In this document: in pieces, positions 1 through 64,000 of the stretch
Layout: every line of letters starts with the position of its first letter
Numbering within the stretch: position 1 is the first letter of the stretch
Assembly: GCA_033065855.1 (NCBI GenBank)
Contig: JAVXUO010001949.1
Span: 248,001 to 312,000 of the forward strand
Length of the DNA stretch: 64,000 nucleotides
DNA from: Escallonia rubra
Lineage: Eukaryota > Streptophyta > Magnoliopsida > Escalloniales > Escalloniaceae
Direction of reading: 5' to 3'
The notes under the pieces: model-generated
What the model saw: only the letters and a program-made list of their open reading frames with translations
What the model was told of the DNA's origin: nothing
Database searches by the model: none
Made by a program: the position numbers and the translations under genes

Positions 1-1154
1 ATTCTTTACATTTCCCCTTCCCCGTCCCCGTGGTTGTGCAATTGCGATTGATGGAGGTTGGGCATTTATTGGCGGGGCACCTAAAACCATTTCTACCTTA
101 TGGTTTTTTAATCCGTGCCTGTGAGCTTTTGTTGGAGGCGTTGGACATGGTGTGGTCGTGGGTTCGTTGTTCGTGGTTGTGTCTTGTGGTTGCGAGTTTC
201 GCCAGTTATCGTGGGATGCAGTGATGGGGTCAGATGTCGCAGCGGTGGCGGGTTGGCAGGCACTGTGGTGGCTGATGGTCGTCGTTGGTGGGTCGCGAAC
301 GATTGTCGAAGGTTATTGGATGATGGGTTTTGGGATTCGTGGCGGTTAATGGTCATGGGTGGTCGTGAGTAGGACGATTTATCGGTGGTGGGTCGTTGCT
401 GGGCAGTATGGTGGACTTGGTGGTCGTGGGTGGTCACGGGTGGGTCTGTTGGGTTCGCTAGATGGTGTTGCCGGTGTAGGCTTGGTAGTAGGGAAAATGG
501 GTGATGTCGGCGAGGTCGCCGCGCGGTGGTGGCTACGGCACGGTGGTCGCCGCTGTTGTGTCGTGGTGTACACTGTAGGTGACGCCGGAGTCCATCGCCG
601 GAGAAGAAGCAGGCAGAGGAGAAGAAGCCCACCGTCGTCGAGAAGGCCCCCGCCGAGAAGAAGCCCAAGGCCGGCAAGAAGCTCCCCAAGGAGGCCGGCT
701 CCGCCGCTGCCGGAGACAAAAAGAAGAAGAAGTCCAAGAAGTCCGTCGAGACCTACAAGATCTACATCTTAAAGGTCTTGAAGCAGGTCCACCCGGACAT
801 AGGGATCTCAAGCAAGGCCATGGGGATAATGAACAGCTTCATCAACGACATCTTCGAGAAGCTGGCCCAGGAGTCTTCCAGGCTCGCCATGTACACCCAG
901 AAGCCCACCATCACCTCCCTCGAGATCCAGACCGCTGTTAGAGATTTTTCAAGAAGGGATGGCAGTTTGGGGATGAAAAATCGAAAAAGTAAGGTGTCAG
1001 AGAATTTTTAGAAGGAGTTAGGGTCTCCGTCAATTTTGTGGGGCTCCGTAAAATGCGGGTACAAACCTGGGGGAGCAGAGTGTAATTTTCAAAAGATAGG
1101 GGGGTCCGTGTGTAATTTAGGGTAAACCTCAGGGGTGCCCTGAGTAATTAACCC
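1..1154 (+). mobile_element. MULE-like TIR element, right part only
   Basis: The right end reads, inverted, GGGTTAATTACTCAGGGCAC, followed by CTGAGGTTTACCC. This is the same terminal style as the 17517-18886 element (GGGTAAATT... with a 9-bp target duplication). The left end lies before the window, so no target duplication can be checked. The interior is G+C-rich and GT-skewed over 1-560, with no recognisable protein, then a histone H2B fragment (583-942) and about 210 bp of terminal sequence. Assignment as a gene-capturing MULE (Pack-MULE type) is inference from the related terminus; the terminal sequence itself is seen. Confidence 0.55.
583..942 (+). pseudogene. Histone H2B fragment captured in a transposon
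   Basis: The frame starting at 583 reads as plant histone H2B from the lysine-rich tail ([17 protein letters not shown]) through the histone fold ([15 protein letters not shown], then [17 protein letters not shown]) to [12 protein letters not shown] at 942. H2B pairs with H2A in the nucleosome core. The copy cannot make a normal H2B. An in-frame TGA at 580 lies just upstream and there is no initiator Met, so the first ~15 residues are missing. After TAVR the frame runs into about 22 unrelated codons and a stop near 1011, so the last ~30 residues (the LVLPGELAKHAVSEGTK region) are gone. Several substitutions from the family consensus are visible, for example F to L in IYIFKVLK. It lies next to the right terminus of a MULE-like element, which suggests capture. 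Confidence 0.85.
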
Positions 1155-1631
1155 TATTAATAACTCATGTGCTGATATTTTTATTAATAAAACTCACCTA
1201 GAACAGTATAAAAAGTTTTGCAACATAAGAGAAAATACATTATGAGAGATTAATTATATGTATATACAAACATATATGTACATATACATTTTATTAAAGG
1301 AAAAGGAGGGAGATTAATTTTGTTAGATTGTGAAAACATATTAGACTTGTGTAAAATATAGGAAAGTTTCAAGATTTAAATGAGATATTTATTATAATAA
1401 GATATAAATTTAAAATTGAGAGAGAAAGAGAGATTTGTTTTTAAATGGGACATGCTGACGTGAAGAGAGAGAAAAGTGAAATTTATTGATTGGTTGAATA
1501 CCAAATGGCATAAAAAGAGGCATGCCAAGTAGGAAAGATAATGTTACATTCTCTCAGTTTCGGTTTTCATATATATATATATATATATATATAGGGGGCG
1601 GATCCCCACCTACTAGTGGGTAATATCCACC
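1155..1631. other. AT-rich spacer with (TA)n
   Basis: AT-rich sequence with no credible coding frame. It ends in a (TA)n microsatellite at about 1570-1592, then a GGGGGCGGATCC stretch leading into the giant MULE terminus. Some of 1593-1631 may belong to the outermost MULE end, because the opposite terminus is damaged and the exact boundary is unclear. Confidence 0.6.
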
Positions 1632-2040
1632 AAACCGCAACAATTTGTTGCGGTTTGACAATCATCATTTTTTGTGCCCCACCCCCACCCCCCAACCTTT
1701 TTGTTTCTTTTTCCGTGGCCCCCCACCCCCTTCCCTTTTTTCTTTCTTTTCTTTCTTCTTTGTGGCCCCACCCCCTCCCCAAACCGCAACAAAAAGTTGC
1801 GGTTCTCCTTTTTTTTCTTTTTTCCATGGGCCCCCACCCCCTTCCCTTTTTTCTTTCTTTTCGGCCCCACTTTTCACTCCGGCCCCACCCTCCCCAAACC
1901 GCAACTTCTTGTTGCGGTTCACCTTTTCGTGGCCCCACCTCCCTTTTCCCACCCCCACCCCCCGATTCCCGTGGCCCCCACCCCCACCCCCCGATTCCCG
2001 TGGGCCCCCACCCCCGAACCGCAATTCCTTGTTGCGATTC
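1632..2040. repeat. Four spaced AACCGCAA-n-TTGCGGTT palindromes
   Basis: Palindromes lie at 1632-1656, 1781-1804, 1896-1919 and 2016-2040. Each is AACCGCAA, about 5-7 bases, then TTGCGGTT (the last is degenerate, TTGCGATT). Centre spacings are about 149, 115 and 120 bp. Matching palindromes occur in the right arm at 12412-12436, 12485-12509 and 12606-12630, with a half copy at 15325-15335. Binding of the transposase to them is inference. Confidence 0.85.
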
Positions 2041-2570
2041 TCTGGTTCTTTTTTTTGTTTTCGGCCATCTTTTTTCTTTCTTCACAGCCTTTGACTCTGC
2101 CATCTTTTTTCTTTTTTCACAGCCTTTGACTAACTACTGCTCACTCACTGACGTAATTTTTCTTTGTCTTCTTTCTTCTCTCTTCCTCACTTTTCTCTCT
2201 TTAAAATCCCTTCTCCTCGAACCCTTTCTTCCACTCTCTTCATTCTCCATATCTCACCTACATAATCTCCACAACAATACAAAAAAAAATTTCACTCTAG
2301 AAGATCGGTGGATAACCACTAGAAGATCGGTGAATTTTTCTTCAAATATATCAAGTTAAAACAAGTAAGTATTTTGAATTTTCTTATAATTCAATGTTAA
2401 TTTCAAATTGTTCTTACCAATTGATTGTTTAAATTGTGTTACGCTTAAATTGTTCTTACCATAGTCTAAAATTCGTGTTTAGGGCGTCAAAATTACCGTT
2501 TTACAAATCGGGGTATTACATTCGAAAGATTCTAAAAAAGCGCTTTTTTAAGGCGTCAAAATTAGAATTT

Positions 2571-3722
2571 TCACGAATTTATAAAAAATAGCTAGAGATA
2601 TATTTTGCCAAAGTGCAAAAAAAAGACCCTAGTTATTTTTAAAATATCTGTATCAGGTAAACATTTCAAATTTTTCCAAAGACTAGAAAGGGGTTAGCTG
2701 ATACGCGCAACCTTGTAACTTTGCAGTGTAATTTAAAATATCAAGCTAGCGCGATTTCGCGCAAAACTTTTATGAGAACCCTAGGATGTTGGGAAGTTCC
2801 ATTTCCCAGGAATTCGGGCCATTCTGAAGCCGTTACCTATTTTTTTGGCCGAACGGGCTTTTAAGCGCTCAATCCGGACACCGGTTTGGGATTTTAGGGC
2901 GAAACTTTTATAAAATACTTTTTAGATCCAGAATGAATTCAGGAAGCTTAAAATAGCATTTTAAACCACTGTTGAGATTTTATAAAGCCCCCCCCCCCCC
3001 TCCCATTTTGGTAATTTGCGACCCTAGGAGGGGTATTTTGGTAATTTTTTCGGTAAAGTTTTTCAACGGACTTTTTAGTCCCGAAATGTAAGTAAAACAC
3101 CTGAAATGTTGTTTTGAAGCTGATTGCGGGGCGTAATTGTCGGTAAATGTGAAAACTTAATTAGACAGTTTTTCACGAATTTATAAAACATAGCTAGAGA
3201 TAGATTTTGCCAAAGTGCAAACAAGAGACCCTAGTTATTTTTAAAAGATATGTATCAGGACAAAATTTCAGATTTTTCCAAATACTGGAAAGGGGTTAAC
3301 TAATACGCGCAACCTTGTAACTTTGCAGTGTAATTTAAAATATCAAGCTAGAGTGATTTCGCGCGAAACTTTTATGAGAACCCTAGGATGTTGGGAATTT
3401 CCATTTCCCAGGAATTCGGGCCATTCCGAAGCCGTTATCTATTTTTTTGGCCGAATGGCTTTTAAGCGCTCGATCCGGACACCGGTTCGGGATTTTTAGG
3501 GCGAAACTTTTGTAAAATACTTTTTAGATCAAGAATGAATTCAAGAAGTTTAAAATAGCATTTTAAATCACTTTTGAGATTTTTTGAAGCCAGGAGGCAT
3601 TTTGGTAATTTGCCACCCCGAGAGGGGTATTTTGGTAATTTTCCCGGCAAAGTTTTTCAAAGGACTTGTTAGTCCAGAAATGTAATTACAACACCTGAAA
3701 TGTTGTTTTGAAGCTGATTGCG
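2571..3722. repeat. 602-bp tandem duplication inside the left TIR
   Basis: TCACGAATTTATAAAA...TAGCTAGAGATA begins at 2571 and again at 3173, a period of about 602 bp. The two copies share most landmarks, including CCCTAGGATGTTGGGAA and the CCGGACACCGGTT block. The right arm of the element has a single copy (around 11200-11680), so the duplication happened in the left arm only. Confidence 0.8.
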
Positions 3723-4243
3723 GGGCATTAGGGTGATAATGAATCACCAGGGGCATTTCGGTAATTTGTCGCTTAGCGGGGGTATTTTGGTAATTTAACA
3801 TTGTAAAATTTTCCGACTTACTTTTAGTTCGGGAAAGGGTGTAAGACACCCGGAAAGTTATTTTAAAGAATGAATTCAGGAAGCTTAAAATCCCGTTTCA
3901 AAGCACTTTTGAGATTTTCTGATGGCAAAGGGCATTTTGGTAATTTGCCGCCCCGAGAGGGGTATTTTGTAATTTTACGGTGTTAAATTTTTCAAAGGAC
4001 TTCTTAGTCCAGAAATGTAAATAAAGCACCTGAAAGGTTGTTTTAAGCTGATTTGGGGTGTTATGGTGATAATGAACCCCTGGGGGCATTTCGGTAATTT
4101 GCCGCTCATCGGGGGCTATTTTGGTAATTTTACATTACACAAATTTTCTGAATGACTTTTAAATAATTTTTATTCTTCTTTTATTTAATTCTATGACTTG
4201 TTGAAAATGATATAATTTTTATTTTTTAGATTTCAGTATAAAT

Positions 4244-6578
4244 ATGGATGCAACTGGAGGAAATAATTTTTGTGAAGATTCTGATCCACCTTACTAGGGT
4301 CAAGTTTTTCAAAGATTGGACGAAATTGAAGCATACTATAGAGCATATTCGAAAACGATAGGTTTCGGTATTAGAATTAAGACGACTAGAAAACGGCGAA
4401 TGCAGATCAAATTTGTGGAAGACTATTTGAGTGTCATAGAGGAGCACCGCATGTACCCCTGGTTGTTCGGATCAGTGACGAAGGGCCATCAAGACAAAGA
4501 AAACGGGACACATTTCTGGGTACCGGCTGCAAGGCCCATGTGTATGCAGTACAACGGAAAAATGAAAACCATTGGGTTGTGACGGGAGTGGATTTGAGCC
4601 ATAATCATCAGTTGATGACCTTTAGTAAGATTGGTCAAATTCATCAGCACCAACAAATAGGCGTGGTACACAGGGAACTGATATTTACAATGGCCGAGGC
4701 TAAAATTCCACCTTCTAAAATGATGGGATTTCTCTCAAGCCAGGCTGGGGGGATTGACAAGCTGAGTTTCAACGCAGTTGACCTTCAAAATGAACTTTGT
4801 GTTCAAAGGAGAGAGTCTTTCGGTAAGAGTGATTCTCAAGCTACACTTGATATCTTCAGGAGCCTTCAGAGTGAGAATTCGGGCTTTTTCTACAGTCTCC
4901 GACTAGATGATGAGAACCACATTAGTACTATATTTTGGGCGGATGCCCGTTCTAGAGCTGCTTACCAAAATTTTGGGGATGTTGTGACGTTTGACATCAC
5001 ATACCGCACAAATAAGTACTCTATGCCTTTTTCTCCGTTCACCGGGGTGAACCACCACTATCAGTCAATCTTGTTTGGCTTTGCCCTGCTTAGGGATGAG
5101 ACGGAGAAGTCATTTACGTGGTTATTTGAAACGTGGCTTAAAGCAATGTATCATATTCCTCCAAAGACCATCATCACCGACCAAGATCTGGCAATGAAAA
5201 ATGCAATCGCTAAGGTCCTGCCAGATACTCACCATGGCCTGTGCACATGGCACATAAGCAACAAATATCCCGAACGGCTTCACAATGTATATGCCTACTA
5301 TCCGACATTCAAGACTGACTTTAATACATGTGTGAAGAAATCGTTGACGGTAGACGTGTTCGAGGAGAGGTGGGCCAAGTTAATGGATGACTACTCTTTG
5401 TACAATCATGAATGGTTACAATCGTTGTATGAGATCAAGACACAGTGGGTCGGTGCCTACACGAAGAAGTTTTTTGCAGCCGGAATGACTACGACCTCGA
5501 GAAGCGAAGCTATGAATTCATTCTTTGATGGGTACGTAGGCCATTCTTCTAGTATAACAGAGTTCGTACTAGAGATGCAGAAAGCCCTTGACAGGCAATT
5601 TTTCCTTGAGAGAGAAGCCGACGCGGCTACAGTTGTAAGAGAAAGAGCCATAGTAGTTTTTTCACCTTTGGAGGCTCATGCGGCTCAAGTCTATACCAAG
5701 GAAATGTTTAGACAGTTTCAAGAGGAATTACTAAAGTCGAATCAATATAGCATGACAAAGTTGCACGAGTATTCCACCAGGGACCTCAAGGTTTATGCTT
5801 TGACAAATGTGACGAATTTCTCCAATCTGTGCTCTTCATCGGCTCTGAGGAACAAAAGACATTTTACCGTAGCAGTTTGTATGGACACCGGGTTTGTTAA
5901 TTGCAACTGTCAACTGTTTGAGCATAAAGGTATACTCTGTCGACACGCTTTGAGGTATTTTATGAGCATAAAGGTATACTCTGTCGACACGCTTTGAGGT
6001 ATTTTAGCGCCAAGAATGCTCGTGAAATCCCTCCAGAGTATATCTTGGATCGGTGGACGAAGGATACCAATAGAGTCCACAGTCACATTCCTTATGTGCC
6101 CAATGTTTCAGTTGATTTCGAGCAATCTGAGACGCTGCGATATAATCACCTTTGTAACATCATGCACGGTTTATCATTGGATGCAGCGTCAACATATGAT
6201 GGGTACAGGTATCAAGTTGAAGCAGCCGCACGGGATAAGGCTAAGCATGCACAGTTTAGGATGGCATTACCAGAAAGACAGGACCCTCGGACGACTCCAG
6301 CCGGTAGATTCAATCGAGCTTCACAGCCAGTCACTGACAGCACTAGCCTGCAACGTGAGGAGGATGACTTTTTTGATCCAATTATTTCTCAAACAAAAGG
6401 GCGAAAATGAGCAATACGTATGAAGAATCCGATTAAAGAAGCAACGGGTCAAAAAAAATTGCGAAGGTGTGCGTTGTGTAATAAGATGACTGATCATGAC
6501 AAGAGAAATCATTATAAAGTGCTAGGTATCGAACCTGGCAGTATGGTCGAGGAGGACGATGATGAGGAAGAGTGTTAG
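4244..6578 (+). pseudogene. FAR1-type MULE transposase, broken
   Basis: The protein would contain an N-terminal FAR1 DNA-binding domain (GFGIRIKTTRK ... TGCKAHVYAV ... LSHNHQL), a MULE transposase domain (FDITYRTN, ITDQDLAMKNAI, CTWHISNKYPERL) and a SWIM zinc finger (CNCQLFEHKG then CRHAL). It ends in a basic, cysteine-bearing tail (LRRCALCNKMTDHDKRN). It would cut and join element ends in the nucleus. The best start is ATG 4244, in frame with the FAR1 part. Lesions seen: in-frame TAG at 4295; a frame change between about 4400 and 4450; a 44-bp tandem duplication at 5920-6007 that shifts frame inside the SWIM finger; and in-frame TGA at 6408, after which the same frame continues to a stop at 6576. 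The repaired length would be about 760 codons, usual for FAR1/FRS-like MULE transposases. An intron rather than a frameshift near 4400-4450 cannot be excluded. Confidence 0.88.
5920..6007 (+). repeat. 44-bp tandem duplication in transposase
   Basis: GAGCATAAAGGTATACTCTG...GAGGTATTTTA starts at 5920 and is repeated exactly at 5964. The period of 44 is not a multiple of three, so the second copy moves the downstream SWIM finger and C-terminus into another frame. Removing one copy joins LCRHALRYF to SAKNAREIPPEY in one frame. Confidence 0.95.
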
Positions 6579-6660
6579 GGTTAATGTTTCAGTTGTATAA
6601 ATTGAACTTTTATAATGTTTATATTTGTGATTTGGTTTGTGGATTACTGATATTTTTTTA

Positions 6661-7777
6661 AGGGCCTATTCGGGCACACTTTAGCGCCCAATGCGTAGCT
6701 TGCGAGAAATGTTGTAATTTTTTTTGTCATTTTTTTCCCTCGTTGCACCTCAGGCACGCTAGTTAGCTCATTTCTATGAATTTCGGTAAAAAACGAGACA
6801 AATTATTTTTTGAGGTTTCCCTATTAAGGGCCTATTCGGGCACACTTTAGCGCCCAATGCGTAGCTTGCGAGAAATGTTGTAATTTTTTTTGTCACTTTT
6901 TTTTCGCTCGTTGCACCTCAGGCACGCTAGTTAGCTCATTTCTATGAATTTCGGTGAAAAACGAGACAAATTAATTTTTGAGGTTTCCCTATGAAGGGCC
7001 TATTCGGGCACACTTTAGCGCTAAATGCGTAGCTTGCTAGAAATGTTGTAATTTTTTTTTGTCACTTTTTTTTTCGCTCGTTGTACCTCAGGCACGCTAA
7101 TTAGCTCATTTTTATGAATTTCCGTGAAAAACGAGACAAATTATTTTTTGAGGTTTCCCTGTGAAGGGCCTATTCGGGCACACTTTAGCGCCCAATGCGT
7201 AGCTTGCGAGAAATGTTGTAATTTTTTTTGTCACTTTTTTTTGCTCGTTGCATCTCAGGCACGTTAGTTAGCTCATTTTTATGAATTTCGGTAAAAAACG
7301 AGACAAATTATATTTTGAGGTTTCCCTTTGAAGGGCCTATTCAGGCACACTTTAGCGCCCAATGCGTAGCTTGCGAGAAATGTTGTAATTTTTTTGTTAC
7401 TTTTTTTTTGTTCGTTGCACCTCACGCACGCTAGTTAGCTCATTTCTATAAATTTCGGTAAAAAACGAGACAAATTATTTTTTGAGGTTTCCCTATGAAG
7501 GGCCTATTCGGGCATACTTTAGCGCCCAATGCGTAGCTTGTGAGAAATGTTGTAATTTTTTGTCACTTTTTTTTGCTCGTTGCATCTCAGGCACGCTAGT
7601 TAGCTCATTTCTATGAATTTCGATGAAAAACGAGACACGTAATTTTTTTGGATTTTTCTATGAAAGGTCTATTCGCGCACACTTTAGCGCCAAATTCATA
7701 ACTTGCGAAAAATTATGTACATTTCTTTTTTGTGCAGTGGTCTTTGCTCATTGCACCTTAGCCACGCTAGTTAGGAT
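6661..7777. repeat. ~167-bp tandem array between convergent genes
   Basis: Units begin AGGGCCTATTCGGGCACACT at about 6661, 6827, 6995, 7165, 7332, 7499 and, degenerate and partial, 7665. Periods are 166-170 bp, giving about 6.7 copies. Each unit carries TTTAGCGCCCAATGCGTAGC and a T-rich tract followed by GCTCGTTGCACCTCAGGCAC. Copies are similar but not identical. The array fills the space between the 3' ends of the transposase and the PMD-Ulp1 gene, so it may contain both 3' ends or polyadenylation regions (inference). Confidence 0.92.
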
Positions 7778-10552
7778 AATGGTTATGATAATGGTAATGA
7801 AGGCGTCTAGCTTCATTCTTTTTCAGCTCCCAGGCTATCCTATACCTAAACGTCAAGGCATCCTTCCTAGTCCACGACGTATATTTGAGCACCTCCGAGC
7901 GAGCAATGTAGTCCATGTACTTGAGGACGTAAATCCCGCAATCGTTACTGTTATATTGCTTTGGTCGGTCCTTTATCATCACGACCGTCCAAGGCTCCCC
8001 CGAATAATCTTCGCACGCTAGCGAGAGGACAGTAGTCTGTATCCAACAATAAAAAAGGTCATCAAGCCTATGTACCAAGAAGAATATACTATGAGCCAAG
8101 GTCAAAAAATAAAAACTAACCACTAAAATGATGTACTCGCTGTACATCTGTGCCAACAGCTGTCCAGGATCGTCCTCCCTTAGGCTATCGTATATGTGAA
8201 CCGTTCTGTTCGCTGGATGGAGAACTAATAGGAACCAGTGGTTTGCATGATGACAAGGTATCATGATAAAGTTCGCATGAGTAGCGTGACATTGATAGTC
8301 TGAGTTCAACATGCCTAACACGTTTCCAGCTGGTTTCCACTTACCCCTGTCTGCCCCTCGCCTCCTCCATTCTGTGAATTCCCTCACCGTTAATTCCACA
8401 AAATAAGTGGGATACATGTTAAGCCTCAAATATTCAGAACGGTTAAACTGTAGCTCTCTAATCCGGAGCAGATCTATATAAGCGTTCATGACAAAATTTG
8501 AAATATCTGTCTCCGGCGCTAACGTTCTCATATCCTCATGACCTAGGAATGTCGCAAGAGGAAAGTCTGTTGAATCGACATATCTCATGCCCGAAGTAAT
8601 GCCGATCGATACAACCCCGCTTGTCCTGCCTCAATGGCTTCGTCGCTTGTCCTTTGTGCGACCGGATGCTTGGGCGCGAGGCTTGGATTCCTACTTGGGT
8701 CACCTGACTCTGGAGCTGAGAGTCATACGCGTCAGGAGGCAAGCGACTATACGGCTCCCAGAATTCCCTCTGCGGCAAAGACGCGTCAGAAGGCAAGCGA
8801 CTAGACGGCTCCCCCACTGACTCTGGGGCTGAGAGTTGTACGCGTCAGGAAGCAAGCGACTAGACGGCTCCCTTTGGTAACCCCGGTACGCAACACTGAA
8901 GTTGTGAAGATCAATCTTGTATCTCTCAATGGACCTCTTGAGACTGACAGGAGCCTGCGCGACAAACCAGTCAAACGACTCCAGCTGCTTGAACACCTCA
9001 GTGCCCTGGTCAACCTAAAAAACATGCATAGAAAAACCACCGTCATCATTTCAGGCATTGTCGATAAGGTGCACAAATAAATATTGAAACAACACTAGGG
9101 TGACTTACAATGTTCAATGCCCAGAACTGGTCATAGAACTCACGTGGCGCATACGATGTCTTCGTCGGCTGGGAAGGGCGATTCACCCTCGTGCGCGTCA
9201 CCTTGAGAAACCATTGCAGGTACTCCTCAAGACTGGTGCCGTCGTGCTTGAGCGATACAAGGCTACCATACGTTTCTTGCCAAGTATTCCACTGTTCCAC
9301 CTCGTCGCTCAACAAATTCAAGGCATCAGGCACCTCGAATTTCGGCTCTCGAACACTCATGTATGGCCGTATGTCTACAGGGGATTTTGGTATCCCTTGT
9401 AGACAGCCAGCTTGCCTCATAGCTTGATCGGGCATCTGAAACTCACATACTTCGAAGTGAATAAGCGGCACCCGAACCAAACCTTCCAGCACGTACGATA
9501 CCGGAAGTTGCCAACACCACTCATCTAACCGATGCATCACCTTGCCATATGGCTGCCACGTCACCTGGGGTGCATCCAACATATCTAGTTCCCCCCGATA
9601 GAACTGTAGATGGTGGTGAGGGTTTACCCGTCTCTTTCGGTTGGTCTCCGGCCCCCAGGCCCACACCCTAGGCCACGTCTCATTGGAATATTCTCGCGGT
9701 TGTGGACAACCCGTGGGTAGCCTCTCGTAAGACCAAGCCTGTGAATGCAAACATTATATGGAATTAGTAATTAATCACGAATATTTTGACACGTCAAAAC
9801 AAGAATATAAATGCTCATACCTGTAATAGAGTCAGGCATGCGGCAATAGACTTGGCATCCAATCTCGTAGCCTTATGCAGTGCTCGATATAGGTGCGCAA
9901 GAACAGCTGAACCCAACGAATACGAGTATACCTCCTCAAGATCCTCCAAGAACACCATATACTTCGGATGCACCATGTTTTTCGAATGCGTCGGAAGTAA
10001 TATAGCTCCAATAATATACAGAAGGAATGCCTTCGTATACGTCACGAAATCATGATGAGTGTATTCATCCGGTAGCTCGCCGTACTGCTCTCTCAGCCAT
10101 TTAAGTTTGATGACGTTTGATGTAAGAGCTTCCTTCGGAATTCCCAGAAAATACTGCCTAGCCATATTCTTTATGGATGCAAACGTTTTGCTCAAAGCAA
10201 TGGGTCTGCCGTGACATGGGATTCCAAGTATAAATCCGACGTCCTCTAATGTAATCGTCATTTCACCAAACCGGAAGTGAAATGAGTTCGTCTCGCTCCT
10301 CCATCGTTCAACTAGAGCGGATATAAGGCAATAATCGTATCGAGACCAAATCCCGCAATCAGCGAACGTAGATAAATGTTGACGGTGTAATAGTTGTATT
10401 TGTTCCTCGTTCAGTACCCACTCTTCGAGGTGACTTGTGCTTTGAATTGTTTTCAAAACACCCCTATCGACACCGTCAAATACGTACCTCGCGATGTGGT
10501 CATCATCATCGTATAGGATTGATGTATCTTGAGGTCCGGGGTTGAAATACAT
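7767..10552 (-). pseudogene. Plant mobile domain + Ulp1-type (C48) protease gene
   Basis: Spliced gene on the minus strand. Exon 1 (10552-9821) and exon 2 (9738-9109) encode a plant mobile domain as in MAIN/MAIL1: LVERWRSETNSFHFRFGEM, TLEDVGFILGIPCHGRP, then the W-rich part with HRLDEWCWQLPVS. Donors CAG|GTATGAG and ATT|GTAAGT and acceptors TTCACAG and TTTTAG are visible. Exon 3 starts at about 9025 (VDQGTEVFKQLESFDWF). The Ulp1-like peptidase occupies about 8590-7767, with its last intron at 8120-8037. Catalytic residues are all present: H of NHWFLLVLHP, D of IYDS, Q of KQYNSNDCG and C of DCG. Such proteases remove SUMO or similar modifiers, but the substrate is unknown here. Two frame breaks separate the domains: one at a G run near 8810 beside short repeats, and one near 8590 (HYFG to MRYVDSTD). 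So either it is a pseudogene or the Ulp1 part starts separately at ATG 8588. It lies convergent to the transposase inside the MULE and is likely cargo. Confidence 0.8.
8706..8873 (-). repeat. Short direct repeats in PMD-Ulp1 linker
   Basis: Three copies of ACGCGTCAGGAGGCAAGCGA-like sequence (starting about 8728, 8782 and 8840) and two of TGACTCTGGRGCTGAGAGT (8706 and 8818, 112 bp apart). They encode repeated EPSSRLLPDAYNSQPQSQ-type segments. The frame break near 8810 lies in a G run between copies, so replication slippage in this tract is a likely cause. Confidence 0.8.
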
Positions 10553-10754
10553 ATCTCTAAGAACAAAATATAATCGTAAACCAACTTAGCGTCCATAATA
10601 TTTGCATTCCAAAAATATAACTGGATCTTAAACCTAGCTTACCAACGCGTTAGCAATAGTCATTATTTCATTATTTCAATGTATTAAAACAATTCCTCAC
10701 TTCCCACCACTCCGAACGCTGAATTACTCTACTTTCCTAAAATTTAGAGCCAAC
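10553..10754. other. Upstream region of PMD-Ulp1 gene
   Basis: AT-rich 200 bp between the ATG of the minus-strand gene and the inner edge of the right TIR. It should contain the gene's 5' leader. No definite TATA box or start site can be assigned. Confidence 0.4.
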
Positions 10755-12675
10755 GTGGCAATTTACCAATATACCCCCCGATGGCCGCTACACCACCAAC
10801 ACCACAAAACCGCTTTAAAACCACTTTTTAAATGTATTACGTCAATTATATACCAAATATTTCCTCAGGGTATTTTAAGGGGGAAAGTTACCAAAACACC
10901 CCCAACTTATGCAAAATACCCCCTGACAGCCATCGCACCAACAAACATCTCAGAACAACTGGAAAAAATAACTTTCCGGGTGTCTTACACCCTTTCCCGA
11001 ACTAAAAGTAAGTCGGAAAATTTTACAATGTTAAATTACCAAAATACCCCCACTAAGCGACAAATTACCGAAATACCCCCAATGATTCATTATCACCCTA
11101 ACGCCCCGCAATCAGCTTCAAAACAACATTTCAAGTGTTGTAATTACATTTTTAGACTAACAAGTCCTTTGAAAAACTTTGCCGGAAAAATTACCAAAAC
11201 ACCCCTCTCGGGGTGGCAAATTACCAAAATGCCCCTGGCTCTCAAAAGTGATTTAAAATGCTATTTTAAGCTTCCTGAATTCATTCTTGATCTAAAAAGT
11301 ATTTTACAAAAGTTTCGCCCAAAAATCCCGAACCGGTGTCCGGATCGAGCGCTTAAAAGCCCGTTCGGCCAAACAAATAGGTAACGGCTTCGGAATGGCC
11401 CGAATTCCTGGAAAATAGAACTTCCCAACATTCTAGGGTTCTCATAAAAGTTTCGCGCGAAATCACGCTAGCTTGATATTTTAAATTACACTACAAAGTT
11501 ACAAGATTGCGCGTATCAGTTTACCCCTTTCTAGTCTTTGGAAAAATCTGAAAGTTTTCCCTGATACAGATCTTTTAAAAATAACTAGGGTCTCTGTTTT
11601 GCACTTTGGCAAAATCTAGCTCTAGATATTTTTTTTAAATTCGTGAAAAACTGTCTAATTAAGTTTTCACCTTTAGCGACAATTACGTTTCGTATTCACA
11701 TTAAACACACATAACCCAAAAGCTAGTTCAATCCATAATTTTAAACTCTAAAAAACACGAATTTGAGATTATGGTAAGAACAATGTAAGCATAACACAAT
11801 TTAAACAATCTACTGATAAGAACAATTATGGTAAGAACAATTTGAAATTAACAATGAATTATAAGAAAATTCGAAATACTTACTTATTTTAAACTTAAAT
11901 TATTTTAATCTTCTAGCGGTTATCCACCGATTTTTTACCGTAGAATATTTTTGTTTATGTTATCGTGAAGATTATGCAGATAATCTTTGGAGTATGAAGA
12001 AGATGGAAGAAAGAGTTGGGAAAGATGATGTAGAGTGAAAGAGAGGGTTCTGTCTAGAAAGAATTTGGGAGAACGGATTATAAAGAGAGAAAAGTGAGGG
12101 AAAGAGAAGAAAGAAGACCCGTGAGTCTGAACATCATAGACTCACGGGTTTTCTTTCTCTCTTTCTCTATTCGTGGGGGGCAAGTAGGGAGAAGCGAAGT
12201 GTCGTGCTGGGGGCCAACTTTTATGGGGAGAAGCCAAGTGTCGTGGGGGGGGGGGCTGTTGCTGGGAGGGGGTGCAAAGTGTTGTTGGGGGTGGGGGACA
12301 CGAAGAAAAAAGTGGAAGGCCACGCACAAGGAAACAACAAGGTACACGCAAAAGAAAACAACAAGAAAGGAAAACAAAAAAGGAATCGGGGGTGGGGGGG
12401 CCACAAACAGAGAACCGCAACAAGGAGTTGCGGTTCGGGGGTTGGGGTGGGGGTGGGAAAAGGGAGGTGGGGCCACGGAAAGGTGAACCGCAACAAGAAG
12501 TTGCGGTTTGGGGAGGGTGGGGCCGGGGTGAAAAGTGGGGTCGAAAAGAAAGAAAAAAGGGAAGGGGGTGGGGGTGGGGGCCCATGGAAAAAAGAAAAAA
12601 AAGGAGAACCGCAACTTCTTGTTGCGGTTTGGGGAGGGGGTGGGGCCACAAAGAAAAAAGAAAAGAAAGAAAAAA
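10755..12675. repeat. Right terminal inverted repeat of the giant MULE (inner part)
   Basis: Inverted match to 2040-4150: AACTTTCCGGGTGTCTTAC, CACTTTGGCAAAATCTAGC and the CCGAACCGGTGTCCGGATCG block all have inverted partners in the left arm. It includes the poly-G/C outer part with three AACCGCAA palindromes (12412-12630). The arm is interrupted at 12676 by another MULE and continues at 15204-15335. Open frames such as 10755-11384 are repeat sequence, not genes. Confidence 0.8.
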
Positions 12676-15203
12676 GGGTAATTAGCTAATGACCCCCTGT
12701 ACTTTACGGGATGTGCGATTTGTCCCCCTCCACTTCAAACTTAAGCACTAAACCCCCTCACAGTTACGAAAATTGGGCACCTTGGACGAATCCGTTACAA
12801 ATAGCGTGAAATAGCCAAAATACCCTTGTTTCCTTACTTTATTTAAGTTTAATACCATTTTTTTAACTCCTTTCTCTTCCCTCTTCCAACTCCTATCTCT
12901 TCCCACCACCACACACACCCACACACAATGTTCCCTCCCTCCCAACCACTGCACACACACAAAAACACACTCAGCACACACACATGCACACAGAACACAC
13001 ATACAAACGCAAACATACACACAAACACCCCTAAACCCATACACAAGCACGAACCCACAAACACACACACACACACACACACTCCACGAACACCCAACAC
13101 ACACAGTCAACACACGTTCAGGAAAAAGAAAAAAAAACAACAACACACATATAGTATTCACCTTTAGCGGCACTTTTGTATTTGACATTTAAAATCATAA
13201 AATTTAGTTCACATGGAATACATAAGAGATGATGTATTGCACAAAGAAATTATTGTAGAATTTAATTTTAAAGTTATAAAACAAAGTAAACATTTTCATG
13301 GGTTTAAAGGCTCCAAAGAATTTGTTATATGTCTGAACTTGCAGAAAATATAATAAATACATACGATATCAGCAAAATATGAAATTTTCACAGAAATTAA
13401 AATATTTCACCAAGAATCATCCTGTAAATTTTCAGAATTTTTGGACAAGTGTACAGTACCCAACAGCCACGTGGTACAACTGTACAAGCACAGTGTACCA
13501 CTCTACTGCACAGACCCACTACTGTTCATCTGTCTTCTTCTTCCTCTTTATACTTCACGGTTCATTGTTTAACCACACAGAACACACCACTCCTACTACC
13601 TCATCACTAACTCACCACACACTACACAAGTACACACACTTATGCACTAATTTCACCTATAATTACACACTATATACACACATATCACACCCACATACAT
13701 AGCAGTAGCAGCAGGCTGTCCTACCCCCATTTTGCATCCCACGAACACACTTCTCACACACATTCACGGCACACTCAAACACACACTGCCACACAACCAT
13801 GGCTGCCCAAACTCACCCCTCATGGTTGCACACACTCACAGTTATACATCATTAATCCAACCCATTTCTAAGCACTCAAGCCACTGCCGTCACTCTCTCT
13901 CTCTTTCCTTCTTCCTTTTTCATTCACCACTTTACCTTATACCCACATATATGATCACACACATATATATCCAACACTCACGTTTGCAGGTTGCACCATG
14001 GCAGCCTATTGCACCTCTCATAAGTTCAACCATCACATAAACACATACATTGCCACTCATAGAACTCACGCACCAGAGCAACAACCCACGCAACCGCACT
14101 CTCTTACCCAGCTGCCTTCACAGCAAGCTGCCCATGCACCCAAATCCCCCTCTTCTTTTGCGCAGCTATAGCTGTTATGAAAAATCACTCCACAAGGTGC
14201 AAAACAGCCCCTTATCTCTGGTTTCTTCCCAAATCCATATCCATTCATGCCGTTGGTGTCTTAAATATTGTTCATGGCACTCATGTAAGTCCTGACCTTA
14301 TCATGACGAACATTGTTTGTTTGAAATATTGGGTCTAGTTGGTGTACTTAATGGTTGGTTCGGCTGATATGTCGTATTTAACACAAACCTAACACGTAAT
14401 TCTTCAAAGTAATTAGAGGTATTGATGGAATACGGGTCAAGTGGAACGTGAACTTGTGTTTTGCACCCAAATAGTCTTCTTTTTCATTGGCCGTCCTTTT
14501 CACCTGGAAGGAGCCAAGCAGGATCCCTGTTTGGCTTCTGTTCGTCCCTTTGACACTCTATTAGCTGTGGGACTTCTGTATCAGGGTTGCACCCACTTGG
14601 CAATTTCAGTAATACTTGTCACCTTATGGTTTATCAAAATATCTATACCTAATTTCCTTCGGAAAATAAAGCTTAAGACAACACCAAACACACACAGTCA
14701 AAACACGTGCAGAATTGTGTGAGTATGTGCACTGTGTGTATGCCTGTCTGTGTGTGGGTACGTTGGTGGGTCTGTACGAAGTTGTGTACGTGTGTGCACA
14801 GTGGGGTGATGGGTATGGCAGATTTGTGGGTGTGTATAGAGAGTTAGAAGGAAAGGGGAGAGGGGGTGGCTTTATGCTGGGTGGAAGTGTGCGTGCAGAG
14901 TTTGGGAGGAAGGGACTAGGGGGCTGGGCTGATGGGTGGGGGGTTTACGTGTGTGCAAGGAGGGTTGGGGGAACTTACGTGGGGACTGGGGAGTCAAGAC
15001 AAAGGGGAAAAGGGGCAAAATTGTCATTTTCTTAAAAAAAAGTTAGCCAACGCATTTGTTGACCACGCGCTATTAAAGTTAACGATTTCTGCTAAAGGTG
15101 CTCAATTTTCGTAACTGTGAGGGGGTTTAGTGCTTAAGTTTGAAGTAGAGGGGGACAAATCGCACATCGCGTAGAGTACAGGGGGTCATTAGCTAATTAC
15201 CCC
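12676..15203. mobile_element. 2.5-kb MULE-like element nested in the right TIR
   Basis: TIRs of about 100 bp: the left starts GGGTAATTAGCTAATGACCC and the right is its inverted partner ending GGGTCATTAGCTAATTACCC. The shared block continues through the 'gtgcgatttgtcccc' and 'cacagttacgaaaattgggc' stretches. Flanks on both sides are AAGAAAAAA, consistent with a 9-bp duplication in purine-rich sequence, although low complexity makes it uncertain. Rejoining the flanks restores the G-rich repeat of the giant MULE arm. The interior is CA-rich near the left (12900-13130) and GT-rich near the right (14705-15000). A near-identical phrase (AACACACACAGTCAACACAC) occurs in direct orientation at 13095 and about 14688. 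No transposase is seen: non-autonomous. Confidence 0.8.
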
Positions 15204-15335
15204 AAGAAAAAAGGGAAGGGGGTGGGGGTGGGGGGCCACGGAAAAAAGAAACAAAAAGGTTGGGGGTGGGGGTGGGGGTGGTGGGGGTGGTGGGGGTGGT
15301 GGGGCACAAAAAATAATGATTGTCAAACCGCAACA
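15204..15335. repeat. Outer remainder of the giant MULE right TIR
   Basis: G-rich sequence that includes several GGGGGTGGGGGTGG runs, then GGGGCACAAAAAATAATGAT and TGTCAAACCGCAACA. This is the inverted partner of 1643-1690. The match ends in the middle of the outermost palindrome. Confidence 0.8.
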
Positions 15336-16255
15336 TTTATTTTTTATCTATGGTTATTCATAACACAATTGTATAATGAAATCTATTCAAGTAGTCACAC
15401 TGCTCTGTATGCAACGCATGGGTCAAAGCTAGTTAAACTAATCATATGCATATTAGTTGTATTTCTTTGTCCTAGTTATAATTCTTTGTCCTACATTGGG
15501 TAAAACTTGTACTAGTGCCATACAACATAGTTTGTATTCAATACTTGTACTCTGTCTTGTTATTTGATCTCTCATTTTTTATTTAATGTTATATTTCAGT
15601 AATACTGAGAGATTAACGACAAAGGTAGTGCTTAAATTGTACCATTTGGAACTCAAATATATGTTGACATAGTAATCATAATCTTAAGTGGGGTTTTATG
15701 TATACTTCTTGTAACTGTTAAATAATTTTGACAATTTGTTTTTGTTTTAATAAAATTCAACAAATGTTGATGATTAAGATTTTTGGTACGCAGATATGCC
15801 ATATTGTGTAACCACAACGGGAATGAAGTGAAAACTTATGAATTGTATTTGGAAATGATTGGGAAACGAGATCCTTTCCAATTAGTATAGTTTGTAATGA
15901 TTAGTGACGACTTGTTGGTCAAATGACTAAAGACTCAGCAACCAAATGGGAAGCAAAGGATGAAGATATATGGGATCAATGTTATCCTACATAATTAAGT
16001 AGGGGAAAGCAAAAGTAAACTATTTGATGCCAAAAAAGTTAGTTTGCAGTAGACATGAAGGTGCCACAATGAATACAATACCAGTTAGATGCCAAGTATG
16101 ATGATGCGGGACAATGCAAGGATGGAGTTAGGGCAGAGACTAAGGGCTTCCCAGACAGAGCTTGTGGAGTGGCAATGCTCCAAGGGCGATGGCAATGGGT
16201 GAGTACACGATGACAATCGCAGTCCAATGCTTAGGTCTAGAGTCAAGGTCCAGTG
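15336..16255. other. AT-rich unassigned region
   Basis: No coding frame of credible composition, no long inverted or direct repeats that I can see, and no RNA gene recognised. Confidence 0.4.
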
Positions 16256-17287
16256 TCGGGGTTCTGCGTTAAGTCCTATGTGTTTCTCTCTCTAGAATTC
16301 TCTAACTCTAGAATTCTAAAGTGAGAAAGTGAAAATAAGTTCTAAAGTTCAGAACTCATAAATTTTTTATGTTCTGAAAATGAATTCTCAAGCCCCTCAT
16401 TTATAGGTTGAGCTGATGATGTCATCAAATAACATGTGGCATTCTCTGGAAGTGACAGCTCATTTAAGGGGCCACAGATGTCAGTGCTCAACGGACTGTC
16501 AGACTGCATATTCACCCAGCATGTCGACGTCGCTCTGTCTGTCTGGAAAGACTGGCCCACATAGCGCCTCCATGGGTAGGAAACCCATTACTCTAGCCAC
16601 AAATCCAGAGCCCTTGTAGAGTTCTATAGGGTGTCAAGAGACGCAAATGACCCGGCAGCGGTGGGGAAAACCTGACGCACAACTTCCAAACAAACTATGC
16701 GCGATGTCCTTCGCAGACCTACTCCCATCTCGAAATGACCCGGGGGTCATAGTCCCTTGAGGTGTCGATGTAGAGCCCCTAGTGTTGGAGCATGTAGACT
16801 AATCATGCAGACACCCTAGAGGAGATAGTGTTCCGGATGAGTCGCCTATCTTGTGGGTGAGTCCTCGTGTCCGAGCGTTGGAGCGCGCCAAGGTAGTGTC
16901 ACAAACGATTCACCTATTTAACGGGACGAGGTAGTGTCCGGATGAAGCTGTCTGCCAGAACGCCGAGGTAGTCTCCCGGAGGAGTCAACTATCCAACAGG
17001 TCAAGGCAGTTCCAGATGGAGTCGCTTATTTGGCGAAAGGGGAAGTCTTCATGCCAGAGCACTTGGAGCTCTCTAGCAAAGATAGTGTCTTAAAGAGTGA
17101 GCCTATCTAGCGGGTAACTCCTTGTGCTGAAGAACTCAGAGCGTGCAAAAGTAGTGCCCTGAAGGAGCTGCTACCCGACAGGTCGAGGTAGTGTCCTGGA
17201 AGAGTTATCTACTTGGCAAGAGGGAGTCACCATGCCAGAGCACTTGGAGTTCCCTGACGGAGATAATGTCCCGGAGGAGTCGCATAT
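16256..17287. repeat. Possible LTR remnant with degenerate tandem motif
   Basis: The 16260-16420 part resembles an LTR promoter and leader region (TTTCTCTCTCTAGAATTC, short AT blocks, CCTCATTTATAGGTTGAG). From about 16790 to 17287 a loose repeat recurs: 'gaggtagtgtcccggaggagtcg..' mixed with CCAGAGCACTTGGAGYTC (near 17056 and 17235). Spacing is irregular, roughly 60-180 bp. It is cut sharply at 17288 by the LTR start TGTAATATC. Family not recognised. Confidence 0.4.
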
Positions 17288-18690
17288 TGTAATATCCCAA
17301 ACTTCGGGAGCCGGTTAAAAATAACTATATGGGCTCCAAAAAATAAACGGGCAATAATTTTGGGCAATGTTCAAGTATTAGTGGAGTATTGAAGCTTAAA
17401 ATAAATTTGGGCAAAAAATGTAAAATTTGAAATTTTAGGGGCATTTTTGTAAAATTGGAAAACTTTGGGGGCATAAATATAAATTATGGTTTTAGGGATA
17501 AAAATGATAAAATGAAGGGTAAATTACACATGGCTCCACCTAAATATTATTATTACTCCCTGCCCCTGTGATTTATGATTGTATTACACAAAACCTATTT
17601 CCGTTGGGGAACCGTCAAAAAACTTTTGGGGCAACACAAATTTATTATGATATACCAAAAGTGCCATTAGATCTTCCCCTTTCTTTCTTCTGTCCAGATT
17701 CTACTCAAATTAAAAGCACCGACGATTCTAGATTCTAGCCAAAGCACGCTAAGAAAACAAGGCGTTCACAGATCTTTCGCCCGGGTCTGGGTTTTTCTTC
17801 CCCTCTCTATTCAGATCCAACAAAGTACCACCCCCACAGCTAAGAAACTTTGCCGATCCACCACCATAGCCGCTAGGACTAACTCCATAGCTACCGGGCA
17901 GTAGATGGGTCGTCTCTAACTGCTAGATTCAGGCAGCAGCGCCGAAACACCACTGCCCCCTTCGCATATTTAGTCGTTACTCGCCACCGTGAAATCACTA
18001 ATTTTCAAACTACAAATCATGTTTTTCAAAAAATAATTCAAATCAGGAGAGGGAGAGAGTGATGTTGAAGGCTGTTCTCCAGTACCGCGTGAGTTCGGAG
18101 ATCGGCGACGCTGTTGCTAGTGGCTGGTGATTTAGATCTGGACAGAGGTGGTTAGGTTTGGGCTATTTTCGACCGTTTTGGTTGGTCGTGTTCGAAGACT
18201 CTTGTCTATTGCTGGAATGTAATCTTTAGAGTTGCTCGTGGTTTCTTGGCCGGTCGTTGTTTCCTGGCTGTGTTGAACCTCTCTCAACATCTTTTTCGAT
18301 CTTCGGTGGGTCTCTTGGTTACATCGTTGTTGCGTTTGGCCGGGATTTGCATTTAGGTCTCTTGGTTGTAGCTGTTGCTTTCAGCAACCGTCACCCAAAC
18401 TTCACCGGTGATCGGTTACTCACCCCAGCTGCCATTTTCCTAATTGGTGATCGACGTCGGCTGCCCCACCCCCTCTTCCTTCTCCCTTCGCCGATGATTA
18501 GATTCACGATTGGTTGTCTTCGTAGAGAGGTGGTGGCCGGCAGTTGTGGGTCATGGTGATGGGGGCAGTGTGGGTCATGGTGATGGGGGCAGTGTGGGTC
18601 ATGGTGGCTACAGTTGGTGGCCCGTGGCTTCGCCGGCAGTGGGTGTGGCAGTCCAAAGGGTGCTACCGGCGCGCGCGCGCGTGTGTGTGT

Positions 18691-18723
<33 letters not shown>

Positions 18724-19334
18724 GGGTAGACTAACTTGTTTATCAGGGGTGTGACCGTCCTTTCATTAATTTTGTTAACTCTGTTAACCGAAAAATAGAA
18801 ATGTGTAGCTTACTGTAATAATAATATTTAGGTGGAGCTGTGTGTAGTTTAGGAAAACCCTCAAGGGTGCCGTGTATAATTTACCCTAAAATGAATGCTA
18901 GTATATATTTTTAGTGATGTTTAATTAAATTAAGAATTATTAGAAAAGTTTTGTATGACCTTACCGAGCTCTCAAAAGCTCACCCTTCGTTTGACTTCCT
19001 TCTGCAGGTGACGATCAACTGTCGTATATTCGGGAATGGGTTAGAGTCTGTGTAAGATTCTGATGAGCCCACCATTACTGGGTAATGTGACCCCTGCGCG
19101 GGTCTGTACTATCGATTCATTCTATCAAGACTACAGTTATTAAGAACTTAGGTTTTAATAGTTAAGTTTGAACAGTTATTGTAATTTTGTATTTTAAGGA
19201 ATTTGGATTGGTGTTGGATCCGATGCTTTAAAGTATGTGGTAAGGAACATGATCTGAGATGTTTGTTGTGATTCGGTAGGTTAACGACCCGAGAGTTCAG
19301 GGCGGCAGAGCTCTGGATTTTTGGGGGCATTACA
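17288..19334 (+). repeat. Gypsy LTR 1 (with nested MULE and internal deletion)
   Basis: Starts TGTAATATCCCAAAC and ends GGGGGCATTACA, giving TGTAA/TTACA ends. Without the nested MULE it is about 677 bp, against 2765 bp for LTR 2. The difference is a ~2.1-kb deletion corresponding to about 24646-26742 of LTR 2, at a short TTG microhomology. The LTR end is shared (CTCACCCTTCGTTTGACTTC, TCTGTACTATCGATTCATTC). Confidence 0.85.
17517..18886. mobile_element. 1.37-kb non-autonomous MULE with perfect 9-bp TSD
   Basis: Starts GGGTAAATTACACATGGC; its right end is the inverted GGGTAAATTATACACGGCAC. It is flanked by TAAAATGAA at 17508-17516 and 18887-18895, a perfect 9-bp duplication typical of Mutator-like elements. 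The same site without insertion is seen in LTR 2 at 24579-24587. The interior (17650-18725) is G+C-rich exon-like sequence with a (GA)n tract at about 18690-18720. An open frame at 18257-18559 has no domain I recognise. Possible gene-fragment carrier. Confidence 0.92.
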
Positions 19335-19335
19335 A

Positions 19336-19348
19336 TTGGTATCAGAGC
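19336..19348 (+). other. Primer binding site (initiator Met tRNA)
   Basis: TTGGTATCAGAGC directly after LTR 1 is complementary to the 3' end of plant initiator tRNA-Met, the standard primer for many plant LTR retrotransposons. The matching site after LTR 2 (27124 on) has decayed to TTGGTATTAGATAA. Confidence 0.9.
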
Positions 19349-22300
19349 TATTTGGGCTTGTGGTATTAAGATTATAGGCATACAATTCTGTAGGCACGGA
19401 ACCCCAGAGTGTAGGTGACACGATTCTATAGAACCGTATTTTGGTTAATGAGAGTGGGGTAGGATGATGGTAGTGTTAAGAAGTCTGCCTTTAAAGTTAA
19501 GTAGTCTGCCTTAACTTATAATTGTAAAGTTCTTTAGACACGTGTAGTGTGACATTGATAACTGTTAGCTGTACCGATATGGTCGGTACTCAAAGCTCTG
19601 GCAGTGGAGATAGTATGGAGGGCCTGGGGTCCCTGATAGATGAGATTCTAACTGGTTTGCATGAGATGAGTAGGGATTTAGGAATTTTTCCCAATATTGG
19701 AAAGACTTGATCAGACAATCTTTAGATTGGGCAATGTACTGTATGGAGGTTTTATGATTGTAGATGGGCATCTCTACCTAATTAGGGGAAACAGCAGAAC
19801 CCATAACCGATGACTATGATTCTGAACATTATGAACCTGATTTCAACTTTGATCACTTAGAATCTGACAAACCAGCCGTAAGGAGTACCAAATTTGGCCT
19901 AACCATAACAATAATATCAAGATGAGAGTATCTTACGTGAACTTAATAGATGAAATGACTAGTTACAGGGGGTTGCTGGACCTTATAGGGACAATGAACT
20001 GGATTAGCAAAGTTGAGGAAAATTTTGAGCAACCGATTGAATAAATTTTGAATAACTGTAAGTGAAGCGACGAAAAATTGAATTTGCGGTATATATAAAC
20101 TGAAGGATGAGGCCGATCAGAGGTAGGAAATGGTAGCGAGGAGTTTGAATTATCACAAAATGCTCGATGTCACTTGGGAATAGTTTAAGGAATTATTTTT
20201 CGACTGGTATTTTGTGAGATTTTATGAACAAATGTTAAGGTAGTTTGTTAACGTGAGGCAAGCAGATTAAGAGTCGAAAGACAAGGTTTAGATGAGGTTT
20301 TGTTGCCCCGCTAGAATGGCGGTAAGGATGTTATTGATGGAGGCAGATAGCTACTGGAAGTCTGAGTCGGGGCTTAGGCCTGAACTGAGAGATATAGTGA
20401 TCCCAGCTCGATTGACGAGCTATATGGACTCTATTTATTTGGCAAGTGTTTTGGAATAGTTTAAGTTTGACAATGGAGGAAGGTATGAGTAAACAAAGGG
20501 CGGATAGAAGAAAGATAAGTACGAATTTTCTCCGAACAGATTTGTAGGAGTTGACAGCCGTCAGCAAAAAGTTTTTACAGTCGGCACAGTACGATGCCCA
20601 AGGTTGAAGCTTGGGGCAGAATCAAGGATTCAGCCCTTCTTCGGTTTAGTGATTCTGAGATCTGGATAGAGTCCTGAAATTCGATCGGGCATGATATGGG
20701 ATTTAGGGGACGCAAGATGTAGGCGCTCGATCCGCTCATAGTACGAGACTTGGACCGTCGCATGGTTCTGGAGTTTGACCTACACAGAGTGCTGGTCAGG
20801 GTGGTGGGTTAGCTTTTTCGGCCACCCCATATGTCATGTGTGGGAGAAGTCAGCGCGATGAGTTATGCTATAAATTGACCAAATGATGTGTTAGGTGTGG
20901 CTGTGTGGAGATTAAGTTCGAAACTGTCTGTTTGTCCAAAATAATCAGTCAATTTCGTTTGTCATGCACATGTAGCTAGTGTAACAACAAATAGTATACC
21001 TCGGCAGGAAAAAGGACAAGGTTGGTAGGGGCAGAGGCCCATAAAATCAGCTAAATTTTTCTCAATGTCTGCTTAGGATGTTGTCATGTCTGATGACGTG
21101 GCTTCAGGCACTTTATAGGTTAACCCATTAGTTGCGTGTATACTATTTTAGTTTGGAGCGTAATATTTCCTTATATATGTTACCTTGGCATAGAGGTTGA
21201 GGATGAAGATCTGTCATTTAAGAACTGATATTGTAATAAGTACTCTGTTGGGAGAGTGTTCGATTGTTTTGCGATTCTCTATTAATGTACAGTCTATGTT
21301 TGGGATATAGATCCTTATGTGGACCTCATTCCATTTGTTGTTCAAGATTTTGATATCATACTAGGTATGAATTGGTGATTTGCTAATCATGCATCCGTAT
21401 ATTATCAGGGAACACCCTACTCGTATCTGGGAAGTTTATAAGGTATGAGCAGTAGTTAAGTTGCTGATTTGATTTATGAGTAAGAATAGTGTTTTGGAAA
21501 ATGACTGGTGTTAACACTGAAAGTTTGGTTTAAGGATACAAAAAGAAATCTAGAATTTTACTCCGTCATCTCATTCATTCTTCTGCTTATTGAACTCAAG
21601 TATGATTTAATTGAATCTCAGCTTACGCTGAGACGTCAGAGAAGATGTCATTCATGCTAAATCGTCTTATTCCTTTTATGGGTAATTATCGGTTTCTTTC
21701 GAATCTATTTGAACTTGATGGGGTAGTATCTGACCATGGGAAAGCTACGAATCTTATTAAGGACCAAAAACTCCTTTCGATTTTTATTGTCCTGGGTAGT
21801 TGGGTTGACTTTGCTTTGCCAGACCTATATCATCGTTTCTATGTCCGTCGTTTCTTCTTAAATGTCACAAAAATCTGTTGTGAACCCGGAGAGCAAATAT
21901 GCATGATTTTGTTAAAATTTTTGTGTGTTTGATTGCCTGATTGCAATTATTATTATCATTATTTGCATAGTTTCCCCTACCTGTATATGAGGTTAGGTAG
22001 ATTCCTAAGCCTCATATAATTTATGAGCGAGAATAGATTTGAAGAATGTGGATAAGGTTTGGATAAGCTATTCGATGATTTTGTGTATGAGTAGAATTTG
22101 GCTGAACACATGATAATAGACAGTATGTTACTTGCTTTTGGAAACTGAAAGGTTTTAAACGTTTAACTGAAATAGATGATTGAAGAATAAGGCTATGAGA
22201 CTTTTGTAAATAATGTGACTGTGAATCGGAAGTGATGTGATAACATAGAACTTTACGCTCTAGTGAAAATGAATACATAGGTGTCCGGAATCATATGTTA

Positions 22301-22461
22301 TGCTATGTCAAGAGAACACATTTCCATGTGACGAATTCGGTAACAGCTTGGACTCGTTGAGACAAGGCACCAGAGTGTGTGGCAAAACCATAGTAGTTAT
22401 TGTTTTTTGTCGTTCTATAGAGTGTATGAGTAACCGTAACTATGCAATACATGGCTATGTT

Positions 22462-23732
22462 TGTTGACTTGTTGATTTTGATGATTTCAAACTTATCTTA
22501 TCTAACATCAATCTGACAATATTATTAAAGATAAAACATTTCAGGTTTTATCTTAATCAAACAAAGACATAACCTTGACATGGATGACAGAGACTTTGCA
22601 AGACCTTGACATGGATGACAAAGACTTTGGACTTGATTGGACTAAAGTTTTGGACTACAGACGAAGATGCAAGATCTTGAAGTATTTTTTATTGATTAGT
22701 TTTTCTTTAAGCCTTTCTTAAAAGATCTGACAGAAATTCTAGTAAAGAACGAAGCCAAGTTTTTCAGTCGAAGCCAAATGTTTCAGTCGAAGCTGGGACT
22801 TTCAGTCGAAGCAAAATGTTTTAGTCGAAGTCAAGTTTTTCAGTCGAAGCCAAATGTTTTAGTCGAAACTAAGACTTTCAGTCGAAGCCAAGACTTTTAG
22901 TCGAAGCCAAAATGTTTTAGTCGAATCCTTCTTGTTTGGCTTTTCTTCTTAACGGTCCACTATTTCTTTCCTGTATAAATAGGGAGTCCGTTAGAGCATT
23001 TATTACCTTTTCTCTCGCGCGGACTTTTTACTCCTAAAAACTCTATCATCTCAATCTCTTATTCTTATCTATTGTCTTTTGAGTGAGTTTACCTTTGAGA
23101 AAGTTCTTTGTAAGCTTCTTTGGTTTGGTTCTTGAAAGGATATAGATCTTCTCACCTAAGAAGGCTTAGTCTTAAACTTTCATTGTAATATCTGCTCAAG
23201 AAGGAGTTTGTTTATTGTATTCAAATTGTAAATCTCTTTTCATTTGTAATCTGTTGGAAACCTTGGAAGGGTTTCGGAAATTGTACTGCGGTTTGAGCTA
23301 GCACCCGAAGCTAGTTGGTTTAGTGAAAGGCTCGAGTAGGTCTCCCTTGTGTGGAGTGCTCGAGGAGTGGACGTAGGCTGGTGGGGCCGAACCAGTATAA
23401 ATCTCTGTGTTAAACTTGTTACTGTTATATCTGTCTTTACGTTGTAATCTCAATTTTTAAATTCATACTCAAAGTTGCAAAACACCTATTCACCCCCCTC
23501 TAGGTGTATTTAGGGACCTACAAGTGGTATCAGAGCAGGTCACGGGTTCGAGTCCCCCGGGGTGTATCTGGGGAAGGGATTGTTGGCAGATCGGAGGTTG
23601 GCCGCGTCCATCTACTCCCTTGTGTACTCGACCGTGTGCGCTGGCTGCTATGCCAGGACTATAAGGAAATAAAATTGTGCCCTTCCTAACAGCAATTGAT
23701 TTTGGTGCAGTGGTAAGCTTTTGATCCTAACA
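22462..23732 (+). mobile_element. Nested LTR-retroelement fragment, 5-bp TSD
   Basis: TGTTGACTTG...CCTAACA is flanked by ATGTT on both sides (22457-22461 and 23733-23737). Internal region B has the uninterrupted site (CTATGTTGAGATAAC near 29922). The element contains a ~1.06-kb LTR-like part ending CCTCTAGGTG...CCTACA at about 23522, then a TGGTATCAGAGC primer site and about 200 bp of internal-like sequence. A full second LTR is missing, so it is a truncated or recombined insertion. A promoter-like TATAAATAG lies near 22974. Confidence 0.85.
22752..22926 (+). repeat. ~20-bp repeat array (TTCAGTCGAAGCCAAAWGTT)
   Basis: About eight imperfect copies of a ~21-bp unit, TTTCAGTCGAAGCCAA(A)TG, inside the nested LTR just upstream of its TATA-like region. 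Repeats at this position in LTRs often act in transcription; that role is inference here. Confidence 0.85.
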
Positions 23733-24357
23733 ATGTTGAGATAACACGCCTCTCGGTGATGAACTCGGCAATAATTTGGACTTGTTGTTATGAGGTATTA
23801 GAGTGTGCAGTGAAAGCCTATTGGCTACTATTTTGCTGTCTATTCTGAGGTGTAAGTGCTTGCATACACTAGTTACCCTACCCATGTAAGCCTTGGTAAA
23901 CTGTAGGTCATGTGTGACCATAGTTAGTATTTTAGTATGCCATGATCTTAGCGTTGAGCTTACATGCATAGGTAAATTATGCAATTGATGGGATCTCTAG
24001 TGTAGCATCATCATAAGGTAAGGGAAGCCTGCCGTATAAGAGCTTGACTTATTCTGTTTGATGTGCGCGAAATTTGGAACGGTGTAGGTTCTGCTCAGTG
24101 GGTTTTGTGCCTGTTAAGACATCATTCGTGAAATTTCTCGAATAGTTAGAGTGAAGTGATTATCTGATAAGGGTTTCACTTTAGTATTATGATTTGAATT
24201 TAAACAGTTGCGTCCAGGTATTCGTGCGGCAAGAATCTGAGTGCGGAAGTCAGAGGTAACTTAGCTACTATGAGATAGTTATCAGAGTTCTGCAGCTGAA
24301 GCGTAATACATAGACGTTATACGTGAAAGGATATCCGACAGCAAATTTCGAGGACAA

Positions 24358-27122
24358 TGTAATATCTCGAACTTCAGGAGCCGGTTAGAAATAACCATCT
24401 GGTCTCCGAGAAATAAACATGCGATAATTTTGTGCAATGTTCGAGTATTAGTGGTGTATTGAAGCTTAAAAGAATTTTGGGGCAAAAATGTAAATTTTGA
24501 ATTTTTAAGGGCATTTTTGTAATTTTGAAAAACTTTGGGGGCATAAGTATAAATTATGGTTTTAGTGATGAAAAGCGATAAAATGAATGCTCGTATATAT
24601 TTTCAGTGATGTTTAATTAAATTAAGAATTATTAGAAAAGTTTTGGGGCTTAAACGTAATTTTTAAAAGTTTGGGGGTCTTTTCGTAAATATGTAAAACT
24701 TGGGGTCGTATGTGAAATTTATAAAAATAATTTAGAAGCTTTTTTCAGACTTGCCATCACCTATTAGCTTAAGTGACTAAGCTAGATTAAATTATTTAAT
24801 AATGGATTGGATAATGAAGTCACGGGTGAAGAAAAGAAAACAAAGCAAGATGAATAGTAACCGAAAGAAGAAACAAAGAACAGAGGGAATGGAAGGAAAA
24901 ACAAAGCACAGAGGGAGAGGGAATTCAGAGGAAACATGAGGGAAATTCACGAAGGTAGCCTTCCCCTTTTGATGTTAGTGTGTGTTTTAGCATTATGAAG
25001 TGGGTGGGGGTGTGCTGTGTGTACGGGTGTGTGTGTGTTTTGGTGCGTGGGTTTTTCGGTGTGGTGTATATAAGGTATAAATTTGTGTGTGTAAATGGGT
25101 TCAGGGCAGTGGAGTAATGGGGGAATCATGGTGTAATGAGTGTGTAGGAGTAAATTGGGTGAGGGATTGGGGTGCTTTTAGTGTACTGAGTGTGTGTGTG
25201 TGTTCTTCGGTTGTGTGGATTGTGGATAAATATAAGTGTTAAAATGTGTCGTAGGGTGTGTTTTAAGAGTATTAATGTGTTTGTGGGTAATTAGTGTGTG
25301 CGATTGAGTGTTGCAGTGAGGGAGTGTGGACTCTCTATTGGTTGATGTGCAACGGCTGAAGGTAGAAGGAGGTGCGTGTAGTTTAGGTGTAATTGTGTGT
25401 GTGTGTCTCGCTAAAAAGGGGATATTAATTTAGGTAGTTTTCCACAAATTTTTATAAATAGTTAGGGTCAAAATTAGATAAAGTTTAAAACTGTAACACC
25501 CAATATTTTTATGTGACGTGCGCTCATGAATTTTTTAAGAATTTTTCGGTTTTCGTGAAGAGCACTAATTTGGGGTACCGATTAATGAAATTTATCCAAT
25601 TATTTAGCATAGCAAACCAATCTATTTTGATTTGAAAATTTTAGGAAAATCTTAATTTCCTGATGTGATTCATTATCTAAAATTTTGTGTCATACTGAGG
25701 CCGATAAGTATTTTTCCGAATTAAGTTATAATATTGTAATATAGACTATATTCTAATTAGTTGGTTGTTCCGTTTAGGTTAAAACAAAAGACTTTTGGTT
25801 AGGATAATTTAGCTGCGGATCCAGATAAAGGATTCTATCTGAATCCTGGTTAAGGACTTTCATCCGAACCCTTATTTTGATAACTCGTACTCGTAAGTAC
25901 TCATTTGATTTACTTATGACTAATGTCGAACTCTGAGGTACGAATTGATATGAGTATGTTATTGCGCACAAAATCCCAATATTGCACCTGAATCGGTTAT
26001 TTGGAAATCTTGTGATGCTCGCCTATTATTGCATGCTGAGCAAATTTGATAATCGTATGTTATTCTGATTTGTCATCGCTATTCGTTTGGACTCTATTAT
26101 GTTGATACAAGTTGCATTACTGCCTTAAAAACCTTTCATTGAGCCTTAAAACGTTTATGAAAACTCTTATCGATGCTCATTATCAATTACCCATCGAGCA
26201 TTAAATAACATGTTGTATTATTGAATTGTTGTCATTGTGCACATTGATATGAGATTGTGCATTGTTCTGGGCTAGTACCTTGACGGACTAGTCGGTGCAT
26301 TGGTATGGGCTAGTACCTTGACGGACTAGTCGGTGTATCTATGATTGTCTGCATCGTATCTAAAATTTTCCTTTGATATCTGATCGAACTAGTTATGATT
26401 CTTTTGAAACTCTTGAAAAATCATCGTTGAATTTCATCTGTGAATTATTTCGTAATCTCTATGTATTGGTGGATTTTGGTGTGTATTGGTGCGGGCAGAA
26501 ATCATTGGATTTGTGCTCGTGTTGAAATCCCTTTAGAAATTTTCGTCGTACTTTGGAAGTTATCTTTTACTGATCGTTTGGAAACCATCATGATTGTTAT
26601 TGTTATTTTGGTATCTATTTATGATGAATTGTGATCATTTTGTAAATCATTGTGCTTTTCTAATCATTTTAGGTATCTCAGAAATCATGGTCACTTGGAC
26701 CCCTTGTTAAAGTCATTTGGTAATTCTTTTTTGTAGTCCTTGTACGACCTTATTGAGCTCTCAAAAGCTCACCCTTCGTTTGACTTCCTTCTGCAGGTGA
26801 CGATCAGCTGCCGCATGTTCGGGAATGGGTTAGAGTCTGTGTGAGATTCCGATGAGCCCACCACTACAGGGTAATGTGACCCCTGCGCGGGTCTGTACTA
26901 TCGATTCATTCTGTCAGGACTCCAGTTATTGTGAACCTAGGTTTTAATAGTTAAGTTTGAGTAGTTATTGTAATCTTGTAATTTAAGTAATTTGGATTTG
27001 CTTTGGATCAGATGCTTTAAAGTATGTGGTAAAAAACATGATCTGACAGGTTTGATGTGATCCGGTAGGTTAACGACCCGGGAGTTCAGGGCGGCGGAGC
27101 TCCAAATTTTTTGGGGCGTACA
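24358..27122 (+). repeat. Gypsy LTR 2 (full length, shared)
   Basis: 2765 bp, TGTAATATCTCGAAC to GGGGCGTACA. It is the most complete copy and reveals the deletions in LTRs 1 and 3. It contains a GT-rich stretch (24965-25420) and a 42-bp direct duplication (26267-26335, GGGCTAGTACCTTGACGGAC twice). No coding frame; the frames at 24947-25129 and 25774-25971 are LTR sequence. Confidence 0.88.
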
Positions 27123-30100
27123 GTTGGTATTAGATAAATTCGGTCTTGTGGTATTAAGATTACAAGCATACGATTCTATGGGCACGGAACCACCGAGTGT
27201 AGGTAACATGATTCTATAGAACCGTATTCTAGTTAATGAAAATGGGGTAGGATGATGGTAGTGTTAAGAAGTCCGCCGTTAAAGTTAAGTAGTCTGCCTT
27301 AACTTTTAATTGTAGTGTTCTTTAGACATTTGTAGTGTGACATTGATAATTGTTAGGTGTACTAATATGGTCGGTATTTGAAGCTCTAGCGGTGGAGATA
27401 GTATGGAGGGCCTGGGGTCCCCGATAAGTGAGATTCTAACATGTTTGTATGAGATGAGTAGGGATTTAGGATTTTTTCTCGATATTGGGGAGACTTGACC
27501 AGAAAATCTTTAGATTGGGCAATGAACTGTATGGAGGTTTTTATGATTGTAGAGGGGCACCTCTACCAAATTGGGGGAAACAGCAGAACTAATGACTATG
27601 ATTTTGAACATTATGAATCTGATTCCGACTTTGATCACACAGAATCTGGCCAACCAGCCGCAAGGAGTACCGAATTCGGCCTAACCATAACCATAATCTC
27701 GAGATAAGAGTATCTTGGGTGAACTTAATAGATGAAATGACTAGCTACAGGGGGTAGCTGGACCCTATAGGGACAGCGAACTGGATTAGCAAAGTTGAGG
27801 AAAATTTTGAGCAACTGTAAGTGAAGCGACGAAAAAAATTGAATTTGCGCTATATATAAACTAAAGGATGAGGCTGATCATGGGTAGGAAATGGTAGCGA
27901 GGAGTTTGAATTATCAGCAATGGCTTGATATCACTTGGGTGCAGATAGCTGCTAGAAGTCTGAGTGCGGGCTTAGGCCTGAATTGAGAGATAGAGTGATC
28001 CCAGCTCGATTTACAAGCTATATGGACTGTCTTAATTTGGCATGTGTTTTGGAAAAGTTTAAGTTTGACAATGGAGGAAGGTATGAGTAAACAATGGGCG
28101 GATAGAAGAAAGATAAGTACAATTTTTCCCGAACAGATTTGTAGGAGCTGACAACCGTCAGTAAAAAGTTTTTACAGTCGGCACAGTACGGTGCCCAAGG
28201 TTAAAGGTTTGGACAGAATAAGAGATTCAGGCCCACCTCGGTTCAGTGATTCTGAGATCTGGATAGAGTTCTGAAATTCGATTGGGGCATGATATGGGAT
28301 TTAGGGGAGCGCATGGTGTAGGCGCTCGATCCGCTCAGAGTACGAGACTTGGACCGTCGTATGGTTACAAAATTTGACCTACACAGAGTGCTGGTCAGGG
28401 TGGCGGGTTAGCTTTTCCGGCCACCCCATAGGTCGTGTATGGGAGAAGTCAGCACGATGAGTTATGCTATAAATTAACCAAATGATGTGTTAGGTGTGGC
28501 AGTGTGGAGATTAATTTTGAAAATGTATGTTTGTCCGAAATAATCAGTCAATTTCTTTTGTCATGCACCTATAGCGAGTGTAACATCAAGTAGTATACCT
28601 CGACAAGAAAAATGACTAGGTTGGAAGGGGCAGAGGCCCAGAACATTAACTAAATTTTGTTCAATGCCCGCTTAAGATGTTGTCACGTCTGATGACGTGG
28701 CGTCTGGCACTTTACAGGTTAACCCATTAGATACGAATGTACAGTCTATGTTTGGGATAGAGATCCTTCTATGGACCTCATTCCATTTGTTGTTCAAGCT
28801 TTTGATATCATACTAGGTATGAACTGGTGATTTGCTAATCATGCATCCGTGTATTTTTAGGGGAAACCCTAGTCGTATCTGGGAAGTTTATAAGGTATGA
28901 GCAGTAGTTAAGTTGGTGATTTGATTTATGAGTAAGAATATTATTTTGGAAAATGACTGGTGTTAAGACTGAAAATTTGGTTTAAGGATACAAAAAGAAA
29001 TATGAAATTTAACTTCGTTATCTCATTCATTCTTCTGCCTATTGAACTCAAGTATGACTTAATTTAATTGAATGTCAGCTTACGCTGAGACGTCAGAGAA
29101 GATGTCATTCATGCTAAGTCGTCTTATTCCTTTTTCGGGTATTTATTGATTTCTTTCGAATCAATTTGGACTTGATGGGGTAGTATCGGACCCACTGGCC
29201 ATGGGAAAGCTACGAATCTTATTAAGGACCAATAACTCCGTTCGATTTTGATTGTCTCGGGTCGTTGGGTTGACTTTGCTTCGCCACAACTATATCATCG
29301 TTTCTGTGAACGTCGTTTCTTCTAGAATGTCAAAAAATTATGTTGTGAACCCGGAGAGCAAATATGCATGATTTTGTTAAAGATTTTTGTGTGTTTGATT
29401 GCCGAATTGCGATTATTGTTATCATTATTTGCATAGTTTCCCCTACCTAGATATGAAATAAGGTAGATTCCTAAGCCTCAGATAAACTGGGAGCAAGAAT
29501 AGATTCGAAGAACGTGGATAAGGTTTGGATAAGCTATTAGATGATTTTGGGTATGAGTAGAATCCGGCTGAACACATGATAATTGACAGCATGTTACTTG
29601 CTTTTGAAAACTGAAAGGTTAAGCGTTTAACTGAAATAGATGATTGAAGAATAAGGCTATGCGACTTTTGTAAATAATGTGACAGTGAATCGGAAGTGAG
29701 GTGATAACATAGAGCCTTACGCTCTAGTGAAAATGAATACATAGGTATCTGGAATCATATGCTATGCTATGTTAGGAGAACACGTTTCCATGTGACGAAT
29801 TCGGTAACAGCTTGGACTCGTTGAGATGTACAAGGAACTAGAGTGTGCAGCGAAACCATAGTAGTTATAGTTTTCTGTCATTTTGTGGAGTGTACACGGA
29901 ACCATAAGTATGCAATACATGACTATGTTGAGATAACACGCCTCTCAGTGATGAACTCGACAATAATTTGGACTCGCTGTTATGAGGTATTAGAGTGTGC
30001 GGTGAAAGCCCAGTGGCTATTGTTTTGCTGTCTATTGTGAGGTGTAAGTGCTTGTATACACTGGTTACCCTACCCATGTAAGCCTTGGTAAACCGTAGGT

Positions 30101-30551
30101 CATGTGTGACCATCGTTAGTATTTTAGTATGCCTTGATCTTAGAGTTGAGCTTACACGCATAAGTAAATTATGCAATTGATGGGATCTCTGGTGTGGCAT
30201 CAGCATAAGGTAAGGGAAGTCTGTTGTATTAGAGCTTGACTTAATCTGTTTGATATGCGCGAAATTCAGAGCTGTGTATGTTCTGCTCAGTGGGGTTTGT
30301 GCCTGTTAGGTCATCGCTCGTGAAGATTCTGGAATAGTTAGAGTAAAGTGATTACCTGAAAGGGTTTCAGTTTAGTATTATGATTTAAATTTAAACAGTT
30401 GCGTCTGGGTGTTCGTGGGACAAGAATCTAGCTTAGCTTCTATGAGATAGTTATCAGAGTTCTGCAACTGAAGCGTAATACGTATACGTTATAAGTGAAA
30501 GGATATCCGACAGTAAATTTCGAGGACAAATTTTTTGTATGGTGGGGAGAA
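27123..30551 (+). pseudogene. Gypsy internal region B: decayed gag-protease
   Basis: Collinear with region A but shorter. It lacks the nested LTR, about 160 bp corresponding to 20179-20341, and about 160 bp around the protease active-site stretch of A (21135-21290). Gag-like (27380-27720), zinc-knuckle-like (about 28430-28540) and protease C-terminal (28800-28835) parts are recognisable only by comparison with A. No intact frame. Confidence 0.7.
30532..30551 (+). other. Polypurine tract before LTR 3
   Basis: GGTGGGGAGAA (30541-30551) precedes TGTAATATC, the usual plus-strand primer position. It is absent at the 3' end of region A. Confidence 0.75.
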
Positions 30552-31265
30552 TGTAATATCCCGAACTTCAGGAGCCGGTTAGAAATAACCATCTGGGCTC
30601 CGAAAAATAAACATGCGATAATTTTGGGCAATGTTCGAGCATTAGTGAATTATTGAGGCTTAAAACAATTTTGGGGCAAAAATATAAAATTTTAAATTTT
30701 AGGGGCATTTTTGTAATTTTGAAAAACTTTGGATAATGAAGTCATGGGTGAAGAAAAAAAACAAAACAAAACAAAGCAAGATGAACAGTAACCGAAAGAA
30801 GAAAACAGAGCACAGAAGGAGTGGGAATTCGGAGGAAACATGAGGGAAATTCACGAGGGTAGCCTTCCCCTTTTGATGTTAGTGTGTGTTTTTTGTATGT
30901 GTGTGTGCGTTTTAGCGTTATGAAGTGGGTGGGGGTGTGCTGTGTGTACGGGTGTGTGTGTTTTGGTCCGTGGGTTTTTCAGTGTGGTGTATATAAGGTA
31001 TGAATTTGTGTGTAAATGGGTTCGAGGGAGTGGAGTATTGGGGGAATCATGGTGTAATGAGCGTTTATGAGTGAATTGGGTGAGGGTTGAGGTGCTTTTA
31101 ATGTATCGAGAGTGTGTGTGTGTGTGTGTGTGTGTGTTCTTCGGTTGTATGGATTGTGGGTAAATATAAGTGTTAAAATGTGTGTTAGGGTTTGTTTTGA
31201 GAGTATTAATGTGCATGTGGGTGGTTAGTATGTGTGGTTGAGTGTTGCAGTGAGGGAGTGTGAAC
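30552..31265 (+). repeat. Gypsy LTR 3, truncated
   Basis: Starts as LTR 2, has a ~275-bp internal deletion (24540-24812 of LTR 2, at a TTTGGA-type microhomology) and stops matching after GGGAGTGTGAACT at about 31265, which corresponds to 25330 in LTR 2. The 3' two thirds of the LTR are missing, so no TSD for the composite can be read. A (TG)n tract lies at 31112-31136. Confidence 0.85.
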
Positions 31266-32564
31266 TATCATGGAGACGACTCTCCCATGGAGATTATGGT
31301 TGCATGATGGTAAGTGTCGTGAAAAAGATGAGCCTTGGGGAAATGCCGAGGTTGCACCAAAGTACTCTACTTAGCGAAGAATTAAAGTACGTTACTTAGT
31401 GAAGAAGAAAAGTCTGTTACTTAGCAAAGAAGAAAAGTACGTTACTTTTTTGAAGAAAAAAAGTAAAAAGTAAAAAAGAGAGAAAATGCACGTGACTTGA
31501 GAGTGTACTTCGAGTTGACCAGCTCTGAAGCGTTGAACTTTGACCATTGAAAATGTTGACGTGTCAGGAAAAATGGGACTCATGAGCGATGAACAAGTGC
31601 GACCAAGATGGGTTGGTAACACTATTTAACTCAGGTCGATTGGCACCTCAATAGCCTGTTGATGTCCTATATGCATTGAGTCAATGACAACAAACTATAC
31701 TTGTTTCCACTCTCCAGCATAATAACCATCAGTGCTTCCAATGGCATAACAGTAGGCGTATGATGGCCCATGACAACAGCCTTAGTCGTACTAGTTATGT
31801 GTACAATGAACTTATGTAAACGTAATGATGTCATTATGGTTTTTGTCTAAACCAAGAAAATTGTAATGTACAGACCTAAACAAGGCTTGTACATCTAAAA
31901 GTATCGAGCATGCCATGTCAGCAGTGGGTGAGCATTCTAAAAACAAGTCTAACTTAATGCCGATTCGTCCTAACACAAGTGGGACAAGTTGGGGACTGTT
32001 AAATCATTCCGTCTTAAACCGAAGAAAGTAATAGCTAAACGATGCGTGCCAAGTTTTAAGCATGGGAAAGACACATAACTCATCCAGATAGGGCCTGAAG
32101 TTTTTACAATGCTACGTGTCATCAAGAGAGGAGTTATGACAAACATGTCAAGGGCCGGATGAAAATTCAATTCAAATGGTAAAACGGGGGCTCTCTAATC
32201 CCAAGACATGACAAGGTCAGATTACTCAAGAGAGTTGAGCATGAGCAGCTTGGTGAAAAAGTCATGTTTCGACATGTAGCAACTCCCAATTGATTGTCCA
32301 ACACCAAACACAAACTATCACATAGTTCACACACATTTGTTGGCCTAAAGCAAATAGGTATGTCTTTGGTTAGGATAGAACCATCAAACCAGGTGCTTGG
32401 TTTGACACCCAAACCGAACCAAATCGACCGTGCTCACGCCTAGCTCTAAAGTTTCTCATCCCTACTCCCCCTGCAATTTTAGGATGTCTTCTTCTTTTCC
32501 AAGGCCTCTCTTGGAATAAAGTGAGGCCTTGACCTTCCGGTGAAGTGCATTCTCTTTGGGGTGG
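31266..32564. other. Unassigned repeat-like region
   Basis: 31330-31470 has repeated AAGTACGTTACTTAGYGAAG phrases (about four copies). Near 31975-31995, ACAAGTGGGACAAGTTGGGG followed by ACTGTTAAATC resembles a polypurine tract and LTR start, but no partner LTR was seen. No gene recognised. Confidence 0.4.
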
Positions 32565-32571
32565 CCTCGTG

Positions 32572-33759
32572 TAGACCTGGCAAAAAAAGGCCCGGACTCG
32601 TGGGTCGATCCGTACCCGGCCAAAAAATCCGGGTACGGAGTACCTACTTTGAAGACCCGTGAAAAATGACCCGTACCTGAACCGACCCGTAATTTTCGGA
32701 TCGGTCCGGGTCGGATGCGGTTTACCCGGGCTACCCGTTTTTCCCCTTTAAAAAGTGCTAGGGTTCTCGTTTCATTCTTCCATCTTCTGATCTGTGGCTG
32801 CCCTCCCTCCCTCTCTCTGAACTATCTCTCTCTTTTGAACTCACAAAGACACAAACAAGTCAGTGGAGTCACGTCGTCGCTCTCATCCATGCCGCCGCTC
32901 TCAGCCATGACGTCGCTCTGTCACCCACGACGCCGCTCTCTCACACCCATGACTTGCGACGGCTCCGATATTGTCAAGAAATGCTGCTTTAGATCCCGCT
33001 CAGATCAGATAAGAGATCATGCCCCATATAAGAGAGTTGCCGCAAGTGTATGCGCATGCCTTCGGCACCTGGAGCTCCTCGTGCTGTAAGTCCCGTTAGG
33101 CTGTCTTTCTCTTTCACCCACCAATTAGATCTGTCGACGACCACTACTGCACCTGATCTCAACATCATCCCATCATACCTCTCACGCTCCGCTACCAGAT
33201 CTGCCACAACTCCGCCTCCAATCTCTTCTATCAGCTCCGACGCCGGTCAACCTGGTCCGCTCCGGCTTATTCTCGTATGCCATGACCGAAGTGTCCATCA
33301 TCTGCGAGGATGCTAATTATGATACCTTCACCATGCTGTTGGATCTGCCGACTTGTAAAACTTGTTTACAAAATAAATTTTTTTTTTCAGATCTACTTGT
33401 AAAATTTGTGTTAAATTGTTGTATGTATTAATTATGTTACTATCTCAGTCATAGGAACTAATTTATAAGTGATTTTCTGGTATTTTTGTTAAGATATTGA
33501 TCGAAACTTGGGAGTTGAGAATTGTGTTGGAGTTGAGATAATTGTTGTGGTAACAAAAAAGAAGGAAAAAAGTGTTCTGTCCAGTGAATCTGTTAATAAA
33601 AAAAAAATCATAAATTTAATAGTTTACCCGCGGGTAATACCCTACCCGCAAGGGTACGGTACGGTTCCAGAAAAATCCTACCTAGAAAAACCAGAGTAAA
33701 TTATACCCGACCGGGTTTTACCCGTACTCGGCGGCGGGTATACCCGTTTGCCAGATCTA
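32572..33759. mobile_element. Non-autonomous hAT-like element
   Basis: Ends TAGACCTGGCAAA and inverted TAGATCTGGCAAA, followed on both sides by CCCG-rich subterminal repeats (ACCCG, CCCGTACC), as in many plant hAT elements. Flanks CCTCGTGT (32565-32572) and CCTCATGT (33760-33767) form an 8-bp duplication with one mismatch, hAT length, although one terminal base is ambiguous. The interior (32740-33340) is G+C-rich and exon-like. A frame at 32715-33089 gives no known domain. No transposase. Confidence 0.8.
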
Positions 33760-34265
33760 CCTCATGTCTCCACCGAATGGATCTAATAGTTTGGTCCATT
33801 TTTGAAATGATGCTTAAGCGAATTTTAAAGGCCAATAAGGTAAAAATAGGGATTGCATAGAAAGACTGTCTTAACTAGGGTATGTATTCCAAATGGAGAT
33901 AAGTACTTGTACTTCCAAGGCCTATTAATAAGTCTTTGCAAGATTTAGGGCTAATTACACCTATATTCTTGAGGTTTGGGGGTAATTACAGCCAATGACA
34001 GTAGTTTGGACAAATTACACTTATGTTCATTGACCAGACGTAATCTTAAAAAATCTAACGGTTTTGATAAAATGACATTGTTACCCTTAAATTAGAATGT
34101 TATTTTCTTTCACATGCCATTACTTTATCTTAAAAAAAAACAATTTAATGTTTACTCTAACCACCCCCCCGCCACCCAACCCCCCTATCCCCCCCAACCC
34201 AATTATGTCTTTCAAACTCACCCCTTCGTCTCCCCGTCTGCCTCCCCCTTCCCCGTCGCCACCCC

Positions 34266-34610
34266 CACTACAAGAAAAGATGGCTTTAGCGACGGGCTTT
34301 TAGCGACGGAAGGTATTCCGTCACTAAAAGATCTTTTAGCGACTGTATTTACCGTCGGTATAAATCCGTCATTAAAAAAGTTTACCGACGGACCATTTCG
34401 TCGGTAAAAGAATTTGCCAACGGACTTTTACCAACGGAAAAAACCGTCGCTAAAAGTTTTAGAAAGTTTATAAATTTTTATGATTTTAAAAAACATTTAA
34501 GCGACGGAATAATGTCGTCGCTAAAAATTCCGTTGGTAAAAAAGTCTATTACCGACAGACTATTAGCGACGGAATTATTCCGTCGCTATAAGTCTGTCCT
34601 TAATACGTAG
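34266..34610. repeat. CACTA left terminus and subterminal repeats
   Basis: CACTACAAGAAAA is followed by about ten copies, in both orientations, of TTTAGCGACGG / CCGTCGCTAAAA with minor variants, ending near 34600. In CACTA elements these bind the TNPA-type protein. Confidence 0.9.
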
Positions 34611-35429
34611 ATTTGCTTTCTTTCTTTTCTTTCTCATGTTTCTCTCTCTCTCTCTCACCCACCGGCGTTCTCACCTCCGACGACCCCCTCTACGGCGACC
34701 CACCTCCGGCGACACCCCTGTCTTCCCCCTGACGCCGCGCCACCTCCGGCGGCCCTCACAGCTAGTCTTTAACGACCAGATCGATCTAACGAAGTCTGCC
34801 TAGATCTTTGAGCTCCGGCCAACTCCGGTAAGTTTCGAACTGGCTAATCAGCCTACAAAGCTTTTTGTTTGATATGGTTAATGAGATTGTTTGATATGGT
34901 TAATCGAGAAGGGGATCTCTGATTAGGGTGTACGTTAATGAGATTGTTAGCGGTTCCAAATACAAACTACTAATGCACACAATTTCGCAAATCTGCAAAG
35001 GGAGGGTAACAAAAACTAATAGATGCAATAAACTTACTGTGAGAGGCCATCCTTTTAATGACAGGTTATTACCACCTTGATTTGATCCTGAAATAAGGAG
35101 ATTACCAGTTACACGTAGCATTGTAAGATCGTCACAGAAAAAGAGCTTACCAGTTGCACGTAGCCTTTTAAGTTCAACTCACAGTGATTCAATAAGACAC
35201 ACTGCAATTCCCACTTCCCCAATTTAATAGCAAGTAGGATACAAGTAAACAAACCGAAGGAAAGAACAAGCAAACTATACCCAAAATTTTGACGAGCGAT
35301 CGTTCAGGACCTGCAGCTCTGGGATTCAGAATTGGATTCATCCTATTAAAGAAGAACTAAAGCATATTAGCTTGCAGATCAAACACCCTTATGTTCAATA
35401 AACCCTTGCAGAACCACAAAAAAGCTTAC
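34611..35429. other. CACTA left interior, leader and captured flank
   Basis: 34640-34830 is G+C-rich (CCACCTCCGGCGACACCCC), typical of CACTA leader or captured exon sequence. 34840-35429 is AT-richer and lies just downstream, on the minus strand, of the SWEET exon, so it may be captured SWEET intron. No other SWEET exon was found in it. Confidence 0.45.
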
Positions 35430-35709
35430 CATGACTGATAGAGGAGAGCTATACATAATGATGGAGAAAATTGTTGCAGCCAAACCACAGAAGAGCTTCA
35501 TCTTTTTGTCATGTAGGGCAAAGATGGAAATAAAAACAACGGCAGAGAACACGATGAGGATGAATGTAATTAGTCCAAGTATCTTGCCTTTCTCTTTCTT
35601 GGTTACAAATATAATGAATATTACCACATAGATGAACTCAATAGCTGCTCCAGTGCCATTTATGGTCGAAACTAGTAACTTGTGTGGTGACACAAAGGGT
35701 AGGCCGTAC
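35430..35709 (-). pseudogene. SWEET sugar transporter exon captured in CACTA
   Basis: The minus strand reads YGLPFVSPHKLLVSTINGTG, then IEFIYVVIFIIFVTKKEKGK, and KLFCGLAATIFSIIMYSSPL followed by SVM. This is the central part of a SWEET (MtN3/saliva) sugar transporter: the end of the first MtN3 repeat, linker helix and start of the second repeat. Splice signals flank it: AATAG before GTACGGCC at the upper end and ATG|GTAAGC at the lower end. The 280-bp exon is open throughout. The upstream N-terminal exons and the downstream exons (second repeat, cytosolic tail) are absent. It lies antisense to the CACTA genes. A transduplicated fragment, not a working transporter, is the best reading. Confidence 0.85.
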
Positions 35710-36924
35710 CTATTTCAAGGTGATCAACACAAAAATTAGTCCAGTAACATATGGCATAAGGCTTCGGATTAGAACAAACCTTAGTTACTTACTAAATCAA
35801 CATATGTCAGTAGGGGAAGATTGGATGAGGAAGTTCACTAAAGGAAGATGCTTTAATTGCTAAAATTAGGGCGAAAAAATTGTGTGCTCTGTGTGGGTGC
35901 GTTAGAGTGAGCTGTGTGTGCCAGTTATTATGTGCGCTACGTGAGTGCATTAGTGTTGTGCTGTGTGCGTGCGTGAGTGTATGCGGTGTAGGTGCATCGC
36001 TTGTATTTGTGTGAGTGTAAGGAGCTGTCGAGGCAACTATGTGTGCGTGAGTTATATGTTCGGTAGTGTGTGTACAATGAATGGTACATTAGTGTGAGGT
36101 GTTTGTATTGTATTGAGTGTGTAAGTGGGATTGAATGTGGTTGCTTATGTGTGTCTATAAGAGGAGAGGGATTGCTGAAGTAATTAGAGGGTGGTAATGA
36201 ATAACTGTGCGCATACGTGTGTATACAAATTAGCGTAGTGAAAGGCGCGAGCATTTGGGTAGCATACTTTGGTCATTAACTTGAACCCTAATTAAATCCT
36301 AAATTGAATGCCCTAATTGAATCCAACCCTAAATTAAACTAATTGAACCCCTAATTGAACCCCTAATTGAACCCTAAATTGAATGCCCTAATCCAACTAA
36401 AACCTAAATTGAACTAATTGAACCCTAAATTGAATGCCCCAAATCAACCGAATCCTAAATTAAATCAATAGAACCCCATAATTGAACCATAAATTGATGT
36501 AATTGAACCCTAATTAATCCCTAAAATTGAAATAATTCAAGCGCATCAGATATGTGCATTTTGAACAATTTTTTCCCATTTGAACATTGATAATTTTTTT
36601 TGATAATTTTAGGTTGTTAATTGTGCATTTGAGAATTGTGATTATTAATCTGTGATTTTAGGTTGTTAATTGATGATTTTAGGTTATTAGCTGTGCATTT
36701 GAAGTAATTACGATTATTAATTGATGATTTTAGATTGTTAATTGATGACTTTAGATTGTTAATTGTGGATTGAACATTTGAGATATTGAGATTATTGACG
36801 GAGGATGGGACCCAATTGGATTGAATGTGTGATTTTTGTTAATTTTTATTGCATTGAGCATTTGAGAATTGAGGATTGAGATTGTTGACGGAGGATGGGA
36901 CCCAATTGGATTGAGATACCTGTT
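35710..36924. repeat. Low-complexity CACTA interior
   Basis: 35880-36250 is GT-rich (GTGTGCTCTGTGTGGGTGCG). 36270-36540 consists of loose AACCCTAAATTGAA repeats. 36770-36920 contains a direct duplication of TTGACGGAGGATGGGACCCA about 106 bp apart. No gene. Confidence 0.7.
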
Positions 36925-37135
36925 AGTTAGCGCAGACACGGACACCACGTCTGATCGACGGTGTCCGACATTTAAAAAATAAATCAACGTATGCCGATGT
37001 GTCCGGAGGACGTGTCGGTGGGCGTCGGACATGTGTCCGGAGGCGTCGGACATGTGTCGGTATGTGTCGGACACGTGTCCGGAGGTGTCAGACAAGTATC
37101 GGACACCATATCGACACCCTATATGAGGTGTCGTA
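36925..37135. repeat. Degenerate GTGTCGGACATGTGTCCGGA repeats
   Basis: Several partly palindromic copies of GTGTCGGACA / TGTCCGGAGG spaced about 18-40 bp. Frames here are repeat-derived. Confidence 0.75.
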
Positions 37136-37239
37136 ATTGAGATTGTTGACTGTGCATTAAATTTAGGTTAATTAGGTTAACGCGACATTTTTAGCATGCA
37201 CCCCCTGGAATCTCATCGTGGCTCCAGCACTGGCTATAA

Positions 37240-38080
37240 TTAACCCTAATTAGTCCTGATTGACAATATTTTAATAAATCAATTAACCCTAATTAGTTCT
37301 AACGAGCCTAATTAGTTTTAATTAACCTAAGAACCTAATGAAAATCAAATTAGCTGTAATTATCCCAAATTAGCCCAAATTAGCCCAAATGAACCCAATT
37401 ACGTGCATATTGATTATAGTTAGCCTAATTAGTCTTAATTTGTACTAACATAACCCAATTAAGCCTAATTAGCGCTAGTTAGGACTAATCAACACTACTC
37501 GACACAATTAAACCCTAATTAGGACTAAATAGCCCTAATTAGTCCTAATCAACCCTAATTAGTTATAATTATCTGAAACTAGCCCTCATTAACATTAATT
37601 AGCCCTAACATAACCCAATTAAGCCTAATTAGCCATAATTAGGACTAATCAGCACTACTCGGCACAATTAAACCCTAATTAGGACTAAATAACCCTAATT
37701 AGTCCTAATCAACCCTAATTAGCTATAATTATCCGATACTAGCCCTTATTAACATTAATTAGCCTTAACATAACCCAATTAAGCCTAATTAGGACTAATC
37801 AGCACTACTCGGCACAATTAAACCCTAATTAGGACTAAATAACCCTAATTAGTCATAATCAACCCTAATTAGCTATAATTATCCGAAACTAGCCCTCATT
37901 AACAATAATTAGCCCTAACATAACCCAATTAAGCCTAATTAGCCCTAATTAGGACTAATCAGCACTACTCGGCACAATTAAACCCTAATTAGGACTAAAT
38001 AACCCTAATTAGTCCTAATTAACCCTAATTAGCTATAATTAATACTCGTAATTAACCCTAATAACCTAGTTAGCCCTAAT
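37240..38080. repeat. ~160-bp higher-order repeats of CCTAATTAG units
   Basis: Units beginning TAACCCAATTAAGCCTAATT start at 37451, 37611, 37771 and 37921 (periods 160, 160 and 150). Each is built from short AACCCTAATTAG monomers and carries GGACTAATCA(A/G)CACTACTCG. The monomers resemble a diverged telomere-type motif, but with a TTAG insert. The array sits in the CACTA interior upstream of the transposase. Confidence 0.88.
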
Positions 38081-38394
38081 TAGCCCTTGTACATCCCATA
38101 ATTACTTCATATTGCCCAGAGATGGTTCAATTACTCGTTATTTACAAACCCTGCCTTGTTTATATTAGTTGTTGTTTTGAGAAGTCCATTGGCAACGAGA
38201 TGGTTCAACTCGTTGCGAACGAATTGTATTTAATATGGAATTGGTAACATATGTAACGATCTTCCTGTAGTTTTGATATTTCGAAAAGATTCTTGCATAT
38301 GTTATCAATTTCTGAACGCATGCATGCATAAAAACCCTTAGTTCCCGTTCAAAGGTACTCATTACAAAGTAATGCTTTGTAATGAGCCTTTGGA

Positions 38395-38695
38395 TGTCCA
38401 GTTTGGACAATTTGGAAAAGCTAATTGTTTATAAAATAGTGTTTTGACTCATGCTTTGTGTTCTATGTCGTGGATATTTGGTACACGTTCTCGTGTGTTT
38501 CTCCGGGTGCATACAGATCTGGTGTTCTAACATCCGTCAAACCTTGCAAGGCAAGGTTAGATGAATGTTAGAACACCTAATCGATGTCGTGTACTTGGAG
38601 AAATGCGGGGAGGTGCTGCCGAATTTTCCGCAGACATGGGACTAAGCATGAGTTATTCACTGTTTTATAAACATGTGCTTTTCTGAATGGGATAT
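38395..38695. repeat. ~300-bp foldback upstream of the CACTA transposase
   Basis: Centre at about 38549. The inner arms are exact: GGTGTTCTAACAT (38521-38533) with ATGTTAGAACACC (38565-38577), and AACCTTGC with GCAAGGTT. Outer arms match imperfectly, for example TTTCTCCGGGTGCATA with TGTACTTGGAGAAA and GTTTATAAAATAGTG with CACTGTTTTATAAAC. It ends about 130 bp before the transposase ATG, so it may form a hairpin in the leader transcript or be an old foldback insertion. Confidence 0.8.
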
Positions 38696-38828
38696 GACCA
38701 CTACCTGTTAGAAAGTGGAGGGAAAATATATAGACATGTTGTAACATTCATGCATTCATATTTACATCGGCAATGCCTAATGACTGGTCATAATTGAAGG
38801 TGGTATACAGTACGATAATTCAATCATC

Positions 38829-41800
38829 ATGTCAGTCGATCAAAGTTGGATGAAAAGGAAAAATGCTGAAGATTTTGAGTGTCGCGTTGACGAATTTCTC
38901 GACTTCGCTTATGCACATCCTGCACATGTTGACCTTGATAAGATAAGGTGTCCGTGCGGTAGATGTGAGTTGTTGCACTGGAGAAAAAGAATTGAAGTAA
39001 AATGGCATCTTCGTCGGTACGGTTTTATGGGTGGATACACAAGGTGGACGCAGCACGGGGAAACGATAGTATTGTCGTCCAACCCGGCTAGTCAAACTGA
39101 AGTTAGGGAGGAGGCACGATATGATTACCGAGATATGATTATGGATGTTGGGCATGCTAATGTTGACTGGGGTAACGACAGTCCACAACCGCCGAACGAG
39201 GGGGCTCATCAGTTTTATGAGTTGTTGAGAGCTGCGGAAGAGCCGCTGTGGGATGGAGCTCCGAAACACACACGGTTGTCTGCGGTTAGTAGGTTATTAC
39301 AGTTGAAATCAGACCACGGGCTGAGTGAGAAAGGTTTTAACGAGTTTGTTACCTTAATCAAAAAAATACTGCCCGAAAGTGAAAAGCTACCGCCGTCGTA
39401 CTATGACGCGAAGAAGATGATGAGGAAACTTGGGTTGAGCTATGAGCGGATAGATGCGTGCAATAACGATTGTGTATTATTCTGGAAAGAGAATAAGGAT
39501 TTTTCACGGTGTCCAGTATGTGATCATTCGAGGTACAAACCGGACAAAGGGAAGAAGAAAAACATTGCATGGAAGATATTGCGATATTTCCCGGTCACAC
39601 CACGGCTTCAGAGAATGTACTACTCCTCCAATACGGCTGAACATATGAGGGCTCACCGTGAGACTCGTAGCAACGATGCCGATGTGCTGACACACCCAGC
39701 TGATGGAGAGGCGTGGAAGGAGTTTGACCGCAAGCATCCAGTCTTTGCTCAGGAAGTTTGGAATGTTAGACTTGGTCTTGCAACCGATGGGTTCAACCCT
39801 TTTGGTCAGTCTACCACGCTTTACTCCTGTTGGCCTGTTATTATTGTCACGTACAACCTTCCACCAGGCATGTGCATGAAGAAGCCGTACATGTTCTTGT
39901 CGTTGCTTATTTCAGGGCCGAAGAGTCCCGGCAAGGACATAGATATGTATTTAAGGCCATTGATTGATGAGTTAAAACAGTTATGGAATCATGGAGTCGA
40001 AACATATGATGCATCCCTTAAAAAAAATTCAGATGAGGGCTGCTTTGTTGTGGACTATACATGATTTCCCCGCATTGGGAATGACGTGTGGCTAGAGCAC
40101 ACATGGGAAGCTAGCATGCCCTGCTTGTATGGGCGTGAACCCCGGTCATACGTTAAAGCACGGCGGAAAGGCCTCGTGGTTCGGATGTCACCGTAAGCTT
40201 TTGCCACCGGGCCATCAGTTTCGTAGGCAGAAGGATAAATTTGACGGGACAATCGAGCGTGAGGTTGTCACACTGGACTACCCATCTGGTGAAGAAGTGC
40301 TCTCACACCTGGAGGCACTTGATACTGACATACCACACGGCAAGGGTGTGCCGGATCAGAAGATTCCAGGGTATGGGAAAGAGCAAAACTGGAGAAAATT
40401 TTGTATCTTCTGGGACTTAGCCTACTGGAGGACGCTCGTTATCCGAAACAACATGGATGTGATGCATATTGAGAAGAACGTTTTTGATAATGTGTTCAAC
40501 ACAGTGATGAATGTCAAGGGCAAATCGAAAGATCACCTTAAAGCGAGAAGGGATCTACAACAGTTGGGTGTACGCCGTGAATTGCATCCTCGGACAGTCA
40601 GTGGGAGGACGATACTTCCGAAAGCACCTTACTGTCTAGACAAGAAACAAGTGGAGAAGGTCTGTCAGTGGGTTAAGAATTTGAAGCTTCCGGATGGGTT
40701 TGCGTCCAACATATCTCGTTGTTGCAATGTATCGGAATGCAAGTTCCAAGGGATGAAGAGTCACGACTGCCACGTATTCATGGAGAGATTCATTCCTATT
40801 GCCTTCCGGGGACTGTTGCCACGGGTTGTTTGCGAGACTTTGACTGAATTATCTCATTTCTTTCGAGATATATGTTCTTCTACGATCCGGGTGAGTAACA
40901 TGGAAGTGCTTGAGAAGAACATTGTGGTGACGATTTGCAAGCTGGAGAAAATCTTCCCACCTTCGTTCTTTGATTCAATGGAGCATCTGCCTGTTCACTT
41001 GGCATATGAAGCTAAGATGGGTGGACCCGTGCAATATCGGTGGATGTATCCCTTCGAGAGGTAATCTTTAAATTGTTACAGTTGTTCGTTTACACTTAAT
41101 GCGACACCTGTTATCATTGATATTCCACCTAACTCGATTCGCTAAACTTCTAGGTTCATGTTCCATTTAAAGAAAAAAGTCCGTAATAAGGCTCGGGTTG
41201 AGGGCTCAATTGCGGAGGCTTACGTAATGGAAGAACTTGTAAACTTTTGTAGTCAATATTTCGGGCCTGATGTTGGTACAAGGTTAAATCAACTAGGCCG
41301 AAATGACCCCGGATCAAGCACAAATTTGGAAGGGCAATTGTCAATATTCAAGCAGTCAGGTAGTCCGTTCGGCCGAACGTATACTCGATGGCTAACGGAT
41401 GAAGAGTACAGTGCTGCAACAATATATGCCCTTCTAAATTGCGATGAAGTTTCGGCATTCGTTGAGTAAGTTAAAGTCTTAATTCACTTACATTGCTGTA
41501 CATAATTGAAAGTGTGTGTTAAGCGAGTCAACTATATTGGTTTGCAGTGAGTTCGATGCGGAATCTTTAATCACTGATCCCGCTGGACTTGAATCTCATC
41601 GGAAATCACAATTTGTACAGTGGTTCAAAAGGCGTGTAAGATTGTTTAACGAAATTATATTATGTGTTATATACAGTTCTGTGGCCAATTAGTATACTGA
41701 TTTATCCTTAATTTTTACCGTCATCTACAATAGGTTCAGTCAATGGATAGACCAGTGGCCTCCTGCTTGAAATTACTAGCTGAAGGCCCTAACAAACAAA

Positions 41801-42492
41801 CATCCTGTTACGGAGGCTATATCATCAACGGGTTTAGGTTTAACGTAAAAGATGATGACCGAACAAAACAAACCCAAAACAGTGGAGTCTTGGTCAACGG
41901 CGACTGTTATGCCGAGAATTGCATGGACTTTTACGGAGAGCTAGATGAGATTGTTGAGCTAACATATCTGGGTTCCCAAAACCGCCTGGTAATGTTCAAG
42001 TGTACGTGGTTCGATGTCACATGCAGTAGAGGAATCCGTGTTAGCTCTCAAGGGATTGTAGATGTCAATGTCAAGTCAAGACTTGCATCAGACGAGCCCT
42101 TTGTGTTTGCTAGTCAAGCTGTACAAGTCTTTTACGCGGAGGACGTCGCCAATCCCAAATCTCATTGGTATACAATTATCAAGTCCAAGAAATTGCCCGT
42201 GACATATGACAGTGAGCTAGACTCCTTTCAAGCCGACCAACCACCTGTCTTGTTCCCTGTTGAGGTCAACAACGAGGAGGACGATCTTCCTCTTCCAACA
42301 ACACTTCATGTAGGAGAAGAAGTCGTAGATGATGACGCGGAAGACGTGGAAAGTGTTGGAGATGATGTGACCGAGTCTACTGATGAAGAGGATGAATTAG
42401 AAGATGAAGAGGACGACGAGTCCCACGAAGAAGAGGACGACGAGGAAAGTGATGAAGATGATGATCGCAAACTGAAAATGATTGACTTGTAA
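38829..42492 (+). pseudogene. CACTA transposase (TNPD/TNP2-like, Transposase_21)
   Basis: From ATG 38829: a Transposase-associated domain (RWTQHGE and the CPCGRCELLHW zinc-binding part), then Transposase_21 (LLISGPKSPGKDIDMYLRPL, then ETYDASLKK). After the break come HGGKASWFGCHRKLLPPGHQ, and DUF4218 (MDVMHIEKNVFDNVFNT, ECKFQGMKSHDCHVF). Further exons at about 41155-41468 (NKARVEGSIAEAY), 41549-41635 and 41735-42492 carry DUF4216 (RTKQTQNSGVLVNGD, ELDEIVELTY) and an acidic tail. The protein would be the element's transposase. Lesions: a frameshift at the A8 run near 40020-40028, and in-frame TAG 40093-40095 where the family has W (CGWSTHGKL). Introns begin GTAATC (41062) and GTAAGT (41469). 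Decayed but recent-looking. Confidence 0.9.
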
Positions 42493-42564
42493 TGTTGTAA
42501 CATCACGGGAAAAATGTAGTAACATTTTAGAACTTGGTTCATATTGATGTGTTTTTGCACCTCC

Positions 42565-42595
<31 letters not shown>

Positions 42596-42660
42596 GCCCC
42601 GATGATGATTTCTGCCAAATTATTGTTTTTAACGTGTTAATGTCTTTGTAATTTATCTAT
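42493..42660. other. Spacer between CACTA genes with (TA)n
   Basis: 3' end of the transposase gene. A (TA)n tract at 42568-42594 precedes the second gene. Short spacing in the same orientation. Confidence 0.6.
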
Positions 42661-44279
42661 ATGAAGTCAGATATGGATAGGATACGGGCTATTCGTGGCC
42701 AGGTTGGACGCCGAGCTGTTTCCTCCCTAGTGGGTTCCACCTCGTCATTGCCCACTGATGACGAGGCACAGAGTGATCGCGTACATCAGATGGGGCCCCA
42801 GCTCCAACCGTCGCCCCAGCCTCAGCCGTGGCCCCAGCCCCAACCGTCGCCCCAGCCTGACGCAGATTCATCCCTCACGCGCGTTGATTCTCCTTCTTCC
42901 GTGGGTTCTACCTCAGGTATAGTTGATAACGGTGTTAGTACATTATCGCTAGCCTTATATTTAAAGTATATTTGAACTGTATTAATGTCTGTGTTTTGTA
43001 GGATCTCGACGAGGCCGTGGTCGGACACGCGGGTACGCATCGACCCCCAACGTAAATAGAGAGTTACGCTCACTCAGGAGGGCCTGTAAGTAAAAACAAT
43101 ATCACATCATGCCTTATATTTAAAATTTTGGGGTGTTAATTTATATTTGAACTGTATTAATTTATTTATTTACTTCTTTGGCAGGATCCTGGAGAATCAG
43201 GCGAGGACGAAGATTGGCGTTCTTGTGAAGGACCGATTATTTGAGCCACGCCTGTACTGGGAGGACTGGGATGCCGCTGCGAGGGAGTCCCTATGGGAGG
43301 AGTGGCTGGTACGGTGAGTATTTTTTTCAGCGATAGAATTTGTTTAATTAGAGTTTGTTTTCTGTTGTTAATTTGTGTTATTGAATACCTTACAGGAGGG
43401 ATTCACGTTTGACTAGCCTGAGCAACAGGCACTGGGGCAGCATGCCTTCTTTGCTTACATCGGCAAGAATTACCGCCGATGGCTCCACGACGCACGGGAC
43501 CGGGCGAAGAAGATGCTGCCTGAGGGTGCCCCGATGACGGAGATGGCGAGATATCCCCCACATTGGATATCTCACGGTGTATGGGGGGAGATGATAGATC
43601 GGTGGGCTGCGGATCCAGGTTGGGACGCCAAGTGTAAGAGCGGGGCTGAGAACAGACAGAACAAAGATCCGACACATGAACGCGGTCGAGCACCCGGATC
43701 TGGAGGAGGATGAGATCATAGCTCTAACGTATAGTCAGACGCACATGCGGAAGAAGGACAAGGACGAGGCGCACCGGGAGGGGCGACTATATTTCATATA
43801 TTGCCCGGCGGATCGATGTGAGTCAATTTGTTTAAGTTGTTATTTTTTTGTCTTTCTATCCTCAATGTCTGTTGCATTAATTAATGCCCTAACATATCGT
43901 TAAATCACTGTTTTTGCAGGCCTTGTACGAACAGCTTAGGGGGTCCGAGCAGCAGTCTGGACAGCCATCAGCGTCCACTAGTACGGGTGTGAGTACTGGG
44001 GCGTTGAAGCGATGGCTGGATACGCCGGAGCTTGTCAATCGGCCGAAAGGCTGCATACGCGGCCTACCTAGCACAACTGCTCGTGTCCTGATAGGAGCGT
44101 CCTCACCCCCTTCTACCCCTCCACAGACACCGGCTCCTCGGCGTCCATTGGACGACGAGGAGATCCAGCGCATTGCTACGGTGGTGGTGAGGATGATCAG
44201 GGAGCAGAGTACCGCTGTTGGACATGCTGAGCCGACCCCGGATCAGCAGGATCCAGATTCGGGACTCGGCAACCCCTGA
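42661..44279 (+). pseudogene. CACTA second gene (TNPA / Transposase_24-like)
   Basis: Several small exons: about 42661-42916 (S/P/Q-rich head with LQPSPQPQPWPQPQPSPQP), 43002-43085 (SRRGRGRTRGYASTPNVNRE), 43185-43315 (RTKIGVLVKDRLFEPRLYW, then EDWDAAARESLWEEW), about 43396-43815 (KNYRRWLHDARDRAKKMLPE ... ADPGWDAKCKSGAENR) and 43920-44279 (ALYEQLRGSEQQSG ... EIQRIATVVVRMIREQ). The middle matches the Ptta/En/Spm Transposase_24 pattern, the DNA-binding accessory protein of plant CACTA elements. Lesions: in-frame TAG at 43414-43416; a likely frame change near 43680-43700; and the join between exons 2 and 3 does not keep frame by the obvious splice sites. It follows the transposase on the same strand. 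Confidence 0.75.
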
Positions 44280-44855
44280 TGAGCCCCTTCTCGTGCCCGT
44301 TCCCAGCTCCCCCCTTCCCCCCGTGCCCGGCTTTTACATAATGAGTCTTTTTTATAATAAACATTTTTTATAATTGATTATATATATTTCTTTGTGTATT
44401 GATTATTGCGCGTTGTTGTTGAGAAATAAAAATTTTATTACAGGTCTGGGTAATAGAAAAATACAAAAAAAATTTGAATTTTGGCGACGGATTAATTCCA
44501 TCGCTAAAAGTGTTCCGTCGACGCACTATTCCGTCGCTAAAATGGTTATTTAGCGACGAAATATTCCGTCGCTAAAACATTTATTCCGTCGTTAATTTAA
44601 CAAAAAAGAAAATAAATTAAAATACTTAAAATATAATTAGAGACGGATATTCCGTCGCTAATTAAAAATAAATCCGTCGCAAAAACTTACATATTACACG
44701 ACGGATTTGAAAATTCCGTCGCCAAACTATTAGTAACGGACTTTTATACGAGGGACTTTTAGCGACGGTAAATCCGTCGCTAAATGTTTTAGCGACGGAT
44801 TTTAGGCTTTTAGAGACAGATTTATCCGTTGCTAAAAGCCTTTTTTCTTGTAGTG
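44280..44855. repeat. CACTA right end and subterminal repeats
   Basis: 44280-44470 is AT-rich 3' trailer. 44478-44830 has about ten TTTAGCGACGG / CCGTCGCTAAAA motifs in both orientations, then TTTTTTCTTGTAGTG at 44841-44855. Confidence 0.9.
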
Positions 44856-45605
44856 ACCACCCTCCCCCTTCGCCTTCCCCGTCGCCGTGACCGCCCTTCC
44901 CCTTCCCCGTCGCCGTGACCGCCCTTCCCCTTCCCCGTCGCCGCAAAGTTAGTCAACAGTGATGGAGGTAACTGCGCACCCTGTCGATGTGATCCAATAA
45001 TTAACACGGCATTCCTGAAATTTTGCAATCGATACTGTGATAGTTGACTTTTCGCCGGCGTGGGGCAAGAGGAAGGGGCTGCCGGCGTGGGGCAAGGGGA
45101 GATGGCTGCCGGCGCTGAGAAATTTGCAGCTTGCGAATTAAGGTTTCAAAACACTAATTTACGAATTAGGATTTTGAAATCCTAATTCGCAAATTAGGGG
45201 TTTTCAATGAGAATTTGCAGATTGCGAATTAGGGTTTTGAAACCCTAATTTACAAGTTGGGGTTTTTCAGTGATAATTTTGCAGATTGAGATTGATGAAA
45301 TAGACTGCTAGGGAACAAATCAATAATTTTAGGGTTTTCAAACCCTAATCTTTAAATTAAACCTTGAAATCTTAATTTAATTTTTTTAAATATATTCAGT
45401 ATATACAGTACAAGGGGTAGTATTGTCATTTTAAAAATACATATTGATGACATCATAAAAAAGTGTATTTTTTGGACGGAATCCTGACGGATGGACAAGT
45501 GTGATATATTTTAAAAGTGTTTGGTCACGAAATGTTACATTTTGAAACTTTGTGTCCTTGACTGTAATTACTCCCTAATCTCGAGAACAAATGTGTAATT
45601 AGCCC

Positions 45606-46105
45606 TAAGATTTAAAATCGGTTCTTTTCTTAGCACCTAAAGTAAAAGGAGTGCCTCGGTCCTTGCAAGAAATTTTTGGGGATGGAATTTGAAAAAATTA
45701 GCAAGTACTCTTTCTTGGGGGCTGACCAGAAGGGAAGATTCAGCAAGGTTGATCACCTGACCATAATGGTACTCATATTGCTTTACGGTATTTATACTCC
45801 ATTGGCAATTATTCAGTGAGGCTGCTTTGAAATAAATGGTGCAGTCATCTGGAACCGGAAGGAATGGACCAAGTAAACCTAGACAAGTTATCTTCTCCAT
45901 TCAAAACTCGGTTGAAGTCAACAAAAAAGGCAGAGGAATATCTGTACCAGGACCAAGGACGGTTTTTACCAGAGCTCTTGCCTTTGTCCGCCGTTGAGAT
46001 TGTCAACGGTCCACAAATCTGTGGTCTGACAGCAATAATTTAAAGTGGAGTTCCAGTCACCCAATTCCATCATGAGCAGCAACTTTTACTTCCCTTGATG
46101 TCAAC
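45606..46105. promoter_or_regulatory. Upstream region of the LysM gene
   Basis: Lies between the MULE end (9-bp duplication 45606-45614) and the LysM start codon. CCGTTGAGATTGTCAACGGT near 45991 is a near-palindrome. No certain TATA box. The minus-strand frame at 45637-45900 has no recognisable domain and is probably not a gene. Confidence 0.4.
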
Positions 46106-46727
46106 ATGTTGGGTATGAAATTAGATTTCGTATTATGGTTCTTGCTGTTGAGCTCACTCAGTACGATTGTTGAATCAAGGTGCAATAGGGGCTGTGATTT
46201 AGCGCTGGCCTCATACTACGTACAGCCCGGTGTAAACATGACGTTCATAGCTGCAGTCTTTGAAGTAGATGCAAATGACATTCTCCGTTACAACCCACAA
46301 GTCCCAAACCTGGACAGTATTCAAGCCGATGCCCGAATCAACATACCCTTCTCTTGCAACTGCCTCGCCGGCCAGTTCCTGGGCCACGCGTTCCTCTACA
46401 ACGTTCTGCCCGGCGATCGCTATGACACGATTGCCACCAGGTTCTTTGCTAACCTGACGACCGAGGAAATGCTGCAAAGGTTCAACACATACGATCCGAC
46501 CTCGATTCCTAGTGTGAACGCCAGACTCAACGTGACCGTGAACTGTTCTTGCGGGGATGCCCGGGTTTCCAAGGATTACGGGGTGTTTGCCACGTACCCG
46601 CTCCGACAGGGCGATAGCTTGGATTCGATTGCGGCCCAAGTAGATGTCACCGCTGATTTGTTGCGGAGGTACAATCCGAATGCGAATTTTAGTGCCGGCA
46701 CTGGACTCGTGTATTTGCCCATAAAAG
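46106..46727 (+). pseudogene. CERK1-like LysM receptor kinase, first exon only
   Basis: ATG 46106 starts a secreted ectodomain: signal peptide of about 25 residues (LDFVLWFLLLSSLSTIVES), then CNRGCDLALASYYVQPG and three LysM modules separated by CxC motifs (FSCNCLAGQFLGHAF, NCSCGDARVSKDYG, and DSLDSIAAQVDVTADLLRRY). This matches CERK1-type chitin receptor kinases, which bind chitin oligomers at the plasma membrane. The exon ends ATAAAAG|GTGATT in phase 1. A LINE sits 83 bp into the following intron, and no CERK1 transmembrane or kinase exon is present up to 50.4 kb, so the gene is truncated. Read-through past the donor gives only a repeated FQFNLD tail and a stop at 46792. Fusion to the next kinase exons is possible and is discussed in the findings. 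Confidence 0.85.
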
Positions 46728-46810
46728 GTGATTTTCAGTTTAACCTTGATTTTCAGTTTAACCTTGATTTTACTACCTACACTTTAAATTAGTTATGCCA
46801 TTTAGATGTT

Positions 46811-49370
46811 TTTTTTTGGGTAATAGGTCCTTTTATTACCAATGAAAAGCATCATAGTCCATATACAATCCTATTTTCAACTATCAAAATACTAAAGAAA
46901 GCAAGCTATCTGCAATTATCCATTTTGCAACACCATTAGAGGTAGTTCCCAGTTTTGGCAGAGTTGCAAGTTTGTGGTAGATTTTGCTATCTTCTTCCAG
47001 CTTAGGACTCTGTGTAGGATCCATTTCTGAATGTTTGCTAGAATCTCAGCCCTCCCCTTATGACTCCCAGTGAAAATCCTTTGATTCCTTTCTTCCCATA
47101 GGGAGTAAACTGTGACAGCCAAGGTTAATTTACTTAACTTGGCTCTAAAACTCTTCCCCCTAAAATTGCTGCATGCATAATGCAGGAGTTGAGACCATGT
47201 ATTGAACTGCCTAGTAACTTGCAGTTTATTTAGAACCTGCTTCCAAATCTCCTTGGTCATATTGCATTCCATAAACAGATGCTCCATTGTTTCCTGTTGT
47301 TGCTCACACAAGCTGCATTGGTCCTCAGTTATTATGTTCCATGCCTTTAGCTTGTCTTTAGTCTTCAGTCTTCTTTTGCACACCAGCCACAGTATAAAAG
47401 CACACTTTGGGATGTATCCCGAAAACCATACTATCCTCCACCAACTCACAGCTGGATTATGATTTCGGATAGCATGCCAGGCCGAATTGGTGTTGAATTT
47501 TCCACTAGGGTGAGGTAGCCACTGTATTGTATCCTCATGCTCTGTATTAGTAGATAAGTCAGGGAGTTGGCTGTTTAGCAGTCTCAAATCTGGTGATCTT
47601 CTAGGTATATTCCACATGCCATGCACCAGCATTTCACTCACCTTTAGTTCCAAAGAACTTGCAGCATCATACAGTATCCTCATTCCATATTGATTGACAA
47701 TAGGGTCATTAGGTAGCCAATTATCAAGCCAAAAACAAGTCTTGTTACCATTCCCAATTTGATATGCTATGAGTGGCTGTATCTTACCTCTGAGCTGAAT
47801 AAGCTTTCTCCAAGTCCAGGATAGATTAACTGGTGGTGTGAAAAACCAAAGATTTTGATCTTTGATTATATAGGTGTGGCACCATTTAATCCAAAGAGTG
47901 TCCTTTTTGGTGGCCAGATCCCATATGTATTTGGCCATTGCTGCTTTGTTCCATTCATGGAGCTTCCTTATGCCAAGCCCACCTTCTTTCTTTGGCATGC
48001 ACACATCATGCCAAGCCACTTTGGCACCATAGCATTTTATGTCACTGCCATGCCAAATAAAACTCCTGATTTTTGCTTCAATATCATTAATTATCTTTTT
48101 TGGGAGCAAGAAGAGTGAACACCAGTAGATTTGCATGCTAGTTAGAACAGAGGTTGCTAGCTGCAATCGGCCTGCATAGGATAACTGCTTGACAGTCCAG
48201 CAATTAATTCTTTTAGTGATCCTTTCAATCAATACTTGGCAATCAGAGATCTTGAGCTTGGTAGTAATTAGTGGTACCCCCAGGTAGTTTACAGGAAATT
48301 TGCCTAGAGGAATTCCCAGTAGATGACTTAGGGCATGCTTGTCTTCTTCATTGATCCCTGCTGCATAAAGTGAGCTTTTATCCAGGTTGGGCTTGAGGCC
48401 TGACATGTGCCCAAACTCTTGAACAGCTTGTTTGATGAGAGTCAGAGATTGTGTATTTGCCCCAGCCAAAATAAACAAATCATCAGCAAAACACACATGT
48501 GTAATCTTTAGGTCCTTGCACTTTGGATGGAAGGTAAACTCAGGTTTCATGGAGTAATCATCCAGCAGGCTTGAGAAAGCTTCCATCACTATGAGAAATA
48601 AGTATGGTGAGATTGGATCACCCTGCCTCAATCCCCTTTTGTTTCCAAAAAACCCCTCAATAGAACCATTTAAGTTGATTGAGAACCTTGCAGTTGTTAC
48701 ACAATGCATGATCCATTGAATATATTTGGTAGGAAAATGCATAGTTTGCATAACCATTTGAAGAAATTCCCATTCCACAGTATCATATGCCTTTTGGATG
48801 TCAATCTTCATGGCACATCTAGGCATTCCCCCTTCTTTGTGGTAATTCCTCACTAATTCTTGCATGAGGAGTATGTTGTCCCCAATGGACCTCCCTTGAA
48901 CAAAAGCTGCTTGCCTGTTGCTAATTAGATGAGCTAGCACTTTTTGCATTCTCTTGCTGAGCATCTTTGTGATGCATTTATAGATCACATTGCAACAAGC
49001 AATGGGTCTAAAGTCCTTCATAGTCTTAGGCACAGGTATTTTAGGGATTAATGTAAGAGTTGTGCTATTAAAGATTTTGATTGACTTACCTTTATTGAAA
49101 AAGGATAAGACAGCCTTAGTGACATCTGCCCCCAGCACATCCCAGTTCTTTTGGAAAAACTCAGCATTGTAGCCATCTGGTCCAGGTGCTTTATTCTTTT
49201 TCATGCTGTAAATGGTGCTCTTTACCTCAGCCTCATCAAAAGGGGCTATGAGTTCAGTTTGTTGTTCTTCATTCAACTGCTTGTTCAATACTCTCTGCAG
49301 AAGGATCTGAGTTTGATTGCATATAGGTTGGGAACTTCCAAGGAAACTGGAAGTTCCCAACCTATATGCA
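46811..49370 (-). mobile_element. 5'-truncated L1-type LINE
   Basis: Inserted between direct duplications ATTTAGATGTT at 46800-46810 and 49371-49381. A short oligo-T on the plus strand at 46809-46818 is the remnant of the poly-A tail, so the element runs 49370 to 46811. ORF1 and the endonuclease domain are missing, as usual for 5' truncation. The 5' junction carries a 23-bp inverted repeat (49317-49339 with 49349-49371). It lies in the intron after the LysM exon. Confidence 0.92.
46916..49360 (-). CDS. LINE reverse transcriptase ORF (5'-truncated, open)
   Basis: One open frame of 814 codons. Recognisable parts: NKAPGPDGYNAEFFQKNW (RT start), RPIACCNVIYKCITKML, CAMKIDIQKAYDTVEWEF (first catalytic Asp), LRQGDPISPYLFLIVMEAF and THVCFADDLFIL (catalytic FADD). 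The zf-RVT module follows (CSLCEQQQETMEHLFMEC). It would be the RT of a plant L1-clade LINE. No endonuclease domain precedes it, so the annotated Met (49360) is not the original start and the protein is a fragment. The lack of any stop suggests a recent insertion. Confidence 0.92.
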   Translation of the reverse strand: MGTSSFLGSSQPICNQTQILLQRVLNKQLNEEQQTELIAPFDEAEVKSTIYSMKKNKAPGPDGYNAEFFQKNWDVLGADVTKAVLSFFNKGKSIKIFNSTTLTLIPKIPVPKTMKDFRPIACCNVIYKCITKMLSKRMQKVLAHLISNRQAAFVQGRSIGDNILLMQELVRNYHKEGGMPRCAMKIDIQKAYDTVEWEFLQMVMQTMHFPTKYIQWIMHCVTTARFSINLNGSIEGFFGNKRGLRQGDPISPYLFLIVMEAFSSLLDDYSMKPEFTFHPKCKDLKITHVCFADDLFILAGANTQSLTLIKQAVQEFGHMSGLKPNLDKSSLYAAGINEEDKHALSHLLGIPLGKFPVNYLGVPLITTKLKISDCQVLIERITKRINCWTVKQLSYAGRLQLATSVLTSMQIYWCSLFLLPKKIINDIEAKIRSFIWHGSDIKCYGAKVAWHDVCMPKKEGGLGIRKLHEWNKAAMAKYIWDLATKKDTLWIKWCHTYIIKDQNLWFFTPPVNLSWTWRKLIQLRGKIQPLIAYQIGNGNKTCFWLDNWLPNDPIVNQYGMRILYDAASSLELKVSEMLVHGMWNIPRRSPDLRLLNSQLPDLSTNTEHEDTIQWLPHPSGKFNTNSAWHAIRNHNPAVSWWRIVWFSGYIPKCAFILWLVCKRRLKTKDKLKAWNIITEDQCSLCEQQQETMEHLFMECNMTKEIWKQVLNKLQVTRQFNTWSQLLHYACSNFRGKSFRAKLSKLTLAVTVYSLWEERNQRIFTGSHKGRAEILANIQKWILHRVLSWKKIAKSTTNLQLCQNWELPLMVLQNG

Positions 49371-49371
49371 A
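49317..49371. repeat. 23-bp inverted repeat at LINE 5' junction
   Basis: TTGCATATAGGTTGGGAACT plus TCC (49317-49339) is followed, after nine bases, by its exact inverse (49349-49371). One arm is LINE coding sequence; the other abuts the target duplication. It looks like snap-back or template switching during integration. Confidence 0.9.
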
Positions 49372-49381
49372 TTTAGATGTT

Positions 49382-50422
49382 AGAATAAGGTCCAGTGATT
49401 GCTCATTTTTGTAGATGACTGGAAATTTGATTGAAGAGAACTAATCGTGTTCTAGGATTGACAATGGGGTAGTTATCATCCCCCCCCCCCCCCCCCCAAA
49501 TTAATGTTACAAAGCAACCAGCTGCCCTAAATCCCCAAAATTCACCATCCCTCGCCCTAAATCTCCATATTTCTATACAATGTCTATATAAGCAGTTCCG
49601 TCACTCAATCACATGTAGTTGCGCTGGATTAAGCATAATGGAAGAAAATTGAAGTAAATCAGTATTAATTTACTTGAGAAGTGTTGACGTTTAAAATATT
49701 TATATTATATATGCTCTAACAAATAAATGTAATATTTTAGAACATATGGTGGTCTTATTCAAGTCTCCCCCAACCTTGAACTTTTGTAGTAACCATGGGG
49801 GATTACATCAATATTTTTAAGAAGTTAAGCTACTTGGAGGACATGAAATACGGAGTGACTAATTTGCCCTAAAAGGCTAAAACTATGAAATAACGCTAAA
49901 CATCTAATAAAATCCCCAATTTAGATGCTAGAATGTGGATCAGTGATTTCTCTTTTTGTGGATAACTGGAAATTTGATTCTAGAGACGTAGTTGGGTTCT
50001 GGGGTGGTTGGAGCCCCGCCTCCCCAGCTGTTATAAAGCAGCCCACCTGAGTCCTAAATATCCCAGCTAATTGTCAGAAAACAAAACCTATGTTTGATTC
50101 AAATCTTTCCCAAGGATCTCATAACGCGTTTTGCATCATAAAGGGAGCACCATCTGGGATGGTTAGATATGTGCAGCTAGTAGCCTAAACCATACTTTGT
50201 TATACTGCATCTTCTCTAGTTACTGTTAAAAGTTTAGCACGACATATCATATATGCAGGGCCGGCATATTCATCTTATTAGTATGCTGATTTAATTCGCC
50301 CATTTTCAATATATATAAAATATACAGGTTTAAAAAGTGGATATATACAAGCACTATATATACAAACCGTGAGCACTGCAATTGAAAGCTTTTAAACAGA
50401 AGAATCAATCACTGACATTAGT
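49382..50422. other. Region between LINE and kinase exons, with a segmental duplicate
   Basis: The segment at about 49371-49530 (AATTTAGATGTTAGAATAAG, ACTGGAAATTTGATT) is repeated, diverged, at about 49913-50060 (AATTTAGATGCTAGAATGTG, ACTGGAAATTTGATT). A C16-C18 run lies at 49480-49497. No S-domain lectin exon is present here, although the kinase exons that follow normally have one upstream. Confidence 0.6.
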
Positions 50423-53400
50423 ATGAATCATGGTTTAGCAGGGATAGAAGGCTCAATAGGCTCCCAAGGCGGCTCTAACAGTAAAAAAAGAAGGAAAGTA
50501 GCAGTAATAGTCGGCTTGGCACTAATGTTTTCTGGGCTAATTTTAAGCCTGAGCATAACCTTATATGTCTGGATGAAGAAGAAGATGAGGAAGCAGCAGC
50601 AAGAAAAACTAAAAGGGGAAGGTAAACCAAGTCATTTTTGTATTATGGCCTTGTAGTATTTTTATCTCCCTTTTTTATACTCTTTGCTTTAGTATGTGCT
50701 AGTAGCTTCCTTTTGGGGAAAGATAGATAGATGTCTTCTTCTTCTTTTTATTTATTTTTTATTTTTTAAATTCATTTAAATCCTTTAAATAAGTTTCTTT
50801 GCAGTAATGGAGGGGAACAAGAAGGAAGATCTCGAGTTGCCACTCTTTGATTTAGCAACAATATCAAATGCTACCAATAACTTTTCGATAAACAATAAAC
50901 TTGGAGAAGGTGGATTCGGACCTGTTTACAAGGTAACAACATAAACTCATGTGTCGTGCAGACACACACACACACATACACGCACAAATACAACACATGT
51001 TGATTTACTAGAAGCAGTGAGCAGTTACTTATAGTGGATATCAATTTTTGATCAAAAAGATTTAGCTGTGGAAAGTAACTAACATCTAATTTTCGAAAGG
51101 AACTTCTTTTTCACAAATCGTACTCTTCAGGGGATGCTGGAAGATGGGCAAGAAATAGCTGTAAAGCGGCTTTCTAAGTATTCCTCACAAGGGTTTGATG
51201 AATTTAGGAATGAAGTTATCTGCATCGCCAAACTGCAGCATCGAAATCTTGTGAAGCTTCTAGGGTGTTGCATTGAAGGAGAAGAGAAGATGCTGGTTTA
51301 TGAGTTCATGCCTAACAATAGCTTGGAGTCCTTCATTTTTGGTTTGGCTCTTAAAACCTTACTGTATTCAGTATTTATGGGTTAACTACTCCAGTGTTCA
51401 TTGAGGTTTAGGTAGCATTACAGTTAAGGACATCAAGAACGGATTATATCACCTATACTTGCTGACCCAACGAAATCTTCCAACATACATGACATAATGA
51501 CAATGCCCTTTACATCTATGAAAATCGACCTTTTGCCATTAGTTTTTTTCCTGTCCCCCTGCTCTCCATTTTTCTACACCACCAAATCAACCCTCTTTCT
51601 CTCTCAAGTCTCAACTATACACAATCACAAAGGCACTCTGAAATGATCTGAGAGATGGCAAAAATTTCTTCTTAAAATCCTTATTCTATCTTCCTCCTTT
51701 TGCCCTTCCCTCTCCCTTCTCCAACTTCGATCATCACCACACATAACACAACGATGGCATCGAGATTTTCTCAATCCAAATTCAAGCCTTTAATTTACCA
51801 TTTCTGAAAAACTGAAAAGTAGATCTACAATCAGAGTTAACTGGGAAAGAAGGCTGGAGGTCAAATAGGTGGAAAGTAAAAGAAATTGTTATGGAGATGA
51901 AGATGAAAAAGAAGATGAAGATGAAGGTGAACTGATACTGGAAGTGGGTGGAAAGTAAACCAAAAGAGATAAAAACAAGACAGTCAGCAGAAAATCTGCT
52001 TCTTCCTTGAGATTGTTATATATCAGCAAATTGTGGTGGGTGGTGGCCCTGCAACGGGTTTGGTGACTAGTTGGGTTTTTTCCCGTGGAGTGGCAATCCC
52101 AGCTTTGGTGGTAATGGTGGGTTCATGAGACGAGTGGCGGATCATCTTGAGAGAGATGAGATGGAGGTGAACTGAAGAGTGGTCTTGGTGCAAATAGGTC
52201 TGGGGTGAAACTGGAGTGGGCTACGGCAACAGCAGAGGGCTTTTTAATATGCTTAACCACATAAATATAATAGAAGGGCTGTAATGTCACTTTGAGAGTA
52301 CAAATTGATGGCATGAGTAAAAATGTGAAATTTACGGACGGTTCGTTGACAGATGGACATATCTATCACTTTTCAAACTTATCATCTTTTGACTGTCACT
52401 ATACCCAAACCTCAATGACATTAGTGTAATCAATCCCTAATGTATAAATCTGATAAACCTAATTTTTACGTAATAGGCAACTGGTAATTGAGCATGATTA
52501 AGTAGAATTTTTCTGAAATAAGGTAAAGTTGTGATACAGATGCATAGGACTTGCAATGTGAATATGTTATCTGAGGACTGATACACATCTAACACCAGAG
52601 AGATATGCACCTTTTCAAAGCACCTGTGGCCATTAGCAAAATATGACGACCAGTCATTTCCTTTTTAATGAGTTTTAACCAACTGCAGAGATGGCTTGCA
52701 GTCTTAGTGTATTTACCATCTGCCTAAAGTTACCATAGCTGCACCAACAACTCCGTATTTGTTGTTTTAAATTCCAAGTGGCTCAGAACTTTGCTACGTT
52801 CAAACTAGGGTACCAGGAGCTCGGGTGATGTTGGTGTGTTTGTATTCGTGCGTATTTCTGTTTTTGTGGCTAGTGAGAAGGAGAAGAAGAGGTTGCTTGT
52901 ATGTATTTTGTGGACATATTTTGTTTTTCTTCTTCACTTTTGCCCATTTGGCAGTCACTCCAGCCCATTGGTTGTAACACGCCCACTGACCACGACCAGC
53001 TGAACTTTTCAGCTATAGTATGGACCTAATTTTCAGCCATCTTAAAAATTGTGACTAGTTGCTACTATTTAGAAAATCGTTATTCCCCCCGAAATGCCTT
53101 TTTTAGATTGGTTATAACGCTAATAGGGGTACGAGGGTTTGGATGTTGCTGGAGGATGGAGGTGGTGGAGCTTGCCACCATATTGAAGCACTAAAAGGTT
53201 GCAACTGTAAAACAGCGGGTTAATTTCATACAGCCCCCTTGTGGTTTGGGCAAGCTGCAAAAAGACATCTTGAGTTATAAAAGTTGCAATTGGTACCCTG
53301 TGGTGCCAACTATGTTGCAACCACTTAAAAAGTCGTCCAAATCAATAGGAGGTGATACTCACGCTCTTGAAAAGTGTGTTTTGTAGAAATTAGTACATGA

Positions 53401-55306
53401 AAATGACTGAAATACCCTCAGTTTTTTTTCTCCCCCATTTATGTCCCAATTTCTTCTCCACTCCAACCAAGCCTAATCTTAGCCACCACCCTCACTGACC
53501 TAGCTCCACCCATCACCATCACCACCCCTGTCTGCTACCATCCCCGTTTGCCGATGCCACTAGCCCCAGCCAAGTCCGGCGCTGCCACCAGCCCACCACG
53601 CCCGCCACCACCAGCCCCTCCCTCTGGTCACCACCACAACCCCGCCCAATCAACCACCAAACCCATCACCCCTCCCTCTCGTCAACACCACAACCCTGTT
53701 GTCCCGCCCCCCTCTTCTCTATCATTGCCGACAGCTGCTGCCCCCTTTCTCCAACATTGCTGACGGCTGTCGGCCCCTCTTCTCATCTTTAAAGTGCCAC
53801 CACATCTCCATAACTGCCTTGTCACCCCACCATCACGCATCCACCCCTCCAACTCAGCCCCGTCCACCACCACCATGGCAAAGAAACAATAAACACAAGA
53901 TCTATGTACCAACGTCTCAAGAAACAACAAATTTGATCTATAAGGTGTATATATATAGGGGTATCCTGGACAATTCCTTAACTCTGTTACGAGAACCGTC
54001 AGTTGCAACACTATTACTGCCTTAGGTCTCTTTTTGCAACTTTTGGATTCCGAGGTGTCTTTTTGCTACTCGCCCAGACTATGAGGAGGCTTTATGCAAT
54101 AAACCAGAAGACATCTCCATCAACCTTAAGAGAAGAAACGATGTGAAACAAGTGGGAAAATAATGAGATGTGGCAGTCCATTATTTTGACGTGGACGACC
54201 AGATATGCTTTGGAGGGATCCAGTATTGGATATGGATCAGTACTCTTATTCAAATGTGTGTGCGCGCGCGCGCGCATTTGCGTGCACACATATATGTATT
54301 ATTAATTAGCAATCGAGTATTATCATTCTGTCCTTTCATTGCAGCTGCATGAATTCGCTATCATAAATATCGCGTTGCTTTATATATTCGGCCACGCTTT
54401 TAATTAGCCAAGCATAAGCTGACTAGACAAATTGGGCAGATCAAACTCAAAGCAAAATCTTGGATTGGCCAAAGCGCTTCAGTATCATCAATGGGATTGC
54501 TCGGGGCCTTCTGTATCTTCATCAGGATTCTCGGCTGAGAGTTATACATAGAGATATTAAAGCTAGCAATGTATTGCTAGATAGTGCCATGAACCCTAAG
54601 GTTTCAGACTTTGGCTTGGCCAGAAGGTTTGGTGGAAATCAGACTGAAGCAAACACAAACAGAGTCGTTGGAACATAGTAATAATCTATATCTCGTCTTC
54701 AGTCATGTAGTTCTACTATGTCTTGGATATTATTTTTAACCTTTGGGAACATAATTGCTTTTGCAGCGGATACATGTCCCCCGAGTATGCAGGAGATGGG
54801 CTTTTCTCGGTGAAGTCAGATGTGTTCAGCTTTGGTGTTTTAGTATTAGAGATTGTAAGTGGAAAGAGAAACAGAAGATTCTTTCATCCAGGCCACAACC
54901 ATAATCTTCTCGGTCACGTAAGTTGCATGTCTACACATTCTATTACATCCTATACCAAGAGGAGGTGAAATTTATATGGGTTCAAAATTTTCAGGCGTGG
55001 ATGCTTTATAAAGAAGGCCGGTCTTTGGAATTGTTGGATGCAAATCTAGGTAGCTCTTGCAATGAATCCGAAGTGCTACAATCAATTAATGTGGGCTTGC
55101 TATGCGTACAACAATGCCCAGAAGATCGGCCAAGCATGTCTTCAGTTGTTTTAATGTTAGGTCATGATGGTGCACTGCCTGAGTCTAAAGAACCTGGCTT
55201 TTTCATCAATGAAAATGGTTTGCATTTTGATGATGCTCATTTGCCGAGTAACCATGGAGCAATTTCTGCCAATGAAATGACCATCACACTGTTAGATGCT
55301 CGATAG
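50423..55306 (+). CDS. S-domain (G-type lectin) receptor kinase lacking its ectodomain exon
   Basis: Exons: about 50439-50621 (transmembrane, [20 protein letters not shown]), 50805-50932 ([10 protein letters not shown] glycine loop), 51131-51341 ([20 protein letters not shown]-binding Lys), 54440-54677 ([19 protein letters not shown]), 54767-54917 ([20 protein letters not shown]) and 54995-55306 (AWMLYKEGR ... [10 protein letters not shown], stop). Phases agree across all junctions and every catalytic motif is present. The kinase matches the SD1 class (At4g27290-like) and its exon sizes 211/238/151 equal those of the next gene. No lectin/S-locus/PAN exon is found upstream. The frame could start at ATG 50423 (MNHGLAG...), giving a membrane kinase with almost no extracellular part, or the first exon may come from elsewhere. 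The donor after FIFG is weak (GTTTGG). Partial gene or pseudogene. Confidence 0.8.
51379..52437. mobile_element. MULE-like TIR element in kinase intron (1)
   Basis: Left GGGTTAACTACTCCAGTG...TTCATTGAGGTTTAGG pairs with the inverted right end GGGATTGATTACACTAATGT...CATTGAGGTTTGGG. Both then share CAGT(T/C)AA and further similarity over about 150 bp. I see no matching 9-bp duplication. The interior is purine-rich (GAAGATGAAGATG) without a clear gene. Same terminal family as the element at 33948. Confidence 0.75.
53217..54105. mobile_element. MULE-like TIR element in kinase intron (2)
   Basis: Left GGGTTAATTTCATACAGCCC...CTGCAAAAAGACATCTTGAG pairs with the inverted right GGTTTATTGCATAAAGCCTC...TAGCAAAAAGACACCTCGG, and both continue with AAAAGTTGCAA. 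No clear target duplication. The interior is P/H-rich C-rich sequence (53550-53880) of exon-like composition; its open frames look like low complexity and are not called as genes. Confidence 0.75.
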
Positions 55307-56778
55307 GATATATATATTGGCAATGTACTTGTACTCCGAAATCGATAAACATGTAAAGTAAAAGATTTTTCCTGTGGTTCTTATTGGTTTCTATAGCAAT
55401 TGGTCTCTGTCTATCACGCCAAAAATATTTTTGGCATGACGGAAATTGAAACTGTGGGATGAGGGTTTGCTGCCAGTTTTGACTCTGTCACTCTCTCTAC
55501 CCCCACCCCTTCTCCCCAACAGCACCATACCACCCAAAGGGAAGAATTTTCGAAATTGGGGAACTGCATAAATCTCGCAGTCCCAGTTTCTTTTAATCTC
55601 TCCCCCTAGTTTTTCCAGAAACTGATATTTTAACAAATAGAAACCTATTTAGCCCAAGTAGTTTAAAAAGCGGTTTTTCGCACAGCTTGCTCGTTACTTC
55701 CAGTAATGTGAAAAGTCGTGGCTCCCAGATTATCGCGCTGACACACCGAAGCACTAAAGTATCGATTTACTTGCCGAATGTAGGCTATTCGAGTGAGTCC
55801 AGGCATCTCTGTGAATGACATTGGCTTTAGCACCCTGCAGATGCATGTACGCTGAGGCATAGTGACCGTCGCATGTATTGCATTGTCTCCTTAGAAGCTA
55901 AAAACGATTAAACCAAAAAAAAAAAGAGAAGCTAAAAACGAGGAGGAAGGGAAGAAACTATGAATTTGGTGATCAATGCAAGGTCGAATGTCTAGTTAAA
56001 ACAATGTTCGATCCTAACAAGCACATCTGATATTTCGAGAGTCGATCTGCACAAGATTTATGCCTATGAAACATGTAAGATTGTTGCTGGGGAGGTGACA
56101 ACAAACCGGAAATAGTATAAACAGCATAAAACTAAAAGATTCGTTGTATGGGTCAAGGAAATCTGTTCACTGTCAACATAAGAAATTTAATGTGTATGAT
56201 TTGGCAACTCTCTTTATTGCAGATGGATAAGTTCAAAGTAACGATTGGTTATGCAAGATTTTCAGTTCTTTAGATTCTGTGATTATAGCCAGAATTGTCA
56301 TGAATTGTGTAGGGTTGTTGAACGAATTGGCATTCATAAGTAGTAATCGGAAGAGACTGATCTTTCCATTTGGCTGGTTGTTGATAGCAACAGTGGAGTG
56401 CCTAGATCTTTCCATTTGGCTGGTTGGTGATAGCAACGGTGGAGTGACTGATATGGCACTAATTGACTTGGAATTCCAAGTCCGTGGTCAACAATTAAAG
56501 GCAATAACTATCTGAGTCGATATTTTCAATCAATAACAATATACAATACAATGCTGGAACAAGCGAGTGGAAGGAGTCTCGTGAGCATTTTTATTTTCTC
56601 TTTTCCTTCTCTGAATTATTGCAGCAGAAGTCCAAGTCTTTGTGGTGTGGCCGCATTAAACGACCCTGTAGAATGGAAGACCCAAAAGTGGTCTCACCCT
56701 TCGAACCATATGTCAAAGGGGGGTGTGAATGAATAGCACAAATCCCAGTCCTACGAGAAAAATCCCCATCCCCCATCA
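55307..56778. other. Intergenic region between the two receptor kinases
   Basis: Contains the 3' region of the first kinase, an exon-less stretch, and a 46-bp tandem duplication at 56359-56450 (GATCTTTCCATTTGGCTGGT at 56359 and 56405). It ends in the promoter and leader of the second kinase. Minus-strand frames at 55391-55636 and 55663-55860 have no domain I recognise. Confidence 0.55.
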
Positions 56779-59700
56779 ATGAAAGGTGTTAATGCACTCG
56801 TTTTCTTGGTTTCCTGGTTTTCTGTCTTGATGATGTCCAATGGAGCTGACACCATAAACTCAACTGTGCCTCTCGCAGATGGGAAAACCATAATTTCATC
56901 TGGTGGAACCTTTGAACTGGGATTTTTCAGCCCGGGTACTTCCACCAATCGGTACTTGGGCATATGGTACAAGAAGATTTCTTCTGACTTGAATGTTGTT
57001 TGGGTTGCCAACAGAGAAGCTCCAATCAACGATACATCTGGGGTTTTGAAAGTCTCCGAGGAAGGAATTCTCACTGTTCTCAATGGCACAAATGGCGTCG
57101 TATGGTCTTCCAACTCATCGAGTTCGGTACCAAATCCAGTTGCGCAACTTCTGGAATCAGGGAATCTTGTTGTGAGAAATTCAAACGATGATAACCCCGA
57201 TAATTATATGTGGCAGACTTTTGATTATCCGAGCCATACGTTGTTGCCGGGAATGAAGCTCGGGAGGAACTTAGTGACCGGTCTAGATCGGTACCTAACG
57301 TCATGGAAGACTTCGGACGACCCTGCAAGGGGCGCTTATAAGTATCTACTTGATCCCCGTGGCTATCCGCAGATTGTACTGATGAATGGTGACAAGGAGA
57401 TATATGGAACTGGACCATGGACTGGCTTGCGGTTTAGTGGATCGCAGGGCCTAAAACCGAACTCCATATATACGTACGGTTTGGTTTATAACCAAGTGGA
57501 GGTGTATTATGGTTTCCAGCTTATCAATAGCTCGGTTTATTCGAGGCTAGTCTTGAATCCAGATGGAGTTGTGCAGCGCTTGACGTGGAACTATCGAACA
57601 GGAGAATGGAATGTTTACCTGAGTATGCCAGTTGATAACTGCGACATTTACGGTCTGTGTCAGGGGTTTGGTAGTTGTAATATTGGCAATTCTCCGGTAT
57701 GTGGTTGTTTAGATAAATTTGTGCCAAAATACCCCAGGGATTGGGAAAACGCAGATTGGTCGAACGGATGTGTTCGGGAAACGCCCTTGGTGACCTCGGA
57801 TTGCCAAAGAGGAGATGGTTTTCTCAAGTACCCCGGGAAAAAGTTACCAGATACACGAAATTCGTCGTACAACGGTAGCTTAACCCTCGATGACTGCCAC
57901 AAAGTATGCTTGGAAAACTGCTCTTGTATGGCTTATGCAAATTCAGACAGCAGAAATGGAGGGAGTGGCTGCTTGCTTTGGTTTGGTGAGCTGTTCGATG
58001 TAAGAGACTTAACTGAGAACGGGCAAGATCTTTACATACGGGTGGCTGCCTCAGAGATAAGTATGATTTTATCTCCAAACCCACAGATTATGCATCTTTT
58101 CCTCAGGCATTCTGGTTGAGATCTTCATTATTTTCACTTCCATCTTTTCTTTCCTATGTTTGTTTGAGTTCTTTCGTTTTAGATCAACCATAAGTACAGA
58201 TGACGAACCAAATATATCATTGTAGATGCAGCAGCTAATGGTACTAGGAAGTGCAAGTGCTAGAGCAGCTCTTACTATACCACGTGCATCCATTGGTAGA
58301 TAGTTGTACCTTGCTTCATTCCCCATTTTATTGAGCAGAGAACCAAAAATTATAGGTCACAAGGTTTAAAGGTCTATATGTCATTCAAAATACAGAGCAA
58401 ATGTTGTTATGAATTGTTAAAATGGTTGTTTTACAGCTTTTGAAGGTGTGCACTCTTTGTGGCAAATGTAATCTCTAAAAAATCGATCGATCTTTCCTTT
58501 TCTTTAGGCTCAACAACTCCCCAATCCGGCACTAGCAAAAAGAAACGAGGGAAAATTGTAGTCGCCTTGCCTATATTAGCAGGAATTCTTCTGCTAGGCC
58601 TGGGCGTTGCCTTGTATTTCTGGAAGAAGAAGAAACCACGGCAGCAAGAGGAACCGCTAAAGTGGGAAGGTGAGCAAAATGTATATTGTGGCTCGAACAG
58701 TTAAGGTTTTCAGGTTTTCATTTCATTTCAACGGTTTGTAAAGCATATCTCAAATGTTACTTAGGAGGAAGAATGGGACATAGATCTGAACAGCACTCCA
58801 CTGAGCATCGAAAAGAAGATCTAGACTTGCCATTGTTCGATTTCACTACATTAGCAAAAGCTACCAATGACTTTTCTGTCAACAATAAGCTTGGAGAGGG
58901 TGGATTTGGACCAGTTTACAAGGTACAGATGCAAGACACTCCCAAGAGATTTTATTTTCCAACATTCGGTTTATTAAGTTTTAATCAGCACATCTGCCGT
59001 TGAAAAAAGGTTAAAAGGGTGGCCTTTAACTGAAAAACGATTTCAACCTGTGCGTCCGAGAGTTTTGATCATGGTGGGTCGAAGGTAGAAATGAATATGC
59101 TGAATATGCTGTATATGTCACTCTTTTTAAGCATGTTTACTCTTTTTTTTCTCTTCCCTTTGTTGTTTGCCAGGATATTACCTAACTGCTCCTCTTGCAT
59201 ATGATTGTTTGGCATTGTTTAGAATCTCTCTAAAGTTATGGTAAGTGCTTAGAATATTTTTAGTGTTCCCATCATGTTTAAATTAATGCTGGCAAATCCA
59301 CGAAGGGACATTGATCATGAGTGACAAATAAGAATATAGAACTCCATGCTATTATTTAGAGAAACAATAAGCTTGTTTGTATGCTAAAATGCTTATCAGG
59401 AAGCTCTATTTTCTCTTTGGGAAAGACACTCGTACTATTTTTTGCAAAAGTGATACCTTACAGTACATGTATTTGTGTTCATGAGTAATCTAACCATAGC
59501 CATACTTCGCCAACTTATGAAGACGTGTGCACAAGAATTTTCGTTTCCTGGAAGATAATATTTGACATTTGGTAAGTGGTTCTGTTAGGGTATGCTGGAT
59601 GAGGGACGAGAAATAGCTATAAAGAGACTTTCAAAGTCATCCTCACAAGGTCTTGATGAATTTAAAAACGAAGTTATATGTATCGCCAAACTTCAGCATC

Positions 59701-61089
59701 GGAATCTTGTGAAGCTTCTTGGTTGTTGCATTGAAGGAGAAGAAAAGATGTTGGTCTATGAATACATGCCTAACAATAGCTTGGATTCCTTCATATTCGG
59801 TATGTCTTCTCAACCATAATACTTCAGCTCACTTCGCGAACCTGATTACATTTATTTCAGCAGACACTCTCTCTAACAAGTTCAAATGGCAGCACTTGTA
59901 TGCAGAAACCTTTAAAACTTCCCTGAATTATAAAAATGGCAGCAGCTATTCTGCCACTGTTACTTGTGCGGCTGCATGAATTTACTGTAGTTCGTATTCT
60001 GTCGTTCACGTTTGGAATCGGCTTCCAGTAAGTCTGAATCTTCTATTATTCAAAATGTTGGACTAAGACAAAAAGTTTGTGCAGATAAAACTCGAAGCAG
60101 ATCGTTAGATTGGCCTAAGCGCTTCAATATTATTAAAGGGACTGCTAGGGGCCTTCTTTATCTTCATCAAGATTCGCGACTGAGAATTATACATAGAGAT
60201 CTTAAAGCCGCCAATATATTGCTAGATATTGACATGAACCCGAAGATATCAGACTTTGGCATGGCCAGGAGTTTTGGCGGAAATGAGACTGAAGCAAACA
60301 CACAAAGAGTAGTTGGAACATAGTAAGGATTTCGTCTTAGAAAAATGTGCGTTTTAATTTGCTTCTATGCTTGTAAAGCTTGATTCCACTTTTGGCATGT
60401 TATTGCAGTGGCTACATGTCTCCCGAGTATGCCATCGATGGGCTTTTCTCAGTGAAGTCAGATGTCTTCAGCTTCGGTGTTCTGGTGTTGGAGATTGTGA
60501 GTGGCAAGAAAAACAGAGGATTTTTCCACGAAGACCACCAGCATAACCTTATTGGACATGTAAGTTCTCTGCCTGGAGAAGCCTCCTTTTTTTTTCATTT
60601 TCGGAGATAGACGAAGGCGGCACAGTGCATTAGGCCTCCACGAGATTAGGGTCTCAGTAGGGTTTATGTGTATGCAACCTTTCCTTCAATTATTACAGGG
60701 GTTGTTTTCGCGTTTCAAACCTTACCATAGCTTTTCTCTACATGTTAAAGCTTGCAATTTTAACTTCAATTTATGTTGTCCAGGCGTGGATTCTATTCAA
60801 AGAAGGGAGGGCCTCCGAACTAATTGATACAGATCTGAGCAACTCGTGCTATTTATTCGAAGTGCTACGATCAATCCATATAGGTCTATTATGTGTACAG
60901 CAAAGTCCAGAAGATAGGCCAAGCATGTCATCCGTTGTTATGATGTTGGGCGGTGAGAGCACATTGCCTCAGCCTAAGGAGCCTGGCTTTTTCACCAAAA
61001 GAAATATGTTTTCTGAAGAGTTTTCGTCGAGCAATCAGACACTGGCGTCGGCCAATGAAATCAGCATCACAATGCTACAAGCTAGATGA
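56779..61089 (+). CDS. G-type lectin S-receptor-like Ser/Thr kinase (SD1 class), complete
   Basis: Seven exons: 56779-58060, 58508-58669, 58765-58922, 59589-59799, 60085-60322, 60409-60559 and 60784-61089. All introns are GT..AG and phase-consistent, giving 835 residues. Domains in order: signal peptide (1-23); B-type lectin (about 30-150, [31 protein letters not shown]); S-locus glycoprotein domain (about 205-300, [12 protein letters not shown]); a cysteine-rich EGF-like turn ([14 protein letters not shown]); PAN ([18 protein letters not shown]); transmembrane segment in exon 2 ([20 protein letters not shown]); kinase ([66 protein letters not shown]). Such kinases sense external ligands at the plasma membrane and signal inside; the ligand here is unknown. 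The start is the first Met before the signal peptide. No lesion seen. It is the tandem relative of the partial kinase upstream. Confidence 0.95.
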
Positions 61090-61672
61090 AATATGTACTT
61101 TTTGGTATATTCTTGCACAGTCCCCTCTGAATCTGTTCAAGTTTGATGAGTCACGTACCTACCGATGTTCGCACTATTCGATTAGGCTTACCGGTTTCCC
61201 CAACTTGCAGATGGAAACACAGAGTGCTTCATTTTTGCTTCTCATTTGTCTCTAAAAAGAGTCATGTTGCCTCTTCTTCATGTACATTGCCAGTTATGTG
61301 TTCATATCTTGTGTTCAGCAATTTCGGATCTTTTTTTCCCTTTCCAGAAGTATACGCAATACACTAGTGCTCTTGTACATCAGTTTCAAACAATTGCCTG
61401 CTTTCGTGTGAATGTAGATCTGCGCTTGATAGCGAAGGTCTTACTAAAACGCCACTCAAAAATTAGTTTTCTACCGTCGAAAATAGGTATTTGGATCACA
61501 TAAAACTTTCTAACAACTTTGAAATGTAAAATGTGAAACTTTAAAAGGATGTTCCAAGTTTTATATCGCAAAATTCCAACCGCTTTGATCTTTGGAGGCG
61601 TGAATGCAGTCTTTAGTTCATCTCGTGGCTCTAAGAATAGATGTACGTCTCTTTAATAATTCCGAGTGATGT
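61090..61672. other. Downstream region of the S-domain kinase
   Basis: 3' untranslated and intergenic sequence. No polyadenylation site is assigned with confidence, and the open frames here show no domain. Confidence 0.5.
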
Positions 61673-61682
61673 GAACAAGTAG

Positions 61683-62048
61683 GAGTTTTTTCCCCAATTA
61701 ATACACATTTAATACTTAATTACCAATATACACCAATTTGAAACTTATTTACCCGCATACCACACTTTTAGAAATCGCTGTTTGAAACAACGTTTTCAAA
61801 ACAGCGATTTCTACTTTGAAAACGTGGTTTGAAACAACGATTTCTACCTTGAAAACGTGGTTTGAAACAACGATTTCTACTTTAAGGTAAAAATCAAGTA
61901 GAAATCGCTGTTTCAAACAGCGATTTCTACCTTGTAATCGTGGTTTCAAACAGCGATTTTTAAAAGTGTGGTATGCGGGTAAATAAGTTTCAAAATAGTG
62001 TATATCGGTAATTAAGTATTAAATATGTATTAATTGGGGAAAAAACTC
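61683..62048. mobile_element. 366-bp foldback MITE, 10-bp TSD
   Basis: Starts GAGTTTTTTCCCCAATTAAT and ends with the inverse. Arms match for about 90 bp (ACCCGCATACCACACTTTTA with TAAAAGTGTGGTATGCGGGT). GAACAAGTAG lies on both sides (61673-61682 and 62049-62058). The interior is made of CGATTTCTACYTTGAAAACG / GGTTTGAAACAACG repeats of about 34 bp with inverted partners, so the transcript would be one long hairpin. The TSD length fits Mutator-derived MITEs. Confidence 0.9.
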
Positions 62049-62058
62049 GAACAAGTAG

Positions 62059-63854
62059 CCCATGGTGCCAAAGGTCAATTTCTTAAGCCCCAATCATCCA
62101 ATATGTGGACCATCACGTCGACGACCATCATACTTGGTTTCCTACACAAAACGCGTGCACCACCACATCTCTGGTTACACTGGTCAACAATGTTGACATA
62201 CTTTACTTTTTGAGATAATGCCCTTGTGGTGGCAAAGGCAAACACCGTAGTCTCATAGTCTTGGAATTCTTTTGACTTTCGGTTTTGATAGAGCAATTGA
62301 AAAAAATTGAAAACTAGTAATGTGAAGAGGTTGCTTTCAATGTTTTTTTTTTATTTTGCAGTTAACAGGTTAATATTTGTCACTGAAATATATTTTTAAC
62401 GACAAAAAATGAAAACGAGTGTAAAGAGTTGGAGATAAAATTGTGACCCCTGCATGTGTTGATTGAAATAAGAGGTTGGTATTAACTGTTTAGCTTGTAA
62501 GTATAAGCAATTAAAGTAGGATTGCTTATATCACATACTTTTACATACAAAGGTTTCAACCTCTTCATTTTGCGATAATTAATGATTGTTAAGTATAAGT
62601 GTTGCCATTTAATCACAAAAGTGGCACGCTAAGATTGTCGCAACATGACTTTAATAACCCCTTTAAGTATTTTTCAATCAATACTTCATTCTCAGTCGTT
62701 ACTAAATGATGGCGTTACACCGTTGGTTACAACCAGTCTCTCAAAGTTTTCTTCATTTAGGAGAAGCCATTGTAAACTCCATGCTCGTAGGACGGGCTTA
62801 CCTAAATGCTAGTATATATCACGTCTTGTGAGGGGAGTTGAACACGGTTTGGATGGTTTAGTTCAGAGATCAATCTTATCATTATGGCTTAGTTCGGAGG
62901 CTGAATATGGATGGTTTAATTCAGGGGCTGAATGTGAGACCAATATGATCATTATCGTTAGTGCTAAAAAAAATAAAAAATTTGGAGTTTGATGGTTTAG
63001 TTTCAAAAATTTAATCCATCTTGGACAGTTTGATGGTTTGGTTTCAACAATTTAATTTGGATGGATCCACTTGGACAGTTTGATTGGTTTGGGGCTTTAG
63101 TTGTTTTTCAACTTCTTGGACTTTTCAATTGACGATTGTCGTGTATAATACTAGTGACTACTTGTATTTTGCGGGTACTTTTAAAAATTGGAATAAATGT
63201 AATGGATTATCTAGGGGATTTTTCTATGAGAGATAGTTACTAAAGTGGAGTGAGTTAAAGATTAATTTAAGTTTTTCAGTACATTTTTATAGCAAATCTA
63301 GTCAATACAGCTTTAATTCATTCAAAAAGAAAAAGAAAAAATCTAAAAGACGTGGAACACAGAACTGACCAAATTAATTTTCAAAAATTAAGAAAATCAA
63401 ACTCATTGTTTTGTTTGTTAGATTCTTGAATACTTATTTCATCGGTTTAGATGCTCGACTCCTACTTGTGAGCGACTCAAATATCATTCAAATTGAAGTT
63501 GGCATCAGCATTTGACTCAAATATCATTCAAATTGCAGGGGTACTCTCTGTTTTTTGAAAGATCTTTCTCACTCCATGTCTTGGTGAATTAGTGTCCTGC
63601 TAAAAAATGTCATAAGGTGTTCCTGAAAAGGCATGTGAAACCAATTAAGTTGCTTCAAAAGTGCAATGAGAGTCATTGGCTTTGTTTCCTAGCTATCATT
63701 ATCATGACGAGTACGTTTGGTATTATTACTCTATATAGTTTGCGGTTCTTGCAAGTTGTGTTTCTCCTAGAACTTTCTTGTCTAGTTGCACCTATTGAAG
63801 CATATAAGTGGAATTTCGTATTAATGATTTACAATAATGAAAGCACAGTGTGAG
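62059..63854. other. Intergenic, AT-rich
   Basis: Loose repeats of GATGGTTTAGTTCRGRG (62850-63080) and a 22-bp direct repeat GACTCAAATATCATTCAAAT (63473 and 63513). An open frame at 63617-63853 (hydrophobic, 78 codons) has no recognised domain and is not called. Confidence 0.45.
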
Positions 63855-64000
63855 ATCAACTCATAGTCAAACTTCTCGACAATGTTACCGTCACAAGCGG
63901 CAGGCTCTTGAAGGACCTTTTCAGGATTCCGACAGCTCCAAGTGATGGTGGCCGAGGCATTGGTTATCCAAGAGTTGAGAGGGCTGGAATTCTATCTTCT
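63855..64000 (+). CDS. Possible exon running off the right edge
   Basis: After an in-frame TGA at 63852 the frame stays open to the window end and reads like real protein: VKLLDNVTVTSGRLLKDLF, then RIPTAPSDGGRGIGYPRVE. G+C content and codon use rise sharply against the AT-rich flank, which suggests coding sequence. I do not recognise the family. It could be an internal exon with an acceptor near 63850-63866 (CACAG lies at about 63845-63849), or a captured fragment. Coordinates and function are uncertain. Confidence 0.35.

Follow-up and report, generated by a model that had tools for sequence, protein, structure and literature searches.

The transposon protein VANC of Arabidopsis, which binds motifs arrayed in tandem repeats of noncoding DNA, is a well-characterized example of silencing being reversed by the product of an element (PMC5735166). 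VANC bears DUF1985 and its variable regions often contain tandem peptide motifs, the transposase is more conserved than VANC, and some VANDAL-type elements carry Ulp1 (PMC5735166, PMC13317346); one review doubts that SUMO is the substrate of the Kaonashi proteases (PMC6117577). ULP1-carrying Mutator-like elements (MULEs) and CACTA elements were described in grapevine, melon, rice, and Arabidopsis (PMC2528002). For the plant mobile domain (PMD), a published table lists 'PMD', a term not spelled out there, in MULEs of several plant groups and often in antisense (PMC6446971), a fusion of PMD-C with the transposase was reported from grasses and Amborella (Ikeda 2017), and a use of the MULE-borne PMD against silencing was already suggested (PMC5418596). 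In the same table, the FAR1-bearing Jittery group of plants has a single ORF and lacks PMD, and the listed terminal inverted repeats (TIRs) reach 640 bp (PMC6446971); AutoMuTAnT, a TA-targeting element of 4.9 kb with a Jittery-like transposase, has a single ORF (PMC4486113). MULEs carrying PMD, MULEs carrying ULP, and the notion of anti-silencing have all been published before. No FAR1-type MULE with a separate, facing PMD-C48 gene was found in the parts of this literature available to us.

The element studied here is a decayed copy of a two-gene MULE family in Escallonia rubra, located in a stretch of 64,000 nucleotides (GCA_033065855.1, contig JAVXUO010001949.1, 248,001–312,000 of the forward strand; hereafter the window, whose own numbering is used). 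Its left terminus had been placed at 1632 by a first-pass annotation of the sequence, but it lies at 1594, where the motif GGGGGCGGATCCCCACC (1594–1610, + strand) begins: 27 of the 30 genome matches that began within 35 bases of the query start did so at query base 1 or 5, base 5 being 1594 (counted by eye), and the motif or a variant opened most termini read in other copies. Immediately outside lies a (TA)n microsatellite (1570–1593; unstranded, as are the array, palindromes and nested insertion below), assigned as the target site from the (TA)-rich repeats at termini elsewhere. The left arm (1594–4115, +) contains internal tandem units, and the right arm consists of an inner part (10965–12675, −) and an outer remnant (15204–15335, −) that ends in the terminal palindrome. 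Since 1646–4115 pairs with 10965–12678 plus 15207–15335, the arms measure approximately 2.5 kb on the left and 1.85 kb on the right with the insertion left out. No terminus motif was found beyond 15335 and the right end stops within the terminal palindrome, indicating that the window copy is truncated. The two parts of the right arm are separated by a nested MULE-like insertion (12676–15203) with arms of 108 nt that are 96% complementary, ends asymmetric by one base, and a 9-bp duplication, AAGAAAAAA, at 12667–12675 and 15204–15212 (read by eye); two of its ORFs, compared with Pfam, matched no family.

The transposase gene (4244–6410, +), delimited from Pfam matches, ORFs, and tandem-repeat analysis, is a pseudogene in this copy. 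Pfam matches to FAR1, MULE, and SWIM at 4298–6410 (+) bore out the FAR1/SWIM transposase already proposed for the element, and the MULE transposase domain (PF10551) was matched with an E value of 1.2e-31 in the window and 1.5e-31 at locus L058 of a second, divergent family. Both families have the FAR1 N-terminus and SWIM C-terminus of FAR1/Jittery-type transposases, and TIRs, a feature of the MULE superfamily, were present in the window and in other copies. Three defects break the window frame: an in-frame TAG (4295–4297), a tandem duplication of 44 bp (5919–6006), and a frame change within the FAR1 half.

Across a tandem array with a period of 167 and 6.6 copies (6660–7774) lies the facing gene, whose Pfam matches on the − strand corroborated the spliced PMD gene with a C48 domain, convergent with the transposase, that was read from the sequence at first. 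Its first PMD exon (PMD1; 9815–10585, −) holds a frame of 256 aa with a weak DUF1985 match, and the second PMD frame (PMD2; 9046–9753, −) has its exon end near 9112, followed by a likely intron, as judged from Pfam and copy comparison. Between PMD and C48 is a linker with a repeat of period 54 (8704–8872, −; 2.9 copies in the window copy); the linkers of 14 of 22 loci hold a repeat whose period is divisible by 3. The Peptidase_C48 domain (7767–8630, −), defined by Pfam and by alignment with other copies and with SENP2, includes a likely intron at approximately 8037–8123 that is open in the window copy. It aligned with SENP2 at His, Asp, Gln, and Cys, the His-Asp stretch being weak, and we take these four residues to be the active-site set of C48 (ULP/SENP) proteases. 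Where covered, they were unchanged in 21 of 24 rows, the exceptions being L005 (Cys), L013 (Gln), and L024 (His); the L026 row stops short of Gln and Cys.

The DUF1985 similarity of the window PMD scored 19.9 bits against a Pfam cut-off of 35.1, and three other copies reached 30.6–31.8, also below the cut-off; the best single copy tested gave 1.7e-7. A genome search, in which 150 of 1019 candidates were scored, returned 145 DUF1985 matches, of which 16 reached the cut-off (4 alone and 12 with neighbours). Three of the four loci reaching it alone were the PMD exon of the window's family, and the best match, L060, had none of this family's genes within the 3.4 kb examined. DUF287, a domain present in VANC, was not matched in the proteins scanned from the window copy and other copies. 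The first PMD exon was also modelled with AlphaFold2 from 8 rows, but the model had a mean pLDDT of 36 and was discarded.

Facing PMD/C48 matches were present at all 20 of the best transposase matches (window included) and at 8 of 10 further transposase loci lacking a listed partner, the other two having no facing gene in the stretch read. Conversely, 7 of 8 loci picked by C48 score alone had a facing transposase, and both genes were found at at least 55 of 81 scored matches by any list or reading. These proportions (20/20, 8/10, and 7/8) ruled out an accidental association, and with many further copies in the genome the pairing is hardly due to chance. An accidental association would have left transposases without PMD-Ulp1 and PMD-Ulp1 genes mostly outside such elements; instead, the PMD-C48 loci examined mostly adjoin such a transposase. 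The layout was also kept at three loci of the second family (L001, L004, and L006; C48 pieces 74–75% identical), at only 30–38% cargo identity and 46–52% transposase identity to the window's family. In a multiplied relative of this second family the PMD and C48 exons are kept and open, PMD2 and C48 neighbours are co-stranded in 35 of 35 cases with a spacing of 1.06–1.24 kb, and many PMD2 copies with open frames share one identical score. Because the pairing is shared with a family whose transposase is only 46–52% identical, the term 'cargo', used at first for the PMD-protease gene, is unsupported in the sense of a captured gene.

Purifying selection was visible on the PMD: median omega fell from 0.51 to 0.36 in PMD2 and went from 0.51 to 0.44 in PMD1, compared with 0.51 to 0.25 in the transposase and with 0.85–1.09 in the wrong-frame control, which stems from a dN/dS run including intron codons, unlike the omegas reported here. 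For C48, omega was 0.54–0.68 against a wrong-frame control of only 0.75, so that constraint on this domain was weakly shown. The PMD-C48 protein diverges faster than the transposase, and stops occurred in 15 of 23 PMD2, 6 of 23 PMD1, and 7 of 24 C48 stretches. Stops in that many copies, together with the frequency of captured gene fragments in MULEs (PMC2528002), would fit a gene that is carried along and does nothing for the element, but we consider this highly improbable, as the pair was kept between families at 46–52% transposase identity with its reading frame and active-site residues, and the multiplied group has open PMD and C48 exons. The persistence of the pairing across divergent copies suggests that PMD-C48 benefits the element, perhaps by acting against its silencing by the host.

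The palindromes are candidate target sites for such a protein. A sequence scan placed AACCGCAAC-N5-GTTGCGGTT closest to the terminus at 1633–1655, with further copies at 1782–1804 and 1897–1919, a degenerate fourth at 2017, and three in the right arm at 12413, 12486, and 12607 (12413–12629). This palindrome occurred 1116 times genome-wide and that of the second family 4554 times, with zero for either reversed control; the two differ but have CCGC(A/T)AC in common. No palindromes were found in L014 and L017–L028, stretches that may fall short of the outer TIR, nor, in the loci scanned, inside the period-167 array that separates the facing genes in the window's family, and palindrome clusters lay near a gene match in only 9 of 22 cases among the matches listed, the lists being partial. 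At termini read elsewhere, (TA)-rich repeats were at or within 7 bases in 10 of 11 cases, L039 lying in (AC)n. The relatives anticipated by the first-pass annotation were largely found: many copies have both genes, and TIR-internal repeats occur on both sides in C1015 and C270 as in the window, but the 9-bp duplications expected around them could not be demonstrated, since the termini sit at (TA)n repeats; no clear target duplication of the 8–11 bp characteristic of MULEs was seen in the two elements with both ends read, both at (TA)-rich repeats.

The transposase and its facing PMD-linker-C48 gene travel together between the long inverted repeats. We give about even chances to PMD-C48 being an anti-silencing protein that the element encodes, comparable to VANC and KIU and acting with DNA targeting and modifier cleavage. 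Recruitment to element DNA, plausibly at the family-specific CCGC(A/T)AC palindromes, would fall to the PMD, possibly together with the repeat-bearing linker; there the C48 domain may cut SUMO or a similar modifier off silencing proteins, and this would permit production of the transposase. The action on SUMO-marked silencing proteins, suggested from the outset, is an inference, and the doubt about the related Kaonashi proteases (PMC6117577) speaks against it.

The palindromes could equally be transposase sites. In the window they lie within the TIRs, close to the termini, and this position and the tight pairing of both genes would suit a transposition accessory, acting in target choice at (TA)n or in transposase control while the FAR1/SWIM transposase binds the palindromes. 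We regard such a role as somewhat unlikely, because the TA-targeting AutoMuTAnT is described with a single ORF (PMC4486113), so that a second protein is unnecessary for TA targeting, and because second-family palindromes also lie between the two genes. PMD-C48 might instead compete generally with host PMD (MAIN/MAIL1) silencing complexes without binding element DNA: transposons are silenced by host PMD proteins (PMC5418596, PMC7156037), and transposon-made PMD proteins were proposed as counter-silencers (PMC5418596, PMC8616336). This seems distinctly unlikely to us, as it leaves the family-specific palindromes and the variable linker repeats unexplained.

An extension of the targeted anti-silencing reading, which we hold to be rather unlikely, is that PMD and DUF1985 represent one ancient anti-silencing domain; PMD-C48 would co-evolve with CCGC(A/T)AC-type palindromes and strip SUMO from silencing factors there, forming a second sequence-specific anti-silencing lineage beside VANC. 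The MAIN/MAIL silencing proteins of the host would then be relatives fighting for the opposing side. If true, this second lineage would have a protease domain, would be conserved between divergent families, in one of which it has multiplied, and would offer countable candidate target sites, making transposon-encoded undoing of silencing testable outside VANC and Arabidopsis. It would also be relevant to the question why host silencing proteins and transposons both contain the plant mobile domain.

Compared with the known systems, the E. rubra element resembles the ULP1-carrying MULEs and CACTAs in having a C48 gene inside the element, which in those elements lies in either direction to the transposase and opposite to it in Kaonashi, but the available text on them mentions no PMD (PMC2528002). 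It shares termini at (TA)n with the TA-microsatellite-targeting MULEs MuTAnT, SaTar, TAFT, and Micron, whereas AutoMuTAnT and the others are without a PMD or C48 gene in the descriptions available (PMC4486113, PMC5907723). A PMD within a MULE is shared with the PMD-carrying MULEs (Ikeda 2017; PMC6446971, table), but unlike the PMD-transposase fusions it is located here in a separate, facing gene. The VANDAL elements of Arabidopsis with VANC or Kaonashi (KIU) genes are likewise MULEs with an extra gene. Unlike these, the E. rubra element has a FAR1-type transposase, long TIRs, and palindromic motifs, and its second gene has PMD as its main match, with DUF1985 only weak and DUF287 not found. Parallels of PMD-C48 to VANC and KIU are that it weakly resembles DUF1985, has repeats in its linker, diverges faster than the transposase does, and is accompanied by family-specific palindromes; with KIU it also shares the Ulp1 (C48) domain.

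Positions 1594–15335 of the window were occupied by a single MULE carrying a nested insertion. A transposase gene with FAR1, MULE and SWIM domains (4298–6410, forward strand; Pfam) faced a reverse-strand gene in which Pfam recognized PMD, in two frames (PMD1 and PMD2), and Peptidase_C48 (C48); a tandem array (period 167, 6.6 copies; 6660–7774) lay between the two. The inverted-repeat arms paired 1646–4115 with 10965–12678 and 15207–15335. The left terminus (GGGGGCGGATCCCCACC) was placed at 1594, 38 bases further out than the start proposed in the first-pass annotation, and the right end was cut within the terminal palindrome. The nested MULE-like insertion (12676–15203) had 108-nt arms and, by eye, a 9-bp duplication (AAGAAAAAA); two of its ORFs matched no Pfam family. 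The transposase of this copy is a pseudogene: it has a TAG at 4295–4297, its reading frame changes within the FAR1 half, and 44 bp of its SWIM region are perfectly duplicated in tandem (5919–6006). Its PMD and C48 frames were open; the linker joining them passes through more than one frame, and the PMD-C48 gene is therefore not claimed to be intact. A core-histone ORF (583–1008; Pfam Histone, H2B-like by eye) was located directly upstream of the element.

The pairing of the two genes recurred throughout the genome (566 Mb, 3222 contigs). The transposase query returned 3983 first-look candidates, of which 81 were scored (58 without a stop in the matched part, by eye), and the first PMD exon 4364, of which 148 were scored. 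When up to 10 kb was examined around the best 20 transposase hits, including the window, facing C48 and PMD matches were present at all 20, with L015 lacking a PMD2 match. Of 43 scored transposase hits with no listed partner, 10 were examined over 3.5 kb downstream: eight had the facing gene, one (L051) had a PMD exon on the transposase strand, and one (L053) had no PMD/C48 gene within that distance. By any list or examined stretch, the facing gene thus accompanied at least 55 of the 81 scored hits, the other 26 including L051, L053, C2657 (same-strand PMD listed) and hits whose flanks lay outside the examined stretches. Selection in the reverse direction gave the same picture, and the association of PMD-protease and transposase proposed at first pass was borne out: a search for the C48 family gave eight loci, seven of which had a facing transposase (L002, L003, L005 and L007 directly; L001, L004 and L006 via the neighboring stretches L057–L059); in the eighth, L008, a fragment of a transposase shared the strand of the C48 match. 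No PMD match was found in the stretch examined at L003. Two places, C1015 and C270, were flanked on both sides by inner-TIR repeats.

Three of the C48-selected loci (L001, L004, and L006) were distant from the window gene, with 35–38% identity in PMD2 and 30–32% in C48, and their facing transposases were 46–52% identical to that of the window; FAR1, MULE and SWIM were all recognized by Pfam in L058. Because their C48 pieces were 74–75% identical among themselves, these loci were treated as one second family. The layout common to both families indicates that the pairing is older than their split. A relative of L006 has evidently multiplied, since about 80 of 150 scored PMD2 copies had open frames and one identical bit score (by eye), which hints at equal sequence without proving it. 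A C48 exon lay 1.06–1.24 kb downstream of 35 PMD2 places, on the same strand in 35/35; these pairs, from lists of 150 scored each, belong only partly to the multiplied kind and concern the exons alone. A PMD group with 468-aa frames (e.g., C85:82273–83415), in which 44 of 112 scored PMD candidates had one score (by eye) and PMD2 was about 80% identical to L006, points to a recent burst within that second family.

Each family also had its own palindrome. An unguided count (9-bp arms, 3–7 bp spacers) over window positions 1–16000 and the loci examined gave two abundant palindromes: one, AACCGCAAC, belonged to the window's family and the other, GTCCGCTACA, to the second. Genome-wide, AACCGCAAC-N5-GTTGCGGTT occurred 1116 times and GTCCGCTACA-N3-TGTAGCGGAC 4554 times, with zero occurrences of either pattern read backwards; the latter was often clustered among the sites listed, its tie to the second family resting on the loci examined. 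At least nine of 22 clusters of the AACCGCAAC kind (first 50 listed sites) lay within 12 kb of a listed gene hit, zones that make up 1.1% of the genome. No palindromes were found in the examined stretches of L014 and L017–L028. The left terminal 467 bases showed strong single-stranded DNA folding (z −6.3), as expected of any palindrome-rich sequence. At 10 of 11 termini examined, (TA)-rich repeats lay at or within 7 bases of the end, the other (L039) being in (AC)n; at C2135, known from its termini alone, both ends, 11.0 kb apart, were at such repeats. TA-targeting MULEs have already been described (PMC4486113; PMC5907723). At C2552:65267–67374, TIR ends occurred in both orientations about 2.1 kb apart, possibly a non-autonomous derivative.

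Divergence along the element was uneven. Relative to the window copy, L018–L026 and L028 had a dS of 0.33–0.55 in C48, vs. 0.05–0.10 in the transposase and 0.04–0.11 in PMD1. In L025 and L018, identity fell across about 6990–8790, which takes in the array, C48 and some of the linker, with better conserved flanks. This mosaic looks like cassette exchange between lineages or homogenization of the flanks.

Median pairwise omega (up to 24 loci, introns excluded) fell with rising distance from 0.505 through 0.319 to 0.251 in the transposase, from 0.514 to 0.438 in PMD1 and from 0.514 through 0.447 to 0.361 in PMD2; the C48 values were 0.656, 0.682, and 0.542. Compared with the wrong-frame control, introns included (0.99, 0.85, 1.09, and, for C48, 0.75), these values show clear purifying constraint on PMD and transposase and weak constraint on C48. 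Stop-free stretches were found in 19/24 (transposase), 17/23 (PMD1), 8/23 (PMD2), and 17/24 (C48) loci. Among the 20 transposase-selected loci, all four aligned parts were stop-free in L010, L025 and the window copy (L009), whose transposase lesions fall outside the aligned part. For C48, the active site is better evidence than omega: His, Asp, Gln, and Cys, which we take to be the active-site residues, aligned with SENP2 (1tgz), the His-Asp stretch scoring low. Where covered, they were unchanged in 21 of 24 rows (exceptions L005, L013, and L024), and L001, L004 and L006 had the same four residues in frames that also contain stops.

Several components of this architecture have been published separately. 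PMD fused to a MULE transposase, captured twice, has been reported with a proposed anti-silencing use (PMC5418596), ULP is known from MULEs and CACTAs (PMC2528002; PMC6117577), and genic PMD fused to protease domains has been mentioned (PMC7156037). Four full-length, stop-free PMD matches in a row at C922:1278226–1296817 are possibly host-type PMD genes. The table of PMC6446971 lists 'PMD', often antisense, in several plant MULE groups, gives the plant Jittery group with FAR1 one ORF and no PMD, and includes TIR lengths of up to 640 bp, whereas the FAR1-type MULE described here has a second, facing gene and its arms are each roughly 2 kb long. As far as our searches show, the combination of a FAR1-type MULE, a facing PMD-linker-C48 gene and such arms is new within the literature searched.

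The closest comparison is with VANC, an anti-silencing MULE protein of Arabidopsis described as having DUF1985 and DUF287, variable regions often with tandem peptide motifs, binding to short motifs that lie in arrays within noncoding tandem repeats, and lower conservation than its transposase (PMC5735166). The DUF1985 model matched 145 places in the genome (150 scored of 1019 candidates), 16 of which reached the cut-off, four of these alone; of four loci returned, three were the PMD1 exon of the two-gene MULE family and the best was another gene. The PMD-C48 linker bore repeats of varying number in many copies, including that of the window, mostly of 60 bp and with a period divisible by 3 in 14/22 loci. 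Together with weak DUF1985 similarity and family-specific palindromes, these repeats resemble VANC, as does the faster divergence of the PMD-C48 gene than of the transposase between the two families. Unlike VANC, the transposase is of another class, DUF1985 is weak in the window copy, and DUF287 was not found in the proteins scanned from two-gene MULE copies; the gene was therefore not filed as VANC. KIU (Kaonashi) relatives that bear Ulp1 have been described (PMC13317346), and SUMO has reportedly been considered an unlikely substrate for Kaonashi proteases (PMC6117577). Given the parallels with VANC and KIU and the family-specific palindromes, our preferred reading, held with about even confidence, is that PMD-C48 may be an anti-silencing gene of the VANC/KIU type, whose product would bind DNA, act as a protease and affect silencing.
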